Positions 1 to 64,000 of a DNA stretch of 64,000 bases are shown here, piece by piece; position 1 is the first letter of the stretch; the number at the start of each line of letters is the position of its first letter. This DNA is from Colwellia sp. BRX10-3 (GTDB taxonomy: Bacteria; Pseudomonadota; Gammaproteobacteria; Enterobacterales; Alteromonadaceae): contig NZ_JACGWA010000005.1 of assembly GCF_014077505.1 (NCBI RefSeq), positions 62,001-126,000 of the forward strand, written 5' to 3'. The notes below the pieces were generated by a model, which saw only the letters and a list, made by a program, of their open reading frames with translations, ran no database searches and was not told the origin of the DNA. The translations under genes and the position numbers were made by a program.

Positions 1-716
1 GAGGCATCGCCTTCACCACGAATTTCTTGTGCATTTTTCTGCGCTGTAGCTAACATTACAGTAACTTTTGCATCAATAGTTGCCCGAATGATTTCAGCTT
101 GCTCTTGACCTTGTGAGCGATGTTCTTTCGCCACAGCGGTACGTTCAGCACGCATACGTTCGTATATCGACGTACTAACTTCAGTAGGTAAGTTAATCGC
201 TTTGATACGAACATCAATCACTTCAATACCTAAGTCTTCACGGCTACTTGCAGCACTTTCAAGTGCTTTCGCCATAATGTCATCACGTTCGCCAGAGACT
301 ATATCTTTAATAGTGCGCGTACCAATTTCGGTACGTAGACCATTATTTACTTTCTGTTTCAATAACGCACGTGCATTCTCAATTGAACCTGAAGTACGTA
401 AATAGTAAGTAGAAAAATCAACGATGCGCCATTTAACAAATGAATCGACCATTAAATCTTTCTTTTCAGATGTAACGAAACGATCTGGCGCGTCATCTAA
501 GGTTTGAATACGGGCATCAAGTTTACGAACCGTGTTAATAAACGGAAATTTAAAATGTAAACCTGGTTCATAAACCTTCATGTCGCCAGTATCACTGTCA
601 CGCTTAATTTTTGAGAACTGGAAAACAATGCCACGTTGACCTTCAATGATAACAAAAACAGACGAAACCGTTAGCACGAGTATTAAGGCAATAATTGCCA
701 ATAGAAAATTCTTCAT
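1..716 (-). CDS. hflC: HflC, modulator of FtsH protease (C-terminus beyond window)
   Basis: HflC is a membrane-anchored SPFH/prohibitin protein that, with HflK, surrounds the FtsH protease and tunes its action on membrane substrates. The reading frame starts with ATG at 716 (MKNFLLAIIALILVLTV), giving one N-terminal membrane segment at about residues 4-22, then the typical EGQRGIVFQF stretch and the long SPFH region (LDARIQTLDD, then a helical part rich in RAERTAVAKEHRSQG and QEQAEIIRA). The gene runs off the left edge, so the C-terminus is not seen. It lies 3 bases after the hflK stop in the same direction and is surely cotranscribed with it. Identity is very secure from sequence and from order. 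Confidence 0.95.
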   Translation of the reverse strand, partial: MKNFLLAIIALILVLTVSSVFVIIEGQRGIVFQFSKIKRDSDTGDMKVYEPGLHFKFPFINTVRKLDARIQTLDDAPDRFVTSEKKDLMVDSFVKWRIVDFSTYYLRTSGSIENARALLKQKVNNGLRTEIGTRTIKDIVSGERDDIMAKALESAASSREDLGIEVIDVRIKAINLPTEVSTSIYERMRAERTAVAKEHRSQGQEQAEIIRATIDAKVTVMLATAQKNAQEIRGEGDA

Positions 717-719
717 GGC

Positions 720-1868
720 TTAGTCTCTCCCATTATTGAAACGGTCATTACGACCGGATAATGTTGGTGCAGTATTATTGCTATTTGACGATTGATTTAT
801 CGTCGTCGGCGCTGATTGTTGAATAGTACGTTGACCGCCAGATTGCTGTTGCATAATTTTATCTAGTGGTAAGTAAATCATGTTATTGCCACCGTCAACA
901 TCAACCATAACTTTGCTGGTGTTGCTATACACTTTTTCCATCGACGTTAAATACATACGTTGACGAGTAACTTCAGGTGCTGCTTGATATTCAGGTAATA
1001 GCTTGTTGAAACGAGCTACGTCACCTTCAGCATCAAGTAGTATTTGCGCTTTATACGCCAAAGCTTCTTGCTCTAAACGCTTAACACGACCACGGGCACG
1101 CGGTTCAATACCACGAGCATAAGCTTCAGCTTCACGTAAGAAACGAACTTCATCTTCTTGCGCAGATATAGCATCATCAAAAGCGTCTTTAACTTCTTCT
1201 GGAGGACGAGCGTCCTTGAAGTTAACATCAACAATGATCAAGCCTAGATTATAAGGTTCGATAATTTTTTCTAGCTCTTTCCAAACCGCTTGACGAACAG
1301 CTTCTCGACCACTGGTCAAAATGTCGTCCATATTCGCGTGACCAACAACATAGCGCAAAGCACTATCAAGTGATTCACTTAAACTTTCATCGGCATTAGT
1401 AACACTAAAAATGTAATTACGTGCATCAACAACACGGTATTGAATTTCCATCTCAACACGAACAACGTTCTCGTCTTTCGTTAGCATAAAGCCCGAAGAA
1501 GGAAGGTTACGTGTGGTTTGCATATCAACTGGAATAATACGTTCAGCAAACGTCCATTTCCAACGCAAACCTGGCTCAACCGTGCCGGCGTACTGACCAA
1601 AGCGCAAAACAATACCTTTCTCAGCTTCTTTAATGGTAAAAAAGCCAGCGAAGGCATAAGCCAAGATCGCTATAACAAGCACTACCATGATGCCAATACT
1701 AGAAAAACTTTTTCCAGATCCGCCTCCTGATTTGTTGCCACCGAAAATACCGCCAAATTTATTGCCGATATCTTTTAATAAATCATCTAAGTCAGGTGGG
1801 CCTTGGTTCTTGCCACCTTTATTTTTCCAGGGATCTTTCTCATTATTCCCCGGTTCATTCCAAGCCAT
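720..1868 (-). CDS. hflK: HflK, FtsH-protease modulator
   Basis: HflK is the partner of HflC in the membrane complex that controls FtsH. The 382-aa protein has a Gly/Asn/Lys-rich cytoplasmic start (MAWNEPGNNEKDPW), one membrane segment at about residues 58-77, and then a prohibitin/SPFH domain (EKGIVLRFGQY, TKDENVVRVEMEIQYRV) with an alanine/glutamate-rich helical region (REAEAYARGIEPRARG). A GGAG ribosome site lies just ahead of the ATG at 1868. The C-terminal tail is rich in Gln, Ser and Asn, as usual for this family. It follows hflX by about 66 bases and precedes hflC by 3. Confidence 0.97.
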   Translation of the reverse strand: MAWNEPGNNEKDPWKNKGGKNQGPPDLDDLLKDIGNKFGGIFGGNKSGGGSGKSFSSIGIMVVLVIAILAYAFAGFFTIKEAEKGIVLRFGQYAGTVEPGLRWKWTFAERIIPVDMQTTRNLPSSGFMLTKDENVVRVEMEIQYRVVDARNYIFSVTNADESLSESLDSALRYVVGHANMDDILTSGREAVRQAVWKELEKIIEPYNLGLIIVDVNFKDARPPEEVKDAFDDAISAQEDEVRFLREAEAYARGIEPRARGRVKRLEQEALAYKAQILLDAEGDVARFNKLLPEYQAAPEVTRQRMYLTSMEKVYSNTSKVMVDVDGGNNMIYLPLDKIMQQQSGGQRTIQQSAPTTINQSSNSNNTAPTLSGRNDRFNNGRD

Positions 1869-1934
1869 GCTATTCTCCGCTATAAAAAATTAATGCGCTA
1901 ACTGCTATATAAACAACGCTAATATATCAGTCTG

Positions 1935-3221
1935 TTAAGTTTGAATAAAGTGCTCTATTTCTGCTTCGTCTTGTTTTAGTAACTGATTCCACTCTCTAAC
2001 TGGTAATTTTATATCTAATAAGCAATTACCTTGCTCATCATAATGTTCGTCTGTAATACAATTTAACTGATAAAGTTGACCGCGAAGCTTACCGGCACTA
2101 GGGGGTAAACAGAGTAAATGTTTGATGATTTGTTTACCTAATCGTTCCGAAAGTGCTTGAAATAAAAGTTCAATGCCAACACCTTGCTGCGCTGACAGCC
2201 AAACACGAATAGGTTGCCCTTGGTCGTCACGATCTATTCTCGGCTCAACATCATCTAACCGGTCTATTTTATTACAAATCAATAATTGTGGAACATCACC
2301 CGCTTCGATTTCTTTTAAAACTTCTTCTACTTGTTCAATATTTTCGCTACGTCGTTCATCAGAAATATCAATAATATGAAGCAACAACTCTGCTTCTCTT
2401 GTTTCTGTTAACGTGGCTTTAAATGCTGCCACTAAATCATGGGGAAGATGGCGTATAAATCCTACTGTATCAGCAAGAATAACACGGCCGACATCATCCA
2501 CTTCAATTTTACGTAGAGTTGGGTCCAGGGTTGCAAACAATTGATCAGCTGCGTAAACACCCGCCTGAGTAACTTTGTTAAATAATGTGGATTTGCCTGC
2601 GTTAGTATAACCGACCAAAGAAATAGTTGGGATCTCTGCTCTAGTTCTCGCACGACGCCCCTGTTGCCTTTGCTTTTCAACTTTACCCAAGCGTTTACGA
2701 ATATTGACCATACGCTCATGCAGTAAGCGCCTGTCTGTTTCAAGCTGGGTTTCACCTGGTCCGCGTAAACCAATACCACCTTTTTGGCGTTCTAAATGAG
2801 TCCAACCGCGTATAAGGCGCGTACTCATGTGACGTAATTGCGCTAACTCTACTTGCAATTTACCTTCATGAGTTCGAGCTCGTTGGGCAAAAATATCCAA
2901 AATCAACGTAGTGCGATCAACCACACGACATTCACACAAGGCTTCAATATTTTTTTCCTGAGATGGCGACAAACTATGGTTAAACAAAACAATATTCGCA
3001 TCGAACATACGCACAGCGTCTGCAACTTCTTGCACTTTACCTGTACCAACAAAATATTTCGGATGCGGGGTATTGCGTTTACCTGTTATGGTATTTAACG
3101 CGGTTATACCAGCAGAGTCTACAAGCATTTCGAACTCTTGTAGGTCTTCGCGGGTATTATCATCTGGGAAATCTAAATGAACAAGTATCGCCTGCTCACC
3201 TGCTTGATACCTATCAAACAA
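1935..3221 (-). CDS. hflX: HflX, ribosome-associated GTPase
   Basis: HflX is a GTPase that binds the 50S subunit and splits stalled ribosomes under stress. The N-terminal HflX domain (GKVQEVADAV, RARTHEGKLQVELAQL, GGIGLRGPGETQLETDRR) is followed by a G domain with the G1 motif GYTNAGKSTLFN near residue 200, DTVGF (G3) and NKID (G4). The start chosen is TTG at 3221, which gives MFDRYQAGEQ, matching the known family start; GGAG sits 8 bases upstream. The frame stays open to another TTG at 3239, which has no ribosome site, so that start is less likely. It follows hfq by 33 bases. Confidence 0.95.
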   Translation of the reverse strand: MFDRYQAGEQAILVHLDFPDDNTREDLQEFEMLVDSAGITALNTITGKRNTPHPKYFVGTGKVQEVADAVRMFDANIVLFNHSLSPSQEKNIEALCECRVVDRTTLILDIFAQRARTHEGKLQVELAQLRHMSTRLIRGWTHLERQKGGIGLRGPGETQLETDRRLLHERMVNIRKRLGKVEKQRQQGRRARTRAEIPTISLVGYTNAGKSTLFNKVTQAGVYAADQLFATLDPTLRKIEVDDVGRVILADTVGFIRHLPHDLVAAFKATLTETREAELLLHIIDISDERRSENIEQVEEVLKEIEAGDVPQLLICNKIDRLDDVEPRIDRDDQGQPIRVWLSAQQGVGIELLFQALSERLGKQIIKHLLCLPPSAGKLRGQLYQLNCITDEHYDEQGNCLLDIKLPVREWNQLLKQDEAEIEHFIQT

Positions 3222-3254
3222 ATGAGCGACTCCATACAATACTAGCTTTTTGCA

Positions 3255-3503
3255 TTAATCTTCTGAATCCTGGTTGGCTTGTGGGGCTGGCATAGTAGTT
3301 ACTGCTCGCGCTGGCACTACTGTTGAAATAGCGTGCTTATATACCATTTGACTGACGGTATTTTTAAGTAAAATTACAAATTGATCAAATGACTCTACTT
3401 GCCCTTGTAGTTTAATGCCATTGACTAAATATATTGCTACCGGAATACGATCACGACGTAACGCATTCAAAAATGGGTCTTGTAAAGATTGCCCCTTTGC
3501 CAT
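3255..3503 (-). CDS. hfq: Hfq, RNA chaperone
   Basis: Hfq is the hexameric Sm-like chaperone that pairs small RNAs with mRNAs. The 82-aa product begins [19 protein letters not shown] and shows the two Sm motifs ([19 protein letters not shown] and then [13 protein letters not shown]), including the YKHA segment that lines the proximal RNA-binding face. The frame is open upstream to 3596, but the ATG at 3503 has an AGGGG site about 8 bases upstream and matches the family start. The C-terminal tail ([14 protein letters not shown]) is short compared with that of E. coli. It sits between miaA and hflX as in most gammaproteobacteria. Confidence 0.97.
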
Positions 3504-3622
3504 TATTTGGCCCCTTTTGTTATTTTTAGTAAAGTTAAAGTTATTTTCTATTATTTTAGTAAATTTATTCAATAAAACTAGCTGGTTAATGCGCAACTAT
3601 TATTTTAATTATACATCAATGT

Positions 3623-4579
3623 TTAAAGTTTGCTTACTGCCGATAAAATTACTTTTAAATTATTTTCATCTTCCATATGCAACCAGTGTAAATTTTGCCA
3701 ACTTCGTAACCAAGTTAATTGTCTTTTCGCTAACTGACGTGTTGCACAAATACCTTTAAAAACCATCTCATGGTGCTCATAGTCGCCTGCTAAATATTGC
3801 CACATTTGTCGGTAGCCAACACAGCGAATAGCTGGTAAATCAAGGTGTAAGTCACCTCTTTCTTTCAACGTGATAACTTCTTGTTCAAAGTTCTGTTCTA
3901 TCATTTGCTGAAAACGTAGTTCAATTCGCGCGTGTAAGTCACTGCGTTCTTTAGGTGCTATAGCAAACTGTAAAACATTTCCGCTGACTTTATTACCTTT
4001 TATTTCGGTCAATTGTGTCAAAGTATTACCTGTTTTTCGGTAAACCTCTATAGCTCTTGCTAGTCGCTGCGGATCATTTGGATGAATACGCTCTGCTGAA
4101 ACTGGGTCAAAACTTTGTAATTCTTCGTGCATAGCAAGCCAACCTTTGTCAGCCGCTTCTAACGCAATCGCATTTCGAATGCTTTGGTCAGCTTCTGGCA
4201 ATGGCGAAATGCCTTCAATCAAGCTCTTAAAATACATCATAGTACCGCCAACCAACAAAGGTATACGGCCATTTTCTCGACTTTTTGCTATCGCCTTTAG
4301 CGCATTTTGGCAAAAATCAGCGGCAGAGTAACTTTCGCTGGGATCTCTAATATCAATTAATTGATGTGGGTATACGGCTAATTCCTTCGCTGTTGGTTTC
4401 GCTGTACCAATATCCATACCTTTAAAAACTAGCGCTGAATCAACACTAATAATGTCGCAGGGCAGTGCATCATATAACGCCATTGCTAAGGCAGTTTTAC
4501 CTGATGCTGTAGGCCCCATTAAACAAATAACAGGCGGCTCTTTCACATCAATGTGTTGTTGGTTTACCACGTTAGTCAT
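3623..4579 (-). CDS. miaA: MiaA, tRNA dimethylallyltransferase
   Basis: MiaA transfers a dimethylallyl group to N6 of A37 in tRNAs that read codons starting with U. The 318-aa protein has the P-loop [11 protein letters not shown] near residue 22, the [16 protein letters not shown] region that binds the tRNA and catalytic Asp/Thr, [12 protein letters not shown], and the C-terminal [17 protein letters not shown] segment of the family. It starts 10 bases after the mutL stop. Between its stop and hfq there are about 120 bases, room for an hfq promoter, as known in E. coli where hfq has promoters inside and after miaA. Confidence 0.97.
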
Positions 4580-4589
4580 ACCGGAACAT

Positions 4590-6566
4590 TTACTCTGACT
4601 TATTTATAGAAGATGTGAGGTCTATAACGACAGAATTCAAGCGTAGTTGTTGTTCAAATTGACAATTAAAATAACTTTCAGCATTTCGCCAAACTTGTAA
4701 TGCGTGTGCTTGAGTGGTTTCCTCGCTTAGCATAAGTGCGGCCAATGCCATTTGCCAGTCAATTTCTGAGTGTACGTCGTTATAATTCTCCACATCTAAC
4801 TGCTTAATTAGCTTATCAAAACTGTGGGTTATATCTTTGTTTCTTAGTAAAGCCGGAAACTGCCGAATTTGTAATGTGCGGGGATTTACCTGGCGAATTT
4901 CCATGCCAATATGTTGAAATTGGTTTTCATTTATTTGCACAAATGTTGTTACTTTTTCACTCACGGTAATTTTTATCGGTAGTAATAGTGGCTGGCTTAC
5001 CAATTTTTCATGCCAACGTTGCTTAATAGTTTGCAACCTTAATAATTGATCTAGTTTGTTAACGGATAATAAACGTAGCTCTTGGCGTTGTTGAAAAACT
5101 AAATAATGTGGTGCCTGCCAAAATAAAATTTTAGTCGCATCTGTAATGTCGTCCTGAATTAATGATGCTGCATTGACTGAAGCAGGCGTAGTTACTTCTG
5201 TTTCAGTCAAATGAGATGTTACATGGGTTAATTCTGGCTCTGTTACTTGTGAATCAACCACTAATGGTGTCATCAAATCACTATAGGCTTTACTCGCTTG
5301 CGGATTTATTTTTGCAGAATAATGCTGTGAACTGGCGCGAGAAAAATTAGCGCTGCTGCGCTGGCCTTTATTATCACCTTTGTATTCAGCCGTTTGGCTA
5401 GAAGGTTGATAACTGGTTGACACGTCACTTTGTTGATTACTTTCAAGACTTACCTTTAAAGGAGTAATAAAACTGGCGTTTTGCACTTCAGCTTGCTGGT
5501 GAGTTTCAACACCCTTCTCGTTATCAGGCGATATAATTTCGCCAGTGCTATTGTCAATATTTAAGTCTAACTCATGATGTAAAGCACGATTACAAACAGA
5601 ATAAATAAAATCATGTACATAGCGCCCTTGATGAAAGCGCACTTCATGTTTTGCCGGGTGAACATTCACATCTACTTCGCTAAAGTCGAGCTGTAAAAAC
5701 AACACAAAGGCAGGAAAACTGTCACTGGGGAGTAGGTCTGCGTAAGATTGGCGAATAGCATGATTAATTAACTTATCGCGCATCATACGATTATTAACAT
5801 AACTGTAGCTGAGATCGTTTTGATTACGGAAATAACTCGGCTGGGCAATCCAACCATGCAGATGCAAGCCATTATGTTCACAGTCAACTTCTATGGCATT
5901 ATCAATAAATTTTTGCCCACAAACTTGCGCAACACGTTTACTGCGCTGTATTGATGAATTAGCGACCCTAAATTGTTTAATTATTTTATGGTTATGAGTG
6001 AGGACAAAACCGATATCAAAATTTGCTAAGGCAATGCGCTTGATTACCTCTTCAATATGAGCAAATTCTGTTTTCTCTGTGCGTAAAAATTTACGCCTTG
6101 CTGGAGTATTAAAGAATAAATCGCTGACATCAATGGTGGTACCATTTGGGTGAGCAGCAGGTTTGACCGACACCGCCATATCACGCCCTTCCGCAATCGC
6201 TTGCCATGCAGATTCTTGTGCTTCTGGCTTGGACGTTAGCGTTAAACGCGCGACAGAACTAATACTGGCTAATGCCTCACCGCGAAACCCCAAACTGCTG
6301 ATAGCTTCAAGATCGTCAAGGTCTTTAATTTTACTGGTCGCATGTCGGCTTAAGGCTAAGGCTAATTCATTTTTGGCAATACCATTACCGTTATCTATGA
6401 TACGAATACGCTTAGCGCCGCCTTTTTCGATATCAATTTTTATTGTGGTTGCGCCAGCATCTATACTATTTTCGACGAGTTCTTTAACGACGGAAGCTGG
6501 GCGTTCTACCACTTCACCTGCGGCAATTTGGTTAGCGAGGCGAGCGGGTAATATTGCAATGGTCAT
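4590..6566 (-). CDS. mutL: MutL, DNA mismatch repair ATPase
   Basis: MutL couples MutS mismatch recognition to the nicking and unwinding steps. The GHKL ATPase domain is complete: [11 protein letters not shown], the DNGNGI loop, [12 protein letters not shown] and [11 protein letters not shown], all in the first 170 residues, then the transducer domain ([12 protein letters not shown] near residue 310). A long low-complexity linker rich in Ser, Gln and Thr spans about residues 350-450. The C-terminal domain lacks the DQHAxxExxxxE endonuclease motif, as in E. coli-type MutL that works with MutH. Length 658 aa is normal. It starts 7 bases after the amiB stop. Confidence 0.97.
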
Positions 6567-6573
6567 GCGAGCG

Positions 6574-7893
6574 TTAATCTGCCTGTGGTATTTTTAATGT
6601 TTGGCCAATTCTAACCACATTCGATTTGAGGTTATTGGCTGATTTTAATTGTCTAATGGAAACTTTATAGCGTTGGGCCACCACAGAAAGCGATTCACCT
6701 CGGCTGACTTTATGCTCACGAATACGTGTCGCCGCGAGTAATGTGCCATCAGGAGGATTACGAGAAAAATAATCATCAACGGCAATGTATATCGCTTTGG
6801 CCAACTTTTGTTGATGGTTGCTGTTGTTCAGGCGTCTCTCTTCTTGATGATTAGAAATAAAGCCAGTTTCAATTAATACTGACGGAATATCAGAAGATTT
6901 CAACACCGCTAAACTTAAGCGTTCAGGCTTATGCTTATGTAGTTTCGTAACTTTTTTTAGCTGCTTAACCACATGTTCGGCAAAATCGTAGCTACTCGCC
7001 ATGGTGTATTCTTTTTTCATATCGCCAAGGGCAATCGCTAAATTATTATCTTTAGTGCTTCTTATAGTTTCTCCTGCACCACCTAATAACTCGGAATTTT
7101 TTTCTCTGTTTTGAATCCAGCGGGTAAATTCAGAGTCTGCACGACGCGTTGCTTGCACTAGTACTGATGCACCACTGGGCTTTGATGAAGTGAACGCATC
7201 CGCATGAATGGAAATAAGTAAATCCGCTTTCGATTTTCTTGCTAGTTCTGTTTTACGATTGTGGTCAACATAATAGTCACCGCTGCGGATCATCACCGCT
7301 TTTAGGCCTTGTTTTTTATTAATTAAATTAGCAAGCTTTTGCGCTATTTTTAAAGTAATACGTTTTTCATAAGTACCTGAAGCACCAATTGAACCTGGGT
7401 CTTCACCACCATGACCGGCAACAATAGCAATAACAATATCGCGTTTACCTTTGCTATTATCATGGGTGGCAATCGGCTGACTGTTTTTATCATAAAGATC
7501 AATAACTAAACGGTCGCTGTATTGCCCTGCTGGCGCTAATGGAAAGACCGAAACTCGATAATCTTCAGCTAATTCTAAAACTAAACGTGTAGTACCTTTT
7601 TGCTTTGATCTACTGGTGCGAATTTTTTGTACCCGTCGATCTGCCTTTATCGCTGACATTAATTCTGCATTATTTTTACTGTTTTTAAAGTCAATAACTA
7701 AGCGTTGTGGAGATTTTAATGAAAAGTATTTAAAGTCTGGTTTTTCACTGAGATCAAAAACAATACGGGTGTTTTCAGGTGCTGGCCATATCCGCACACT
7801 CTCAATACTGTTACTTGCGTTAACAACGGTAACTAAGGCAAGCCAGAGCGTAAGTACAACCGTTAATTTTTTTACAATACTCGTTAAACGCAT
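6574..7893 (-). CDS. amiB: AmiB-type N-acetylmuramoyl-L-alanine amidase
   Basis: This periplasmic zinc amidase cuts the bond between N-acetylmuramic acid and L-alanine to part daughter cells. A signal peptide covers about residues 1-26, then an AMIN domain ([20 protein letters not shown]) that targets the septum, then an Amidase_3 domain from about residue 150 ([29 protein letters not shown] carry the zinc and catalytic residues), and one LysM repeat at about 393-437 ([17 protein letters not shown]). A single LysM rather than two is a small variation. Its likely activator, EnvC, is encoded at 32.4 kb in this same window. Order tsaE-amiB-mutL matches E. coli. Confidence 0.96.
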
Positions 7894-7995
7894 TGAATTT
7901 ATTACCTTATAATAACTTTGTTACTGATTATTTTTCTTATTATATTATTTAACTTATCAAACTCTTTACTGAAACTGCCCGTGAATAAAAACTCT

Positions 7996-8481
7996 CTACT
8001 GCGCTAAAATCGACAACATGTTTTCACCCAAAGCTGTTTTAGCCTGAAGTGAAACTTGGCGTTGCTCGTCATGATAGGCTAAATCTATAATCATATCTGG
8101 CGCTGGTAGCATACCCTGACCTTTTTCAGGCCACTCAATAAAGCTACAACAATTACTGTTAAAGTAATCGCGAATACCCATGTATTCTAATTCTTCCGCG
8201 TCAGCTAAACGGTATAAATCAAAGTGGTACACTTGCCAATCTTTTAAATCATAGGGTTCAACTAAAGTGTAGGTTGGGCTTTTAACATTACCAACATGCC
8301 CCATTCCTTGCACAAAACCTCGTGTTAACGTGGTTTTTCCGGCCCCGAGATCACCATTTAAAAAAACAATAATCCCTTGTTTCAACTCTATTTTTACAAT
8401 ATCGGCTAATTGTTTACCTAAAGCGATTGTTGCCAATTCATCGGCTAATATAAAGGTTTGTTTTGTCACAAAATTATTCAT
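7996..8481 (-). CDS. tsaE: TsaE, ATPase for tRNA t6A biosynthesis
   Basis: TsaE is the ATPase that works with TsaB and TsaD to make threonylcarbamoyl-adenosine at tRNA position 37. It shows the P-loop GDLGAGKTTLTRG, SPTYTLVEPY, HFDLYRL and FIEWPEKG, all diagnostic. I chose ATG at 8481 (MNNFVTKQTF), which gives 161 aa, close to the family length; an upstream in-frame ATG at 8511 would add 10 residues without a ribosome site. In E. coli nnr (yjeF) precedes this gene; here it is absent and the next gene, queG, diverges after about 350 bases. Confidence 0.95.
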   Translation of the reverse strand: MNNFVTKQTFILADELATIALGKQLADIVKIELKQGIIVFLNGDLGAGKTTLTRGFVQGMGHVGNVKSPTYTLVEPYDLKDWQVYHFDLYRLADAEELEYMGIRDYFNSNCCSFIEWPEKGQGMLPAPDMIIDLAYHDEQRQVSLQAKTALGENMLSILAQ

Positions 8482-8858
8482 CGTATCGTTATTACTTCTA
8501 AAGTATCCCATCTACTGCACAATTACCATTAATAAGCAGCGCAATTTTGGCGCTATAGCTCACTCTCTAACAAGCCTATTTGACCATAATTTTTAACAAT
8601 AATATCAGCTGAGCGACTATGAATATAGTCACTTAGCAGATTGCAAAATAAGTATCGACTAAATTAATGTACCAAGTAAGACTACTTAGCACATCGTCCA
8701 TGTCATGATTGCCATATTCGTATTCAGCATATGTTTATTACCATATACCCAGCTATTTTTTCACCACTAAAGTATGGTCTGATTAACCTTATATCTGTGT
8801 TGTGTTAAACTTGTCGACACTTTGAATACCACCCTTATCGTTTTAATATTCGGCTGCC
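8482..8858. other. Divergent intergenic region between tsaE and queG
   Basis: About 350 bases with no convincing gene. It must hold the start signals for queG to the right and for the tsaE-amiB-mutL operon to the left, but I see no clear consensus promoter, hairpin or repeat. The nnr gene normally found here in enterobacteria is missing and no remnant of it is readable. Confidence 0.6.
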
Positions 8859-10004
8859 ATGACTACAACTGCTATTAACTATCAAGATTTAACAAAACAA
8901 ATCAAACTTTGGGGTCAAGAACTGGGCTTTTCACAAGTAGGTATTAGCGATGTTGATCTATCTGAACATGAAGCGGCTTTAACCCGTTGGTTAGAAAATA
9001 ACTTTCATGGCAACATGGATTATATGGCCCGTCATGGTTTAATGCGCGCAAGGGCTAAGGAATTGGTAGAAGGTACACTTAATGTTATCAGCGTGCGCAT
9101 GGATTACCTGCCTAGCGATGCTAAGTTTGCCCGTATTTTAAAGAACCGAGATCACGCCTATATCAGTCGGTATGCTTTGGGCAGAGATTATCATAAATTA
9201 ATGCGTAAACGACTAAAGCAATTAGGCGAGAAAATTAAAGCACATTGTGAAAACTTTAATTATCGCCCTTTTGTTGATTCCGCGCCAATCCTTGAAAGAC
9301 CTCTCGCTGAGAAAGCTGGCTTGGGCTGGGTAGGCAAGCATTCCTTACTTATTAACAAGCAAGCAGGCTCGTGGTTTTTTCTGGGCGAGCTCTTGGTTGA
9401 TTTACCCTTAATTAGCGATACTAAAGCAGAAAATGGCTGTGGCACTTGTGTAGCCTGTATAAAAATTTGCCCCACCCAAGCGATAGTAGAACCTTATGTT
9501 GTCGATGCAAGACGCTGTATATCTTATCTTACTATTGAATTACGTGAGGCTATACCGGTAGAGTTTCGTCCCTTAATCGGTAATCGAATTTATGGATGTG
9601 ATGACTGCCAATTAATATGCCCTTGGAACAAGTTTGCAAAACTGGGCAGTGAAGATGATTTTAAACCCCGACAGAACTTAGACAATATCGCTTTGTTGAC
9701 TTTATTTGCGTGGGACGAAGCAACTTTTTTAAGTAAAACTGAAGGTTCACCTATTCGTCGTATTGGCTTTGAATGCTGGCAGCGAAATATTGCAGTTGCG
9801 CTTGGTAACGCTGATTTTTCACCCCGCAATATTGAGGCCTTAACGGATAAAATAGCACATTCAGCCCCTATGGTGACAGAGCATATCGAGTGGGCATTAT
9901 CACAACAAAAACTTAAGCAACAAGCATTAGCTAAAGATCAAAACTTACGGTTAACCGCTCGATTGATTCGTTCAGTTGAAAAAGGTATGCCTCGTGACGC
10001 GTAG
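8859..10004 (+). CDS. queG: QueG, epoxyqueuosine reductase
   Basis: QueG carries out the last step of queuosine synthesis, the cobalamin- and iron-sulfur-dependent reduction of epoxyqueuosine in tRNA. The 381-aa protein has the active-site segment FVDSAPILERPLAEKAG (Asp140 in this numbering is the likely catalytic acid), GLGWVGKHSLLI, and two [4Fe-4S] sets: CGTCVACIKICPTQAI and CDDCQLICPWN. A C-terminal HEAT-like part follows (CWQRNIAVALGNA). Start is the ATG of MTTTAINYQD; the ribosome site is weak. It diverges from tsaE and converges on the receiver-TPR gene. Confidence 0.96.
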   Translation: MTTTAINYQDLTKQIKLWGQELGFSQVGISDVDLSEHEAALTRWLENNFHGNMDYMARHGLMRARAKELVEGTLNVISVRMDYLPSDAKFARILKNRDHAYISRYALGRDYHKLMRKRLKQLGEKIKAHCENFNYRPFVDSAPILERPLAEKAGLGWVGKHSLLINKQAGSWFFLGELLVDLPLISDTKAENGCGTCVACIKICPTQAIVEPYVVDARRCISYLTIELREAIPVEFRPLIGNRIYGCDDCQLICPWNKFAKLGSEDDFKPRQNLDNIALLTLFAWDEATFLSKTEGSPIRRIGFECWQRNIAVALGNADFSPRNIEALTDKIAHSAPMVTEHIEWALSQQKLKQQALAKDQNLRLTARLIRSVEKGMPRDA

Positions 10005-10025
10005 GTCAGCTAAAACAATTTACCG

Positions 10026-11666
10026 CTAGTTTAATTTTTGCCATTTAAGCGTGAGTTCATCAAAAGTTGTTAAACTTTTACCTTCAAGATTTAGCGCGGA
10101 TAGTACAGCGAGAATTCCCTCAACCGACACGAGGTGATCAGGTATGTCCTGATCTTCCTGCTTAATTTTTATCAATATTTTTAATTTACTGAACAGTAAC
10201 TTAACATTAGTTGGGTTAAGTTTTAATGCCTGATTAATGGCATCAAGCGCTGGCAGTAAACGGTCCTTTTGAAAATGCTCAACTGCCATGGTGTTAAGCT
10301 CTTTGGCGGTAAAGTGTATCTCTTCTCGTTGTTGGCTTTCTTGCGCTATATAGCGCCTAACAACTTGACTATTTAACGAGTCACCGGCGATTTGATTATT
10401 GATCGCCTCGAGCAATTCTATAGCGTCTTCGCGCATCCCTAACTCATGCAATACTTTTACCCTATCTAAATTATCCTCAACCACGGTACTTGGCTTAAGT
10501 GACATATGATTTTCAACCAATTTTTTCGCTTTAACTTGTTCATTACGCACATTGTGTAACCTAGCTTTAACCACTAACAATTGCTGCTTAAAAAGGTTCG
10601 CATCTTGGCTGTCATGCTCAAACTGGGTAATATAACGATCAGTTTGTCGCAATATTTCATTAGCACTTTCATCCGGTGTCGCACAAGCCAGATCAATCCC
10701 CGCTCGAATAACATTAAGTAAAAGCTCGGGCGAATCATGAATAGAGTTTTTCGCTTGTTGAGCTATGTTTCGCGTCGCAAGATATTGCCCTTTATGATCA
10801 TGTGTTAAGCGCGCTAAATCCCATGATTTTTTATTACGTTCAATATTTCTCGGTGCCAGCGCCATGGCTTTTTTAATTTCCTCATAGGCTTGCTCGTATT
10901 CTTCTTGTTCGATGAAGTACTGCGCCATCATATCATGAGCACCGAAGCGCGTGTCTGGCTTATCAATCAAAGTTTTTAGCATGTCGCTAATTTCATCTAA
11001 ACGGCCTTGCTTTAACAAGGCTTTGGCATATCCTAAATATACCCAAGAATATTTATATACTTTCAGCAATTTGCGATAAAAAGTTTCCGCTTCTTCAAAC
11101 TCAAGCAAAGCAAGATATGATTCACCCTTAATGCGGTTAATATTAGGATGGTAATGTGCTAGTTTTTCATTTTGAAGGTGTCGGTCGGCAAAATAGAGCG
11201 CTTTAGCATAGGCTTTTTTGTCAATCGCACTGTTGATATTAAAAAGCACCTGTTTTACTTTTAATGTTGCAATCAAACGGGTTCTAACTTTATTTATCGC
11301 TAATGGCTTGGTCCAGAAATCATCCGGTTGTAACTCAATAATCGAGTTCACTAATGACTCATTGGTTTCTGTGCTGAGGAAGATTAATACGGTAGTTTTA
11401 GTGACATGACCTTTAAATTTCAACTCTTCTAATAAATGAAAGCCATCTTTGTCACTTTTTACATTAAATGCGCAAATAACAATGTGAAAATGCATTTCAT
11501 CACACAACCTAAGTCCGTAATAGGCATTTTGTACACAACGAACTTCCTTTATGCCTAATGCAAATAAACTTTCTTTTAAAATACTGTGCACTAGCAAATT
11601 ATCGTCGATAACCAAAACATTGAGTTGATCGAGCTGCGCTAATGTATTTTTTTCAACATCTTCCAT
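10026..11666 (-). CDS. Receiver-TPR protein with degenerate receiver
   Basis: A 546-aa cytoplasmic protein: a response-regulator receiver fold at residues 15-135 and TPR-like helical repeats over the rest (for example the LLPALDAINQALKLNPTNVK unit near residue 485). The receiver keeps the acidic pair Asp21-Asp22 and the lysine in DFWTKP, but the phosphoacceptor position reads HIVICAFNVKS, so Ala66 stands where Asp is expected. The codon is a clean GCA in an open frame. Domain layout recalls VieB of Vibrio cholerae, a receiver-TPR protein that inhibits a phosphodiesterase, but function is not shown. It is the last gene of a three-gene minus-strand set with the DUF1289 and kinase-like genes, 31 bases after the DUF1289 stop. 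Confidence 0.85.
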   Translation of the reverse strand: MEDVEKNTLAQLDQLNVLVIDDNLLVHSILKESLFALGIKEVRCVQNAYYGLRLCDEMHFHIVICAFNVKSDKDGFHLLEELKFKGHVTKTTVLIFLSTETNESLVNSIIELQPDDFWTKPLAINKVRTRLIATLKVKQVLFNINSAIDKKAYAKALYFADRHLQNEKLAHYHPNINRIKGESYLALLEFEEAETFYRKLLKVYKYSWVYLGYAKALLKQGRLDEISDMLKTLIDKPDTRFGAHDMMAQYFIEQEEYEQAYEEIKKAMALAPRNIERNKKSWDLARLTHDHKGQYLATRNIAQQAKNSIHDSPELLLNVIRAGIDLACATPDESANEILRQTDRYITQFEHDSQDANLFKQQLLVVKARLHNVRNEQVKAKKLVENHMSLKPSTVVEDNLDRVKVLHELGMREDAIELLEAINNQIAGDSLNSQVVRRYIAQESQQREEIHFTAKELNTMAVEHFQKDRLLPALDAINQALKLNPTNVKLLFSKLKILIKIKQEDQDIPDHLVSVEGILAVLSALNLEGKSLTTFDELTLKWQKLN

Positions 11667-11697
11667 TATATACCTTACTGACTATTGCCTTAGGCTA

Positions 11698-11904
11698 CTA
11701 TTTTCCAAACTGTTGCTGACGTTGCCGGCATTGACTAAGCACGTCTTTCTTTGCCGCCACATTAAGCTTGCTCCATGCCATAATTTCATCAATATTTCGA
11801 AAACAACCTAAACAAACATCCTGTTCATTTAAACAACAATTGCGCACACAAGGGCTAGCAACTTCTTCAACATTGTCTATTGGTTGGTAGTATTTAACAC
11901 TCAT
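11698..11904 (-). CDS. DUF1289 small cysteine-rich protein
   Basis: A 68-aa protein with the DUF1289 (YdhL-like) layout: SPCVRNCC near residues 17-24 and CLGC at 31-34, giving Cys19, Cys23, Cys31 and Cys34 as a probable metal site, then MAWSKLNVAAKKDVLSQC. The role of the family is unknown. Its ATG overlaps the stop of the upstream kinase-like gene by 4 bases (ATGA), so the two are translationally coupled. Confidence 0.9.
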   Translation of the reverse strand: MSVKYYQPIDNVEEVASPCVRNCCLNEQDVCLGCFRNIDEIMAWSKLNVAAKKDVLSQCRQRQQQFGK

Positions 11905-14900
11905 ATCGTTTCTGCAAATTCAGTTAACTGTATTAAACACAGTTTGAGATGATTTAGCTGACGTTGCAATTCTTCTTTTTGTTTCGATGAAAACACGTCA
12001 CTCGCACCTGTTTTACTTATCAACTGACTCAGCTGCCTACATTGCGCTAATAAAGGCGTGGCGGCAATAACTTTTGCCAAGGTCGTTAATGACGCTAAAA
12101 GCGTTAATGCTAGCGGGTAATCTTGCGTCTCTATTGCAATACTTAACGCTTGAGTGTTGGTACTAATGTCAGCCAAATATTCATTTAACATAAAAGCGGC
12201 TAACTCAGCAGAACCTTGATTTTGCGCGAATTGGCTTAAATCAAAAGCATCATATGTCGGGTTATTTATTTGTTCAAGGTTGAGGGCAAAGTCTAATGAC
12301 TGATCAATTTCAGCCAACTTTAATGCTTGTTCAAAAGTAGCATCAATTTCGTTAGATGTATTTTTTGGCACGACTTGCTGCTTATTACCTTGTTTACGCT
12401 GCTGTTTTTGTGGGGCTGATGCTAGCTTATCTTCTCCCATACTCGTTTGTGATTTTAACCACGGTGATAATTGCTGGGTGAGTTTTTGAATATCCAGTGC
12501 CGATGCTAAATAACCACTATACCAAGATTTTGGTAAGTTGAGCTTGTGGAAAAAGTCTGCCTTGCTGTCATTATTTTTAAGCACAGCAAAAATGCCACGC
12601 ACTGTAGATACTGAGTCACGAATATCGACATTAAAACCAACAAACTCGGAAATAACCACTAAGTAACGCCCTGACTGCCATAAGCGCTCAAGATGCTCTA
12701 CTTGAGAAACCACGGTAACCTGCAAACCAAGCCAGTGCAATATTCTAATTAAAGCATCATTTTCACGTTGCTCTGCCACACCCAGTAAAACTTCAACTTG
12801 GCTAGGCATAAAACGATAAGGTGAGAAAATTTCTGGCTCAACGGATAAATTAATCTTGGTAGTTCCACTGAGTAATTGCGCAACACTGGCAATTAACTCA
12901 CCGGTGAACCAAGGCAAATTACTGGCCGAAAACAAGCCAGTTCTTTGTAATGAACCGCAATGAAATGGTTGAATAACCTGTATTTTAGGTTGTAATTTAG
13001 TCGGTAAACTAGCCAAATGTTTAGTGATTAAATCATAATCTGAAAAGTATACTTCTGGCGATAAAATAATAACATCTAAGCGATTTTTCGTTAGATGCTT
13101 AATACTGATTTGGCGTTGAAATAGCGACAAATCTTGCATTTTTTCCACTACAGCTTTGCTATAGCTGAGTTGGTGACAAATTCTTTCACGGCTGCGCTTG
13201 TCAGTCGCAATCACTAAAAGTGTGCATTTAGCTAATTTTACAGGCTTGTTTTTGCTCAATTGGTTTAGGTTTTCGGCAACGGTTAATGAGAATTCAAAAG
13301 TAAACTTTCCCGCCGACTCTAATTGTTGACTGACTTTATTACTGACATTGAAAACTAACTGTAAATCTCGTAAATAATTATCAACAGTATTATCAAAATC
13401 AGCACCTATTTCGTCATCCACGGCTAATTCACTGACCATTTGAGATAACATTTCTGCATGCGATGGTTTATTAACGAGAAAACTCATTCGTACGGTTTGC
13501 TGCGCGCTATTTACGTCAATAACTTGCAAGTCGACTTCGAGCTCAACCCCGCGCTGTTCGGTCAACATTTTTTGACAAATTGTGCGAACCATGGCTTGAA
13601 ATAATTCACTTTCAAGCGTCACCAAAGAGGCTAAGTTATCTGATATATTTAAATAAATGAGATTGTCGTTATGCACTTGCACCAAGCTAACATTGGTCAG
13701 TGCTGTGTGCATTTCATTAGCCAGTGTCACTGTTGATAAAGTCAAAACAAAATCGTCTCGACGTAATTGCGCGCTGGTTTTTAGTTGCTCATTACGGCTT
13801 ATTAACTGTCGTAATTGCTGATATGCAAACTGTTCGTCACCGTCAGTTAATGACAACATTTGCCTTGCTACCATAGCTTTACTTATCAGAACTGAAGCCT
13901 CTTCGCTATGAGCAATAATGGCGAGTTTATCGGCTTGGTTTTGCTGTTGAAGTTGTTGCTGTAATTGTGTATTGCCATCTTTAAGTGCGCGATACTCTTC
14001 TACATTGGATAAACTGCCACACCAATTGCCATCAAGGTATTCGATAGTTAAAGCAATGGCTTTTTCTTGATTGCTGATTAAGGAGATTTTTTCAACGCCC
14101 TTATGCTTTTTAGCTTGTCGTGCAATAGATAAAATTGCGCGAACATCTATCCGACTAAAGCACTTACGCCAATGTTTATTCGCATGTTTAACACCTAATA
14201 AAACACGTAATTGCTGTTGTTGCTTATCTGACAGTTCAGGTAATTGCCAAAAAACATTCCCGGTATGGCGAGACATATGCGCCGTATGATTTTGGTGTTG
14301 TTGCTGCTGCTGTTTAAAGTCAGCCTCACTGTGTAATGGCTGAGTAAGCTGTTTAATAGAATTGATGATTGCGCTAATTTCAAGACCAGGTATTTCTGCT
14401 ACAACCTCACCTTTAGTCACAAACTCATCAACGACAACGGTACTTTGCACACCAAAGTGTTTAATTTGTTTGCGTAGGCTCAAAAGTAAGCTGATAAAAA
14501 TAAGACTAAGCAGAACAAAAACACACGTAATCAGCCAGATATAATGTTTAGGTTGTAAACTTATATTGATTTTCGCCAGCCATGTCAGCAACTGCTGCTC
14601 GATAATAGATGATTTTAGCGGCTGCACGACAAGTGCTTTATCCAGTAAAGGTATTAAATCACGCTTTTGTGTTGTTATCTCTGCCTGAAAGTCACTAGCC
14701 CTGCGTAACTGACCCCGCCATTTTGCAAAGGTATTTTGTTCGCTAAACAGTAATTCGTTAAGCATTGTGGTTTGTTCGATTAACGCGATTTCGTTAGCCG
14801 TTTTGTCTGTCACCTCGGTCATATTTGTTAACCAAAGGCTAATATCACTTTGAATTTTTTGTTGAATATAATCAAATTCGACTAAATCATATTGCAAGTC

Positions 14901-15527
14901 AAGTTGGTTAAACATCACTAAAGTATCAATTAAACCTTGGTATAATTCACGGTTGATATTTAAATTATTAACAATATTACTCAGCGTTTTAGCACGTGTA
15001 GCTGTGGCTCGAGAGGTTAAGTTGTTTTGGGTAATTAGACGATATAAAATTTGTTGCTGATTGGCTTGTTCAACAATTAAACTAGACAAGCTATCTGTAA
15101 CTAAGGTTAATTGAATAGTGACGCTGTCTTTGAGTTGCAAGTTTCGTCGCTCGCTTTGAGTCAAGCGCGAGACATTTTCTGCCTGCAATTGTAAACGCTG
15201 AATAAGCTGTTCTAATAATTGTCGATTGTGTCGACTTAACACGGAAATATTATTTAAGTTTTCATTTAAGGTTCGATAATTAGCACCAAAATTTGCAGCA
15301 TATTTACTGTGCAATAAATCATTGAGCAATCGATCATTTTTAATCAAGAGTAATTGTTGTTGATTGTGCTTTTCAATAGCCGGCAATTGCTGATATTTAA
15401 GGTGTGCTAAATCTTGTTCATATTGAAAGTAAAACGAGAAGCCCACAAAAAAAAGCAAGGAAAAGCTTAAGGCTAATAAATAAAATCGGCTGTTAAGCTG
15501 ACGATATAGCGGCAGTGTTGAATCCAT
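11901..15527 (-). CDS. Large membrane protein, hybrid-kinase-like architecture, degenerate
   Basis: A 1208-aa inner-membrane protein. Membrane segments lie at about residues 13-31 and 329-350 and enclose a roughly 300-residue helical, Gln/Leu-rich periplasmic sensor-like part. The cytoplasmic part reads like a BarA/ArcB-type hybrid kinase, yet key residues are missing: the HisKA-like helix near residue 590 (DDFVLTLSTVTLANEMHTAL) lacks the His, no N-box or G-box is seen in the HATPase-like part, two receiver-like segments (LDVIILSPEVYF near 810 and RYLVVISEFVGF near 950) have Ser instead of Asp, and the C-terminal Hpt-like helix (LALTLLASLTTLAKVIAAT) has no His. These are alignments by eye. 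It heads the set with DUF1289 and receiver-TPR genes. It may be a pseudokinase scaffold. Confidence 0.75.
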   Translation of the reverse strand: MDSTLPLYRQLNSRFYLLALSFSLLFFVGFSFYFQYEQDLAHLKYQQLPAIEKHNQQQLLLIKNDRLLNDLLHSKYAANFGANYRTLNENLNNISVLSRHNRQLLEQLIQRLQLQAENVSRLTQSERRNLQLKDSVTIQLTLVTDSLSSLIVEQANQQQILYRLITQNNLTSRATATRAKTLSNIVNNLNINRELYQGLIDTLVMFNQLDLQYDLVEFDYIQQKIQSDISLWLTNMTEVTDKTANEIALIEQTTMLNELLFSEQNTFAKWRGQLRRASDFQAEITTQKRDLIPLLDKALVVQPLKSSIIEQQLLTWLAKINISLQPKHYIWLITCVFVLLSLIFISLLLSLRKQIKHFGVQSTVVVDEFVTKGEVVAEIPGLEISAIINSIKQLTQPLHSEADFKQQQQQHQNHTAHMSRHTGNVFWQLPELSDKQQQQLRVLLGVKHANKHWRKCFSRIDVRAILSIARQAKKHKGVEKISLISNQEKAIALTIEYLDGNWCGSLSNVEEYRALKDGNTQLQQQLQQQNQADKLAIIAHSEEASVLISKAMVARQMLSLTDGDEQFAYQQLRQLISRNEQLKTSAQLRRDDFVLTLSTVTLANEMHTALTNVSLVQVHNDNLIYLNISDNLASLVTLESELFQAMVRTICQKMLTEQRGVELEVDLQVIDVNSAQQTVRMSFLVNKPSHAEMLSQMVSELAVDDEIGADFDNTVDNYLRDLQLVFNVSNKVSQQLESAGKFTFEFSLTVAENLNQLSKNKPVKLAKCTLLVIATDKRSRERICHQLSYSKAVVEKMQDLSLFQRQISIKHLTKNRLDVIILSPEVYFSDYDLITKHLASLPTKLQPKIQVIQPFHCGSLQRTGLFSASNLPWFTGELIASVAQLLSGTTKINLSVEPEIFSPYRFMPSQVEVLLGVAEQRENDALIRILHWLGLQVTVVSQVEHLERLWQSGRYLVVISEFVGFNVDIRDSVSTVRGIFAVLKNNDSKADFFHKLNLPKSWYSGYLASALDIQKLTQQLSPWLKSQTSMGEDKLASAPQKQQRKQGNKQQVVPKNTSNEIDATFEQALKLAEIDQSLDFALNLEQINNPTYDAFDLSQFAQNQGSAELAAFMLNEYLADISTNTQALSIAIETQDYPLALTLLASLTTLAKVIAATPLLAQCRQLSQLISKTGASDVFSSKQKEELQRQLNHLKLCLIQLTEFAETI

Positions 15528-15874
15528 GAACGAGGTAACATCCTAACAAGTCAAATACATAATGGGTCGTTTATATAGGCAAACCAGTTCAGCAAGTTTT
15601 CAATTGGTTTGACTATATAACAGTGTATGGGTTTAACTTTAATAAGCAACGATTAATGTACCACTCAGGTTTTAAGCTTTAATATATTAAAGCAATTTTT
15701 AAGTCATTTAGCGCCGCCAACATAATGGTCAACGACTCAACCCTCATTGTTACTGTTGCTGTTTTTATTGCGCTATTACAGCAATCTCAATATTACAATA
15801 AAACTAGATCAACATAACTGAAAAAATGCGGTAAGATGCCAACATACCGAAATATGAACAAAGGTTGGACCAGT
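15528..15874. other. Intergenic region, divergent promoters
   Basis: About 340 bases between the kinase-like gene (left) and the DUF4442 gene (right). AT-rich, with no open frame of note, no strong hairpin and no repeat that I can see. It probably carries promoters for both flanking genes. Confidence 0.5.
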
Positions 15875-16345
15875 ATGAGCCAAACGAACTACCTGCTAAA
15901 ACTCCAAGAAAAATTTCTTAAATATCCATTTGGGCGCACTTTATTTAGTAAAATGTTTGCATCCCAAGCGCCATACTTTAAATCAATAAAACCTCGTATT
16001 TTGAAGTTAGAGGAAAACTTTTGTCAGGTATTACTACCAAAGCGTAAGCCGGTACAAAATCATATTGGTACTGTCCATGCTATTGCAATATGCAACGCAC
16101 TAGAAATGGCGATGGGTGCAATGACAGAATCCTCTATCCCAAAACATTTACGATGGCTACCAAAAGGTATGAACGTAAATTATCTTGCTAAATCGACAAC
16201 AGATATTATTGCAGAGGCTAAAATAAATCCTGAACAATGGCAGACTGGAGATGTTTCAGTGTCTGTGCGGGCATTAGATACTAATGGCACTGTTGTTGTT
16301 GATGGTGAAATCAGATTATGGCTATCTGAAAAGCCGATAAAGTAG
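15875..16345 (+). CDS. DUF4442 hotdog-fold protein
   Basis: A 156-aa protein with the DUF4442 layout, a hotdog-fold family related to acyl-CoA thioesterases. Supporting segments are FGRTLFSKMFASQAPYF, NHIGTVHAIAICNALEMAMG (the family's HNxxGSVHA-like active-site region) and LPKGMNVNYLAKSTTDI. The ATG at 15875 has AAAGG 10 bases upstream; the frame also offers ATG at 15854 and 15836, so the start is not certain. It stands alone and converges on orn. Substrate unknown. Confidence 0.8.
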   Translation: MSQTNYLLKLQEKFLKYPFGRTLFSKMFASQAPYFKSIKPRILKLEENFCQVLLPKRKPVQNHIGTVHAIAICNALEMAMGAMTESSIPKHLRWLPKGMNVNYLAKSTTDIIAEAKINPEQWQTGDVSVSVRALDTNGTVVVDGEIRLWLSEKPIK

Positions 16346-16416
16346 CGCTATGACTTGATGCAGGTTAGAACAAAATGAACATGAAGATGCGCGAATAATG
16401 GAACGGTGAACAAAAA

Positions 16417-16453
16417 AAGTTACCAAAGATTAGAGTGATACTTTTGGTAACTT
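16417..16453 (-). terminator. Rho-independent terminator for orn
   Basis: An 11-bp inverted repeat (AAGTTACCAAA at 16417-16427 and its complement at 16443-16453). Read on the minus strand the stem is followed by seven T residues, so it fits a terminator for orn. On the plus strand the T run is weak, but it may also end the DUF4442 transcript. Confidence 0.75.
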
Positions 16454-16490
16454 GTTTAAAGTTATTAAGGTTGCAGCAAAGTAATTAAGC

Positions 16491-17036
16491 TTAAAGCTTA
16501 AAGAAATGTTCTTGGTACACTTTTAATTCTGCAATAGATTCACGAATATCATCCATCGCTAAATGTGCACCCGTTTTAACCACTTTATCTAATACCTCTG
16601 GCTTCCAACGACGCGCTAGCTCTTTTACCGTACTCACATCTAAATTACGATAGTGAAAGTAATCTTCAAATTCCAGCATGTACTTATTAATAAAACGCCT
16701 ATCTTGGCCAATACTGTTACCACACATAGGTGATTTACCTTTAGTCACGTAAGGCTTAATAAATTCCAAAGTTTGTGTACTTGCATGCGCTAAACTCGTT
16801 GAACTTTCACGACACCTTTGGGTAAGACCTGATTGACCATGATGTTCGATGCACCATGGATTCATATTATTTAATACTTCATCGCTTTGATGAATAGCAA
16901 ACACAGGACCTTCAGCTAAAATATTAAGTTGGCTATCGGTAATTATTGTCGCAATTTCTAAGATAACGTCAGTGCTGGGTTCAAGGCCTGTCATCTCTAA
17001 ATCTAACCAAATTAAATTACTATCGTTAACACTCAT
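16491..17036 (-). CDS. orn: Oligoribonuclease
   Basis: Orn is the DEDDh 3'-5' exonuclease that degrades short RNAs, including pGpG made from cyclic di-GMP. The 181-aa protein shows [16 protein letters not shown] (ExoI motif with the D-E pair), [15 protein letters not shown] (ExoII), and [14 protein letters not shown] (ExoIII). An AGGA site precedes the ATG at 17036. It diverges from rsgA, as in E. coli and relatives. Length is standard. Confidence 0.97.
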
Positions 17037-17320
17037 TGTTATTCCTAGGTTAATTACTTTTCATCAAGTTAGTCTCTTTTAACAAACCCGCTACATGGCG
17101 TTGAGTCGGTAAAAGGCGCGATTACACATGCATTTATATAATGCTTGAGTATATAATACGTCAGAATGTAGCATGATTAAATTTATTTGTCGGTTGCCTG
17201 AACAGATTAGCCTTTATACCCGATCTACTTCAAGATACTGATTCCCTAGCTTAGCGCTGAAACTGCATACTGAAGTACAACAGATATACATGCTGACTTA
17301 ACATAAAATGAGACTAACTT

Positions 17321-18358
17321 GTGGCTAAAGCCAAAAAACTAACCAAAGGTCAAGCGCGGCAGATCAAAGCTAACCAAAGTAAGAAGTTACGCAAATCTAC
17401 TGAAAAGGTGCAATGGCAAGATGACGAACTAGCTGCAGTCGAAACCGGTACAATTATCAGTCGTTTTGGTCAACATGCTGATGTAGAAAGCAGCGATGGC
17501 GAAATTTTTCGTTGCAATTTACGTCGCAGTATTTCTTCTTTAGTGTGTGGCGACAAAGTACTTTGGCGTAAAGGCAAGGAAACTCAGCACAGTATTTCTG
17601 GTGTTATTGAAGCCGTTCACGAACGAGACTCTGTGCTAAGTCGCCCTGACGTATATGATGGTGTTAAACATATTGCCGCCAATATTAGCCAAATACTGAT
17701 CGTTTCATCGGTATTACCAGCTTTTAATGCTGACATTATCGATCGATACTTAGTGGCGGCAGAGCAAACCGGCATTACCCCGGTCATTTTATTGAACAAA
17801 GTAGATTTACTCGATGATAGCAATCGTGAAGCTATTGAAAATCAATTAAATATTTACCGTAAAATTGGCTATCAAGTTACTTATATGAGTAACGAAACCG
17901 GTGAAGGTATTGCCGAGTTAAAGTTGCAGCTTAGCCAACACACCAGCGTATTTGTTGGACAATCAGGCGTAGGTAAGTCAACACTTACTAACACCTTGAT
18001 GCCTGAATTAGGTGTGGTAACTAAAATTGTTTCAGAAAATTCAGGGCTTGGACAGCACACCACTACCGTTGCCCGGCTGTATCATTTTGAACAAGGTGGT
18101 GATTTAATTGACTCACCAGGCATACGAGAGTTTGGCTTATGGCATTTATCACCCGAGCAAGTCAGCAATGGTTTTATCGAGTTTGACGAGTACTTAGGCA
18201 CCTGTAAATTTCGTGACTGTAAGCACCAAAAAGATCCTGGATGTGCATTAATTGCCGCCAAAGATGAAGGTAAAATTTTCCCTGAACGCTTAGCCAGTTT
18301 CCAAAAAATATTAGCCAGTTTAGGTGATAATACCCTGACCTCACGCTTTAATGATTAA
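17321..18358 (+). CDS. rsgA: RsgA, 30S ribosome maturation GTPase
   Basis: RsgA is a circularly permuted GTPase that checks late 30S assembly. The order of motifs is permuted as expected: NKVDLL (G4) near residue 160, then GQSGVGKSTLTN (G1) near 212, DSPGIREFGL (G3), and a C-terminal zinc site CKFRDCKHQKDPGC. An OB domain precedes them. The start is GTG at 17321 (MAKAKKLTKGQ), the usual family start. Next gene psd follows by 29 bases, the order seen in E. coli, so the two probably share a transcript. Confidence 0.97.
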   Translation: MAKAKKLTKGQARQIKANQSKKLRKSTEKVQWQDDELAAVETGTIISRFGQHADVESSDGEIFRCNLRRSISSLVCGDKVLWRKGKETQHSISGVIEAVHERDSVLSRPDVYDGVKHIAANISQILIVSSVLPAFNADIIDRYLVAAEQTGITPVILLNKVDLLDDSNREAIENQLNIYRKIGYQVTYMSNETGEGIAELKLQLSQHTSVFVGQSGVGKSTLTNTLMPELGVVTKIVSENSGLGQHTTTVARLYHFEQGGDLIDSPGIREFGLWHLSPEQVSNGFIEFDEYLGTCKFRDCKHQKDPGCALIAAKDEGKIFPERLASFQKILASLGDNTLTSRFND

Positions 18359-18387
18359 ACAGTTAAAATATAAATTAAGGAAAAATA

Positions 18388-19269
18388 GTGTTAGTTAATA
18401 AAATAAAAATCGCTTTGCAATATATGATGCCAAAACACGCCATTTCACGACTTGTGGGTAAATTTGCTGCTGCAGAAGCGGGCTGGCTTACCACCAAGGC
18501 CATCAGTAACTTCATTAAAGCTTACGATATTAACATGGCAGAAGCTAAGTTAAAAAATGCTACAGATTTTAAAACCTTTAATGACTTTTTCACTCGTGAA
18601 CTTGAAGACGGCGCACGTACTATTCTCGAAGATCCCGATACTGTTTGTTACCCTGTTGATGGCGCCATTAGTCAACAAGGCCCAATTGAACAAGGGCAAC
18701 TTATACAAGCAAAAGGCTTTAATTACAGCTTAGAAACTCTACTTGGTGGCGATAAAGCAACGGCAGCGCCTTTCCAAGACGGTGAGTTTTCATGTATTTA
18801 CCTTGCTCCGAAAGATTATCACCGTATTCATATGCCCATTGCTGGTACTTTACGAGAAATGATTTATGTGCCTGGTGATTTATTTTCAGTAAACCCGTTA
18901 ACAGCGAACAATGTGCCTAACTTATTTGCCCGTAATGAGCGTGTTGTCGCTATTTTTGATACGGCGCATGGCGCGATGGCAATGGTACTTGTCGGTGCAA
19001 CCATAGTTGCCAGTATTGAAACAGTTTGGGCCGGCACTATTACACCACCTGCTGGTAAAGATGTATTTCGCTGGCAATATCCCGCTGATGGCACTGGTGC
19101 TATAACGCTGGAGAAAGGCGCTGAAATGGGTCGATTTAAATTAGGCTCTACAGTCGTAACTACCTTCGCGCCGAACATGGTGAAATTTAACCAAGCAGCC
19201 GGACCTGAAACCGTCACTCGACTTGGTGAACATTATGCTGATTTAGTGAAATCTGATGAAAGTGCTTAA
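18388..19269 (+). CDS. psd: Phosphatidylserine decarboxylase proenzyme
   Basis: Psd makes phosphatidylethanolamine from phosphatidylserine at the inner membrane. The 293-aa proenzyme carries [28 protein letters not shown] with catalytic histidine, and the self-cleavage site KLGSTVV, in which Ser254 becomes the pyruvoyl group. Start is GTG at 18388 with AAGGA about 8 bases upstream. It follows rsgA and precedes a GDPD gene, so phospholipid synthesis and turnover genes are side by side. Confidence 0.97.
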
Positions 19270-19314
19270 GGCTTCTCTTATGGTTTTACATTTCAGCCTT
19301 GGGCATTACAAAAG

Positions 19315-20061
19315 ATGCAAATAATTGCCCATCGAGGTGCTAGTGGTGAGTTTGCTGAAAACTCACTTCTGGCATTTGAGCAAGCCATATTACAAGGCTG
19401 TGATGCTATTGAATTTGATGTGCAATTTCATCAAGCCAGTGGGGAGTTTATTCTCCTACATGACAGTTACCTTTGGATTGACAAAAATAGCGGCGAAAAT
19501 ACTAGCGGAAAAAAAGTCCATTTTAATCAACTACCGCTCGATGAACTGGTTAATAATTCATCTAACGCCAAATTCAATATTTGTACCCTAAATCAAGCTT
19601 TGCAATGTATTAACACTCAGTGCCTGATCAATATTGAATTAAAATCTGCGGCACAAGGCGCTGAACTTGCCGATGAAATGCAAAAGCTCGAACACATAAT
19701 TCAACAAGCACAACAGCGTGAATTAATTTCTTATCAACAACTTATTATTTCTTCATTTAATCATCATGCACTTATGCATGTATCAACGTACTTTCCTGCC
19801 GTAACCACAGCAGCACTGATAGCTTGTTGTCCTCTTGATTACGCTGCATTTTGCCAAAAATTAAAGGTTAAAATGCTAAACCTTTCAGTTGAATGTATGA
19901 ATCCTGAAATTATTAATGACGCGCATCGCCGAGGCTTAAAGGTTTGGGTTTATACTGTTGATAATTCGGATCAAATTAAGCAATGTCTTGAATACCAAGT
20001 TGACGGTATATTCACCAACTTTCCACAACGTACTCGTCAAATTATATTGGCCCTTACTTAA
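19315..20061 (+). CDS. Glycerophosphodiester phosphodiesterase
   Basis: A 248-aa cytoplasmic GDPD-family enzyme that hydrolyses glycerophosphodiesters to glycerol-3-phosphate and an alcohol. Active-site features are IAHRGASGEFAENS (His6, Arg7, and Glu), DAIEFDVQF (Glu-x-Asp metal ligands), LLHDSYL (His), INIELKS (Glu) and KVWVYTVD near the end. No signal peptide, so it is UgpQ-like rather than GlpQ-like. It starts 45 bases after psd and may be cotranscribed with it. Confidence 0.9.
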   Translation: MQIIAHRGASGEFAENSLLAFEQAILQGCDAIEFDVQFHQASGEFILLHDSYLWIDKNSGENTSGKKVHFNQLPLDELVNNSSNAKFNICTLNQALQCINTQCLINIELKSAAQGAELADEMQKLEHIIQQAQQRELISYQQLIISSFNHHALMHVSTYFPAVTTAALIACCPLDYAAFCQKLKVKMLNLSVECMNPEIINDAHRRGLKVWVYTVDNSDQIKQCLEYQVDGIFTNFPQRTRQIILALT

Positions 20062-20175
20062 CACTGACTAGACAATAAACAGCAACAACCTAGCTCTTTA
20101 GTTAGCAATTAAATCGAACAATTGAGTAATTGCTATTGCTCATTTATTCCTCTCAAGATAGGATAGAGAAATAAG

Positions 20176-20193
20176 ATACGAGTATTTTCGTAT
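20176..20193. promoter_or_regulatory. Candidate BlaI operator (inverted repeat)
   Basis: An inverted repeat with arms ATACGA and TCGTAT separated by 6 bases lies 91 bases ahead of the blaI-like gene. BlaI/MecI repressors bind short dyads near their own promoter, so this is a reasonable candidate. Only position and symmetry support it. Confidence 0.35.
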
Positions 20194-20284
20194 AAAATAC
20201 CAAACTGATTAATTCTCATTGAGTGAAAAATACATAATCCGCTTGGTATATTAATTTTAGATAAATTTACCTTAAGGAATCTCA

Positions 20285-20671
20285 ATGTCACGAGATAAAT
20301 CAACTATTAAGCCTACAGAGGCAGAACTGACCTTGCTTAATATTCTTTGGAGAATGGGACCTGCTACGGTTCGTCAAATCCATGAAACAGTTAGCCAAAC
20401 TCAAACAACTGGCTATACTACTGTACTGAAAATATTACAAATAATGCACGAAAAAACGCTTGTTATTCGCGATGAAAGCAACCGAGCACATGTTTATGCT
20501 CCTGCAAATAGTGAAATGGTTACGCAATCGTCTTTATTGAAAGATTTAGTTTTAAAAGCCTTTGGTGGTTCAACATCTAAATTAGTTATGCGAGCGTTAG
20601 ATAATTCAACCAGCAAAGAAGAAATTGAAGATATTAGACAGTTACTCAATCAATTAGAGCAGCAATCTTAA
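20285..20671 (+). CDS. BlaI/MecI-family transcriptional repressor
   Basis: A 128-aa winged-helix repressor (Penicillinase_R). Visible are PTEAELTLLNILWRMGPATV, the recognition helix region GYTTVLKILQIMHEK, and VYAPANS with the region that is cut in family members on induction. TAAGGAATCTC precedes the ATG. It sits 33 bases ahead of a BlaR1-like M56 gene, the standard repressor-sensor pair. No beta-lactamase is next to it, so the target genes are unknown; it may act on the pair itself. Confidence 0.92.
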   Translation: MSRDKSTIKPTEAELTLLNILWRMGPATVRQIHETVSQTQTTGYTTVLKILQIMHEKTLVIRDESNRAHVYAPANSEMVTQSSLLKDLVLKAFGGSTSKLVMRALDNSTSKEEIEDIRQLLNQLEQQS

Positions 20672-20704
20672 TTAACTTAGACTTTAGAGGGAATTTACAT
20701 AGGC

Positions 20705-22663
20705 ATGTCTCAGGAAAGCTTAATAAATAGTCCGTTATTAGCTGCTTTAGCCATAACTCTTATCCATTTTCTATGGCAAGGAGTTCTAATTGCAGTGGTA
20801 TTAAAAGCTTTACTATCGCTAATTTCCCATCAAAAATCTCAACTACGCTACGCATTAAGCGCTATGGCAATGCTTGCCAATCTAATTTTACCTACTATTA
20901 CTTTCTTTCTTGTTTACGATAGCGGTTATCGTCAAGCGACGAACTTTGCTCAAGCCTTACCTTTACTCGACCAAAACTTTTATTTAGAGCAAATACAAGC
21001 AAATGCTTGGTATATGGAATGGTTAGAATTTTTACCGCTAGTGACTATGGCTTGGCTTGCTATTGTTAGCGTGCTCGCGCTTAAGTTAATCATAGAGTTG
21101 TACAATGTTAACAAACTGCCGTTGCAAGGCTGCACTGCCGTTGATATTGCACTACAAAAGCGTTTTGATGCGCTGATATCTAAGGTCGGCTTGTCGAGAA
21201 AAGTAGTATTGTTACTTTCTAGCAAAACCGATGTTCCTATGGCTATTGGTTGGTTAAAACCTGTGGTACTTGTACCCTTTAGTATGTTGTCGGGATTAAC
21301 CCCTCAACAATTAGATATGTTATTGCTGCATGAGTTAGCACATATTCGACGTCATGATTACTTAGTCAACTTTTTACAAACTCTTGTCGAAATATTACTG
21401 TTTTTTCATCCGGCAGTCAGTTGGGTTTCAAAACAAATGCGTAACGAAAGAGAATATTGTAGCGATGATATTGCTGTGCAACATTGTGGCAGTTCGCTTG
21501 CTTATGCGCACACCTTGGCAGATACCGCATCTTTGTGCGAAAAACATCGCCATCACACCATTCCAAGTATGGCAATGGCCGCTTCCGGTGGCGATTTAAA
21601 GCAACGCGTGGTTCGTCTGTTAGACAATCAACAACACTGCACCAAAACTACTGACTCAGGAAAATGGCTCGCTTCTTTTACCATTTTGCTGACCATTATT
21701 TTCCTGTTCTCGAAATACTCACTCACCTTGCCGGTTATTGATCTGCAGTCAGGGAGTATTTCATTACATAACTCTGCCACCGTACTCAGTAAAAGTGCAA
21801 TAACACATATACCTTTAGCATTTGAACAAGCAAAGACTAACACCTCAATTGCTAGCCGTTTATTAGCCATAGACAACTCAAGTGCTAGCGAAGTATCGGC
21901 ACTGAAAAAAACAATAAACTCGCCTCAAGCGATTATCGAAAGTCGTAAAGTTATTGCAAAAAAATCGGTAGATAAGTCTAATAGTATTAACAAAAATCCA
22001 GCAACGCCTTATTACAACGAGTTGCCATTTGTTAGCACAAACTCAAGCAATAAAAATAATATTGCACAACAAAACGTAGCATTAAAAGAGGCTATACAAA
22101 CTAACCAATACCCTACAATAGCTAAAACCAAATCGATTTCTCAATTAGCATTTGAACGCACTGACTCAAAAAGTAAGTCAGCAACAGCAAACCCATATAA
22201 GCAACAAATTAACGCATTATCAAATGAACCTATCATCGCCAAAAACACGCCAATAGCTGTTTTAAACAGGACGCAATATGGTCTTAGCTACCAAGAACAG
22301 GCTGATAACAATGCACAGTTAAGAAACACACTTTTTAGTCCAAAAAAGCTCAGCAATAGTGTAGTTGAACATAAGAGTTTACAAGCTAATACTGTTGCTG
22401 CGAGGCTATTAGACTCAATTGAACCTAAATATCCTGCTTCGGCAAAAAGAAAAGGGATAGAGTTAGAGATCATGGTGGAGTTTAATATCGATAGAAATGG
22501 CTTAGTAAAAGACATTCAATTTGAATCTGTAAGTAAAGCTAGCTACTTCCGAAATACCATTCGTAACGCAATGGAAAAGTGGCGCTTTCTACCTGCCAAG
22601 AAAAATGGTCGAGCGGTAGAAAGCAAAATGTCTAAAATATTCTCCTTTAGTCTTTTAAAATAA
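20705..22663 (+). CDS. BlaR1-like M56 metallopeptidase with TonB C-terminal domain
   Basis: A 652-aa membrane protein. Several membrane segments lie in the first 120 residues and one near 320-340. The M56 zinc motif HELAH (His209, Glu210, His213) is followed by NEREYCSDDIAVQ, whose Glu supplies the third ligand. After a Ser/Asn/Lys-rich linker the C-terminus (about 565-652) is a TonB-type domain (PKYPASAKRKGIELEIMV, WRFLPAKKNGRAVES) in place of the penicillin-binding sensor of true BlaR1. In known BlaR1 the metallopeptidase leads to loss of the BlaI repressor; here the signal is probably not a beta-lactam. It converges on the Spy-like gene with a 2-base gap. Confidence 0.92.
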   Translation: MSQESLINSPLLAALAITLIHFLWQGVLIAVVLKALLSLISHQKSQLRYALSAMAMLANLILPTITFFLVYDSGYRQATNFAQALPLLDQNFYLEQIQANAWYMEWLEFLPLVTMAWLAIVSVLALKLIIELYNVNKLPLQGCTAVDIALQKRFDALISKVGLSRKVVLLLSSKTDVPMAIGWLKPVVLVPFSMLSGLTPQQLDMLLLHELAHIRRHDYLVNFLQTLVEILLFFHPAVSWVSKQMRNEREYCSDDIAVQHCGSSLAYAHTLADTASLCEKHRHHTIPSMAMAASGGDLKQRVVRLLDNQQHCTKTTDSGKWLASFTILLTIIFLFSKYSLTLPVIDLQSGSISLHNSATVLSKSAITHIPLAFEQAKTNTSIASRLLAIDNSSASEVSALKKTINSPQAIIESRKVIAKKSVDKSNSINKNPATPYYNELPFVSTNSSNKNNIAQQNVALKEAIQTNQYPTIAKTKSISQLAFERTDSKSKSATANPYKQQINALSNEPIIAKNTPIAVLNRTQYGLSYQEQADNNAQLRNTLFSPKKLSNSVVEHKSLQANTVAARLLDSIEPKYPASAKRKGIELEIMVEFNIDRNGLVKDIQFESVSKASYFRNTIRNAMEKWRFLPAKKNGRAVESKMSKIFSFSLLK

Positions 22664-22665
22664 AC

Positions 22666-23157
22666 TCAGCGATTTTTTCGCATCGATAAATATTTTTCTT
22701 GCTGTTCTGGTGTTAATACTTGCATAACGCCATGGCGAGCTTTTGCCTTTTCCATAATCGCTTGTTGAAAGTTTGGCTGATATTGTATGTAAAGTGCATT
22801 AAACTTATTTTCATCAAATTGGCTTGCTTGCAGTAATGATTTAACTTCTTCTTTAAAGCCAGAAAGAGCGGCTTTATGCGCCTGTCTATCTTCTTTCATA
22901 TGAGTAAAAATCTCCTTAATTTCACTGCGCTGCTCTGACGTTAAATCTAATTTTTTCGCTAAGCGATGCAAATGCTTTTTCATCTTTTTATCTTGTTTAT
23001 CAACACCACCACCATTTTCATGACTGATGTATGAGTGATGGTTTTCACTTTTATCGGCCATAGCATTTACATTAGCACTAAGACTACTGATACCAAGCAC
23101 AAATAAACTTATTGCAGCATATGGCTTTATAGTTGAATAAAGTTTTTGTATTTTCAT
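22666..23157 (-). CDS. Spy/CpxP-family periplasmic protein
   Basis: A 163-aa protein with a signal peptide (cleavage likely after NVNAMA, near residue 33) and two LTxxQ-type motifs, LDLTSEQRSEIKEI and VLTPEQQEKYLSM, the mark of the Spy/CpxP/CnrX group. Such proteins act as periplasmic chaperones or as sensors that hold the CpxA kinase off. ATG at 23157 is preceded by GAGG, so I prefer it to the TTG at 23172. It diverges from a cpxR-like regulator, as cpxP does from cpxRA in E. coli, which supports a CpxP-like role. Confidence 0.88.
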   Translation of the reverse strand: MKIQKLYSTIKPYAAISLFVLGISSLSANVNAMADKSENHHSYISHENGGGVDKQDKKMKKHLHRLAKKLDLTSEQRSEIKEIFTHMKEDRQAHKAALSGFKEEVKSLLQASQFDENKFNALYIQYQPNFQQAIMEKAKARHGVMQVLTPEQQEKYLSMRKNR

Positions 23158-23222
23158 AGTTTTGTTCCTCAATTAATTCACCATCAGTATAATTTGTGCA
23201 ACGAAAGGAAACGCAAACCAAC

Positions 23223-23238
23223 GTAAATGTTTTGTAAA
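23223..23238. promoter_or_regulatory. Candidate CpxR box
   Basis: Two direct GTAAA repeats with a 6-base spacer lie between the cpxP-like and cpxR-like genes, 66 bases ahead of the former. The CpxR consensus in E. coli is GTAAA-N5-GTAA(A); here the spacing is one base longer. Its place in the divergent promoter region fits autoregulation. Confidence 0.5.
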
Positions 23239-23350
23239 GATAGCCATTAGTCATTAATTTATGCGTTATTATAATGCTAATCAAACCAGTTAAATGATCT
23301 CATGGTTATTAGTACTCATTACTCAACTCTAGTTATTAGCGAGAGCAACA

Positions 23351-24052
23351 ATGAAAAAACATAAACTTCTATTGATAGACGATGACAAAGAACTTGCTGA
23401 GTTATTGTCTGATTATCTTGCTACAGAAGGTTTTGAATTAGTATGCTGCTATGACGGTATCATAGGATTAGAGAAAGCCTATGATGACAAAATCTCACTG
23501 ATTTTATTAGATGTGATGATGCCAGGCTTAACCGGCTTCGAAGTACTAAAGGCATTAGGAGGCAATCACAAAACGCCCATATTAATGCTGACCGCTAAAG
23601 GTGATAACGCCTCGCGAATATTAGGCCTAGAACTTGGGGCTGATGACTATTTACCAAAGCCCTTTCAACATCGTGAATTGCTGGCCCGTATTAACGCCAT
23701 TCTTCGCCGCATAGACATTGTAAAAAACAGTAAAGAGCAAACGTCTGCGTTACAAGTTAACGGCGTAAAACTTAACCATGCTACCCGCCAAGTGAGTTGT
23801 CACAACCAACACATCGAACTTACCGGTACTGAATATCAAATTATTGAACACTTGATGTCAAAACCAGGGGGAATTGTCAGTAAAAGTGAAATATCTGAAC
23901 GGGTATTAAAACGTAAGTTAAGTGCTTTTGACCGTAGTATCGATATGCATGTCAGTAATATAAGGCGTAAACTATTACCTTTTAGCCCAAGCGACAAACT
24001 TAAAACTATTCGTGGTGCTGGTTATATTTTCTTGGCTGGTGAATTAAGTTAA
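23351..24052 (+). CDS. cpxR: OmpR-family response regulator, CpxR-like
   Basis: A 233-aa two-component regulator. The receiver has the acidic pocket IDDDK, phosphoacceptor Asp54 (LILLDVMMPGLTG), the switch Thr in MLTAKGD and Lys in LPKPF. The C-terminal half is a winged-helix DNA-binding domain (LTGTEYQIIEHLM, SAFDRSIDMHVSNIRRKL, IRGAGYIFL). Gene order with a Spy/CpxP-like divergent gene and a downstream CpxA-like kinase supports the cpxR name, though it is a family-level call. Its stop codon overlaps the kinase start (TAATG). Confidence 0.88.
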   Translation: MKKHKLLLIDDDKELAELLSDYLATEGFELVCCYDGIIGLEKAYDDKISLILLDVMMPGLTGFEVLKALGGNHKTPILMLTAKGDNASRILGLELGADDYLPKPFQHRELLARINAILRRIDIVKNSKEQTSALQVNGVKLNHATRQVSCHNQHIELTGTEYQIIEHLMSKPGGIVSKSEISERVLKRKLSAFDRSIDMHVSNIRRKLLPFSPSDKLKTIRGAGYIFLAGELS

Positions 24053-25458
24053 TGTTGAGAGTTACCGGTAAATTTTCTTCAATTGGCGCTAAGCTATTTA
24101 TCTGTTTTTGGTTAATTGTTATTTTAACCATTGGCGCCACTAGGTTGGTGTCGGAGCAATTTAGAACAAAAAGTTTTATTGCTCCTACTCATCATGCTGA
24201 TATGGCTAAAATAGAGCGAATTAGCCGCCAAATCAAACGTAACCCTGCAACTAGTGTGCAAAAAGTGCTGTCAATGTTGCCGAAAAGAGAAGGCCGAGAA
24301 TTACTCTTAAAAAATGTGACAACTAATGAAGTACTTGCTTCAGAAAAATGGCAAATAGTCAGTTTACAAAAATTTTTAACCGAAAATAACCTAGAAAGCC
24401 TGACGACGGTTAAGTTTGAATTCTACAGAATGACAGGGCCGCTAGCGATTAATGTTGCAGGTACTCCTTACCAGTTATTTCTTGCAAGCCGTGACCGAAA
24501 ACCTCCTTTTGGCAGTATTATACATCGTATTCCCACGTGGCTACGTTTGGCTATTCCGGTCATTATCAGTTCTATTTTACTCTGGTTACTCACTCGCTCA
24601 TTAACCAAGCCATTAATCGCTATGCAAAAAGCTGCAGCACGTTTTGGTGATGGTGAATTTACCGCGCGCATCCCCTTAATAGCACAACGCAATGATGAAA
24701 TTGGTGCATGTGCGGTAAGCTTTAACTTAATGGCTGAAAAGCTAGAACAAAATATTGGTTCGCATCAACGACTCATGGCAGACGTTTCTCATGAATTGCG
24801 ATCACCGATGACCCGGTTACAAATCGCCCTAGGACTTGCACAACAAAACAATATAAGTGAAGACTTATTACACAAGCATTTACAACGATGTGAACTTGAG
24901 GTCGCTAGGCTCGATGAGATGATCTCAAATGTATTATCGTTATCTCGAATGGAAAACACCATTAGCCAAATGGAATTGATGACGGTCGATCTTAAACAAC
25001 TATTAACCCTTTGTATTGAAGACGCACAATATATCGCCAATGAAAAGTCCATTACCATTGCCTTTGAATATCCAGAAACAGCACTACTGCAGGCTGATGC
25101 AAACTTATTATCCAGTGCCATCAATAATATTTTGATTAACGCGATAAAATATAGTCATAAAAACCAGCAAGTAAAAGTGTATTTAATCAAAACCAATAGC
25201 CATTTCGTGATCAATATTATGGATACGGGTAGTGGTGTTCCAGCGAATGACTTACCTAAGTTATTTGAAGCCTTTTATCGAGTGGCACAGTCGCGTGAAC
25301 GCACGACAGGTGGTACGGGATTAGGTATGGCCATAGCCAAACAAGCTATTGTTGCGCATAATGGCAACATTAGTGCTCAAAATAATAGTGAGAATGGCCT
25401 CACGGTTACCATTGAGTTACCGTTAGAGATCAGTAAAAATAGTGTTAATGAATCATAA
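24052..25458 (+). CDS. cpxA: Sensor histidine kinase, CpxA-like
   Basis: A 468-aa inner-membrane sensor kinase. There are membrane segments at about residues 12-30 and 162-180, a periplasmic sensor domain between, a HAMP linker (SLTKPLIAMQKAAARFGDGEF), a HisKA domain with phospho-accepting His247 in ADVSHELRSPMTRLQ, the N-box (INNILINAIKYS) and G-boxes (MDTGSGVP, GGTGLGMAIAK). It is translationally coupled to the regulator upstream, and overlaps the lysophospholipase gene downstream by 11 bases. Likely monitors envelope stress, with the Spy-like protein as a possible partner. Confidence 0.88.
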   Translation: MLRVTGKFSSIGAKLFICFWLIVILTIGATRLVSEQFRTKSFIAPTHHADMAKIERISRQIKRNPATSVQKVLSMLPKREGRELLLKNVTTNEVLASEKWQIVSLQKFLTENNLESLTTVKFEFYRMTGPLAINVAGTPYQLFLASRDRKPPFGSIIHRIPTWLRLAIPVIISSILLWLLTRSLTKPLIAMQKAAARFGDGEFTARIPLIAQRNDEIGACAVSFNLMAEKLEQNIGSHQRLMADVSHELRSPMTRLQIALGLAQQNNISEDLLHKHLQRCELEVARLDEMISNVLSLSRMENTISQMELMTVDLKQLLTLCIEDAQYIANEKSITIAFEYPETALLQADANLLSSAINNILINAIKYSHKNQQVKVYLIKTNSHFVINIMDTGSGVPANDLPKLFEAFYRVAQSRERTTGGTGLGMAIAKQAIVAHNGNISAQNNSENGLTVTIELPLEISKNSVNES

Positions 25459-26521
25459 AAAATTTTATCAGCTAGTTTTCTTTATTTGGGTATTATTAGG
25501 AATATCAGCAATGGCTAACGCAAAAAAATTAGAGAGTAAGCGAGCGCTTACATCAGAAAAAATCGCTGCTATTGCAACCTTTTGGCAAACTGTAGTTCAA
25601 ACTTCATTCACCACAGATGACAATATCAGTATCGCCTATGCGACTAATTTTAAACGCCCAGAAACGCCTTACATTGTTATTGTGCCTGGCCGCTCAGAAA
25701 GTTACCTCAAATATCAAGAGTTAGCTTTTGATCTAGACAGTCAAGGGTATGATAGCGTTATTATAGATCATCGTGGGCAAGGACTTTCTGCGCGTTTCAC
25801 GCCTAACCGCTTACAAGGGCATGTGGTTAAATTTGACCATTACGCTCAAGATTTACATCAATTACTCAACCTGGTGTTACCCGCGCAATATCCGCAACAT
25901 AAGCAAGGCGCTTTCATGCTTGCACATTCTATGGGCGGCGCAATTGCCTTACGATATTTGCAACTTTATCCAAATAATATCAAAGCACTCACCTTAAGTT
26001 CGCCCATGATAGCCATATCAAGTGGTGGCGCGCCAAATTGGCTAGCAAAAGCATTAATAAAAACGGGCTCGACAATAAACCGCTGGCTGTCTAAAACACC
26101 ATGGTATTTTTTTGGGCAAAGTGATGTAAATGTAAGTTCATTTGCTGAAAACCGGTTAATGCATTCAGAGCCACGTTTTAAACATTTTCAATCTTTATAT
26201 CACGCACAACCAGAGCTAAAACTTGGCGGTGTAACATTTAACTGGCTTGAGCAGGCTATTTTAAATTCAGACAACCTATTACTTGATATAGAAAAATTGT
26301 CGCTGCCTATACAAATGTTACAAGCAGGAAGTGAGCACATTGTTGACAATAATGCTCAGCAAGTTTTTTGCCAGCAGCTAAATAATGTTAATAGCAGAGC
26401 TTGCCCTGATGGGAAACCGGTTATCATATCTGGCGCCTACCACGAGCTTTTTTTCGAATTAGATCAATACCGAGATATCGCGATAGATAATACCATCGCC
26501 TGGTTTGAGCAACATCGATAG
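25448..26521 (+). CDS. PldB-like lysophospholipase (alpha/beta hydrolase)
   Basis: A 357-aa serine hydrolase with an N-terminal hydrophobic segment (residues about 6-24, FYQLVFFIWVLLGISAMANA) that looks like a signal peptide or anchor. Nucleophile elbow AHSMGGAIALRYL, GQGLSARF after the oxyanion strand, and GAYHELFFELDQ with the catalytic His mark the PldB/monoacylglycerol-lipase group. ATG at 25448 is used; GTG at 25442 is also possible. It overlaps the end of the sensor kinase gene by 11 bases, so it is in the same operon as the Cpx-like pair, which ties membrane lipid repair to envelope stress. Confidence 0.85.
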   Translation: MNHKKFYQLVFFIWVLLGISAMANAKKLESKRALTSEKIAAIATFWQTVVQTSFTTDDNISIAYATNFKRPETPYIVIVPGRSESYLKYQELAFDLDSQGYDSVIIDHRGQGLSARFTPNRLQGHVVKFDHYAQDLHQLLNLVLPAQYPQHKQGAFMLAHSMGGAIALRYLQLYPNNIKALTLSSPMIAISSGGAPNWLAKALIKTGSTINRWLSKTPWYFFGQSDVNVSSFAENRLMHSEPRFKHFQSLYHAQPELKLGGVTFNWLEQAILNSDNLLLDIEKLSLPIQMLQAGSEHIVDNNAQQVFCQQLNNVNSRACPDGKPVIISGAYHELFFELDQYRDIAIDNTIAWFEQHR

Positions 26522-26550
26522 CTATATTTAAATTGCGCTTAGCTTAGTAA

Positions 26551-27477
26551 TTAAACTGGTTTTATTTCATCCGTTGACTCTTGATGATTGGCCGCTGACA
26601 AAGGGTCATGATGAATAAAAACCTCACACGGTGCTAACGCTGCAATAATTTCAACTTCAATAGCCTCGCCAATAGTGTGAGCCTCTAACAAAGACAAATC
26701 ACCATCTAATTCTAAGTGAAATTGAATAAAACGATCAGGCCCTGCTTGTCGTGTTCTTAACTCATGTAAACCATGCGTACCTTCATGTGCCAAGACAATT
26801 TTCTTTATAATAGTAAGCTCTTCTGGGGTAAGTTCATGATCCATTAATTGATGGACACTGGTCCAGATTATTTTACCTGCACCAATTAACAAAAATATAC
26901 CTACAGCAACAGTAAAAAATCCATCTGCTTGCAACCAATAACCTTGACTTAAAAATAGCGCAGCAAGCACGCCTAAATTGAGAATTAAATCAGATTGATA
27001 ATGCAACGCATCAGCACTAATCGCGACAGACTTTGTGCGGTTAATAACATATTTTTGTAACATTACTAACATCAAGGTCATAACAATAGCGATAATTGAC
27101 ACCCCAATACCGACTTCGGTTCGCACGACTTGCTGCGGATTAATAATGCGGTCAACACCATTAAACACTAACAACAATGCCGAACCCAAAACAAATGCGG
27201 CTTGCACTAATCCAGCTAAACTTTCCGCTTTACCGTGGCCAAACTTATGCTCTTTATCGGCAGGGGCTAAGGCGAAGCGTAAAATCACCACATTCATAAT
27301 TGAGGCAAATAAATCTAAAATCGAGTCAGTGGCAGAAGCCAGCATAGAACTAGCATCAGTAACAAAAAAAGCGTAGAGCTTCAACACGACTAAAGTAAAT
27401 GCGGTTGCTGTTGCTGCAAATGACGCTAGCCTAACTAAGTCAGCATATTGGTTTGAATCTATCTTGTTAGCCTGCAC
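26551..27477 (-). CDS. fieF: Cation diffusion facilitator, FieF-like
   Basis: A 308-aa inner-membrane metal/proton antiporter of the CDF family. Metal-site segments are ATDSILDLF in TM2 (Asp-x3-Asp) and ISADALHYQSDLILN in TM5 (Asp, His-x3-Asp), plus the family signature HKFGHGKAESLAG between TM2 and TM3. A C-terminal cytoplasmic ferredoxin-like domain (IQFHLELDGDLSLLEAH) completes it. The likely substrates are Zn, Fe or Cd. It stands alone and diverges from trmL. Confidence 0.92.
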   Translation of the reverse strand: MQANKIDSNQYADLVRLASFAATATAFTLVVLKLYAFFVTDASSMLASATDSILDLFASIMNVVILRFALAPADKEHKFGHGKAESLAGLVQAAFVLGSALLLVFNGVDRIINPQQVVRTEVGIGVSIIAIVMTLMLVMLQKYVINRTKSVAISADALHYQSDLILNLGVLAALFLSQGYWLQADGFFTVAVGIFLLIGAGKIIWTSVHQLMDHELTPEELTIIKKIVLAHEGTHGLHELRTRQAGPDRFIQFHLELDGDLSLLEAHTIGEAIEVEIIAALAPCEVFIHHDPLSAANHQESTDEIKPV

Positions 27478-27567
27478 ACGGCCCTCCTAATGAAAAATAT
27501 TAGCTTAAGCATTCGCTACAAGCACGGTATAATACCATCTTATTATACAATTTATTAAGCACTTGAT

Positions 27568-28032
27568 ATGTTAGATGTCGTTTTATTTCAACCGCAAATT
27601 CCTCCCAACACTGGCAATATTATTCGCCTATGTGCTAATACTGGCTTTAGATTGCACCTAATTGAACCACTTGGTTTTGATTTAGAAGATAAAAAATTGC
27701 GCAGAGCGGGATTAGATTACCATGAATTTGCAGCGCTTAAACGACATGCAAACTATCAAAGCTTTATTGAGACTGAACAACCTAAGCGTGTATTAGCGGT
27801 AACTACAAAATCTACCGGTTATTATGGTGATGTAAACTTTCAGTCGGGTGATTATCTTTTATTTGGCTCTGAAACGGGCGGCTTACCCGAAGATGTAAGA
27901 CAACAAATTCCCGATCAAGACAAAATCAGGATCCCGATGCTAAAAGACAGTAGAAGTATGAACTTATCGAACGCTACTGCCGTTATTGTTTATGAAGCAT
28001 GGCGACAATTAGGTTTTGAAAATTCAGTTTAA
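27568..28032 (+). CDS. trmL: TrmL, tRNA (cytidine/uridine-34-2'-O)-methyltransferase
   Basis: A 154-aa SPOUT-fold methyltransferase that methylates the wobble ribose of leucine tRNAs. It has the knot region motifs [13 protein letters not shown] and [24 protein letters not shown] and the opening [19 protein letters not shown], all typical. Length is normal. It is followed by a repeat-rich gap and a hairpin shared with the convergent gpsA. Confidence 0.96.
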
Positions 28033-28036
28033 CCAG

Positions 28037-28259
28037 CTGACCGTACATCCTGTACATCTTCACTCATTCACATCGACGTACACGGATTTACTAATGCAGT
28101 GGCGCCATGGATGGCTAGGAACGGCCATGTGATCGTGACATTGCCGACATGGATGTTGGTACTTAGTTTTTGTCTGGAACAAAAAAACTGACCGTACATC
28201 CTGTACATCTTCACTCATTCACATCCATGTGAACGTGACATACCGTACATCCTGTACAT
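28037..28259. repeat. Direct repeats built on a GTACA-TCC-TGTAC dyad
   Basis: A 38-base unit occurs exactly twice (28037-28074 and 28188-28225) and its 18-base core once more at 28242-28259. The core holds GTACATCCTGTAC, a perfect 5-bp inverted repeat around three bases. A second shorter repeat (CCATGTGA-W-CGTGACA type) is found near 28125-28141 and 28225-28241. The array lies between convergent trmL and gpsA, where intergenic repeat families collect. Function unknown. Confidence 0.85.
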
Positions 28260-28261
28260 AA

Positions 28262-28295
28262 AAAAGGCATACAACTTAACGTTTATATGCCTTTT
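28262..28295. terminator. Bidirectional terminator between trmL and gpsA
   Basis: A 10-bp perfect stem (AAAAGGCATA at 28262-28271 and its complement at 28286-28295) with a 14-base loop. A-tract on one side and T-tract on the other let it work for both convergent genes. Confidence 0.85.
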
Positions 28296-28319
28296 CTTAC
28301 AAAGTTTGTTTAACTGAAA

Positions 28320-29327
28320 CTATTCAAATTTACGATCACGCGACAATAAATCTGCGGCGGCCAATCTGGCGTCTTTACCGCAGTACAGCACTTGATAAAC
28401 CTGCTCAACAATAGGCATTTCAACGCCCATTCGCTGTGCTAGCATATAAACTTCTTTGGTGTTGCGATAACCCTCTACCACTTGACCAATATCGGCAATG
28501 GCTTGCTCAACACCAGCGCCACCACCTAGTGCTAAACCAAAGCGACGATTGCGCGACTGATTATCAGTACAAGTTAAGACTAAATCGCCTAACCCTGCCA
28601 TACCCATAAATGTTGACGGTTCTGCATGCAGCGCACAGCCTAAACGAGTCATTTCCGCTAAGCCACGAGTGATTAAAGCGGTTCGTGCATTGGCGCCAAA
28701 GCCAATACCATCGGCCATACCTGCACCAATCGCAATAACGTTTTTAACCGCGCCGCCTAATTGCACACCAATAAAATCTTTATTACTGTAAACACGAAAA
28801 GTGCGCTCACAGTGCAATAATTTCGATATATCTTCAACGAAAGCATCATCTGTTGACGATAAAGATATCGCTGTTGGTAATCCTGCCGCCATTTCTTTTG
28901 CAAAAGTAGGTCCAGAAAGTACAGCTAACGATATATCATCACCTAAAATCTCTCGTGCTACATCTTGCAATAAACGCCCCGTATCGTGTTCTAAACCTTT
29001 AGTTGCCCAAACTAAACGGGCATCTTCTCTCAGAAAAGGCTTTATTTTCGTCAGCATTTCACCAAAAACATGGCTAGGCACAACTAATAAAATATTTTTA
29101 CTGGCGGCAACTACGCTTGCTAAATCATCACTAACTACCAAAGCTTCAGGAAACTTACTACCCGGTAAATATTTTTCATTAGCCCGTGAGCTCTCCATTT
29201 CAGCAACGTGATTATTATCACGCCCCCAAAGCAATGTTTTATGGCCATTACGCGCTAAGCATATCGCCAGCGCTGTGCCATAAGAGCCAGCGCCAACTAC
29301 GGAAATGGCGGCAGAGTCAGGGTTCAT
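28320..29327 (-). CDS. gpsA: Glycerol-3-phosphate dehydrogenase [NAD(P)+]
   Basis: GpsA reduces dihydroxyacetone phosphate to sn-glycerol-3-phosphate for phospholipid synthesis. The 335-aa protein has the dinucleotide-binding [41 protein letters not shown], the catalytic-lysine segment [13 protein letters not shown] and [10 protein letters not shown]. It ends the yibN-grxC-secB-gpsA run, as in E. coli; its ATG is 3 bases after the secB stop. Confidence 0.97.
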
Positions 29328-29330
29328 AAA

Positions 29331-29840
29331 CTAGTGAGTTTCTGTGCTTGCTGGTGCTTGTTCGGCATTCGCTTGTGCTGCACGTTGTTGCACATAATTT
29401 GCGAATAAGGCTTCAAAGTTCACCGGTGCTAAGTTAATTTGTGGGAATGAACCACGGCTAACCAAGTTGGCAACTGCTTCACGCGCATATGGGAATAATG
29501 TGGTTGGACAAAATGCGCCAATAGTATGAGCTAATTGTGCTTCAGGTAGATTACCAATAGTAAAAATACCCGCTTGCTGAACTTCAGCTAGAAATGCAGT
29601 TTGATCTTCAACTTTAGCGGTAACAGTGAGTGATAAAATCACTTCAAAAGTATCGTCAGCAAGTTTAGTTGATTTTGTATCTATATCTAACTGAACTTCT
29701 GGCTTCCAATCTTTTTGAAAAATTGCCGGTGAATTTGGCGTTTCAAATGAGATGTCTTTTGTGTAAACGCGTTGAATAGCAAATTGTGGAGCTTGTTGTT
29801 CGGCAGTTGCTTCTGCGCCGTTTTGAGTTTCGTCAGCCAT
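29331..29840 (-). CDS. secB: SecB, protein-export chaperone
   Basis: SecB is the tetrameric chaperone that keeps preproteins unfolded and hands them to SecA. The 169-aa protein has [17 protein letters not shown] at the start of the core, [14 protein letters not shown], and [20 protein letters not shown] with the conserved PFARE-like stretch. The N-terminus ([16 protein letters not shown]) and C-terminus are acidic or Ala/Gln-rich tails. Operon with grxC and gpsA. Confidence 0.97.
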
Positions 29841-29903
29841 GTTGTTAATTCCTATATATTTATGCCATTTTTTAAGGCATTTAATTGTACGTTTTTTTCA
29901 CTC

Positions 29904-30164
29904 TTACTGAGAGGTTAAAAGTGAAGCTAATTTTCCTTGAGCATGTAATGCAAATAAATCGTCACAACCGCCAATATGCGCATTGTTAATAAATATTTGT
30001 GGCACTGTTGAAGCGCCCTCGCTACGTATGATCATTTTCTCACGCAGTGGTGCATCACCGTCAATTTTTATTTCATTGTAAGCAACCTTCATATCATCAA
30101 ATAAGGCTTTCGCTCTCACGCAATAAAAACAAGTCGCTTTAGTATATATGTCAACTGCCATCAT
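29904..30164 (-). CDS. grxC: Glutaredoxin 3
   Basis: An 86-aa dithiol glutaredoxin with active site CFYC (Cys12 and Cys15), the cis-proline motif TVPQIFINNAHIGG and CDDLFALHAQG. It reduces disulfides using glutathione. Either of two adjacent ATG codons (30164 or 30161) can start it. It lies between yibN and secB. Confidence 0.95.
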   Translation of the reverse strand: MMAVDIYTKATCFYCVRAKALFDDMKVAYNEIKIDGDAPLREKMIIRSEGASTVPQIFINNAHIGGCDDLFALHAQGKLASLLTSQ

Positions 30165-30188
30165 GATAATCCGTTGTTGGGGTTTATG

Positions 30189-30614
30189 TTACTTAGTTAC
30201 AGGTAAACCTGCACTTGACCAAGCATTCATTCCACCTTTTAGTAAGTTTACGCGAGTAAAGCCCGATTTTGCTAACTGGCTAGCCACTTTACTGGCACTC
30301 ATACCCGCACTACATACTACAATAATGGGATTATCTTTATGTTTTTCAAGACTAGTGAAGTCATTTTTACTGACTTTTTCATTGCCAAGATGTATAGCAT
30401 CGACAATATGTCCGGCTTTAAAGTCTTTCTCGCTGCGGCTATCAACCACAACACCAGACTCTCTATTAATTAAAAAAGTCATTTGCTGTGTGCTTAATTG
30501 CTTAATAGGCGACATTTGAATTTTAATCGTAATAACAATAATCATTAAAACAATAACTAGCCAAGCAGCGCTAAGCAAAGGCTGGCTCATTGCGAAAGTA
30601 ATAAGTTGATCCAT
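30189..30614 (-). CDS. yibN: YibN-type membrane-anchored rhodanese
   Basis: A 141-aa protein with one N-terminal membrane segment (residues about 10-31) and a cytoplasmic rhodanese domain. The active-site cysteine is Cys101 in VVCSAGMSASK, and VVVDSRSEKDFKAGHI is the entry motif. Sulfur transfer is the family reaction; the substrate of YibN is not firmly known, although E. coli YibN has been linked to the membrane insertase YidC. Position ahead of grxC-secB-gpsA supports the name. Confidence 0.92.
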   Translation of the reverse strand: MDQLITFAMSQPLLSAAWLVIVLMIIVITIKIQMSPIKQLSTQQMTFLINRESGVVVDSRSEKDFKAGHIVDAIHLGNEKVSKNDFTSLEKHKDNPIIVVCSAGMSASKVASQLAKSGFTRVNLLKGGMNAWSSAGLPVTK

Positions 30615-30889
30615 AAGTTTTACATTCTAATTAACTAAAAATTTTCCACAGTATACAGGCTAATAAACTAAACCCAAACTGAACTTTTCATAGAAAAACA
30701 CAATAATGAAATAACTTGGCACTGATGACTGCTTTTTGATTTTAAATCTGATCTTAAATCTGAAACATTTTGTCTAAACAGACACAAGATATTCACTTCG
30801 TGACTTGATATACTGCTGCTGAAAATTATTTTCATTTATCTTTGCTTGTATTATTTTTATCTATCTTTGCTCGTATAAAGGAAGCCGTG

Positions 30890-32431
30890 ATGCCAAACAA
30901 GAAGTCTACCGTTCTTATTATTCTAGATGGTTGGGGATATAGAGAAAACACAGAATCTAATGCTATTTTTCATGCCAATACCCCAGTGTTAGATAACTTA
31001 ATGGCCAATAAGCCCAATATGTTGATTGAAACATCGGGCATGGCAGTGGGTTTACCTGACGGGCAAATGGGTAATTCTGAAGTTGGCCATGTCAACTTAG
31101 GTGCAGGCCGTATTGTTTATCAAGACTTCACTCGCATTACCAAAGCGATTAAAGATAAAGAGTTTCAAAGTAACCCTACTTTAGTTAATGCGGTAGACAA
31201 CGCCGTAAGCAACAATAAAGCCATACACGTTTTTGGTCTATTATCTCCTGGTGGCGTGCATAGCCATGAAGATCATATATTTGCCATGTTAGAAATGGCG
31301 GCAAAAAAAGGCGCAAAAGCGATTTATTTACATGCGTTTTTAGACGGTCGCGATACACCACCACGCAGCGCTGAAGCGTCACTAATCAAAGCACAAGCAA
31401 AATTTGCCGAACTTGGGTGTGGCCAAGTAGCCTCAGTTATTGGCCGTTATTATGCCATGGATAGAGACCAGCGTTGGGATCGCGTTGAATCCGCTTATAA
31501 TTTAATGGTTTCAGGCAAAGCAGAATACCAATTCAGCAAAGCGACTGACGCTTTACATGCTGCTTACGAGCGTGATGAAAATGACGAATTTGTCAAAGCC
31601 TCTGCAATTACCAACATCAATGGTGAAGTTATTCAGGTACATGATGGCGATGCGATGATATTTATGAATTTTCGTGCCGACCGTGCACGCCAATTTACCC
31701 GCTGTTTTACCGACGCAAAGTTTTCAGGCTTTAAACGCCAGCAACAACCTAAACTCGGTGATTTTGTCATGCTGACCGAATATGCCGCTGATATTGATGC
31801 GCCATGTGCATTTCCCAAGGTCAAACTTAACAATGTATTAGGCGAATGGTTAGAAAAGCATGACAAAACACAACTGCGAATTTCAGAAACCGAAAAATAT
31901 GCCCACGTAACCTTTTTCTTCAGCGGTGGTAAGGAAGATACATTTAAAGGTGAAGAGCGAATATTAGTGCCTTCACCACAAGTAGCCACTTATGACTTGC
32001 AGCCAGAAATGAACTCAACCCTATTAACCGATAAGTTAGTTGCGGCGATTGAAAGTGGCGATCACGATTTTATTGTTTGTAATTATCCCAATGGTGATAT
32101 GGTGGGCCATACTGGTGATTTTGATGCCGCCGTAAAAGCCTGTGAGGCAGTAGACGCTTGTATCGGTAGAATAGTTACCGCATTAGAAAAAACGGGCAGC
32201 GAGGGTTTAATTACCGCTGATCACGGTAACGCAGAACAAATGACGGATCCAGTATCAGGACAAGCGCATACCGCACATACTTGTGAACCTGTACCATTAA
32301 TTTATTTTGGACGAAACGCAAAAATGGCAAAAACCGGCGCGCTCAGCGATATCGCTCCAACTATTTTATCATTAATGAACCTGCCTCAACCCGAAGAAAT
32401 GACAGGGTGTAACTTATTAAAGTTAAATTAA
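30890..32431 (+). CDS. gpmI: Phosphoglycerate mutase, 2,3-bisphosphoglycerate-independent
   Basis: GpmI interconverts 3- and 2-phosphoglycerate with two Mn ions. The 513-aa protein has [14 protein letters not shown], the catalytic-serine segment [26 protein letters not shown], and the metal-binding C-terminal HxxHGN-type segment ([21 protein letters not shown]). ATG at 30890 follows AAGGA and matches the family start ([11 protein letters not shown]). Divergent from yibN and followed by envC after 7 bases, as in E. coli. Confidence 0.97.
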
Positions 32432-32438
32432 CAATAAC

Positions 32439-33626
32439 GTGATTTTTAACGTGAATATCAGGTACCCAATATTGAAACTTAGCCGGCTTACCCCTGGCTA
32501 TGCTTTTTTTATTGGGCTAATACTGTTGTTTTGCTCGTTACATGTTGTTGCGCAAGCAGACGCCAAGAACAATGAAAAAACAAATCAGCAACTTACTGAT
32601 ATTCAACAAGCCATTAATCAACAAAAACTTAACCTATCAAGCACTAATGTAAAAATTAGTGATTTAGAACAACAATTAAAAGCTGATGATCTTGCTATCG
32701 GTAAAATTGCTAAAAATTTAGCAAACACGACTAATGACTTAGTCACAACTCGCGAAAAACTAGCCCAGTTAAGCTCTGAAAAAAAGCAACTTGAACTTGC
32801 CAAAAAACAACAAGAACACATATTAGCCAAACAACTTAGAGCCGCATATTCTACCGGTCATCACGACTATATAAAGTTAATTCTGAATCAAGAAAAACCC
32901 AGTAGCGTGCAGCGTACTATTACACATTATCAATACCTCAATGCTGCTCGTATTAAAGAAATTGAAGCATTTAAAACTACGATTACTCAATTAAATGACG
33001 TAACCAAACAATACCAACAACAAGCCGAGCAATTAACACAATTAACGCAAACCCAAAACCAGCAAAAGCAAATTCTCGAATTATCAAAAACCAAACAAAA
33101 ACAAACATTAATAGCCTTGAATAAAAAGGCACTTACCGGACAACAAAAACTAGCTAAGTTAGAACGTGAAGAATCAGCATTAGTTGCTTTATTGAAAAGA
33201 ATGGCGGCTGCGGCAAAAGAAGTTGAAAACTTAGTCGGTTTGAGTAAATTAAAACGTAAACTCAGTTGGCCTGTTAAAGGGCGAATTAATCACAGTTTTG
33301 GTTCAAGTAAGCAAGGATACTTAAAATGGAAAGGGGTATTTCTTTCAGCACCGATTGGCCGAGAAGTTAAAACTATTCACAATGGCACCATTTTATTCTC
33401 AGATTGGCTTAAAGGTTATGGGCTAGTCACTGTTGTTGATCATGGTGATGGTTACATGAGTTTATATGGCCATAATCAAGCATTACTTAAATCAGTTGGT
33501 GATCGTGTTGAAGCAGGTGAACCAATTGCCTTAGTAGGCCAAAGTGGTGGTCAAGCTAATTCAGGACTGTACTTTGAAATTAGGCATACGGGCATCGCTG
33601 TCAACCCTAAACTCTGGTGTAAGTAG
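32439..33626 (+). CDS. envC: EnvC, activator of septal amidases
   Basis: EnvC is a periplasmic coiled-coil protein recruited by FtsEX that switches on AmiA/AmiB at the septum. The 395-aa product has a hydrophobic signal segment (about residues 17-39), long Gln/Lys-rich coiled coil (about 45-265) and a C-terminal LytM (M23) domain from about 280. The LytM domain has lost zinc ligands as in E. coli EnvC: HSFGSSKQGYLKWKG lacks the HxxxD pattern, while LYGHNQALLKSVGD and LYFEIRHTGIAVNP keep the fold. GTG at 32439 is the start, with GTG 32451 as an alternative. Partner AmiB is encoded at 6.6 kb. Confidence 0.94.
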   Translation: MIFNVNIRYPILKLSRLTPGYAFFIGLILLFCSLHVVAQADAKNNEKTNQQLTDIQQAINQQKLNLSSTNVKISDLEQQLKADDLAIGKIAKNLANTTNDLVTTREKLAQLSSEKKQLELAKKQQEHILAKQLRAAYSTGHHDYIKLILNQEKPSSVQRTITHYQYLNAARIKEIEAFKTTITQLNDVTKQYQQQAEQLTQLTQTQNQQKQILELSKTKQKQTLIALNKKALTGQQKLAKLEREESALVALLKRMAAAAKEVENLVGLSKLKRKLSWPVKGRINHSFGSSKQGYLKWKGVFLSAPIGREVKTIHNGTILFSDWLKGYGLVTVVDHGDGYMSLYGHNQALLKSVGDRVEAGEPIALVGQSGGQANSGLYFEIRHTGIAVNPKLWCK

Positions 33627-33726
33627 TATTGCTTATTATTACAATTAATATTATGCATTGAACTAGTCGATTTTGACCATCTGAACTGCTATTCTACATA
33701 ACGACTTATAATAAGAAAAAATTAAC

Positions 33727-34491
33727 GTGCTTCGATTACTGCCAAAACTCCTGCTTACATTAAGCTTACTTTTCCCTGTTTTAGTTTATGCTCTACCCGC
33801 GCAAGTAGCTATTATTATAGACGATATTGGCTATCGAAAAAGCGATGTTCATGCACTCTATTTACCTGGAAGTATCAGCTATGCCATTCTTCCTCACACG
33901 CCATATGGTAAAAGACTAGCGTTGCAAGCAAAAGCGAAAAATAAAGATGTTATTTTGCATATTCCTATGGAAGCAAAAAATGGCAAAAAGCTAGGACCTG
34001 GCGCACTAACCAGTGCAATGAACGAAAACGGCATTCGAGAAAGTTTAAGCAATGCCTTTGCTGAAATTCCCTTTGCCTTAGGTATAAACAACCATATGGG
34101 CAGTAAACTTACCGAGTTATATCAACCCATGGCTTGGACCATGCAATTTTTGCGTGAACGAAATTTAATGTTTGTTGACAGCGTAACCACCAACGCTAGC
34201 CAAGCGGAACAAGTTGCGATAAGTTTTGGTGTGCCAAGCTTACATCGCCATATTTTTCTAGATAATAAATTAGAGCACAATTATATTCGTCGACAATTTA
34301 AACAGTTAATACGCGATGCTAAACGCTATAAAACTGTTGTCGCTATCGCACACCCGCATCCTGAAACAATCCGTTCATTACTCAAACTTTTGCCATTACT
34401 CAAGAAAAACAATGTCGAGCTAGTGCCAATATCTCAATTACTTAACAATAAAATGGCAACAATTAACCAGCAAATATCGGCTGAAGATTAA
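33727..34491 (+). CDS. yibQ: YibQ, divergent polysaccharide deacetylase family
   Basis: A 254-aa protein with a signal peptide (residues 1-22) and a divergent polysaccharide deacetylase (DUF610/YibQ) fold: AIIIDDIGYRKSDV at the first strand, LHIPMEAKNGKKLGPGAL, INNHMGSKLTE, and AHPHPETI near residue 218. These keep Asp and His residues typical of the family, but activity of YibQ is not established. It starts with GTG at 33727, 100 bases after envC, in the order seen in E. coli (gpmI-envC-yibQ). Confidence 0.92.
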   Translation: MLRLLPKLLLTLSLLFPVLVYALPAQVAIIIDDIGYRKSDVHALYLPGSISYAILPHTPYGKRLALQAKAKNKDVILHIPMEAKNGKKLGPGALTSAMNENGIRESLSNAFAEIPFALGINNHMGSKLTELYQPMAWTMQFLRERNLMFVDSVTTNASQAEQVAISFGVPSLHRHIFLDNKLEHNYIRRQFKQLIRDAKRYKTVVAIAHPHPETIRSLLKLLPLLKKNNVELVPISQLLNNKMATINQQISAED

Positions 34492-34540
34492 GCCAACTTA
34501 GCCTACACAAAGTGTAAAACTTTCTGACAAAGCATTGTAA

Positions 34541-35305
34541 CTAACTCTTTATATTATGTTTTTTAAGTAGCTTATGTAGATATTTCACAGGTATCGCATA
34601 AGTAATACCGCTCGGCGCACTAATTACCGTTTCTTTACTCTGCTGAACAAACACTTTATTAATAATACCGACAACTTCACCTGTTTTAACGTCATACATC
34701 GCGCTACCACTATTGCCAGGATAAGCCGTAGCGTCTAATTGATAAACTAAGTACGGATCTCGTAAACGTTTAAGCATAGCAATACTAATTTGTCTCGAGT
34801 CATCCACCGGAATAATAGTTGGAGTAACAGCCGCAATAATACCTTGGTGTGTTACGGGATAAAGCCCTAATACTGCACCAATAGGGAAGCCGGTAAACGC
34901 GATACTACTACCATCCTTTATGAAGTCACTCTTCGCTAATGCCAAAGCGGGTAAAGCCTGTCCTTCAATTTTAAGAATCGCTAAATCATGCTCTTCATCG
35001 ATGGCAATCAACTTAGCCAACCTTACTTTCGCCGCCTGCCCCTTACCGATAAAAACAACTAACTTTTGTAATAAGTTCTCATCTAATTCTTTATCAATAA
35101 CATGGTTATTGGTAACAATATAAGTACCATCGCCAACAACAAAGCCAGTACCATAAAGTTGGTTCTTCTGCCGACCTGTTGGCGTATAAATACCAATACC
35201 AACCACCGATGGTTTGACCAAACTAACCGTATCTATCAAATTAGCATGGCTAAAAGAGCTATATATCAGCCCAAAAACAAGTAATGATTGTAATAAACGA
35301 TTCAT
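34541..35305 (-). CDS. Secreted trypsin-like serine protease
   Basis: A 254-aa S1-family protease with a signal peptide (residues 1-21, ending SHA). The catalytic triad is clear: His68 in VTNNHVID, Asp107 in EEHDLAILKI and Ser199 in YPGNSGSAMYD. It resembles the protease core of DegP/DegS but has no PDZ domain, ending right after the barrel. So it is a periplasmic or secreted enzyme without the usual substrate-sensing part. It stands alone, convergent with yibQ. Confidence 0.9.
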   Translation of the reverse strand: MNRLLQSLLVFGLIYSSFSHANLIDTVSLVKPSVVGIGIYTPTGRQKNQLYGTGFVVGDGTYIVTNNHVIDKELDENLLQKLVVFIGKGQAAKVRLAKLIAIDEEHDLAILKIEGQALPALALAKSDFIKDGSSIAFTGFPIGAVLGLYPVTHQGIIAAVTPTIIPVDDSRQISIAMLKRLRDPYLVYQLDATAYPGNSGSAMYDVKTGEVVGIINKVFVQQSKETVISAPSGITYAIPVKYLHKLLKKHNIKS

Positions 35306-35402
35306 ATTTCACTCTTTTAAAAATTCTAAACTTTACCTGAACTTAGCACATTTTTTTCTAGCGATTTCTAAATTATTGCCCATAATTAAATAATAATAAT
35401 AC

Positions 35403-35410
35403 AAGGAGGA
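35403..35410 (+). promoter_or_regulatory. Strong ribosome binding site for the patatin gene
   Basis: AAGGAGGA ends 6 bases ahead of a GTG at 35417. It is an almost perfect anti-16S match and fixes the start of the patatin reading frame, showing that translation was, or still is, directed to the frame that meets the amber codon. Confidence 0.85.
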
Positions 35411-35416
35411 AGATAA

Positions 35417-36238
35417 GTGGCGAATATAGTGCCTATTTTAGCTGGCGGAGGAACCCGCTTACCTGCTCATATCGGCGTGCTGCAAGCATTGAACGATTTA
35501 CATATCGACTTTACTCATCTTGTTGGTGTATAGGGGGGCAGTATTATTGCCAGTTTATACGCCTCAGGGCTGTCGATAGCTGAAATTAAACATATTGCGA
35601 TATCCACTAATTACAATCAATTCAAAGGCTTCTCATTAGTGAGCTTAATTCGCAATGGTGGTTTAAGTTCTGGTGACGTTTTTGAGCAATGGGTTGACCG
35701 TCATTTGCATGGCAAAACCTTCATCGAGTTAGACTATAACTTACATATAGTCGCAACCGATGTAAAAACGGGTCGTCCAGTTATATTTAACCGAGAAAGA
35801 ACCCCTGGCATGAAGGTATCTCTGGCAGTACGCTTTTCTATGTCAATTCCATTGGTATTCAGTTTTAAAAAGTTTGGTAAACATTTAATGGTTGATGGCA
35901 GTATTTTATCTGAAGATGCTGTACACCGGGATTGGGCTAAAGACGGCACGCCCATTCTGTGCTTTAGGTTGCGCGGTGAACATGAATACGACGAACTTAA
36001 AACCGATGGATTATTCCCTATTATTAACTATGTAACCCTACTTATTCGCACTTTTATGACGACAATATCACGCGAGTATATTAATGAAGCATTCTGGCAC
36101 AATACCATCATTATCAATACAGGCCTAAGCTCTGCAGTTGACTTTGGTATGAGTGAAGAAAAAAAGTTTGAGTTATTTGATATCGGTTATAAAACCGCAA
36201 TGGAAATTGTGCCAATTAAAACTAAACATGGTAGTTAA
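35417..36238 (+). pseudogene. Patatin-like phospholipase with amber codon at the nucleophile serine
   Basis: A patatin-family frame of 273 codons starting GTG at 35417 (VANIVPILAGGGTRLPAHIG). The oxyanion motif GGGTRL and the alpha/beta segment are intact, and the downstream dyad Asp160 lies in MVDGSIL. At codon 39 (35531-35533), where the GxSxG nucleophile serine belongs, the sequence is GV-stop-GGSIIAS with TAG. One base change from TCG would give it. The rest of the frame is open and well conserved for 234 codons. It may be a fresh pseudogene, a sequence error, or an amber codon read through by a suppressor. An internal GTG at 35639 could start a fragment without the nucleophile. Confidence 0.85.
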
Positions 36239-36327
36239 ACACCTAAAATATAAAAGTTATTAATAAATTTTTAACAAATATATTCCATAATCATTAGATA
36301 AAATGCTAAATTAATTATTAAGCTATA

Positions 36328-37197
36328 ATGAAAACAAGTAATAATAGTAATTACGCCTCACCTAATAAAGCGCTAGGAACAGAAGAAATAATGAATTGGA
36401 GCAAGAAGTTACTAAACGCCCCGGTAATTGGAAATATCACCAAACGCCTTGCATCAATGAAAGTTAACCATGATGCAATGAATATTGCCGTGCATTTCAC
36501 CCAGTTCTTAAAACCTGAAGTGGCGGTTAGCGACGAGTTACGCGACGAAGTTTTCCGTATTCGTCATAATGTTTATTGCGAAGAACTGGCCTTTGAAAAA
36601 GTTAAAGCTGAAGGTAAAGAGCAAGATGAGTTTGACGCGCAATCCATTTTCTCCATGATCAAACATAAACCTTCAAATACCTATACTAGCTGTGTACGCG
36701 TAGTTAAGTCGGCAAACGAGTCGGAATTATTACCAATTGAAAAATATTGCCTAGCTTCCATACAAAATAAAGAGCTACACCCCAGCAACTTTCCACGCCA
36801 TGAAATAGCTGAAATATCTCGCCTCGCTGTAAAAGCTGATTTTAGACGACGTAAAATGGATAAATTTAAAGGCTCAGCGGTTGGTGCGATTAATGTACCA
36901 ACCTACTCAGAAACTGAACTTCGTTGTTTCCCATTTATAGCCATTGGGCTATATATGGCAGCCGCAACAATGAGCATGGAAACAGGTGTTAAACACGTTT
37001 ACGTAATGATGGAACCTAGGCTAGCGCGTAGCATGCGCTTTGTTGGCATTAACTTTATTCAACTTGGCCAAGCTATTGATTATCATGGTTTACGGGCACC
37101 TTACTATATTAACGCGAACATGTTTATGGAGGATTTATCTCCCGGATTCAAATCCTTATATCTTGAGATACAAAAAGAAATTGGCAGCCAACTTTGA
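36328..37197 (+). CDS. PEP-CTERM/exosortase system-associated acyltransferase
   Basis: A 289-aa protein of the GNAT-like group related to FeeM and LuxI-type synthases that is often encoded near exosortases. Key segments are LRDEVFRIRHNVYCEELAFE (the N-terminal VFRLRHxVYxxE signature near residue 72), ISRLAVKADFRRRK, and a hydrophobic YMAAATMSMETGVKHVYVMMEP. Such enzymes make N-acyl amino-acid or similar products; the true substrate here is unknown. ATG at 36328 is used, although ATG at 36391 is better placed after GAAGAAA. It opens the PEP-CTERM region. Confidence 0.85.
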   Translation: MKTSNNSNYASPNKALGTEEIMNWSKKLLNAPVIGNITKRLASMKVNHDAMNIAVHFTQFLKPEVAVSDELRDEVFRIRHNVYCEELAFEKVKAEGKEQDEFDAQSIFSMIKHKPSNTYTSCVRVVKSANESELLPIEKYCLASIQNKELHPSNFPRHEIAEISRLAVKADFRRRKMDKFKGSAVGAINVPTYSETELRCFPFIAIGLYMAAATMSMETGVKHVYVMMEPRLARSMRFVGINFIQLGQAIDYHGLRAPYYINANMFMEDLSPGFKSLYLEIQKEIGSQL

Positions 37198-37248
37198 GCT
37201 CTATGAAAAAGTTAGCCAATTTTATGTATTTATAGTAAATATCATACC

Positions 37249-37281
37249 CCCCTCTTTAGCCTCGCACTAAAGCAAGAGGGG
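37249..37281. terminator. Terminator hairpin between acyltransferase and prsT
   Basis: An 8-bp GC-rich stem (CCCCTCTT at 37249-37256 and AAGAGGGG at 37274-37281) lies between two convergent genes. A short T run follows on the plus strand, so it best serves the acyltransferase transcript. Confidence 0.6.
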
Positions 37282-37287
37282 CCGGTT

Positions 37288-40035
37288 TTATTCAGATAAT
37301 CGTTGTTTTTTCTCTTTTTGCGCAGTGGTAACGCCAGTTATTCCACTTAATAATTTGTGAGCTTCTTTCGTATTATTATTTTCTAATAGTGTTTCAACTA
37401 AGTTCAATGCAATATCAATATTATCACCCTTAGACAGCGCATAAGCCTCTTTAGCTTTTACTAATGCCTCTGATTTTTTATCAGACTTCAACAAAGCTTG
37501 AGCGTAGGTATCAACTACATTGGGTATTTTTGAATTCAGATCATAAGCTTGTTTTGAATGCTTCAATGCCTGAACTAAAACACCTTGTTCCATATAAAGC
37601 CAAGATAAGTTATTTAATGCCACAATATTGTTAGGCTGCGCTTTAATAAGTTTTTCATATTCTATAACGGCTTTATCTTGATGCTCAGCTAAATACATAT
37701 TCGCTAAGCTCAGGCTAATTCTGGGATCAACAGCATTACCTACTGCTTCCTTATTAGAAAACTGCTCCAGCAGTTCAATAGCTTCAGATTTTTGATTATT
37801 CCCTTCTAAAGCAAAAGCAAGAAATGTTGCGCTAATACTGTTAGGTTTTGCTTCGTATTGTTGCCTTAACATTGGGACAGCTTCGGCAAACTTTCTATCT
37901 AGCAATAAGATACGTCCTGATATCCCAGCAAGTAAGCTTTCATTAACATTGAATTTATCTAACTCTTTAAATAAAACTTTAGCATCAGAGTTTCGATTGT
38001 TATCCAATAATATCTGCATTTCAACCAAATACAGCATCAAATTATTTGGATGTTTTTCATTTGCTTTTTGTAAAACTCTTAACGCTCTATCCGGTGATTT
38101 TTTACCCATCCAATAATTGGCTAGTAAAAAAGTAGACTCAATATGATAAGGGTTAGTCTTCTGCCATTGTTCTAAAATAGAATAAGTATCTTTGCCATCA
38201 GGATTTTGTGCATTAATAGCAAGCATTAATTGCCAGTATCGCTTAGGGGTTTTAACATCTACTGAATAATCATCTAATACAGAGTTGGCTTGCTTAAATT
38301 CTTTCAAAGATATTAGCGCTTCAGCTAATAAAATTCCGTATTTAATATCATCGACATTATTTTCTCGAGCCTGCGCCAAGACTTTTATTCCGATATCATT
38401 TTTATGAAAATCAAAATATTGACTCAATATTTGAATATTATTAGGGTAAGCTTTTATTGCTTGCTCAGTTAATAATATCGCCTTCTCAGTATCTTTTTGG
38501 TAAGTAGCTAGTTTAACCATTTCAGTTAACGCATAAACATTATCAGGCTCTAGCTGTAAACTTTTTTCTAACGCAGCTTCACCTTCTATTAAATCTTCTT
38601 TTTTAAAATAAATTGCAGATTTTAGGTTATACCCACCTGCATTTTTAGGATATAGCTTCAACCACTTATCGGCTATTGCTGTTGCCCGAGATAAGTCTCC
38701 TGATTTAATGGATGCAAAAGCTAATGCAAGCTCCGCAGAAATTAATTCAGGATTCTTTTGTAATGCTAATTCTAAATTATCAATACCAGAGGGATCGTTC
38801 ATCATCAACTTTAACACACCAACTCTTGCTGCTTCTTCAGCAGTTATATTAGTTGAGTCTGAAACATAATTAGCCATTTCTTTTGCTTGTTCGAATGCTC
38901 CTACTCCTATTAATTCATAACTTATTGTTGCTAAAAACTGAGCATTATCTTTGTTTGTTGAATCATAACCACTTAATGTTTCGCTAATATCATCTATCAA
39001 ACCTAATTGTAATTGGCTCACCGCAAGCATTTTTTTAACAGGATGATCAATAGTAAGGTAAGGCATTAACTCTGTTAAGTAATCGATACTTTGTTGGTGA
39101 TTTTTTAAATAAAATGCACTTGCACCCGCAACCAACTTTAAACTAAAGGAGTTAACCCCAGCGTTTAACGCTTGAATGGCAAAACGGCTGGCGGCTTCAT
39201 AGTCTTTATCTTCAAAACGTGCTCTTGCCTTAATATATTGTAAAAAAGGCTGCGAAGGCACGTTAGCGAGTATGGAATCTGCAATTGCTTCAGCTTCTTT
39301 GTATTGACCATTTTTCAATAGCGCGTCTGCAATAAATAGCTGTACTTTACCGGAATTAGGTTGCATTTTTTGATATTGCTGAAAGCTATTAACAGCCAAA
39401 GCATAATTTTTTTCAACTGATGCTATTTGGCCTTGCAACATAAGTGCATCAGCATTGTTTGGATTCGAAGTTAAAATACGCTCAACTAATGTACTTGCAT
39501 GTAGAGTGTTTTGTTTCGAGAACTCTAAATAGGCACTCGCCAGCATGCTGTAGCCATCAGCCTGAGAAAAAGAAAGAGCAACATCAACCGTAGTTTGAGC
39601 TAGTTCATTATCTCCTGTACGTAATAATGCCAGTGTTTTATATGCGAGGTATTGAGTGTTTAGCTGTGATAAAGATTGCACTTGTACTTCAAGTGCTAAA
39701 ACATCTGAGTCTGATTCAGTTAATATATAGGCTCGAGCTAGCAAAGGTATAAGCTGATCAGCAGAATAATTCAATTTATTGGCGCGCTCCAATTCTTTTA
39801 CGGCGCTTTCTGCATTGCCTGTACTTAAATATAAGCGACCCAACAAAAACCTTGCATAAGCATTTTCTTCATCAATTTTTATTGCATTTTTTAGGGAAAT
39901 AATAGCGGCGTTACTTTGCTTTTCAAGAATTGAATTCTCTGCTTTAGCTATATAAGTATTAGCTGATTCATTGTCGATACATGCTGACAACACAAAAACA
40001 ACACTTGCACATACTAATGATTTTGAAAAATTCAT
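37288..40035 (-). CDS. prsT: PrsT-type TPR lipoprotein (first copy)
   Basis: A 915-aa lipoprotein of the PEP-CTERM system TPR-repeat family. The lipobox is VLSAC with Cys19 as lipid site. The rest is built of about two dozen TPR-like helical pairs; the N-terminal AKAENSILEKQSNAAIISLKN and repeats such as ALNNLSWLYMEQGVLVQALK are typical. It may act in the periplasm as a scaffold for glycan export or for protein sorting with exosortase; the role is not established. AGGAAG precedes the ATG. It diverges from the ThiF-like gene. A second full copy is at 42.9-45.5 kb and a third in fragments at 46.7 kb. Confidence 0.88.
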   Translation of the reverse strand: MNFSKSLVCASVVFVLSACIDNESANTYIAKAENSILEKQSNAAIISLKNAIKIDEENAYARFLLGRLYLSTGNAESAVKELERANKLNYSADQLIPLLARAYILTESDSDVLALEVQVQSLSQLNTQYLAYKTLALLRTGDNELAQTTVDVALSFSQADGYSMLASAYLEFSKQNTLHASTLVERILTSNPNNADALMLQGQIASVEKNYALAVNSFQQYQKMQPNSGKVQLFIADALLKNGQYKEAEAIADSILANVPSQPFLQYIKARARFEDKDYEAASRFAIQALNAGVNSFSLKLVAGASAFYLKNHQQSIDYLTELMPYLTIDHPVKKMLAVSQLQLGLIDDISETLSGYDSTNKDNAQFLATISYELIGVGAFEQAKEMANYVSDSTNITAEEAARVGVLKLMMNDPSGIDNLELALQKNPELISAELALAFASIKSGDLSRATAIADKWLKLYPKNAGGYNLKSAIYFKKEDLIEGEAALEKSLQLEPDNVYALTEMVKLATYQKDTEKAILLTEQAIKAYPNNIQILSQYFDFHKNDIGIKVLAQARENNVDDIKYGILLAEALISLKEFKQANSVLDDYSVDVKTPKRYWQLMLAINAQNPDGKDTYSILEQWQKTNPYHIESTFLLANYWMGKKSPDRALRVLQKANEKHPNNLMLYLVEMQILLDNNRNSDAKVLFKELDKFNVNESLLAGISGRILLLDRKFAEAVPMLRQQYEAKPNSISATFLAFALEGNNQKSEAIELLEQFSNKEAVGNAVDPRISLSLANMYLAEHQDKAVIEYEKLIKAQPNNIVALNNLSWLYMEQGVLVQALKHSKQAYDLNSKIPNVVDTYAQALLKSDKKSEALVKAKEAYALSKGDNIDIALNLVETLLENNNTKEAHKLLSGITGVTTAQKEKKQRLSE

Positions 40036-40234
40036 TTAAACTTCCTGTTTTGAGTTTAATAGGAGTTTCATTAAAGTATGATAATAAAGCATTAATTTCT
40101 CTTTTAATATGATATTAAAATAATCAACGTTTATACAATGCACTTATCACTGTGTATATTTATTACATCGTTTACAGAGTATAGTTTATTCTTTCAGTGG
40201 CTCGCATAATTACAAGCTTAAAAAGGAGTGTAAA

Positions 40235-41089
40235 ATGTTTAACTATGAAAAAGCCTTCTCAAGGAATATTGGCTGGGTTACAGAAGAAGAACAACAAGTT
40301 CTGCGAGGAAAAAAAGTTGCGATAGCTGGAGCTGGAGGGGTAGGCGGCGTGCATTTACTGACATTAGCTAGATTAGGTGTCGAAAACTTTCACATCTCAG
40401 ATTTTGATGACTTTGAAGTACATAACTTCAACCGTCAATCCGGCGCGTTTATGTCGACATTAGGCGAGCAAAAAGTTGATGTTATGGAGCGAATGGCGCT
40501 TGATATAAACCCTGAAGCAAACATAAAATCTTTTCCTGAAGGTATTTTTGATCACAACGTTGATGAATTTCTTGAAGGTGTTGACTTATATGTTGATGCC
40601 TTAGACTTTTTTGCTTTACAAGCTAGGAAAACAATTTTTAAAAAATGCTATGAAAAAAACATCCCAGTGATTACTGCAGCACCACTTGGCATGGGGGCCG
40701 CTTTTTTATGTTTTATGCCAGGTAAAATGACCTACGAAGAGTATTTTCGTTTTGAAAACAAAAAATCTGAAGATGATCAACTTATTCAATTTCTAATAGG
40801 CCTATCTCCTGCAATGTTACAACGACCTTACTTAGTAGATAGCAGCCGAGTAAGCTTTAAAGAAAAGCGAGGTCCTTCAACACCTATGGCTGTTAACCTT
40901 TGCGCAGGAATAGCAGAAACTTACGCGCTTAAAATATTATTGGGTCGTGGTGAAATAATAGCCGCGCCATACGGGCTTCACTTTGATGCTTACCGAAACA
41001 AATATAAAAAAACATGGCGACCATTCGGTAACGCAGGCCTAATACCGAGAATAATGTTTCATATAGCCAAAAAAATTGTTGAGAAATAA
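40235..41089 (+). CDS. ThiF/E1-like adenylyltransferase
   Basis: A 284-aa protein with the E1-like Rossmann fold: AIAGAGGVGGVHLLTLARLG binds ATP, SDFDDFEVHNFNRQSG has the conserved Asp and Arg, and YVDALDFFALQARK follows. Enzymes of this fold adenylate a C-terminal carboxylate of a small protein or a small acid. The C-terminal half (ITAAPLGMGAAFLCFMPGK) lacks a zinc CxxC pair. No cognate ubiquitin-like protein is nearby. It lies in the PEP-CTERM region ahead of a PEP-CTERM protein; AAAAGGAG is placed well before the ATG. Substrate unknown. Confidence 0.85.
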   Translation: MFNYEKAFSRNIGWVTEEEQQVLRGKKVAIAGAGGVGGVHLLTLARLGVENFHISDFDDFEVHNFNRQSGAFMSTLGEQKVDVMERMALDINPEANIKSFPEGIFDHNVDEFLEGVDLYVDALDFFALQARKTIFKKCYEKNIPVITAAPLGMGAAFLCFMPGKMTYEEYFRFENKKSEDDQLIQFLIGLSPAMLQRPYLVDSSRVSFKEKRGPSTPMAVNLCAGIAETYALKILLGRGEIIAAPYGLHFDAYRNKYKKTWRPFGNAGLIPRIMFHIAKKIVEK

Positions 41090-41463
41090 TGTATCACTTG
41101 TATTCTTAATAACTATACCTAACAAGTTTTGTCAGAATTAATTCTAACGGGCATGAGGCAATTTATTATCGAGCATAATTTACTTAACCCTTAAAACAAT
41201 AACGGTAGAACTTTATTTAGCCTAGTTCAATAAAAGAAAGAAGCTTCACTTACTCGGCGTGTTAAGTGTTAAGTGTTAAGTGTTAAGTGTTATAAATAGT
41301 TAAAAACAGTGTCAGTTTTCTTTACACTATAATATTCCTCCCTTAACAGCCCAAACATATAAACCTCAAAAACAATGACTTACAAAGATGGCACTCAAGT
41401 TGCATTATTAGATTTAGAAATTACTAACTAACAAAAAGTTGCTACAACTTTAAAGGATTTAAA
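41090..41463 (+). other. Leader region of the PEP-CTERM gene
   Basis: Holds a heptanucleotide tandem repeat at 41261-41291 and a TATAAT at 41328-41333 without a good -35 element, so a promoter for the PEP-CTERM gene is plausible. A short frame at 41374-41430 (MTYKDGTQVALLDLEITN) has no ribosome site and is not called as a gene. Confidence 0.4.
41261..41291. repeat. Tandem heptanucleotide (GTTAAGT)x4
   Basis: Four perfect copies of GTTAAGT plus a partial fifth, 37 bases ahead of the TATAAT. Copy number of such arrays can change by slippage and move promoter elements. Confidence 0.9.
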
Positions 41464-42261
41464 ATGAAAACATTTACTAAACTATTATGTGCAGCAGCGG
41501 TGGCGTCTGTTGGTACTTTTGCAAACGCAGACGTAATTATTAATTCTGGTTCTACGGGTACTACAGGTGCTGCAACTGAACTACAAGTTAACCTTCAAGC
41601 TACTTCGACTCTTGCTGGTGGTACTTGTACTGGTACTGAGTGTTCACCACTACCTACCTCTACATTTACAGAAGCAGGTACTGGTGTAGTTACTAGTTTG
41701 CTACCTGGTGGTCAATTTGGAGTTTTTAACTCTGGTTTTAATTCTACCTGGTTCTTAAATGCAGTATATCAAGATTTGTCTGGTGGTTATGCCTTTGGCT
41801 TCCCTAACTTTAACGCTACTGGTTATGTTGATCTTTTCTATGTAGAACAAAGTACTGGCAACACAGAACAAATGGCTCGTCTTTTAGTTGGTGGTGGGCA
41901 AGTTGAACCAGCTAACGTTAATCTTTCGGGCATAGTAGACTATAGCTGGTTAATGTCTGCTACAGATACTGGTAACACAGCTGCAGATGCTAAGACTTTC
42001 TTTGAACATACTAGTGCTTCAAATGGTTTCACTAAGTTTTATGACATTTGGGCTGATACAACTACTGCAGATGTTGCTTGGGACTTTGACTTTTCAGTTG
42101 CAACGCCAAACGCTCCATACAATGGTGATACTACAAGCGCAACTCGTTCAACTGACTTAAACGGTCAAATAGTTTTTAATGTTCCAGAGCCTTCTTCAAT
42201 TGCTATTCTTGGTCTTGGTTTACTAGGTTTAGCTGGCGCAGCTCGTCGTCGTAAATCTTAA
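41464..42261 (+). CDS. PEP-CTERM sorting-domain protein
   Basis: A 265-aa exported protein with a signal peptide (residues 1-22, ending FANA) and a C-terminal PEP-CTERM tail: VPEPSSIAILGLGLLGLAGAA, then the basic end RRRKS. This three-part tail (PEP motif, membrane helix, arginine cluster) is cleaved by exosortase. The body is rich in Thr, Gly, Ser and Asn, as in heavily glycosylated surface proteins; its fold is not recognised. AAAGGA lies 9 bases ahead of the ATG. A strong terminator follows, so it is a single-gene unit. Exosortase is encoded 5 kb downstream. Confidence 0.93.
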   Translation: MKTFTKLLCAAAVASVGTFANADVIINSGSTGTTGAATELQVNLQATSTLAGGTCTGTECSPLPTSTFTEAGTGVVTSLLPGGQFGVFNSGFNSTWFLNAVYQDLSGGYAFGFPNFNATGYVDLFYVEQSTGNTEQMARLLVGGGQVEPANVNLSGIVDYSWLMSATDTGNTAADAKTFFEHTSASNGFTKFYDIWADTTTADVAWDFDFSVATPNAPYNGDTTSATRSTDLNGQIVFNVPEPSSIAILGLGLLGLAGAARRRKS

Positions 42262-42281
42262 TTATATTTAAGTGACCAATG

Positions 42282-42310
42282 AAAAGCCTTCTTAATGAAG
42301 GCTTTTTTTT
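42282..42310 (+). terminator. Strong terminator after the PEP-CTERM gene
   Basis: A 10-bp stem (AAAAGCCTTC, loop TTAAT, GAAGGCTTTT) followed by eight T residues in total. Standard intrinsic terminator on the plus strand. Confidence 0.92.
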
Positions 42311-42337
42311 GTCTAAATATTGACTAGTCTAAAATAA

Positions 42338-42852
42338 GATTGACACTTTCCCAGCAATTAATTGGAGAGTGCTATGGAATGAACCACTAAACGTACTCAA
42401 AAAATTACTCCCTCGCTTTTAAATTAAGCGTCATTTTGTAAAGTGCTAAGTTAAAGAAACAGAGAAATAACGTATTAGTGCGCCATTCAGAAAAAGGTGC
42501 TCAATATCGCTCAAACCAATACCACAGCTCTACAAGTAATACCATATCAATTGATTAATGATTAATGATTAATGATTAATGCCGTTGACAACTATTGTTA
42601 TCAAAGTGCCCTAACTGAGCCTATCAAAGGCATACTGAAGAATAAATACTTACTTTAATGGTAAAACCCAAAGGCTTGAAGGATACAAAGAAAATGGCTA
42701 GGGGATGCTGTGATGCATATAATGAACGAAGGTCACATGAGAAGCTAAAATACAAAACGCCTGATGAAGTACATCAGGCGTTTTATTTTTATGTGTCAAC
42801 CATACTAGAACGGCAACATCAGGTTTCTTTAAAGCAAAACAATAACGATTAA
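42338..42852 (+). pseudogene. IS3-family insertion sequence remnant
   Basis: Three transposase pieces survive. RHSEKGAQYRSNQYH (42481 on) matches the HSDRGSQYxSxxY motif of the DDE domain, then in another frame DNYCYQSALTEPIKGILK (42587-42640) matches the DNAxAE-xxxxLK motif, and then YNERRSHEKLKYKTPDEVHQ (42718-42777) matches the YNxxRPHxxLxxxTP end. Upstream, TTKRTQKITPSLLN near 42380 reads like the start of orfA. Stops and frameshifts separate them and most of orfA and orfB is deleted. No clear terminal inverted repeats remain. It lies between the PEP-CTERM gene and the second prsT. Confidence 0.75.
42554..42581. repeat. Tandem heptanucleotide (ATTAATG)x4
   Basis: Four perfect copies inside the IS remnant, at the break between two transposase frames. 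Slippage here may itself have made the frameshift. Confidence 0.9.
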
Positions 42853-42857
42853 TTCTA

Positions 42858-45530
42858 CTATTTGATAATTGACAAATAATGCTGCTTTATTTCGTTATTA
42901 TGAGGTGCTAATAAATAAGCCTTTTTAATTAATTGTTGAGCTATATCTATATTACCCCTTTGCTGTTGTATCAAAGCAGCGGTATCTAAAACTGATGGGT
43001 TTTCTGGTTGTAATTTCAGCGCCTTAGATATAACAACATAAGCATCTTCATTTTGATTGCTTTTAAGGTGTATCCAAGCCAAATTATTTAGATACTGAAT
43101 ATTATTGGGATATTTAACCAATAATTCTCTATAAGTAGCTTGAGCAAGTTTACTTTCTGAATTGATAGCAAGTTGTGCTAGCAACGCTTTAGAAAAATAA
43201 TCGTCTGAATATTCAGTTACGTGCTTTTTCAAAAAATCTAAAGCGTCCATACTTCTATTTTGTTCAATAAATGCAGTATAAATAAAGTTTACATTTTGAG
43301 AAGATGGTTGCATTTTATATAATTCGATTAAACCAGGTAATGCCCTTTTGAAGTCACCTTCTTTATAGGTTATTTGTGCTAGTAAGCCTTTAACATAATC
43401 AGTTGCTTTGAGTTCATCAGATAATTGATCAATATTGAATTTCGCTAAATCCAGCTTATCATTTAGCATTAAATAATAAGGGTACACCAATGTGGCTTTT
43501 GGGTTATCTGGTTGTTTACGTAGCCATGATTCCGTAGTAACTAATGCCAAACTATGCTCACCACTACTTTCTAAGCTTACTATTTTTCCAAGCCATGCAT
43601 TCTCTTGAGTTGAGTCAGCTTTTATCCACATATCAAAGACAGCGGCAGCCTGATCAAACTCCGATAAAAATAAATGGCTTTTACTTAACAGTGCCCAATA
43701 TAGTTGGGGTGTATCTTCATTAATAGACACCACATCAGTTAACAAATTTACAACTTTTGCATAACTTTTTTCCGAAAATAAAACTTTACCGTATATCAAC
43801 CGCACATTTAAACTTTCTTGATTTTTTTCAAATAATGCTTTTACCTTAGCTATCGCATCATCTGGTTTGCCTATTAATGTAGCTATGCGATAGTTTTGAA
43901 TTAACACCAATAAATTGTCAGGTGATTTATCTAATAGTAGTTTAATTTTTACTAGCGCTTGACTGAAGTTTTTGGCTTGAATATCTTGTTCAATAAAATA
44001 TTGCAGCGCGAAATCATTATCAGGTTCAAGCGTCAACACTCTTTTAAACGCTAGTTCTGCTAATGACTTTTCATTTTGCAATAAATAAATTTTTGCCGCT
44101 AAATTATGTCCTTGAATTTGGCTTGATTCACTCTTTTGCCATGACTTGGCGAGTGTTAATGCTTTATCATAATCTTTAGTTGAAATATATGCTTGTGCTA
44201 GAGCCAATTTTGCCATGGGTAGATTTGGATCAATTTGTATCGCTTTTTCTAAATCAGTAATTCCGTCCAAATCGTTAATTGATAATTTTAGAATACCTAG
44301 TCGAGTAATTTCTTCTGGCTTATCTGATTGCAAATCATAAGATTTTTCAATTAGTGATTTAGCTTGCTCAAATTTACCATCTGTTAATAATTTAAAACTT
44401 GCTGTAGTCAACATTTCAGTATCATCAACGGTAAATTCTGTCATGTTGACAAGTTTATCAATTGCATCACCAGTATAACCCAGCTTCATTTGAACCATAG
44501 TCAACACTCGTTGAATAGGATGATTCGCAGGTAAATCATTAACAGTTGAAACCAAATACTGATGGGCTAGTTCATACTTTTCCAATTGAAAAGCACTTAA
44601 CCCGGCAATTACTTTATTAGAAGAAGTGTTTAGTCCGTTTTGAATTGCCTTTTCGGAATAAGCTAACGCAAGTGCAAATTCTTTATTTTCAAAATCAATA
44701 ATGCTTTTTAGTTGATTAACAAATGGTTGTTCCGGTAATTGAATCAGCAAAGGTGCTAGTTGTTGATTTGCTTCATCGAATTCACCATTCTTGATATAAG
44801 TGTTTGCCAAATATAATCGTATTTTTATATTTTTTGTCACTAATGACTGATAATTTAAAAAAGAGGATATCGCTTGGGGGTAATCTTTTTCTACAAAATA
44901 CAGCTGACCTTGAAGCAGCAGGGCCTCCAATAAATCTGGTGACTGCTCAACAACTTTATTAACCAACTTCAATGCACCAGCAATGTCTTTATCATCCGCT
45001 TGTATATAAGCACTACCTAGTTGACTAAATACAGATTCTGCAGAAATTTCATTAGCTTTAGCAATAGCATTTTTAGCTTCTGCTTTTTTATCTAAGTTAA
45101 TATAGGCGAGTACTTGGTACAGCAATACTTCAGGTAAAACCTTTGGATTCACATCTCTATATACATTCATAGTATCGATGGTTTCAATGATTTTTTGATT
45201 ATCATCAAGTAAATAAATGGCAGACAACAACTTAGGGAGCACAATGTTTATATCAACATTTAAACTGATAGCTTTTTCAAATTCTTTTTCTGCCGCAGCA
45301 GCTTGGCCTAATTCTAAATATACATTGCCTAATAAAACACGAGCTTCACCATTATTTAAATCATTACTAACAGCATTTTTTAAATCAATTACTGCTTCAG
45401 CATTTTTATTTTGCTGAATATGGCTTTTCGCACTGCTAATATATTCTTCAGTCGATTTATTGGGCGAGCAAGCACTTAAAGCTATCAATATACAAGTTGC
45501 TAAGGTTATCTTTTGGGTTTTAAATCTCAT
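42858..45530 (-). CDS. prsT: PrsT-type TPR lipoprotein (second copy)
   Basis: An 890-aa lipoprotein like the first copy: lipobox ALSAC with Cys21, then EEYISSAKSHIQQNKNAEAV and TPR-like repeats to the end (QYLNNLAWIHLKSNQNEDAY near residue 815). It differs clearly in sequence from the 915-aa copy but keeps the same layout, so the two are old paralogs rather than a recent duplication. AGGGATAGAG precedes its ATG. It has the wecC fragments upstream and the IS remnant downstream. Role as for the first copy, uncertain. Confidence 0.87.
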   Translation of the reverse strand: MRFKTQKITLATCILIALSACSPNKSTEEYISSAKSHIQQNKNAEAVIDLKNAVSNDLNNGEARVLLGNVYLELGQAAAAEKEFEKAISLNVDINIVLPKLLSAIYLLDDNQKIIETIDTMNVYRDVNPKVLPEVLLYQVLAYINLDKKAEAKNAIAKANEISAESVFSQLGSAYIQADDKDIAGALKLVNKVVEQSPDLLEALLLQGQLYFVEKDYPQAISSFLNYQSLVTKNIKIRLYLANTYIKNGEFDEANQQLAPLLIQLPEQPFVNQLKSIIDFENKEFALALAYSEKAIQNGLNTSSNKVIAGLSAFQLEKYELAHQYLVSTVNDLPANHPIQRVLTMVQMKLGYTGDAIDKLVNMTEFTVDDTEMLTTASFKLLTDGKFEQAKSLIEKSYDLQSDKPEEITRLGILKLSINDLDGITDLEKAIQIDPNLPMAKLALAQAYISTKDYDKALTLAKSWQKSESSQIQGHNLAAKIYLLQNEKSLAELAFKRVLTLEPDNDFALQYFIEQDIQAKNFSQALVKIKLLLDKSPDNLLVLIQNYRIATLIGKPDDAIAKVKALFEKNQESLNVRLIYGKVLFSEKSYAKVVNLLTDVVSINEDTPQLYWALLSKSHLFLSEFDQAAAVFDMWIKADSTQENAWLGKIVSLESSGEHSLALVTTESWLRKQPDNPKATLVYPYYLMLNDKLDLAKFNIDQLSDELKATDYVKGLLAQITYKEGDFKRALPGLIELYKMQPSSQNVNFIYTAFIEQNRSMDALDFLKKHVTEYSDDYFSKALLAQLAINSESKLAQATYRELLVKYPNNIQYLNNLAWIHLKSNQNEDAYVVISKALKLQPENPSVLDTAALIQQQRGNIDIAQQLIKKAYLLAPHNNEIKQHYLSIIK

Positions 45531-45577
45531 TAGTACTCTATCCCTGATTATTAGGTAAATTCGCTATAATATTTTTA

Positions 45578-46645
45578 TTGTAAAACACCACACGCATCAA
45601 TAATATTTGCACTCGCCACCAAGGTTTTATAACTATCATGCCCTGTAACAATCACAATAACATCTGCCCACTTAAGCATATCATCAATACTCTCAATGCG
45701 ATCACATTGCCATTTAGGTACATGTTCATCATGATACTTAACATTAAATCCTTGCGACTTAATATATTTCAATATTGGCTCTGCAGGGGTTTCTCTGCAA
45801 TAATAAGAGGCCTGTCGTTATTAAGCTTTCTTGCCAAACGTATAAACTCACCCGTTTTAGTGCTTTCCACTAAAAACCATGGATCAATAGGTATACAATG
45901 TCCACCGACACCAGGTCCCGGATTTAATACATTCACTCTAGGGTGTCGATTAGCTAGTTTGATCACGTCATTCACATCTACATGCAACTCTTTACACACT
46001 TGGGCGAGTTCATTAGCAAAAGCAATCCCAACATCACGAGAAGTATTTTCACGCATTCGGCTGAAGTTAAATCAGCTAAAAACACCCACCTTCTACAAAA
46101 CTTTGATATATCGCTTTAACCTTTTGTTGAGCTTTAGCGCTTGAGGTGCCAATAATTCTATCATTATGAACTAATTCATATAATGTTTGCCCAAGAATAG
46201 CACATTCAGGACAGTGCACTACATTAAGGCCTTTTGCCTTTAAGACGTTTTTCCACTTCCAAACTTGTTTGCGGAGAAATAGTAGACTAAACAATAACGG
46301 TTTGTCCATCTTTAGCCACTTCTGTAATCGCATCTATGGCAGAAATCACATAAGTGCGTTCACAGCTATTACCTTTAGCAAGCCCGTTATGTGGTGTAGA
46401 CACGGCGACCAAATAAGTTTCACTTGAAGGGATTTTTGTCGAGGCGGTTAAATAACCTTGTGACACTACTTTTTGAACTAACTCAGGCATACCTTCTTCA
46501 TCAAAAGGACGCTCGCCTCGATTAATTAAGTCAACCTTATCTTGGTTTAAATCAACACCCGGAACAGAATAACCAGCTTGTGCTAGTAGGCTTGAAATAA
46601 ATAACCCCATTTAGCTCAAACCAACAACTGTTAAAGTCTCATTTT
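45578..46645 (-). pseudogene. wecC: UDP-N-acetyl-D-mannosamine dehydrogenase, broken
   Basis: Four successive pieces in different frames read as WecC. The N-terminal piece is ETLTVVGLS, then a stop, then MGLFISSLLAQAGYSV. Next is HCPECAILGQTLYELVHNDRIIG, split from the first piece by a frameshift near 46300. Third is VGIAFANELAQVCKEL through GPGVGGHCIPIDPWFLVE. Last is ADVIVIVTGHDSYKTL. The motif GGHCIPIDPWF points to WecC rather than UDP-glucose dehydrogenase. About 60 residues between the third and fourth pieces are missing. The enzyme would oxidise UDP-ManNAc to the uronate. Clearly non-functional. Its 5' end runs directly into a prsT fragment. Confidence 0.85.
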
Positions 46646-46937
46646 TAGCCACTATAGATAATTCTACAAGCTCACTATTATCAGCAATAATATCAAGTTC
46701 TTTAACGGTGTCTAAAACTCTACCAACAGCTAAGCATGCCCTCACTAAAAAACCTTATTCCACCATTTTCAGGTGCTAACTTAACCGCATTTTTTAACGC
46801 TATAATTGATTCTTTAAATTGGTTTTCTTTTAAAAAGGTGTTTGCCTGAGTAAGCTAAGTTTGAACGTTTTCTTTGTCACCACAAGCAGATATTGCGAGC
46901 ACAAGGGATAAACATGTTATTAGCTGGTTGATTTTCA
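46646..46937 (-). pseudogene. prsT: PrsT fragment (third copy), 5' end only
   Basis: From a TTG at 46937 with GGAGT upstream, the frame reads KINQLITCLSLVLAISACGDKE (lipobox AISAC), then a stop, then LTQANTFLKENQFKESIIAL and KNAVKLAPENGGIRF, the first TPR of the PrsT family. A frameshift follows and the repeat goes on as FLVRACLAVGRVLDTVKELD before the sequence passes into wecC. So about 95 codons remain, with one nonsense codon and at least one frameshift. Confidence 0.8.
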
Positions 46938-47228
46938 AACTATCAACTCCTTTTATTATATTATTTATATTTTGTTGCCGCTTAGTATGCACTTTTCATC
47001 GAAATAAAGTAGTAACACAATTCATTTTCTTAAATTATTATTCGTTCACTCAACTAAATATAACAACTTAACAATCTTTAAATAAAGACAAATCATTAAA
47101 AGCTTGTTAACTTAATTAGATGAACACTCAAATTCAATAGAAATAGCTTTTAACTTTACAATGTGTCTTTAAGAACACTTAGATAAAGTTTTCATTTATG
47201 AACCTGATTATAATACAAATAAAGTAGT
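46938..47228. other. Region between prsT fragment and exosortase
   Basis: About 290 AT-rich bases with no gene. It should carry the promoter for exosortase and perhaps an old prsT promoter on the other strand. No consensus element stands out. Confidence 0.4.
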
Positions 47229-48626
47229 ATGATAAAATTGAACACACTCATTGAAATAGCTCGCACTTTTTTTAAAACACCACTTCTAGGTGTTTTGCTT
47301 ATTATATTCACTGTCTCACTTTTAAACATTCCAGTTTTAGAAACTCTATGGCGTCATAGCTTTGACGATGGAACCTATTCACACGCTTATTTAATTCCAA
47401 TTATTTCATTATATTTATTTTATATACTACAAAGTGCCGGCAAAATAACTTTCAGAACACAGCTATCTATTCCCGCTACTGCAATTTTCATTTTGTCTTG
47501 CCTAGCTTTATATATAACGAGTAACGCACAAATAAGCTTAGGTTACTGGTGTTCAGTGTTAGCAGTGCTAGTAACAAGCATTAACATGCTATATAAATTC
47601 AACAAATATATTGTATTTCCTAGTTTATTTTTTATATTTATCTTACCCGTTTGGGGCATCCTCAATTCCACTCTTCAAGCCATATCTGTGAATGCAGTAA
47701 AGTTTTTGATGAGTTATACCGGCATTCCTACATATGTAGAAGGTAACTTTGTTACTATTCCTGCGGGCGTTTTTCAAATCGCAGGTGGCTGCAGTGGCCT
47801 TAGGTATTTTATTGTTTCATTAGCAATCAGCTCAATATTTACTTTTCTTCATATTAAAAGCACTAAAAAAGCATTAATGTTTTTTAGCATCGCAATTGTG
47901 GGCGCACTAGTAACTAACTGGATAAGAATTACGGCATTAATACTTATTGGTGAATATACCGATATGCAAAGTAGTTTAATGGATGATCATAATACCTTCG
48001 GTTGGTATTTATTTATTCCTTTCATGATTATATTATTTTGGTGGGGTAACAAATTAGCAGATGTTGACGTGTTAACTCCTTGCAAAATTGAGAAAACGAA
48101 GGCTATACCCAATCTATACATTGTTATGTTTTTGCTGTCAGCGTTAACTTTATCATCAACTAGCTTGCAGTCACTTTTGCATAAGCCCATAAATGAAATA
48201 TCCACTCAAATACAGCTTGATAAAACTTCCCCAACTATTTACATGTATTCAAGCGTAAAAAGTGTACCGTTAAATAGTAATAAAACTATTTATCAAATAT
48301 TTTCTTTCAGCGCTCAAGATTTAGACGAGAAGCCCAGTTACTTTGGAAATGACATACTTCCTGAAGGATATAAAACCATTAAGACTGAAACAAAAAATGG
48401 TTGGAATCTAACTTATGCGCGTTTAAATAAAAACAAAGCAGTCATTTTACACAAATATGAAATTGATAATATAACCTATACAGATATAAGAAATTTTAAG
48501 CTAGCGCGACTTAAAAAAGCACTATTTAATATAAAGAACACTAAACTGCACTGGGTATACTTAACTTGTGATAGTAACTGTGAAAGCACAATAGAAGACT
48601 TTTTTAACTCTCAAGAAAGTAATTAA
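47229..48626 (+). CDS. xrtA: Exosortase A (EpsH/XrtA family)
   Basis: Exosortase is the multi-pass membrane transpeptidase that cleaves PEP-CTERM tails. The 465-aa protein has about eight membrane segments in the first 300 residues and the three conserved residues of the family: Cys188 in AGGCSGLRYF, Arg233 in NWIRITAL and His254 in DDHNTFGW. A C-terminal soluble part (about residues 310-465) resembles the EpsI domain often fused to exosortase A. The opening LRHSF-DDGTYSHAYLIP style segment is also typical. Ribosome site is weak. It is followed after 96 bases by a secreted beta-helix gene in the same direction. Confidence 0.93.
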   Translation: MIKLNTLIEIARTFFKTPLLGVLLIIFTVSLLNIPVLETLWRHSFDDGTYSHAYLIPIISLYLFYILQSAGKITFRTQLSIPATAIFILSCLALYITSNAQISLGYWCSVLAVLVTSINMLYKFNKYIVFPSLFFIFILPVWGILNSTLQAISVNAVKFLMSYTGIPTYVEGNFVTIPAGVFQIAGGCSGLRYFIVSLAISSIFTFLHIKSTKKALMFFSIAIVGALVTNWIRITALILIGEYTDMQSSLMDDHNTFGWYLFIPFMIILFWWGNKLADVDVLTPCKIEKTKAIPNLYIVMFLLSALTLSSTSLQSLLHKPINEISTQIQLDKTSPTIYMYSSVKSVPLNSNKTIYQIFSFSAQDLDEKPSYFGNDILPEGYKTIKTETKNGWNLTYARLNKNKAVILHKYEIDNITYTDIRNFKLARLKKALFNIKNTKLHWVYLTCDSNCESTIEDFFNSQESN

Positions 48627-48722
48627 TCATATTTATGAGTTAAAAAATTTATATACCTTATAAATTACAGTATCAAAAATCACCACACACAATAATTTAA
48701 AAGATAAGCAGAGCATAAAGCA

Positions 48723-50921
48723 ATGAATAAAAATATAAGTACATTAATGTGGATATTTTTACTCTGCGCTTCAGCATTTGAGTCATATGCGACTAGTTGT
48801 GAGATTTTCCCTCCTTCCAACATCTGGAATACAAAAATAACCAATGCGCCTGTACATGAACACTCGTTAACCTGGCTAAATGCAATAGGCAAAGGCGTTA
48901 AATTACACCCTGACTTCGGCTCTAAAAGATTTAACAAACCCGCTGCTGGCATTCCAGTAAACTACACTAATAACAGTACACCGAAACATACGGTTTTATT
49001 CAAATATCAAAGTGAAAGTGATGTTGCTGAATATCCAATACCCAAGCATGTAAATGTTGAAGGCGGCATACACGGTAAAGGTGATCGTCATATCATTTCA
49101 TTAGACACTGACAACTGTGTGCTATATGAATTATTCCACGTCAGCAGGAGAGACTCAGGTCAATGGACAGGCGGCTCTGGCGCTATATTCGATCTAAAAA
49201 GTAACGACTTGCGGCCAGACAGATGGACTTCAGCTGATGCTGCAGGTTTACCAATATACCCTGGCTTAGTTCGGTATGACGAAGTTAAAACCGGCGAAAT
49301 AAACCACGCCTTACGTTTTACAGTACCAACCACTAATAGACAATATTTATGGCCGGCCAGGCATTATGCATCTCGGCATAACAATACCAACCTACCTCCA
49401 ATGGGTATGCGCCTGCGTCTAAAGCAGGAGGTAGATATTTCGAGTTTCTCTCCGCAAGCTAAAGTTATCGCTAAAGCGTTAAAAACTTACGGCATGATCT
49501 TAGCTGACAACGGCGGCTCAATGTTCATTTCAGGAGAGCCAAATGAAAACTGGAATAATTGGGGCTTAAAAGACTTAAAAAAACTGGTTAGCAATAACTT
49601 TGAAGTTATTGATACTGATTTCCTCCAAGTACACCCAGATTCAGCGAGCACCGATAAAAGTGAATTAAGCAAAATAATCAGCAAAAAAAATGAGATAAAA
49701 GACCAGCTAAAAAAAACCAAAAAAGTAAACTATAAAAATAAAGCAAAATACTACACTGATTTTTATGTTTCACCCTACGGCCATGACTCATACGACGGCA
49801 CCAACGAAAGGCCTTGGAAAACATTACAACATGCTGCAAACCTTGCTGAGCCAGGCGACACAATTAATGTTGAAAAAGGCAATTACGCGCCATTTAAAAT
49901 ATCTAAAAGTGGTAAACCTGGCTTACCAATTACCTTTAGCGCCGACAATGCGGTAATTGACGCTTTTAAAGGTGGCACTAGAGATGGCATTGAAATTAAA
50001 AAAGCTCACTACATTACTATTCGAGGCTTCGAGGTACACCACGCCAACAGAGCAGGTATCAGTGCCGTAACATGTTCAAATATCACCTTAGAGTGGAATA
50101 AGCTTAATAAAAATCAAACATGGGGTATATTCACCGGTTTTTGTGATGACTTAACAATTAGGCATAACATTGCTACTTCATCAAAAAAACAACATGGCAT
50201 ATACGTTTCAAACACTTCAAAAAATATTCTAGTGCACAACAATACATCACACTCTAATCATGCCGCTGGCATTCACCTTAACGGCGACAAAAACATGGGC
50301 GGTATAGGGCTAATAACTAATGCAGAAATTTATAATAACTTAATTTACAACAATGGTAGAGCAGGCGGTGCTGCTATTAATATGGACGGTGTTCAATACT
50401 CTAAAGTTTATAACAATATTTTATACAACAATTATGGTACCGGCATTGCTTTATTTAAAGGCGATAGTGCCGATGGTTCTAAGCACAACCAAATCATGCA
50501 TAATACGGTTATTATGCCGAGAGATGGACGATGGTGTGCCATGTTTAAAAATAACAGTAGCCACAATAGTTTTATAAATAATGTTTGTGTAAGCAAGCAT
50601 CATCATCGCGGTGCAATAAGTATTGACGACAGTTCAGTTATTAGTTTTACTAGCGACTACAACGCCTACACACCAAAATTTACTTTTGATGGTGGCGAAA
50701 GTACGATATCTTTTGAAAAATGGCGCAGCATCACAAAGAACGATCAAAATAGTGTAACAGTTAAAGATATTGATACCTTATTTAATTACCAATTTAAAAA
50801 CTTTAAGCCTAGCATCAACAGCCCACTTATTAATAATGGAACTTTTCTGGATGAGTTTAATTACGATTTTAACCAACAATTACGTAAAGCCCCTGCCGAT
50901 ATTGGCGCAATAAATCACTGA
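48723..50921 (+). CDS. Secreted right-handed beta-helix protein
   Basis: A 732-aa exported protein with a signal peptide (residues 1-24, ending SYA). The first 300 residues form a domain that I do not recognise (CEIFPPSNIWNTKI, then GKGDRHIISLDTDNCVLYEL). From about 345 a parallel beta-helix begins with the DUF1565-like entry FYVSPYGHDSYDGTNERPWKTL, then repeated turns rich in Asn and Gly (HNIATSSKKQHGIYVSNTS, YNNILYNNYGTGIAL). Such helices are found in polysaccharide lyases and epimerases. Its place in an exopolysaccharide locus suggests action on the glycan; no catalytic residue can be named. Confidence 0.85.
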   Translation: MNKNISTLMWIFLLCASAFESYATSCEIFPPSNIWNTKITNAPVHEHSLTWLNAIGKGVKLHPDFGSKRFNKPAAGIPVNYTNNSTPKHTVLFKYQSESDVAEYPIPKHVNVEGGIHGKGDRHIISLDTDNCVLYELFHVSRRDSGQWTGGSGAIFDLKSNDLRPDRWTSADAAGLPIYPGLVRYDEVKTGEINHALRFTVPTTNRQYLWPARHYASRHNNTNLPPMGMRLRLKQEVDISSFSPQAKVIAKALKTYGMILADNGGSMFISGEPNENWNNWGLKDLKKLVSNNFEVIDTDFLQVHPDSASTDKSELSKIISKKNEIKDQLKKTKKVNYKNKAKYYTDFYVSPYGHDSYDGTNERPWKTLQHAANLAEPGDTINVEKGNYAPFKISKSGKPGLPITFSADNAVIDAFKGGTRDGIEIKKAHYITIRGFEVHHANRAGISAVTCSNITLEWNKLNKNQTWGIFTGFCDDLTIRHNIATSSKKQHGIYVSNTSKNILVHNNTSHSNHAAGIHLNGDKNMGGIGLITNAEIYNNLIYNNGRAGGAAINMDGVQYSKVYNNILYNNYGTGIALFKGDSADGSKHNQIMHNTVIMPRDGRWCAMFKNNSSHNSFINNVCVSKHHHRGAISIDDSSVISFTSDYNAYTPKFTFDGGESTISFEKWRSITKNDQNSVTVKDIDTLFNYQFKNFKPSINSPLINNGTFLDEFNYDFNQQLRKAPADIGAINH

Positions 50922-50959
50922 TTTAAAATTTAATTTACGAAAACGGAAAGTAATACAAC

Positions 50960-51898
50960 ATGCCGACTAATACCACAAAAGCGACTATAGCTATCATTAC
51001 TTGTCGTAGGCCACAATGGCTAAAGCGCTTACTTGAATCACTTATACAACAAAAAGTTGATGACAATGTTGAGTTAGATATTATCGTTGTCGACAATGCA
51101 GGCGAAGAAAGTACAGCAAACGTGGTAAAAGCTATCGCTGATGTTAGCCCTTACACTGTTCATTATTTCCACGAAGCGAATGCAGGCATCGTGTTTGCTC
51201 GCAACCGATGCGTATTAGAATTTTTAAAAACAAACTCTCAAAACCTTTTTTTCATTGATGATGACGAATGGCCAGAATCCAATAATTGGGCGCAACTGTT
51301 ACTCAACAAACAATCAGAGAAAAAAGTAGATATTGTTACTAGCCACGTTATTTCGGTTGGTAGTGAAGGCACACCAACCTGGGCTATTGAATTAATTTAT
51401 GGCAAAAACAAGTTGGTTGAAGGTGACTTGGTTAATGTTTTCTACACCAACAACTTATTAATTTCTCGTGAAGTACTACAGCAAATAAATCCTCCGTTTG
51501 ATAAACGTTTTGCGATGACCGGTGCAAGTGATTATCATTTTGCTTTAAAATGTCAAAAAGCTGGATTTAACGCCTTCTATACAAATGCCCCCGTTATGGA
51601 AGAATTCCCCAAATCAAGAGCGACTGTTAAGTGGTTTCTTAAACGAGGCTTTCGTTCAGGTATCGGTTTTACACGTAGTCACTTATTTGAAGATTCACTT
51701 ATTAAAGCAATCTTTCATTGTACTTTAATGTCAGGAATCAGGTTCATTCGTGGTATTGGCTACTGTGTTATGGGTGCTGTAACACTAAACAAAACAACGT
51801 TTGTTGATGGTTTATTTAGATTATGTTCCGCAGTAGGTACAATCGCAGGTTTTTTTGGCATTAAACATAACGAATATAATACTATTCATGGTCAATAA
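50960..51898 (+). CDS. Glycosyltransferase family 2
   Basis: A 312-aa GT-A enzyme. The nucleotide-sugar fold is shown by IAIITCRRPQWLKRLLESL, DIIVVDNAGEE, NAGIVFARNRCVLEFL and the metal site FIDDDEWPE. A C-terminal hydrophobic part follows (RGIGYCVMGAVTLNK). It adds a sugar to the growing repeat unit at the inner face of the membrane; donor unknown. It overlaps the next gene by 11 bases. Confidence 0.9.
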   Translation: MPTNTTKATIAIITCRRPQWLKRLLESLIQQKVDDNVELDIIVVDNAGEESTANVVKAIADVSPYTVHYFHEANAGIVFARNRCVLEFLKTNSQNLFFIDDDEWPESNNWAQLLLNKQSEKKVDIVTSHVISVGSEGTPTWAIELIYGKNKLVEGDLVNVFYTNNLLISREVLQQINPPFDKRFAMTGASDYHFALKCQKAGFNAFYTNAPVMEEFPKSRATVKWFLKRGFRSGIGFTRSHLFEDSLIKAIFHCTLMSGIRFIRGIGYCVMGAVTLNKTTFVDGLFRLCSAVGTIAGFFGIKHNEYNTIHGQ

Positions 51899-52949
51899 CG
51901 CTTCAAAAACGGCTATAAAATGGTTATTGATTGAAGACCTGGCATGCTTAAAAGAATATCTTGCACAATGGAAAAAACTGTCTATTGAAACCCAGTCTAA
52001 CCTTTTTTGTTCGCCAGAGTGGATATTAACTTGGATAGAAATATATTGGCAATCTAATTGGCAAATTAAAACAATCATTGGTTTAAAGAACAATAAAATG
52101 GTAGCTATCTCGCCACTTTACTTACAGAAAAAAACACAGCTATTCTCATTCTCAAAGTTACTCCCATTAGGTCAAGGTGAACCTGAAAATAGTGAAGTTC
52201 TCTCAGAATTTCAAGATGTAATTATAAGAAATGAATATAAAAATGAAAGCATTTATACTGAAATTGCAAATCAAATACTAGCGATAAAATATGACCAAAT
52301 AAAGTGCCATTCCCTGCTACCCAGCTCAAATTGGTTTAAAATATTATTGCATCTAAACAATTTTACGCCTAAAGCTGTTGGAAAAAGATATTTACTCGCT
52401 GAAAACACCAACTACGAACAAACACTTAGTAAAAATAACAGAGTAAAATGGCATAGATGTCGCAAAAAATTAGAGAACCTCAATGCTCAATTTATTTGGG
52501 TGCCTGAAAAAAATCATCACGAATTTTGGTCAAAATTAGTTTTATTTCACCAACAAAGGTGGAATGCAAAGGGAAAACTAGGCGCTTTCTTTCACCAGGA
52601 CTTTACAAACTTTCATACCCGATTACAAGAAGAGAAAAAAACTAGAATGAGCGCTATTTTGATCAATGGCATTCCCATAGTAATAAACTATTACTTAAAT
52701 GATCATGACACTTTATATTTTTATCAGTGCGGTTGGAACGAAAGCGAATACGCTAATTTATCACCGGGCTTTTCATTGCATATATGGAGTATTATTAATA
52801 ATCCATTAAAGCGCTATGACTTTATGATGGGCGATGCTTCAGATAACTATAAAGAGTCGTTCAAATGTAATGCGATAGAAAATATGTACGATATTATTGT
52901 TTATAAAAACTCATTTGTAAGTCTTCTATCCAAAAGACTAAAAAATTAA
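51888..52949 (+). CDS. FemAB/BioF2-like acetyltransferase
   Basis: A 353-aa protein of the GNAT-related CelD/BcsL (BioF2-like) group, frequent in exopolysaccharide and exosortase loci. Supporting segments are LFCSPEWILTWIEIYW near the N-terminus, VKWHRCRKKLENL, and FYQCGWNESEYANLSPGFSL and DFMMGDASDNYKESF near the C-terminus, which form the family's acyl-CoA site. ATG at 51888 overlaps the glycosyltransferase stop; TTG at 51855 is an alternative. It may acylate the repeat unit. Confidence 0.8.
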   Translation: MVNNASKTAIKWLLIEDLACLKEYLAQWKKLSIETQSNLFCSPEWILTWIEIYWQSNWQIKTIIGLKNNKMVAISPLYLQKKTQLFSFSKLLPLGQGEPENSEVLSEFQDVIIRNEYKNESIYTEIANQILAIKYDQIKCHSLLPSSNWFKILLHLNNFTPKAVGKRYLLAENTNYEQTLSKNNRVKWHRCRKKLENLNAQFIWVPEKNHHEFWSKLVLFHQQRWNAKGKLGAFFHQDFTNFHTRLQEEKKTRMSAILINGIPIVINYYLNDHDTLYFYQCGWNESEYANLSPGFSLHIWSIINNPLKRYDFMMGDASDNYKESFKCNAIENMYDIIVYKNSFVSLLSKRLKN

Positions 52950-52984
52950 AGGCTCAATATGAAATTGGCGACTAAGATTGGCCC

Positions 52985-53899
52985 CTAATATTTTGACCTT
53001 ACAAAACAGATACAATACTTAATAATAATTTTGAATAGTAAATGAATGCCTCTATAGCTCATTTTAACATTCAGTGAACGAAAACAAATATTCAACGCAT
53101 GAATGTACTTGTTTTTCCAAAGTAAATCTTCACACCATGAATTCAAAACATAAACGTTCATTGCTCTAAATTTCTTTTCAAAGCTTACAGGTAAACAATC
53201 AACATTTTTATTAAAAAATCTTGTAATCACATTTAAATTATCTTCATATGAGCTTAAAGTAGTTCCTAAACTGTATTCAATATCATACTTAATACATAAA
53301 TTTTCTGATAACTCACCTATTTTACCAAGTAAGGAAACTTTAAGGTATAAATCAATATCTTCTGCTGTTTTTAAGTCTTCATCAACCCCCCCTACCTCTC
53401 TAATAACAGTTGATTCAATTAAAAAACTCGAGGTAGTTAAATTATAAGGATGCATAAATATGTCTTCACAGTTTTTCTCTATTAGCTCTGGTAAATTGTG
53501 AGTGTAAGCCTTAGGCTGAGATCTTAAATTATAATCTTTACAATATATAGCTATCAAAGATTTGTTCTCTTCCATATGCATCATCTGAACTGATAGCTTT
53601 GAAGGAAGCCACTCATCATCAGCATCTAAAAAGGCAAGATATTTACCTTTAGCAGCCTTTATTCCAACATTTCGAGCTGAAGAAGCGCCACCATTAATTT
53701 TATGAAGCAAACGTATACTCAATGAATGTTCTTGAACTATTAATACAGAGTCATCTGTTGAACCATCATCAACAACAATCACCTCATAACTATTAAAAGT
53801 TTGTTTCTGAATAGAGTCTAAAGCCCTAGCTATATACTTTGAAGCATTATATACAGGAATAATTATTGATACAGTTGAATTGCTCATTGAAAACTTCAT
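52985..53899 (-). CDS. Glycosyltransferase family 2 (inverted gene)
   Basis: A GT-A enzyme of about 304 aa with a full motif set: STVSIIIPVYNASKYIARAL, YEVIVVDDGSTDDS, GGASSARNVGIKAAKG and the metal site FLDADDEWLPSK. The C-terminal part may contact the membrane. ATG at 53899 is taken; ATG at 53887 (MSNSTV) fits the family start well too, and a TTG at 53980 would add an atypical extension. It is the only gene between 47 and 62 kb on the minus strand, which breaks the run of plus-strand genes. Confidence 0.87.
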   Translation of the reverse strand: MKFSMSNSTVSIIIPVYNASKYIARALDSIQKQTFNSYEVIVVDDGSTDDSVLIVQEHSLSIRLLHKINGGASSARNVGIKAAKGKYLAFLDADDEWLPSKLSVQMMHMEENKSLIAIYCKDYNLRSQPKAYTHNLPELIEKNCEDIFMHPYNLTTSSFLIESTVIREVGGVDEDLKTAEDIDLYLKVSLLGKIGELSENLCIKYDIEYSLGTTLSSYEDNLNVITRFFNKNVDCLPVSFEKKFRAMNVYVLNSWCEDLLWKNKYIHALNICFRSLNVKMSYRGIHLLFKIIIKYCICFVRSKY

Positions 53900-54009
53900 A
53901 TTATAGTTTTTAGGATCTGTTGATCTTTCGTGATTAAATTTTGAACTAAAAAAGTAATCTCGTATAATTATTTCGCCCAAAATAGAAATATAACATCACC
54001 ATATCCCGA

Positions 54010-54033
54010 CCAGTGCTCACAAATGAGCACTGG
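54010..54033. repeat. Hairpin CCAGTGCTC / GAGCACTGG
   Basis: A 9-bp perfect stem with a 6-base loop (54010-54018 and 54025-54033). No T run follows on either strand, so it is not a standard terminator. Its right arm starts the 17-base tandem array. Confidence 0.85.
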
Positions 54034-54082
54034 TCAAAACTAAGCACTGGTCAAAACTAAGCACTGGTCAAAACTAAGCACT
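54026..54082. repeat. 17-base tandem repeat, 3.4 copies
   Basis: Unit AGCACTGGTCAAAACTA in three perfect copies (54026-54042, 54043-54059, 54060-54076) plus six bases of a fourth. It lies about 130 bases ahead of the inverted glycosyltransferase and 380 ahead of the ligase gene. Confidence 0.92.
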
Positions 54083-54462
54083 ATAATGCTCAAAGATAGA
54101 ATGTATGACAAGCTCGAATACAGAATTACTATGGAAAATATTTTTTGTCGAATAGAAACAAAGCATCATTAGCATTATCTACAAAAATCACTTCTGGCAA
54201 CATGAATGAGAGAAAATCTATACCTGAATTATGCAAAGGCCTATACGAAAGCTTGATGGTAATAATGCATATTTGAAAAGCTAGCAAATTTCAGTAAAAA
54301 AACTGATTTAAGATAGAAATAGTTAATAAATAACCGATTAACTGTAGTAGTATTGGTTAATATTTTTACTGGTTATTTTCTGGTAAAAGTTAAAATAATA
54401 GCAATTGAACAACTTAAAAAGTAAACCATTCTCACTCACGCCCAAATGGAATTAATTTAAGC

Positions 54463-55791
54463 ATGGTAAGACCGCTCCCTAAGCAAGAACACAAAGATTC
54501 TACTTTTGCTTTTGTACTCTTATTTTTATATACCGCCGCAGTTTTAATTCGTCCACATGAAATGTTTGTTGGCACACGGCAATGGATCATTATTAAAGTT
54601 TTTGCCATTCTATGCTTCTTAGCCGTATTAGTAGGACATAGACCATTAAAAATATACCCACAACATTGGATGTTACTCTCTTTAGTGCCTTTAATTATTA
54701 TGTCAGGCTTTTTAAATGCCTCGGGGATGATAGGTATTGAAGAGGCTCAAAAACTCTTTATAAGTGCCATTATCCCCCTGTTTCTATACACTTTCAGTAT
54801 AAGCACCATAAAACGACAACATTGGCTAATGTTTGTCTGTTTAATTGCTGCGATGTTAATGGTACATAATGGCCATACTCAACAAACTGCATTTATGGGT
54901 AACGGCTGGGCATTGTATACCCATTCTGTTGGATATATTGATCTTGGAGAACGACGAATAACTTATTTAGGATTTTTTAATGACCCAAATGATTTAGGTA
55001 TGTTTTTAGTTATGTGCATTCCTTTTACAATATATTTTTTTTCAAAGGGTAAGTTCCTTACTAAGTTACTAATGTTCTTAGTTTTAGCTTCTCTTGTGTA
55101 CGGCGTATTTTTAACAGGCTCAAGAGGAACCATGGTAGGTTCAATCGCATTAGTTGGCACATATTTTTTGATCACGTACGCTGGCCCTAAGTTATTCGTA
55201 GCTTCAATTGTTGTTGCACCAATTTTTGCGGTTGTAGCCACATCACTTCAAAAAAATATAGATGAATCAGCTAACCAACGTTTAGAGGCATGGTATCACG
55301 GCATTCAAATGGCAATATCTAACCCCATATTTGGTGTAGGTAAGGCACAATTTGTAGAAGTACATGGTAGAACAGCACACAATTCATATATATTGATACT
55401 AGGCGAACTAGGTTTTGTAGGATATTCTCTCTGGGGGGGGGCTATTATTTTTACTGTTTTTAGTGCTTTTAAATTTCTTAAATACAATAAAAACAAAATA
55501 CAGACAGAGCAAGATAATGATAGGAATACAGCACTAAAAAATGAATTTATGCTCAATAAAACTCTACTTTTTTCAATGGTTGGTTTTATGGTTACTGGTT
55601 TTTTTCTTAGTCGCTCATACACCTTACTGTTATTTATCTTTGTAGGTATGACACTCGCCTCTCACATACGATTAGTAAAACTAGAGCCTGCTCTTGAACA
55701 GTTTTTTAACACAAAAACAGCTTTACGCTCAATGATGTATAGTTGGGTAGTTATTATCGCGGTATATATAACATTAAAAATTGGCTTATAG
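54463..55791 (+). CDS. O-antigen ligase-like protein, exosortase A system-associated
   Basis: A 442-aa membrane protein with about ten membrane segments and the Wzy_C/O-antigen-ligase pattern: GFFNDPNDLGMFLVM, GSRGTMVGSIALV near residue 222, and the large periplasmic loop ending VHGRTAHNSYILILGELGF with the conserved His. This matches the putative O-glycosylation ligase found with exosortase A. It probably moves or polymerises the glycan at the outer face of the inner membrane. First gene of a plus-strand run to 62.0 kb. Confidence 0.88.
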   Translation: MVRPLPKQEHKDSTFAFVLLFLYTAAVLIRPHEMFVGTRQWIIIKVFAILCFLAVLVGHRPLKIYPQHWMLLSLVPLIIMSGFLNASGMIGIEEAQKLFISAIIPLFLYTFSISTIKRQHWLMFVCLIAAMLMVHNGHTQQTAFMGNGWALYTHSVGYIDLGERRITYLGFFNDPNDLGMFLVMCIPFTIYFFSKGKFLTKLLMFLVLASLVYGVFLTGSRGTMVGSIALVGTYFLITYAGPKLFVASIVVAPIFAVVATSLQKNIDESANQRLEAWYHGIQMAISNPIFGVGKAQFVEVHGRTAHNSYILILGELGFVGYSLWGGAIIFTVFSAFKFLKYNKNKIQTEQDNDRNTALKNEFMLNKTLLFSMVGFMVTGFFLSRSYTLLLFIFVGMTLASHIRLVKLEPALEQFFNTKTALRSMMYSWVVIIAVYITLKIGL

Positions 55792-55870
55792 TATTTATTT
55801 ATAGTTTCAGATATCTGATAATACACTGATATAAAATCAACTTAAAACCTCATAAAATAATGGATTTAAA

Positions 55871-56803
55871 ATGAAAAAAGCGGTAATTGTAGTCGGCATG
55901 CATCGAAGTGGCACTTCGGCTATATCAGGCATGCTATCAACTTTAGGCGTTTTTATGGGGAAAAAGCTTTTTTCAGCCCAAAAAGGTGTTAACGAGAAAG
56001 GGTTTTATGAAAACGCTGCGATTGTTGATTTAAATGAAAAAGCTTTTGATCTACTTAACTGGACATGGGATGACCCATTAGCTAATTGTTTTGAAAAATT
56101 TGACGAAACAGTAGTATCTTCGCTAGAAAAACAGGCATTAGCACTTATAAAAACAGAATATCAAGAACAACCAATATGGGGAATGAAAGATCCTAGAACA
56201 TCTCTACTACTTCCCTTCTGGATTAAAGTTCTAGCAAAGTCTAATATAGAACCTTGTTTTATTCTCATGATAAGAAAACCAAACGAGGTGGTTGGCTCTT
56301 TGAAAAAAAGAGATGAATTTTCAGATTCCAAGTCGTTACTGCTATGGATAAATTATACATTATCTAGTTATTGGCAAGTTAAGAACGAAAAATTTGTTAT
56401 CGTCTCATTTGATCACTTAATTGGTGCGCCTACAGAAATAATTCAACAATTAAAAACAGAATTTGGCTTGGTTATCGAACATCCAGAAAAACAAGATTTC
56501 ATAGATCCTAAGATGCAAAACCAAAAGCAGCTCGATAGTGGTAAAAGTGAACTCCACCAACTTGCAAATTCAGTCTACCTAGAATTAACATCTGAACAGC
56601 CAGATGAAGCCACTATTGAAAAGCTCACAAAAACATTTAATGAGCTAAAACTAAAAGATAGCTCTGTATTCATTGAGCATATACATTCATTAAAATTAAG
56701 TGAAACAAAATATCGGCAATTATTTTATACTGCCTACAAATCCATTTGGTGGAAACTAGCAACGCCATTTCGTAAGTTAGAAAGATTGATAACGAATAAT
56801 TAG
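55871..56803 (+). CDS. Sulfotransferase-family protein
   Basis: A 310-aa protein with the PAPS-binding P-loop VVGMHRSGTSAISGMLSTLG at the N-terminus, WGMKDPRTSLLLPFW, LMIRKPNEVVGSLKKRD (the 3'-phosphate-binding Arg/Ser region), and KFVIVSFDHLIG. This is the bacterial sulfotransferase group common in exopolysaccharide loci of marine bacteria, where it may sulfate the glycan. Phosphate-transferring relatives share the fold, so the exact donor is inferred. GGAT precedes the ATG. The next gene starts 7 bases after its stop. Confidence 0.85.
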   Translation: MKKAVIVVGMHRSGTSAISGMLSTLGVFMGKKLFSAQKGVNEKGFYENAAIVDLNEKAFDLLNWTWDDPLANCFEKFDETVVSSLEKQALALIKTEYQEQPIWGMKDPRTSLLLPFWIKVLAKSNIEPCFILMIRKPNEVVGSLKKRDEFSDSKSLLLWINYTLSSYWQVKNEKFVIVSFDHLIGAPTEIIQQLKTEFGLVIEHPEKQDFIDPKMQNQKQLDSGKSELHQLANSVYLELTSEQPDEATIEKLTKTFNELKLKDSSVFIEHIHSLKLSETKYRQLFYTAYKSIWWKLATPFRKLERLITNN

Positions 56804-56810
56804 AACTGCT

Positions 56811-58259
56811 TTGAAACAACAAGTAATTGAGTCACTTAAGTGGCTAGCTATCGGAAAAGTTTTATCACAGGCCTTTCGATGGGGAGCGACCATTTTCACT
56901 ATGCGTATTCTTTTTCCTGAAGATTACGCCATCATAGCGATTAGTTCATTTTTCATAGAGTTCTTATGGATGTTCAGTACAGGCGGAATATTAACCGCAC
57001 TTGTTAGACAAAAAGACCTATCTACGCAAGTATTGAAACAATTTACCACCTTCTCATATTTAGCGCATACAGCCCTATTTTTAATTCTATTTTTTATGGC
57101 TGAGTTTATTGCTAACATTTATGGCAATGCAAGTTTAGAAAAAGTAATACAACTATCATCGTTAAGTTTTTTAATCTCTTGCATAGGGCTAAATTCAAAA
57201 GCGCTTTTGTCACGTGAATTAGACTTTCGATCGATTTCAATTAGTGAGGCAACAGGGGATATTATTTGCTCACTTACCACCCTTTACTTGGCCTATATTG
57301 GTTTAGGATTTTGGGCTATTGTCTGGGGGAGTTTGATAAAAGTAATTATTGAGAACATGTTACTTATATTTTTTAGACCTGTTTTTTTCTTTCCTAATTT
57401 AATAAATAAAGAAAGTAGTCCACTTGTAAAATTTGCATCTAAAGCTGCATTTTTAGGAACATTAGCACATATTGCCACCAATGCAGATATCGCAATTGCG
57501 GGTTTAATTCTATCAGATCATGAACTTGGTATATTTCAGTTTGCTGTTGTATTTGCAATGATGCCAATGTCAAAAATAATGCCAATGATTCGACAAGTTG
57601 CATTACCAGCCTATGCAAAGTTACAAGACGAGCCAGCAAAGCTTCGTCAGTATTTCATAAAAAGCCAGAGAATGATGATGCTTGTAATGATCCCCTTATT
57701 TTGGGGTATTTCTGCTTGCTCATATACTATAATCCCTATTATTTTTGGAGAGAAATGGTCTGATGCTTGTTTAGTACTAAGTGTCTATTGTTTATCTATT
57801 CCACTAAAACTGATATTGGAATTAGTAGGCCCTGTATTTAAAGCGATTGGAGATGTAAGCACCTTAATTACAAACACATTTATTAATATAGTAATCATGT
57901 TACCTTCATTTTTAATAGGCAGCTTTTGGGGGCCTGTAGGACTGGCATTAAGTTGGTTAGTTGGGTTTTCATTGGTTTTTATTATTGTATCTAATCGAAT
58001 ATGTACTCGTTTAAATATTTCCACAGCATTATTTTATCGCTCTTTAGCCTTTATAATGACATCGGGTATTGTAATGCTTGTGAGTGTGCTTTTTACAACA
58101 GAACTGCTCGAAAACCATATCAATCTGCTTCTATTGTTAGCATGTCAAATTATTGTTGGTGCAATTGCCTACCTTATATCGCTTATACTGCTTGATAAAA
58201 CAGTATTACAAGAAGCACTTAACATGATGCCCGCAAAATATAGCAAATGGATTTCATAA
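56811..58259 (+). CDS. Lipopolysaccharide/exopolysaccharide flippase, MOP superfamily
   Basis: A 482-aa protein with about 12-14 membrane segments, of the Wzx/WzxC (Polysacc_synt) type. The N-terminus WLAIGKVLSQAFRWGATIFTMRILFPEDY and LGIFQFAVVFAMMPMSKIMPM are typical for WzxC-like transporters that flip lipid-linked repeat units. Start is TTG at 56811; no ATG is available near. It is tightly packed between the sulfotransferase and acyltransferase genes (one-base gap downstream). Confidence 0.9.
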   Translation: MKQQVIESLKWLAIGKVLSQAFRWGATIFTMRILFPEDYAIIAISSFFIEFLWMFSTGGILTALVRQKDLSTQVLKQFTTFSYLAHTALFLILFFMAEFIANIYGNASLEKVIQLSSLSFLISCIGLNSKALLSRELDFRSISISEATGDIICSLTTLYLAYIGLGFWAIVWGSLIKVIIENMLLIFFRPVFFFPNLINKESSPLVKFASKAAFLGTLAHIATNADIAIAGLILSDHELGIFQFAVVFAMMPMSKIMPMIRQVALPAYAKLQDEPAKLRQYFIKSQRMMMLVMIPLFWGISACSYTIIPIIFGEKWSDACLVLSVYCLSIPLKLILELVGPVFKAIGDVSTLITNTFINIVIMLPSFLIGSFWGPVGLALSWLVGFSLVFIIVSNRICTRLNISTALFYRSLAFIMTSGIVMLVSVLFTTELLENHINLLLLLACQIIVGAIAYLISLILLDKTVLQEALNMMPAKYSKWIS

Positions 58260-58260
58260 C

Positions 58261-59301
58261 ATGACTTTAACCTTGAAAGGTTTATTTAATAACTCTGCTC
58301 AACATGGGCAATCTGAATTATCCAGAATAGATTATTTAGACGGGTGGAGAGGCTTGGCAATATCTTTTGTACTTTTTGCACATTTTATTCCAAACAGTTT
58401 TTACAGTGCCAATTATGGGCGACTAGGTGTCGATATATTTTTTGTATTATCTGGCATGTTTATGTCTAAAATTTTATTTGAAAAACGAGTACCACTGACA
58501 ACATTTTATAAAAGAAGATTTAGCCGTATACTTCCTGTTTTTGTTATTTTCATCAGCGTTTTTTATTTTGCAAGTTATGTATTCTCACTTTCAAATGAGC
58601 ATGAAAACTTTTTTTATACTTTATTCTTTTTACGAACTTACTTTCCCAGTGATCCTTCTATTATGCACACAGGCATACCAGTAGAGCATTTGTGGTCACT
58701 TAATGTAGAAGAGCACTGTTACATATTACTGAGCATTATCACTTTATTTAAAGTTTTTAAAGGCCGTGAATACATTCCTTTACTCATCGTTGGCTTTACA
58801 ACAATTTCACTTAAATATATCTATGAAATATATCCGGAGACCGCTTCCGCCAATTATGATATTAAAACAGAAATTGTTGCCAGCCATTTATTTATTTCTG
58901 CTGGATACTATTTGATCAGGGATAGATTTACAAAATTTGTACCCCCTTGGTTGCCACTGTTAACGTTTGTATTAGCTGTACTTTGCTATTTTGAAGGGGC
59001 ACCATGGTATTCAACCTGGTTGTTTTCTCCGCTGCTACTAGCTTTTACAGTGAATCATTTAAATAATATCCCTGAATTTTTCAAAAATACTCTTAGATTC
59101 AAGCCGTTGAGTTTACTTGGTGTTTGGTCATATTCAATTTATTTATGGCAACAACCTTTCCATTATTATGGCGTAAAATTTGGTGAACTATTCCCGTTTG
59201 CAGGTATTGTATTTTTTCTCCCCTTAGCTATTGCTACAGGTATGTTTTCATTTTATTTTATAGAGAACCCAATTAGAACTTACCTAAATAATAGGTTTTA
59301 G
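58261..59301 (+). CDS. Acyltransferase-3 (OafA/NodX-like)
   Basis: A 346-aa multi-pass protein of the AT3 family that adds acyl, mostly acetyl, groups to glycans. RIDYLDGWRGLAISFVLFAHF carries the catalytic His, RLGVDIFFVLSGMFMSKILF follows, then FYKRRFSRILPVF, and VEHLWSLNVEEHCY. About ten membrane segments; no SGNH domain. It starts one base after the flippase stop. Confidence 0.93.
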   Translation: MTLTLKGLFNNSAQHGQSELSRIDYLDGWRGLAISFVLFAHFIPNSFYSANYGRLGVDIFFVLSGMFMSKILFEKRVPLTTFYKRRFSRILPVFVIFISVFYFASYVFSLSNEHENFFYTLFFLRTYFPSDPSIMHTGIPVEHLWSLNVEEHCYILLSIITLFKVFKGREYIPLLIVGFTTISLKYIYEIYPETASANYDIKTEIVASHLFISAGYYLIRDRFTKFVPPWLPLLTFVLAVLCYFEGAPWYSTWLFSPLLLAFTVNHLNNIPEFFKNTLRFKPLSLLGVWSYSIYLWQQPFHYYGVKFGELFPFAGIVFFLPLAIATGMFSFYFIENPIRTYLNNRF

Positions 59302-59342
59302 CTTGAACACAACACATTTACATTAATAAGGTTATTCGCTTT

Positions 59343-60338
59343 ATGATTAAAGTTGGCGTATACAACCCTGATGGGTTACCAGAAAGCTTCAGAGTATGTA
59401 TTACTAATATTTGTTCCAATTTACAACATTACGATTGCTTACCTGTCATTACCGATGATCTTTCTTTATTAAAAGAATGTGATGTTTTATGGGATCCAAG
59501 AGCTGGCGGTGGGCATGGCCCCCATGAGCCTTTAACAGAGCTTAACCGTCCTTTAATCGTTACATTACATGGCATTGGTCCAATGTTGTACCCTGCTTTA
59601 TATTCTGTAGGCATCCGCCATCGATACAATATAATAAAAGCAAATAGACAGAAGAAACGAGATTGGAAGCGTTTACATAGTAAATGCTCTAAGGTGCTTA
59701 CTGTGTCAGAATACTCTAAAAATGTTATCTGTAAAAATATCAGTATTCCTAAAGACCTAATAGAAGTTGTTTATAATGGCTTCGATAAAGCTATCTTCAA
59801 TAAAAATGCCGACAATGATGTAATCATAAATAAAGGCCAGCCTTTTTTCTTTCATATTTCTAATGACGAACCTAGAAAAAATGTTGACCGAATAATCTCT
59901 GCCTATGAAAATATTCCGGCTAAAAATAAATGGCCATTAATATTAAAGCTAAGTAGCAAAAGAGCAATAGATGTTGAAGGGATTAAAGTCATCAGCAACA
60001 GACTATCTGACGCAGAAGTAGCTAATTATTACCGTTCAGCCGGCGCTTTAGTTTTTCCGTCTATTTATGAAGGCTTTGGCTTACCTATCGTAGAGGCCTT
60101 AGCATGTAACTGCCCAGTAATTACCTCACGAAATACCGCCTGTGAGGAAGTGGGGAAAAATGCTATATCCTTAGTTGACCCTTTCTCAGTTAAAGACATT
60201 ACAGCTACAATGAAAGCCTGTATGGAAGAACCACAACCATTATTAGATGTAGATAAAGTAATACAAGCATATAGCTGGTTATCAGCTGCTGAGCTACATG
60301 CAAAGCATTTTCATAATGCTATTCCTCTTAAAAAATAA
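59343..60338 (+). CDS. Glycosyltransferase family 4 (GT-B)
   Basis: A 331-aa GT-B enzyme. The C-terminal donor domain is shown by LTVSEYSKNVICKNISI, VVYNGFDKAIF, FFHISNDEPRKNVDRIISAY and the signature FPSIYEGFGLPIVEALACNC with the E-x7-E motif. Group 1 transferases of this kind often use mannose, rhamnose or GlcNAc donors. AAGG is placed 13 bases before the ATG. It belongs to the plus-strand run. Confidence 0.92.
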   Translation: MIKVGVYNPDGLPESFRVCITNICSNLQHYDCLPVITDDLSLLKECDVLWDPRAGGGHGPHEPLTELNRPLIVTLHGIGPMLYPALYSVGIRHRYNIIKANRQKKRDWKRLHSKCSKVLTVSEYSKNVICKNISIPKDLIEVVYNGFDKAIFNKNADNDVIINKGQPFFFHISNDEPRKNVDRIISAYENIPAKNKWPLILKLSSKRAIDVEGIKVISNRLSDAEVANYYRSAGALVFPSIYEGFGLPIVEALACNCPVITSRNTACEEVGKNAISLVDPFSVKDITATMKACMEEPQPLLDVDKVIQAYSWLSAAELHAKHFHNAIPLKK

Positions 60339-60356
60339 CAAAGGATGTTATAAGCA

Positions 60357-62024
60357 ATGCAACTTTTAACTCGAACCAATATTTGTAATACCATTGCTAA
60401 TTTTCAATCAAAAAAAATATTATTTGGTTTCTATGTTGCGACCATATTAATTTCATATTACTTTCTAGTTAGTTCTGGAAAGTCCTATACAGTAATATGG
60501 TTTAATGACACCATGGCCTTGCTTGATGCCACTTACCGCGTAACACTAGGTCAAATTCCCGGAACAGATTTTTACAGCTCTATTGGTCCATTAAACTTTT
60601 ACTTATCAGCGGTAGGTTTAAAGCTTGGGTTTGATCCTAGCGTTATATTTGCCATCGAAGGTATTTTAGTACTATTGATCATTTTCTCCGCAGGCTTGTT
60701 AGTAATGTACTCTAGATTCTCATTACTGATGATACTGCTACCCAGTATATTTATTTGGTTACTTATTACCGTACCTTTAGGCTCAGGACAAGACGCTAAT
60801 AACTTCAGCTGGGGAATGTTTTATAATAGACACGGTTGGGCTGGGCTATTTTTCATTCTCTTGTTTTACATTGAACCTAGAGAAATAACAAAAGCATCGA
60901 AATGGATAGATAGCTCAATGTTAGCGATCCTTGTGCTGTTTGAACTTTATTGCAAGATAACATACGGCTTAATAGGTTTGGGGTTCATTTTTGCCAACAT
61001 GCTAGTGTCTAAATATAACCGTTCTGTTTCAATAATATCACTGCTGATAATAGCCTTATCTGTACTAATTATTCACTACGCTATTGATATACATAATGGA
61101 TACTTAGATAGTATTTTAAGAGCAATAAATTCAAGAGGTGCATACAGAGGCAATATCTATAATGTTATCAACACAATTATTGAGCACTCTCATATTATAA
61201 GCGCAGTGCTTTTAGCAATGGTTTACAGTGCTTTTCTAGGGTGCAATAAACTACTTAATTGGCTTTTTGTTATTGGTAGTACTATAGTTTGCATTATTTT
61301 ATTAGACCAAAACGGCGATATAAAGGGCATTCCCTCTATAATAGCTGTTTTCCTTGTACTCGCTGAATTAATTCGCCGTAATAACCTCTCATCTACCGAG
61401 AATAATAAAGCCATGAAAGGTTTCAGCGGTGCGGAGCCTATCTGCATAGTAATCATCATGACTATTCTATTAATAAAGCCCACGGTAAATAGATTATATT
61501 CACTGTACGCATACAATATAAAGACTACATCAGTAACGTCATTAACAAGCAACCCTGAAAAAATCACTAACTTTTTAGTACCTACGCCACCCAGGAAGTA
61601 TCTGTTTACCAACCTTGTAGCTGAAAATGATTTGTCTTCTGATTTACTGAGCGATATAAGAGCATCTGCAAGCGATCAAATACTATCAAGTTATGAGTAC
61701 TTAATTACCATTAATGACGGCCATAAGCTTCTTAATGAACACATGACTCAAAGAGGGAAGGTATTTGTATTAGATATGGCCAACCCGTTTATATTTACGC
61801 TAGGGCTACCCCTCCAAAATCCAGGTTATCCATTTCTATTTAGCTGGCCTTCTGAAACTGTTGATACTATTTTGGACGATGCAACTTATATTATGGAGCC
61901 AAGGTTACCTTTCAAATCTAGCTTATCTGTTAGTTATAAAGCTGAATATGAAAACTACCTACATTCAAATTACCGAAGCATTACCAGTTCACTTTATTGG
62001 AACCTTTGGATTAAAAAGTTGTAG
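60357..62024 (+). CDS. Multi-pass membrane protein, possible GT-C glycosyltransferase
   Basis: A 555-aa protein with about eleven membrane segments (first at residues 22-40). After the first helix comes WFNDTMALLDATYRVTLG and IPGTDFYSSIGPLNFYLSAV, the D-x-YR-x-G-x-P-x-x-DF-x-S-x-x-GP pattern seen in GT-C transferases that use lipid-linked sugars. The C-terminus (about 430-555) is a soluble part likely in the periplasm. No named family can be given from sequence alone. Its place at the end of the plus-strand run, after a GT-B gene, fits glycan assembly. Confidence 0.7.
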   Translation: MQLLTRTNICNTIANFQSKKILFGFYVATILISYYFLVSSGKSYTVIWFNDTMALLDATYRVTLGQIPGTDFYSSIGPLNFYLSAVGLKLGFDPSVIFAIEGILVLLIIFSAGLLVMYSRFSLLMILLPSIFIWLLITVPLGSGQDANNFSWGMFYNRHGWAGLFFILLFYIEPREITKASKWIDSSMLAILVLFELYCKITYGLIGLGFIFANMLVSKYNRSVSIISLLIIALSVLIIHYAIDIHNGYLDSILRAINSRGAYRGNIYNVINTIIEHSHIISAVLLAMVYSAFLGCNKLLNWLFVIGSTIVCIILLDQNGDIKGIPSIIAVFLVLAELIRRNNLSSTENNKAMKGFSGAEPICIVIIMTILLIKPTVNRLYSLYAYNIKTTSVTSLTSNPEKITNFLVPTPPRKYLFTNLVAENDLSSDLLSDIRASASDQILSSYEYLITINDGHKLLNEHMTQRGKVFVLDMANPFIFTLGLPLQNPGYPFLFSWPSETVDTILDDATYIMEPRLPFKSSLSVSYKAEYENYLHSNYRSITSSLYWNLWIKKL

Positions 62025-62167
62025 GTGTAGCTGCTTGTTATCTTAAAATATCGCTATTTATAATATTTAAAAAACTATACCTGCATAATACGATAAATCA
62101 AAGTTCATTTGCTGATGGCAATATTTTATTCAGTGAAAAAGCATTATAAAGCTACTGATAATAAAAA

Positions 62168-62184
62168 GCGCCCAAATTGGGCGC
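62168..62184 (-). terminator. Terminator after rffA
   Basis: A 7-bp GC-rich stem GCGCCCA-AAT-TGGGCGC. Read on the minus strand it is followed by TTTTTAT, so it ends the rffA transcript; on the plus strand it may also end the long glycan run. Confidence 0.88.
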
Positions 62185-62215
62185 GCAAAAACTATAACGA
62201 TGAAAGTTTCATTGA

Positions 62216-63370
62216 TTAGTAAAGTTCACTAATATGTTCCTGCTTATAATAACCCCTAACACTGTTGATGATTTTTGAAAGTTGGTCAGGGGTTATACCG
62301 TAAAACAAAGGCAACCTAACCAATCTTTCACTATGAGCGGTAGTAATAACATCAGCCCCATAAAACTCACCAAATTCAAGCCCAGCTGGAGCGCTATGTA
62401 AAGGCACATAATGAAATACGGCCATAATACCATCAGCCCTTAAATGTGAAATCAGTGCTGTCCGCACTGCTAGCGACTCACATTTAAGATAAAACATATG
62501 TCCATTGTTAGTCGCGAAATCAGAGATATTCGGTAATGTAATCAATCCTTTAACCGCCAAATCATCTAACTTTGATGCGTAAACATTCCAACTATTACGC
62601 CGGTCATTGTTAATTTCAGACAATTTAAGTAATTGACCATATAAATAGGCGGCTTGTATTTCAGAAGGTAAATAGCTAGAACCAATATCCACCCAACTGT
62701 ATTTATCAACACTACCACGGAAAAACTGACTTCGATTAGTGCCTTTTTCTCTTATGATTTCAGCTCGGCTTAGCATTTTTGAATCATTAATCAGTAATGC
62801 GCCACCTTCACCACCACTGGTGATGTTTTTTGTTTCATGAAAACTAAATGTACCAAAATGACCAATAGTGCCTAAAGGTTTACCGTTATAAAAGCTGTCA
62901 ATCGCTTGAGCGGCATCTTCAACAACATATAAATTATGTTCTTCAGCTAGTGCCATTATGCTGTCCATATCACAAGCAACACCAGCATAATGAACAGGTA
63001 CAATCGCTTTTGTTTTGCTATTTATTGCTGCCTTAATACATTCAGGGTCAATATTCATCGTCGCTGCATCCACATCGACAAATATTATTTTTGCTCCTCG
63101 CAAAGCAAAGGCATTGGCCGTTGAAACAAAAGTGTAGCTAGGCATAATTACCTCATCGCCTACTTTTAAATCAATTAATATCGCTGCCATTTCCAGTGCG
63201 GCTGTACATGACGGCGTTAATAAAGCTTTTTTACATCCCGTAAGTTGTTCTAGTAAGACCTCACATTTCTTTGAAAATGGTCCGTCACCACTCAAAGCTC
63301 GAGATGCTATTGCTTCGCTAATATAATCTAATTCATTACCAACAACAGGCGAGTTATTAAAAGGAATCAT
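62216..63370 (-). CDS. rffA: dTDP-4-amino-4,6-dideoxygalactose transaminase (RffA/WecE)
   Basis: A 384-aa PLP-dependent DegT/DnrJ/EryC1 aminotransferase. IPFNNSPVVGNELDYI is the RffA N-terminus, LLTPSCTAALEMAAIL, FVSTANAFALRGAKIIFVD, VVEDAAQAIDSFY follow, and FSFHETKNITSGGEGGAL holds the PLP lysine. It makes dTDP-4-amino-4,6-dideoxy-D-galactose (fucosamine) from the keto sugar. In E. coli it belongs to the enterobacterial common antigen locus with wecC, which is broken here at 46 kb. It follows the acetyltransferase in the same direction. Confidence 0.94.
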   Translation of the reverse strand: MIPFNNSPVVGNELDYISEAIASRALSGDGPFSKKCEVLLEQLTGCKKALLTPSCTAALEMAAILIDLKVGDEVIMPSYTFVSTANAFALRGAKIIFVDVDAATMNIDPECIKAAINSKTKAIVPVHYAGVACDMDSIMALAEEHNLYVVEDAAQAIDSFYNGKPLGTIGHFGTFSFHETKNITSGGEGGALLINDSKMLSRAEIIREKGTNRSQFFRGSVDKYSWVDIGSSYLPSEIQAAYLYGQLLKLSEINNDRRNSWNVYASKLDDLAVKGLITLPNISDFATNNGHMFYLKCESLAVRTALISHLRADGIMAVFHYVPLHSAPAGLEFGEFYGADVITTAHSERLVRLPLFYGITPDQLSKIINSVRGYYKQEHISELY

Positions 63371-63629
63371 AATTTACCACCTGAATTATCCTTAATCATG
63401 GTTGTCCCTTGTGTATGTATATAACATCTATCATGCCTAGCTGATCGCATATATCTAGATGTATGGAAAGATGATGAGCAGAATCGGCTATCGAATCTAA
63501 TGATTCTAAGTTGTTTGCATAAATTACGCCAAACAACGTGATATTCTGTTACATTCATTAAAAATCAAATGAATGCTACTCCAAGACAGCAGGCACAATT
63601 TGCTACTGTTATATTCAATTTTTAATCCA

Positions 63630-64000
63630 TCATAAATTTGGGTTATTGTATTTTTTAATTATTCTATCTTTAATTTTTTTAGCGGGTACACCGCCAACAA
63701 CTGTGTAAGGCTCTACGCTTTTAGCAACGACACTCCCTGCGGCGATTATTGCTCCTTCGCCTATAGTAACACCCTGTAAAATGGTAGAATCACCACCAAT
63801 CCAAACATTATCTTTAACATAAATCGAAGCTGAATTGTCTGCTAAGTTTATATCATTCATTTCATGACCAGCAGCGAAAAAACGTATTGCTGGTCCTAAT
63901 CGAACATTGTTGCCGATTGAAATTTTTGTTTGTTGTTTATCATGCCATGAAGAAAAAAATTCACAACCTCTATTAATTGAAACGTCATTCCCAATATGTA
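63630..64000 (-). CDS. LbetaH acetyltransferase (N-terminus beyond window)
   Basis: A left-handed beta-helix O-acetyltransferase of the maltose/galactoside (LacA/NodL) type, cut by the right edge. The visible 123 residues show hexapeptide turns (IGNDVSINRGCEFFSSWHD, VKDNVWIGGDSTILQGVTIG, EGAIIAAGSVVAKSVEPY) and the C-terminal GGVPAKKIKDRI typical of the family. The catalytic His is in FFAAGHEMND. It may acetylate a sugar of the surface glycan. Between its stop and rffA (63371-63629) no clear gene is seen. Confidence 0.9.
   Translation of the reverse strand, partial: HIGNDVSINRGCEFFSSWHDKQQTKISIGNNVRLGPAIRFFAAGHEMNDINLADNSASIYVKDNVWIGGDSTILQGVTIGEGAIIAAGSVVAKSVEPYTVVGGVPAKKIKDRIIKKYNNPNL

Follow-up and report, generated by a model that had tools for sequence, protein, structure and literature searches.

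A 64,000-nt stretch of the Colwellia sp. BRX10-3 genome (the window) encodes a 1208-aa membrane protein that, judged by its sequence and predicted structure, is a degenerate hybrid histidine kinase with sensor, PAS-like, DHp, CA, REC1, REC2 and Hpt domains. The assignment of this pseudo-hybrid histidine kinase gene (11901-15527, minus strand) draws on the ORF, its orthologs, the predicted fold and hhalign comparison with real kinases. An initial annotation had placed the gene in a set of three and had called the system a phosphorylation-free descendant of a sensor system, a description that is well supported, by sequence and model, by the folds and the shared site losses. The gene set was recovered by ORF and Pfam analyses with all members on the minus strand, the other two encoding a Cys-rich DUF1289 protein of 68 aa (11698-11904; PF06945, E=3.8e-18) and a 546-aa REC-TPR protein (10026-11666; Response_reg, E=4.1e-11, plus TPRs). 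A literature search of open PMC papers found none on the 1208-aa protein.

Domain architecture of the pseudo-hybrid kinase

Profile searches with the 1208-aa protein returned no Pfam match above a cut-off, nothing in NCBIfam at E<=1 and nothing in a PDB sequence search at E<=10; a Pfam match to DUF1501 (E=0.0097) lay below its cut-off and was taken as chance. A Pfam scan of 18 rows touched Hpt in four (best E=1.9e-4) and Response_reg in one, and HisKA and HATPase were absent among the 25 Pfam families listed for those rows; the scan still included two unrelated ORFs beside queG (loci L057 and L062) that were excluded from the orthologs. Comparison by hhalign of a profile of the cytoplasmic part with four aligned, genuine hybrid kinases gave a match over 639 columns (probability 98.8, E=7.3e-17), a likeness that at the sequence level is beyond chance.

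An AF2 model was compared with known structures using VIA-align. Residues 1-371 (14415-15527, minus strand, as are all segments below) form TM1, a predicted all-helical periplasmic sensor and TM2 (pLDDT 88.2). The best match of the sensor was TorS (3o1i_B; Z 15.3, rmsd 5.9, 247 aligned), and the TorS sensor domains were the first five Foldseek matches; PilJ (8wdf) was level with it at Z 15.0, which suggests a class of sensors broader than TorS alone. A PAS-like domain (residues 421-508; 14004-14267) was assigned from the order of strands and helices in the model, that is, from secondary structure alone. It precedes a DHp-like helical hairpin (residues 509-590; 13758-14003), matched by GacS 7z8n (Z 18.4 over model positions 76-380), and a CA (HATPase) fold (residues 597-752; 13272-13739), matched by ETR1 4pl9 (Z 15.9, rmsd 2.8, 144 aligned). 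REC1 (residues 765-905; 12813-13235) resembles PhoB 2jb9 (Z 12.7), and REC2 (residues 909-1030; 12438-12803) was identified by alignment and as part of a ShkA match over model positions 161-654. A variable linker (residues 1031-1090; 12258-12437), with pLDDT mostly 26-31 and identity of 0.09-0.19, leads to a helical bundle (residues 1091-1208; 11904-12257), the pseudo-Hpt, which matches Hpt 3myf (Z 15.3, rmsd 2.3, 110 aligned) and, weakly, the CheA Hpt (E=0.011). The kinase regions of RetS and DivL also occur among the structural matches of the cytoplasmic part. An absence of HisKA, REC and Hpt folds, which the initial annotation had named as fatal to its reading, did not occur; DHp, CA, two REC and Hpt folds were all found in the model.

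An active parent with the same sensor was sought by searching 247 genomes of the order with the N-terminal profile. Twenty-four genomes matched at E<=0.01, the best non-ortholog match had E=8e-7 over ~95 residues, and no parent was found.

Loss of the phosphorylation sites

Sites were read from an alignment of 45 ortholog rows, and ten further distinct rows were examined separately. At the Hpt-like end, annotated as lacking His, Ala1145 (codon 12093-12095) occupies the His position, and His was retained in 0/44 rows. The HATPase part, for which loss of the N- and G-boxes had been claimed, indeed has Lys653 for the N-box Asn, Lys687 for the G1 Asp and a deletion of the G2/ATP lid. Ser at both receiver sites had been annotated: this is true of REC1 (Ser823; codon 13059-13061), where Asp was retained in 0/40 rows, while REC2 has Glu961 (codon 12645-12647), the Ser being the neighbouring residue. 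The HisKA-like helix is not free of His as had been stated, since His540 is present; it lies N-terminal to the aligned H-box position, at which there is no His, and the same column has His in 3 of the 41 rows with a letter there, in a region where the alignment is weak.

The ten further rows agree with these losses, and with both row sets together the Hpt site could be read in 18 of 19 genera (in g8 the contig ends within the gene) and was lost in 18/18. Retention of His or Asp among orthologs, which would have spoken against the reading, was seen for the REC2 Asp only (6/43 rows and two of the ten); the other sites are lost. By alignment, the loss of the phosphosites is therefore old and common to the sampled genera.

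The REC2 site, with Asp in 6/43 rows and Glu in 33/43 (17/17 within the genus), is the basis for supposing that some chemistry persists, the Asp of some lineages taking phosphate or the Glu acting as a fixed phospho-mimic. We consider this highly improbable, given that the REC2 acidic pair has been replaced (first residue acidic in 0/43 rows, second in 6/43; Val917 and Ala918 in the window) and that the same protein offers no His donor.

Conservation and short forms

Orthologs of the gene were present in all 17 genus genomes searched and, with a cut-off of E<=1e-15, in 50 of the 147 genomes of the family, with no internal stop in any listed match. Over 136 genus pairs its pN/pS had a median of 0.44, with many pairs saturated; the eight closest pairs gave 0.29-0.34. 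Taken domain by domain within the genus, it was 0.24-0.38 for every folded part, even for the dead CA and REC1. These sequence comparisons indicate that the gene is under purifying selection within the genus. Outside it, identity to the window protein falls to 18-27%, so that constraint is loose overall, and between genera the REC2 and Hpt folds are the best conserved parts. Within the genus, REC2 (0.38) and the pseudo-Hpt (0.36) are not the most constrained parts, CA and REC1 standing at 0.24, which counts against the docking reading given below.

Several genera have lost the middle of the protein or REC1. The proteins of G079 (592 aa) and G118 (611 aa) match only profile positions 1-431 and 1054-1176, and 1-424 and 1027-1176, respectively; the G027 form has 525 aa, and in four g76 genomes (549-572 aa) the middle was judged absent from the length and the position of the second hydrophobic stretch. 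By these sequence criteria, there are short forms in three genera that keep the sensor and the pseudo-Hpt and lack the kinase/receiver middle. Parsimony places three changes for this loss on a QueG-TsaE-AmiB tree and four on a QueG tree. A single common loss nevertheless passes the AU test (p=0.146 and p=0.257, respectively; 0.135-0.335 in subsets), so we do not claim independent losses and limit the claim to the existence of short forms in three genera.

Rapid divergence between genera, the lost catalytic residues and the missing middle or REC1 could together be read as the marks of a relic, a once-active gene lingering after its function was lost. That listed matches are free of internal stops, that pN/pS is low in each folded domain, that the neighbourhood is constant in 25 loci (see below) and that the site losses are common to 18 genera make such slow decay improbable.

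In the pseudo-Hpt, conservation is seen in 13 of the 24 columns that span helix A and the N-terminal half of helix B, compared with 0/21 in 16 true Hpts, and in the His helix 1/17 compared with 3/17; the levels are not directly comparable, because one ortholog group is set against mixed true Hpts whose N-terminal ends were trimmed by the profile match.

The neighbouring genes

The stop codon of the pseudo-hybrid kinase gene overlaps the DUF1289 start codon as ATGA in 17/17 genus genomes searched, and in the window 31 nt separate the DUF1289 and REC-TPR genes. This spacing is compatible with an operon, as far as sequence can suggest; a promoter and terminator scan gave a number of sites not above that in shuffled sequences. 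The neighbourhood was conserved across 25 loci, two of which end at a contig end. The DUF1289 gene lay beside the kinase-like gene in 25/25, and the REC-TPR gene was adjacent and co-directional in 18 of the same 25, so that DUF1289 is the steadier neighbour in this set; it was not detected beside the kinase-like gene in ten genomes outside the set. Other neighbours in the window, named by NCBIfam, were AmiB-like (below the model cut-off), TsaE, QueG, oligoribonuclease, RsgA and PS decarboxylase, and torT and torR were absent among them. One further neighbour is thioesterase-like and has no NCBIfam name. An E. coli DUF1289 gene, ydhL, was found among oxidant-resistant clones, according to one report (PMC8228696).

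The frequent presence of the DUF1289 protein, and a new conserved surface on the pseudo-Hpt tail in place of the phospho-site, would suit a membrane scaffold or assembly protein that has left two-component signaling and keeps the old folds as a mere frame. We regard this as rather unlikely, as REC2 and Hpt, folds that usually serve REC-Hpt docking, are the parts best conserved between genera.

Alignment bore out the annotated Ala66 (codon 11469-11471) at the Asp position of the separate receiver. Ala or Ser occupied this site in 55/55, 19/19 and 8/28 rows of three row sets, and the remaining 20/28 rows, all below 30% identity, have Asp; in these alignments Ala/Ser is thus found in all REC-TPR orthologs examined, and distant relatives have Asp. 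The REC-TPR neighbourhood is not shared outside this locus (no neighbour family in >4/19 loci).

The initial annotation had likened the TPR part to an output of the VieB kind. VieB of Vibrio cholerae is a REC-TPR inhibitor of VieS whose D62A variant inhibits as well as the wild type (PMC4352251). The present protein, likened to it by description, also has an N-terminal REC followed by TPRs in Pfam; it differs in that VieB keeps Asp62, whereas the subfamily here has Ala/Ser and can occur apart from the kinase-like gene. A dedicated pair of VieB type, in which the pseudo-Hpt or REC2 captures the pseudo-receiver and the sensor either frees it or keeps it sequestered, would fit the adjacent, co-directional genes of the 18 loci. 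Across 147 genomes, however, REC-TPR orthologs showed no association with the kinase-like gene, being present in 31 of the 50 genomes with it (missing in 19) and in 46 of the 97 without it (Fisher p=0.12), and the two genes evolve at unlike pace (median pN/pS 0.44 compared with 0.12, the latter over 421 residues). We therefore think a dedicated pair unlikely, and the claim that the REC-TPR protein is the dedicated output of the larger protein was not supported. The REC-TPR protein is not an obligate partner, so that reading both proteins as one dead relay is only partly right.

Discussion

With its phosphate-carrying residues lost, the pseudo-hybrid kinase probably works through partner binding. 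By analogy with RetS, DivL and AHP6, it would most likely act as a regulator at the membrane that needs no phosphate and controls a live phosphorelay by docking on it, a reading to which we give an even chance. Other genes of the same genome gave eight Hpt and 27 HisKA matches (23 above cut-off), so that live relays are available for it to act on. As to signal, partner and direction of effect, we infer that a periplasmic cue would shift the helical spine, and that the REC2/pseudo-Hpt end would dock on a receiver or a live hybrid kinase in the same cell and hold it in one state, comparable to RetS on GacS, DivL on CckA and AHP6 on the cytokinin relay. In the pseudo-Hpt, the conserved face would now lie on the first two helices instead of on the helix of the phospho-His. 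The REC-TPR pseudo-receiver would be an optional extra that, like VieB D62A, probably binds while locked in a single state.

TorS, the E. coli TMAO sensor kinase, is an active relay that shares with the pseudo-hybrid kinase an all-helical periplasmic sensor between two TMs, whereas the latter also has a PAS-like domain, carries two receivers and has lost its sites. AHP6 is a stand-alone Hpt protein, whereas the pseudo-Hpt here forms the C-terminal end of a membrane-bound sensor. The Arabidopsis protein AHP6 lacks the His and inhibits the cytokinin relay (PMC3572949). DivL and RetS have a kinase fold and control a live relay through binding (PMC12189002), and a ChrS pseudokinase is a further precedent (PMC9491836). 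RetS/GacS of Pseudomonas and DivL/CckA of Caulobacter are like the pseudo-hybrid kinase in kinase fold, regulation by binding being a feature reported for RetS and DivL. Unlike in these proteins, its receivers and Hpt are dead too, and its short forms lack the DHp, which RetS uses. The DHp, the part for heterodimerisation, is present in full-length forms and absent from short forms, so a DHp heterodimer of the RetS-GacS type would not be a general mechanism; nor would REC2 docking, because the short forms also lack REC2.

ArcS was considered as a parent of the pseudo-hybrid kinase. Its gene neighbourhood is, we presume, similar to this locus. ArcS of Shewanella oneidensis is described as an active hybrid kinase that has two receivers and a PAS domain, much as here, along with a CaChe sensor and a separate HptA (PMC3691769). 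These last two features do not fit, and ArcS, compared by description, was rejected.

Dead kinases, receivers and Hpt proteins were known individually; here all modules of a hybrid phosphorelay are dead in one protein. Profile libraries overlook such proteins, the window copy lying below the cut-offs in Pfam and NCBIfam. The full-length forms, those without REC1 and those with sensor and pseudo-Hpt only make up a natural series from which the minimal working part of a pseudo-sensor may be read, and the effect of Hpt-REC docking without phosphate becomes a directly testable question. It is possible, and we offer it tentatively, that a whole phosphorelay protein has turned into a conformational, phosphate-free device in which the sensor signals to the pseudo-Hpt and the middle modules are optional. 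If so, these proteins would represent a sensor class whose output is Hpt docking alone, without chemistry.

Predicted Architecture of the Large Protein

The 1208-aa protein, encoded by an open reading frame at window 11901-15527 (minus strand), was not recognized in Pfam, NCBIfam, or PDB sequence searches. AlphaFold models built with 24 orthologs gave a pLDDT of 88.2 and a pTM of 0.67 for residues 1-371, and a pLDDT of 78.9 and a pTM of 0.63 for residues 372-1208. Using VIA-align, matches were found to GacS (Z 18.4, rmsd 6.4, 269 aligned, model 76-380), the CA domain of ETR1 (Z 15.9, rmsd 2.8, 144 aligned), a Shewanella Hpt (Z 15.3, rmsd 2.3, 110 aligned), RetS (Z 15.2, rmsd 3.2, 205 aligned), ShkA (Z 14.2, rmsd 5.5, 375 aligned, model 161-654), and the PhoB receiver (Z 12.7, rmsd 2.2, 113 aligned, model 396-518). 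For the N-terminal part, the top five Foldseek hits were TorS chains, and VIA-align placed TorS sensors (Z 15.3, rmsd 5.9, 247 aligned) level with PilJ (Z 15.0, rmsd 3.6, 222 aligned), at Z scores that helical bundles easily attain. When the cytoplasmic profile was compared by hhalign with the aligned sequences of four genuine hybrid kinases (L081, L083, L086, and L087), query columns 124-836 of 837 were matched with a probability of 98.8 (E=7.3e-17). From these models and matches, the predicted domain order of the protein is TM, helical sensor, TM, PAS-like, DHp, CA, REC, REC, Hpt.

Loss of Catalytic and Phosphoacceptor Residues

The initial annotation, largely right as a whole, had described a hybrid-kinase-like protein without phosphoacceptors. 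Besides the fold matches, sites assigned by hhalign and profile alignment bear this out, as the window copy has no His at the H-box position, Lys653 in place of the N-box Asn, Lys687 in place of the G1-box Asp, a deleted G2/ATP lid, Ser823 in place of the REC1 Asp, and Ala1145 in place of the Hpt His. Two details required correction: the REC2 phosphoacceptor is replaced by Glu961 rather than Ser, and the DHp helix, thought to lack any His, contains His540, which sits off the catalytic position and is present in 3/41 rows. Because alignment across genera is weak around the H-box, we make no per-residue claims there.

The expectation that orthologs share these substitutions held for two sites. 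In a 45-row ortholog set, in which L023 is a second cut of the L020 gene and L021 is a fragment, the Hpt His was found in 0/44 rows and the REC1 Asp in 0/40; both were likewise absent from 13 further loci (10 new sequences). The Hpt residue was readable in 18 of the 19 gene-bearing genera, the 19th (g8) being truncated by a contig end. At REC2 the expectation held only in part: the phosphoacceptor column (n=43 rows) consisted of Glu (33), Asp (6), Asn (2), Gln (1), and Val (1), the last from L068, a short form whose letters at the REC sites are not homologous. With two of the further loci (L175 and L178), the REC2 Asp is kept in eight orthologs (also L065, L067, L069, L114, L115, and L126), and it is the only one of the three sites tested (REC1, REC2, Hpt) to be intact in any row. 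Pseudo-histidine kinases as such are already known; in the literature searched, we found no description of a hybrid relay that is dead in every module and common to 18 genera.

Gene Neighborhood and the REC-TPR Protein

Downstream of the large gene lie genes for a 68-aa DUF1289 protein, assigned by Pfam family (11698-11904, minus strand), and a 546-aa receiver-TPR (REC-TPR) protein, assigned by Pfam domains (10026-11666, minus strand). The stop codon of the large gene overlaps the DUF1289 start (ATGA) in 17/17 genomes of the genus searched, and the three genes likely form an operon. The nearest named orthologs of the large protein were from Colwellia and Cognaticolwellia. The order psd, rsgA, orn, large gene, DUF1289, queG, tsaE, amiB was found at 25 named loci as far as each extends, L111 and L122 ending at contig ends; names in the window are from NCBIfam, the AmiB match being below its model's cut-off. 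After the large gene in these loci came DUF1289 (25/25) and REC-TPR (18/25). DUF1289 was undetected at this locus in genomes G019, G027, G066, G071, G091, G146, G109, G125, G152, and G175. In G080, a 1125-aa ORF of unknown kind occupies the usual place of orn (L066:6368-9745, minus strand). Beside the large gene, in opposite orientation, is a gene without an NCBIfam match that we take to be thioesterase-like (15836-16345, plus strand). Among the 25 named loci, this orientation was seen only in Colwellia polaris (L109; 90% identity); a co-directional paralog (27-37% identity) was present in 21 of the other 24 and none in 3.

The REC-TPR receiver retains the acidic pair, Ser/Thr, and Lys, and has Ala66 at the phosphoacceptor site, as initially annotated. 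This site was Ala or Ser in 55/55 rows, a set from which identical rows were dropped but in which some genes recur as a second, shorter cut, and in 19/19 rows of a second set, in genera with and without the large gene. Among the 28 best-matching loci, the residue was Ala/Ser in 8/8 homologs at 31-57% identity and Asp in 20/20 below 30%, so that the pseudo-receiver is most simply read as a feature derived within a single REC-TPR subfamily. VieB, which the initial annotation took as its model, retains Asp62, and the D62A variant is as good an inhibitor as the wild type (PMC4352251). Two REC-TPR homologs (G018:C1:2163620-2164663 and G150:C1:1548468-1550075) had in-frame stops and are possible pseudogenes or sequence errors. 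No association between REC-TPR and the large gene was seen at E<1e-100 (31/50 genomes with the large gene vs. 46/97 without, p=0.12) or at E<1e-70 (31/50 vs. 72/97, p=0.13), p values that are only a guide since the genomes are related by descent. Thus, of the proposed dead sensor system with a REC-TPR output, the part concerning the large protein stands but the pairing is unproven.

Distribution and Constraint

All 17 genus genomes searched had a full-length copy of the large gene, 43-71% identical to that of the window. In the family, at our own cut of E≤1e-15, the gene was present in 50/147 genomes and 19/52 genera, 13 weaker matches falling on parts of other frames. In a QueG-TsaE-AmiB tree, the 32 bearers grouped together (100/100) to the exclusion of the 6 non-bearers sampled. 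The pN/pS of the large gene was 0.29-0.34 in the eight closest pairs, with a median of 0.44 over all 136, many of them saturated; pooling the eight closest, non-independent pairs gave 0.24-0.38 for each of the folded domains and 0.56 for the linker (residues 1031-1090). No internal stops occurred in any listed match of the genus and family searches. These values and the lack of stops argue that the gene is retained as a protein, under weaker constraint than its REC-TPR neighbor (median pN/pS 0.12, on 421 residues).

Among 22 chosen full-length rows (short forms and REC1-less rows excluded), positions common to ≥80% of rows made up 18.9% of REC2, 13.6% of the pseudo-Hpt (residues 1091-1208), 2-8% of other regions, and none of the linker. 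Short forms, consisting of the sensor and pseudo-Hpt only, were found in G027 (525 aa), G079 (592 aa), G118 (611 aa), and four genomes of genus g76 (549-572 aa). The g76 sensor is divergent and its profile alignment was forced through part of the absent middle; the short-form reading there is based on length and on the presence, in three of the four genomes, of a second hydrophobic segment around residue 350. The G017 ortholog lacks REC1, and those of genus g62 (G077 and G116) lack both REC1 and the PAS-like part. Domain losses were likely several independent events, although a single loss is compatible with the data (AU p=0.146).

Within the pseudo-Hpt, 13 of the 24 columns running from helix A through the turn into the start of helix B were conserved, vs. 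0/21 in 16 true Hpts; in the His-bearing helix the counts were 1/17 and 3/17, respectively, and His occupied the site in 0/28 pseudo-Hpts vs. 16/16 true Hpts. In known Hpt-receiver complexes, the receiver docks on the first Hpt helices and the His helix. Since the conserved columns lie in the first helices, the pattern fits a dock without chemistry.

Possible Mode of Action

Outside the large gene, the window's genome contains 8 Hpt and 27 HisKA matches (23 HisKA over the cut-off), which indicates that live relays are present in the same cell. One HisKA match (E=7e-11) lies at about 24766-24957 of the window, plus strand (G000:C42:86766-86957), within a 471-aa open frame. The most economical reading of the large protein is a sensor that would act by docking on other components. 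Precedents are RetS and DivL, which regulate other kinases through binding (PMC12189002), a ChrS pseudokinase from a laboratory-evolved strain, which promotes signaling via its paralog HrrS (PMC9491836), and AHP6, a pseudo-Hpt that inhibits a relay (PMC3572949). Because the short forms have neither DHp nor REC2, the only element of this model that could apply to every form of the protein is docking via the pseudo-Hpt.
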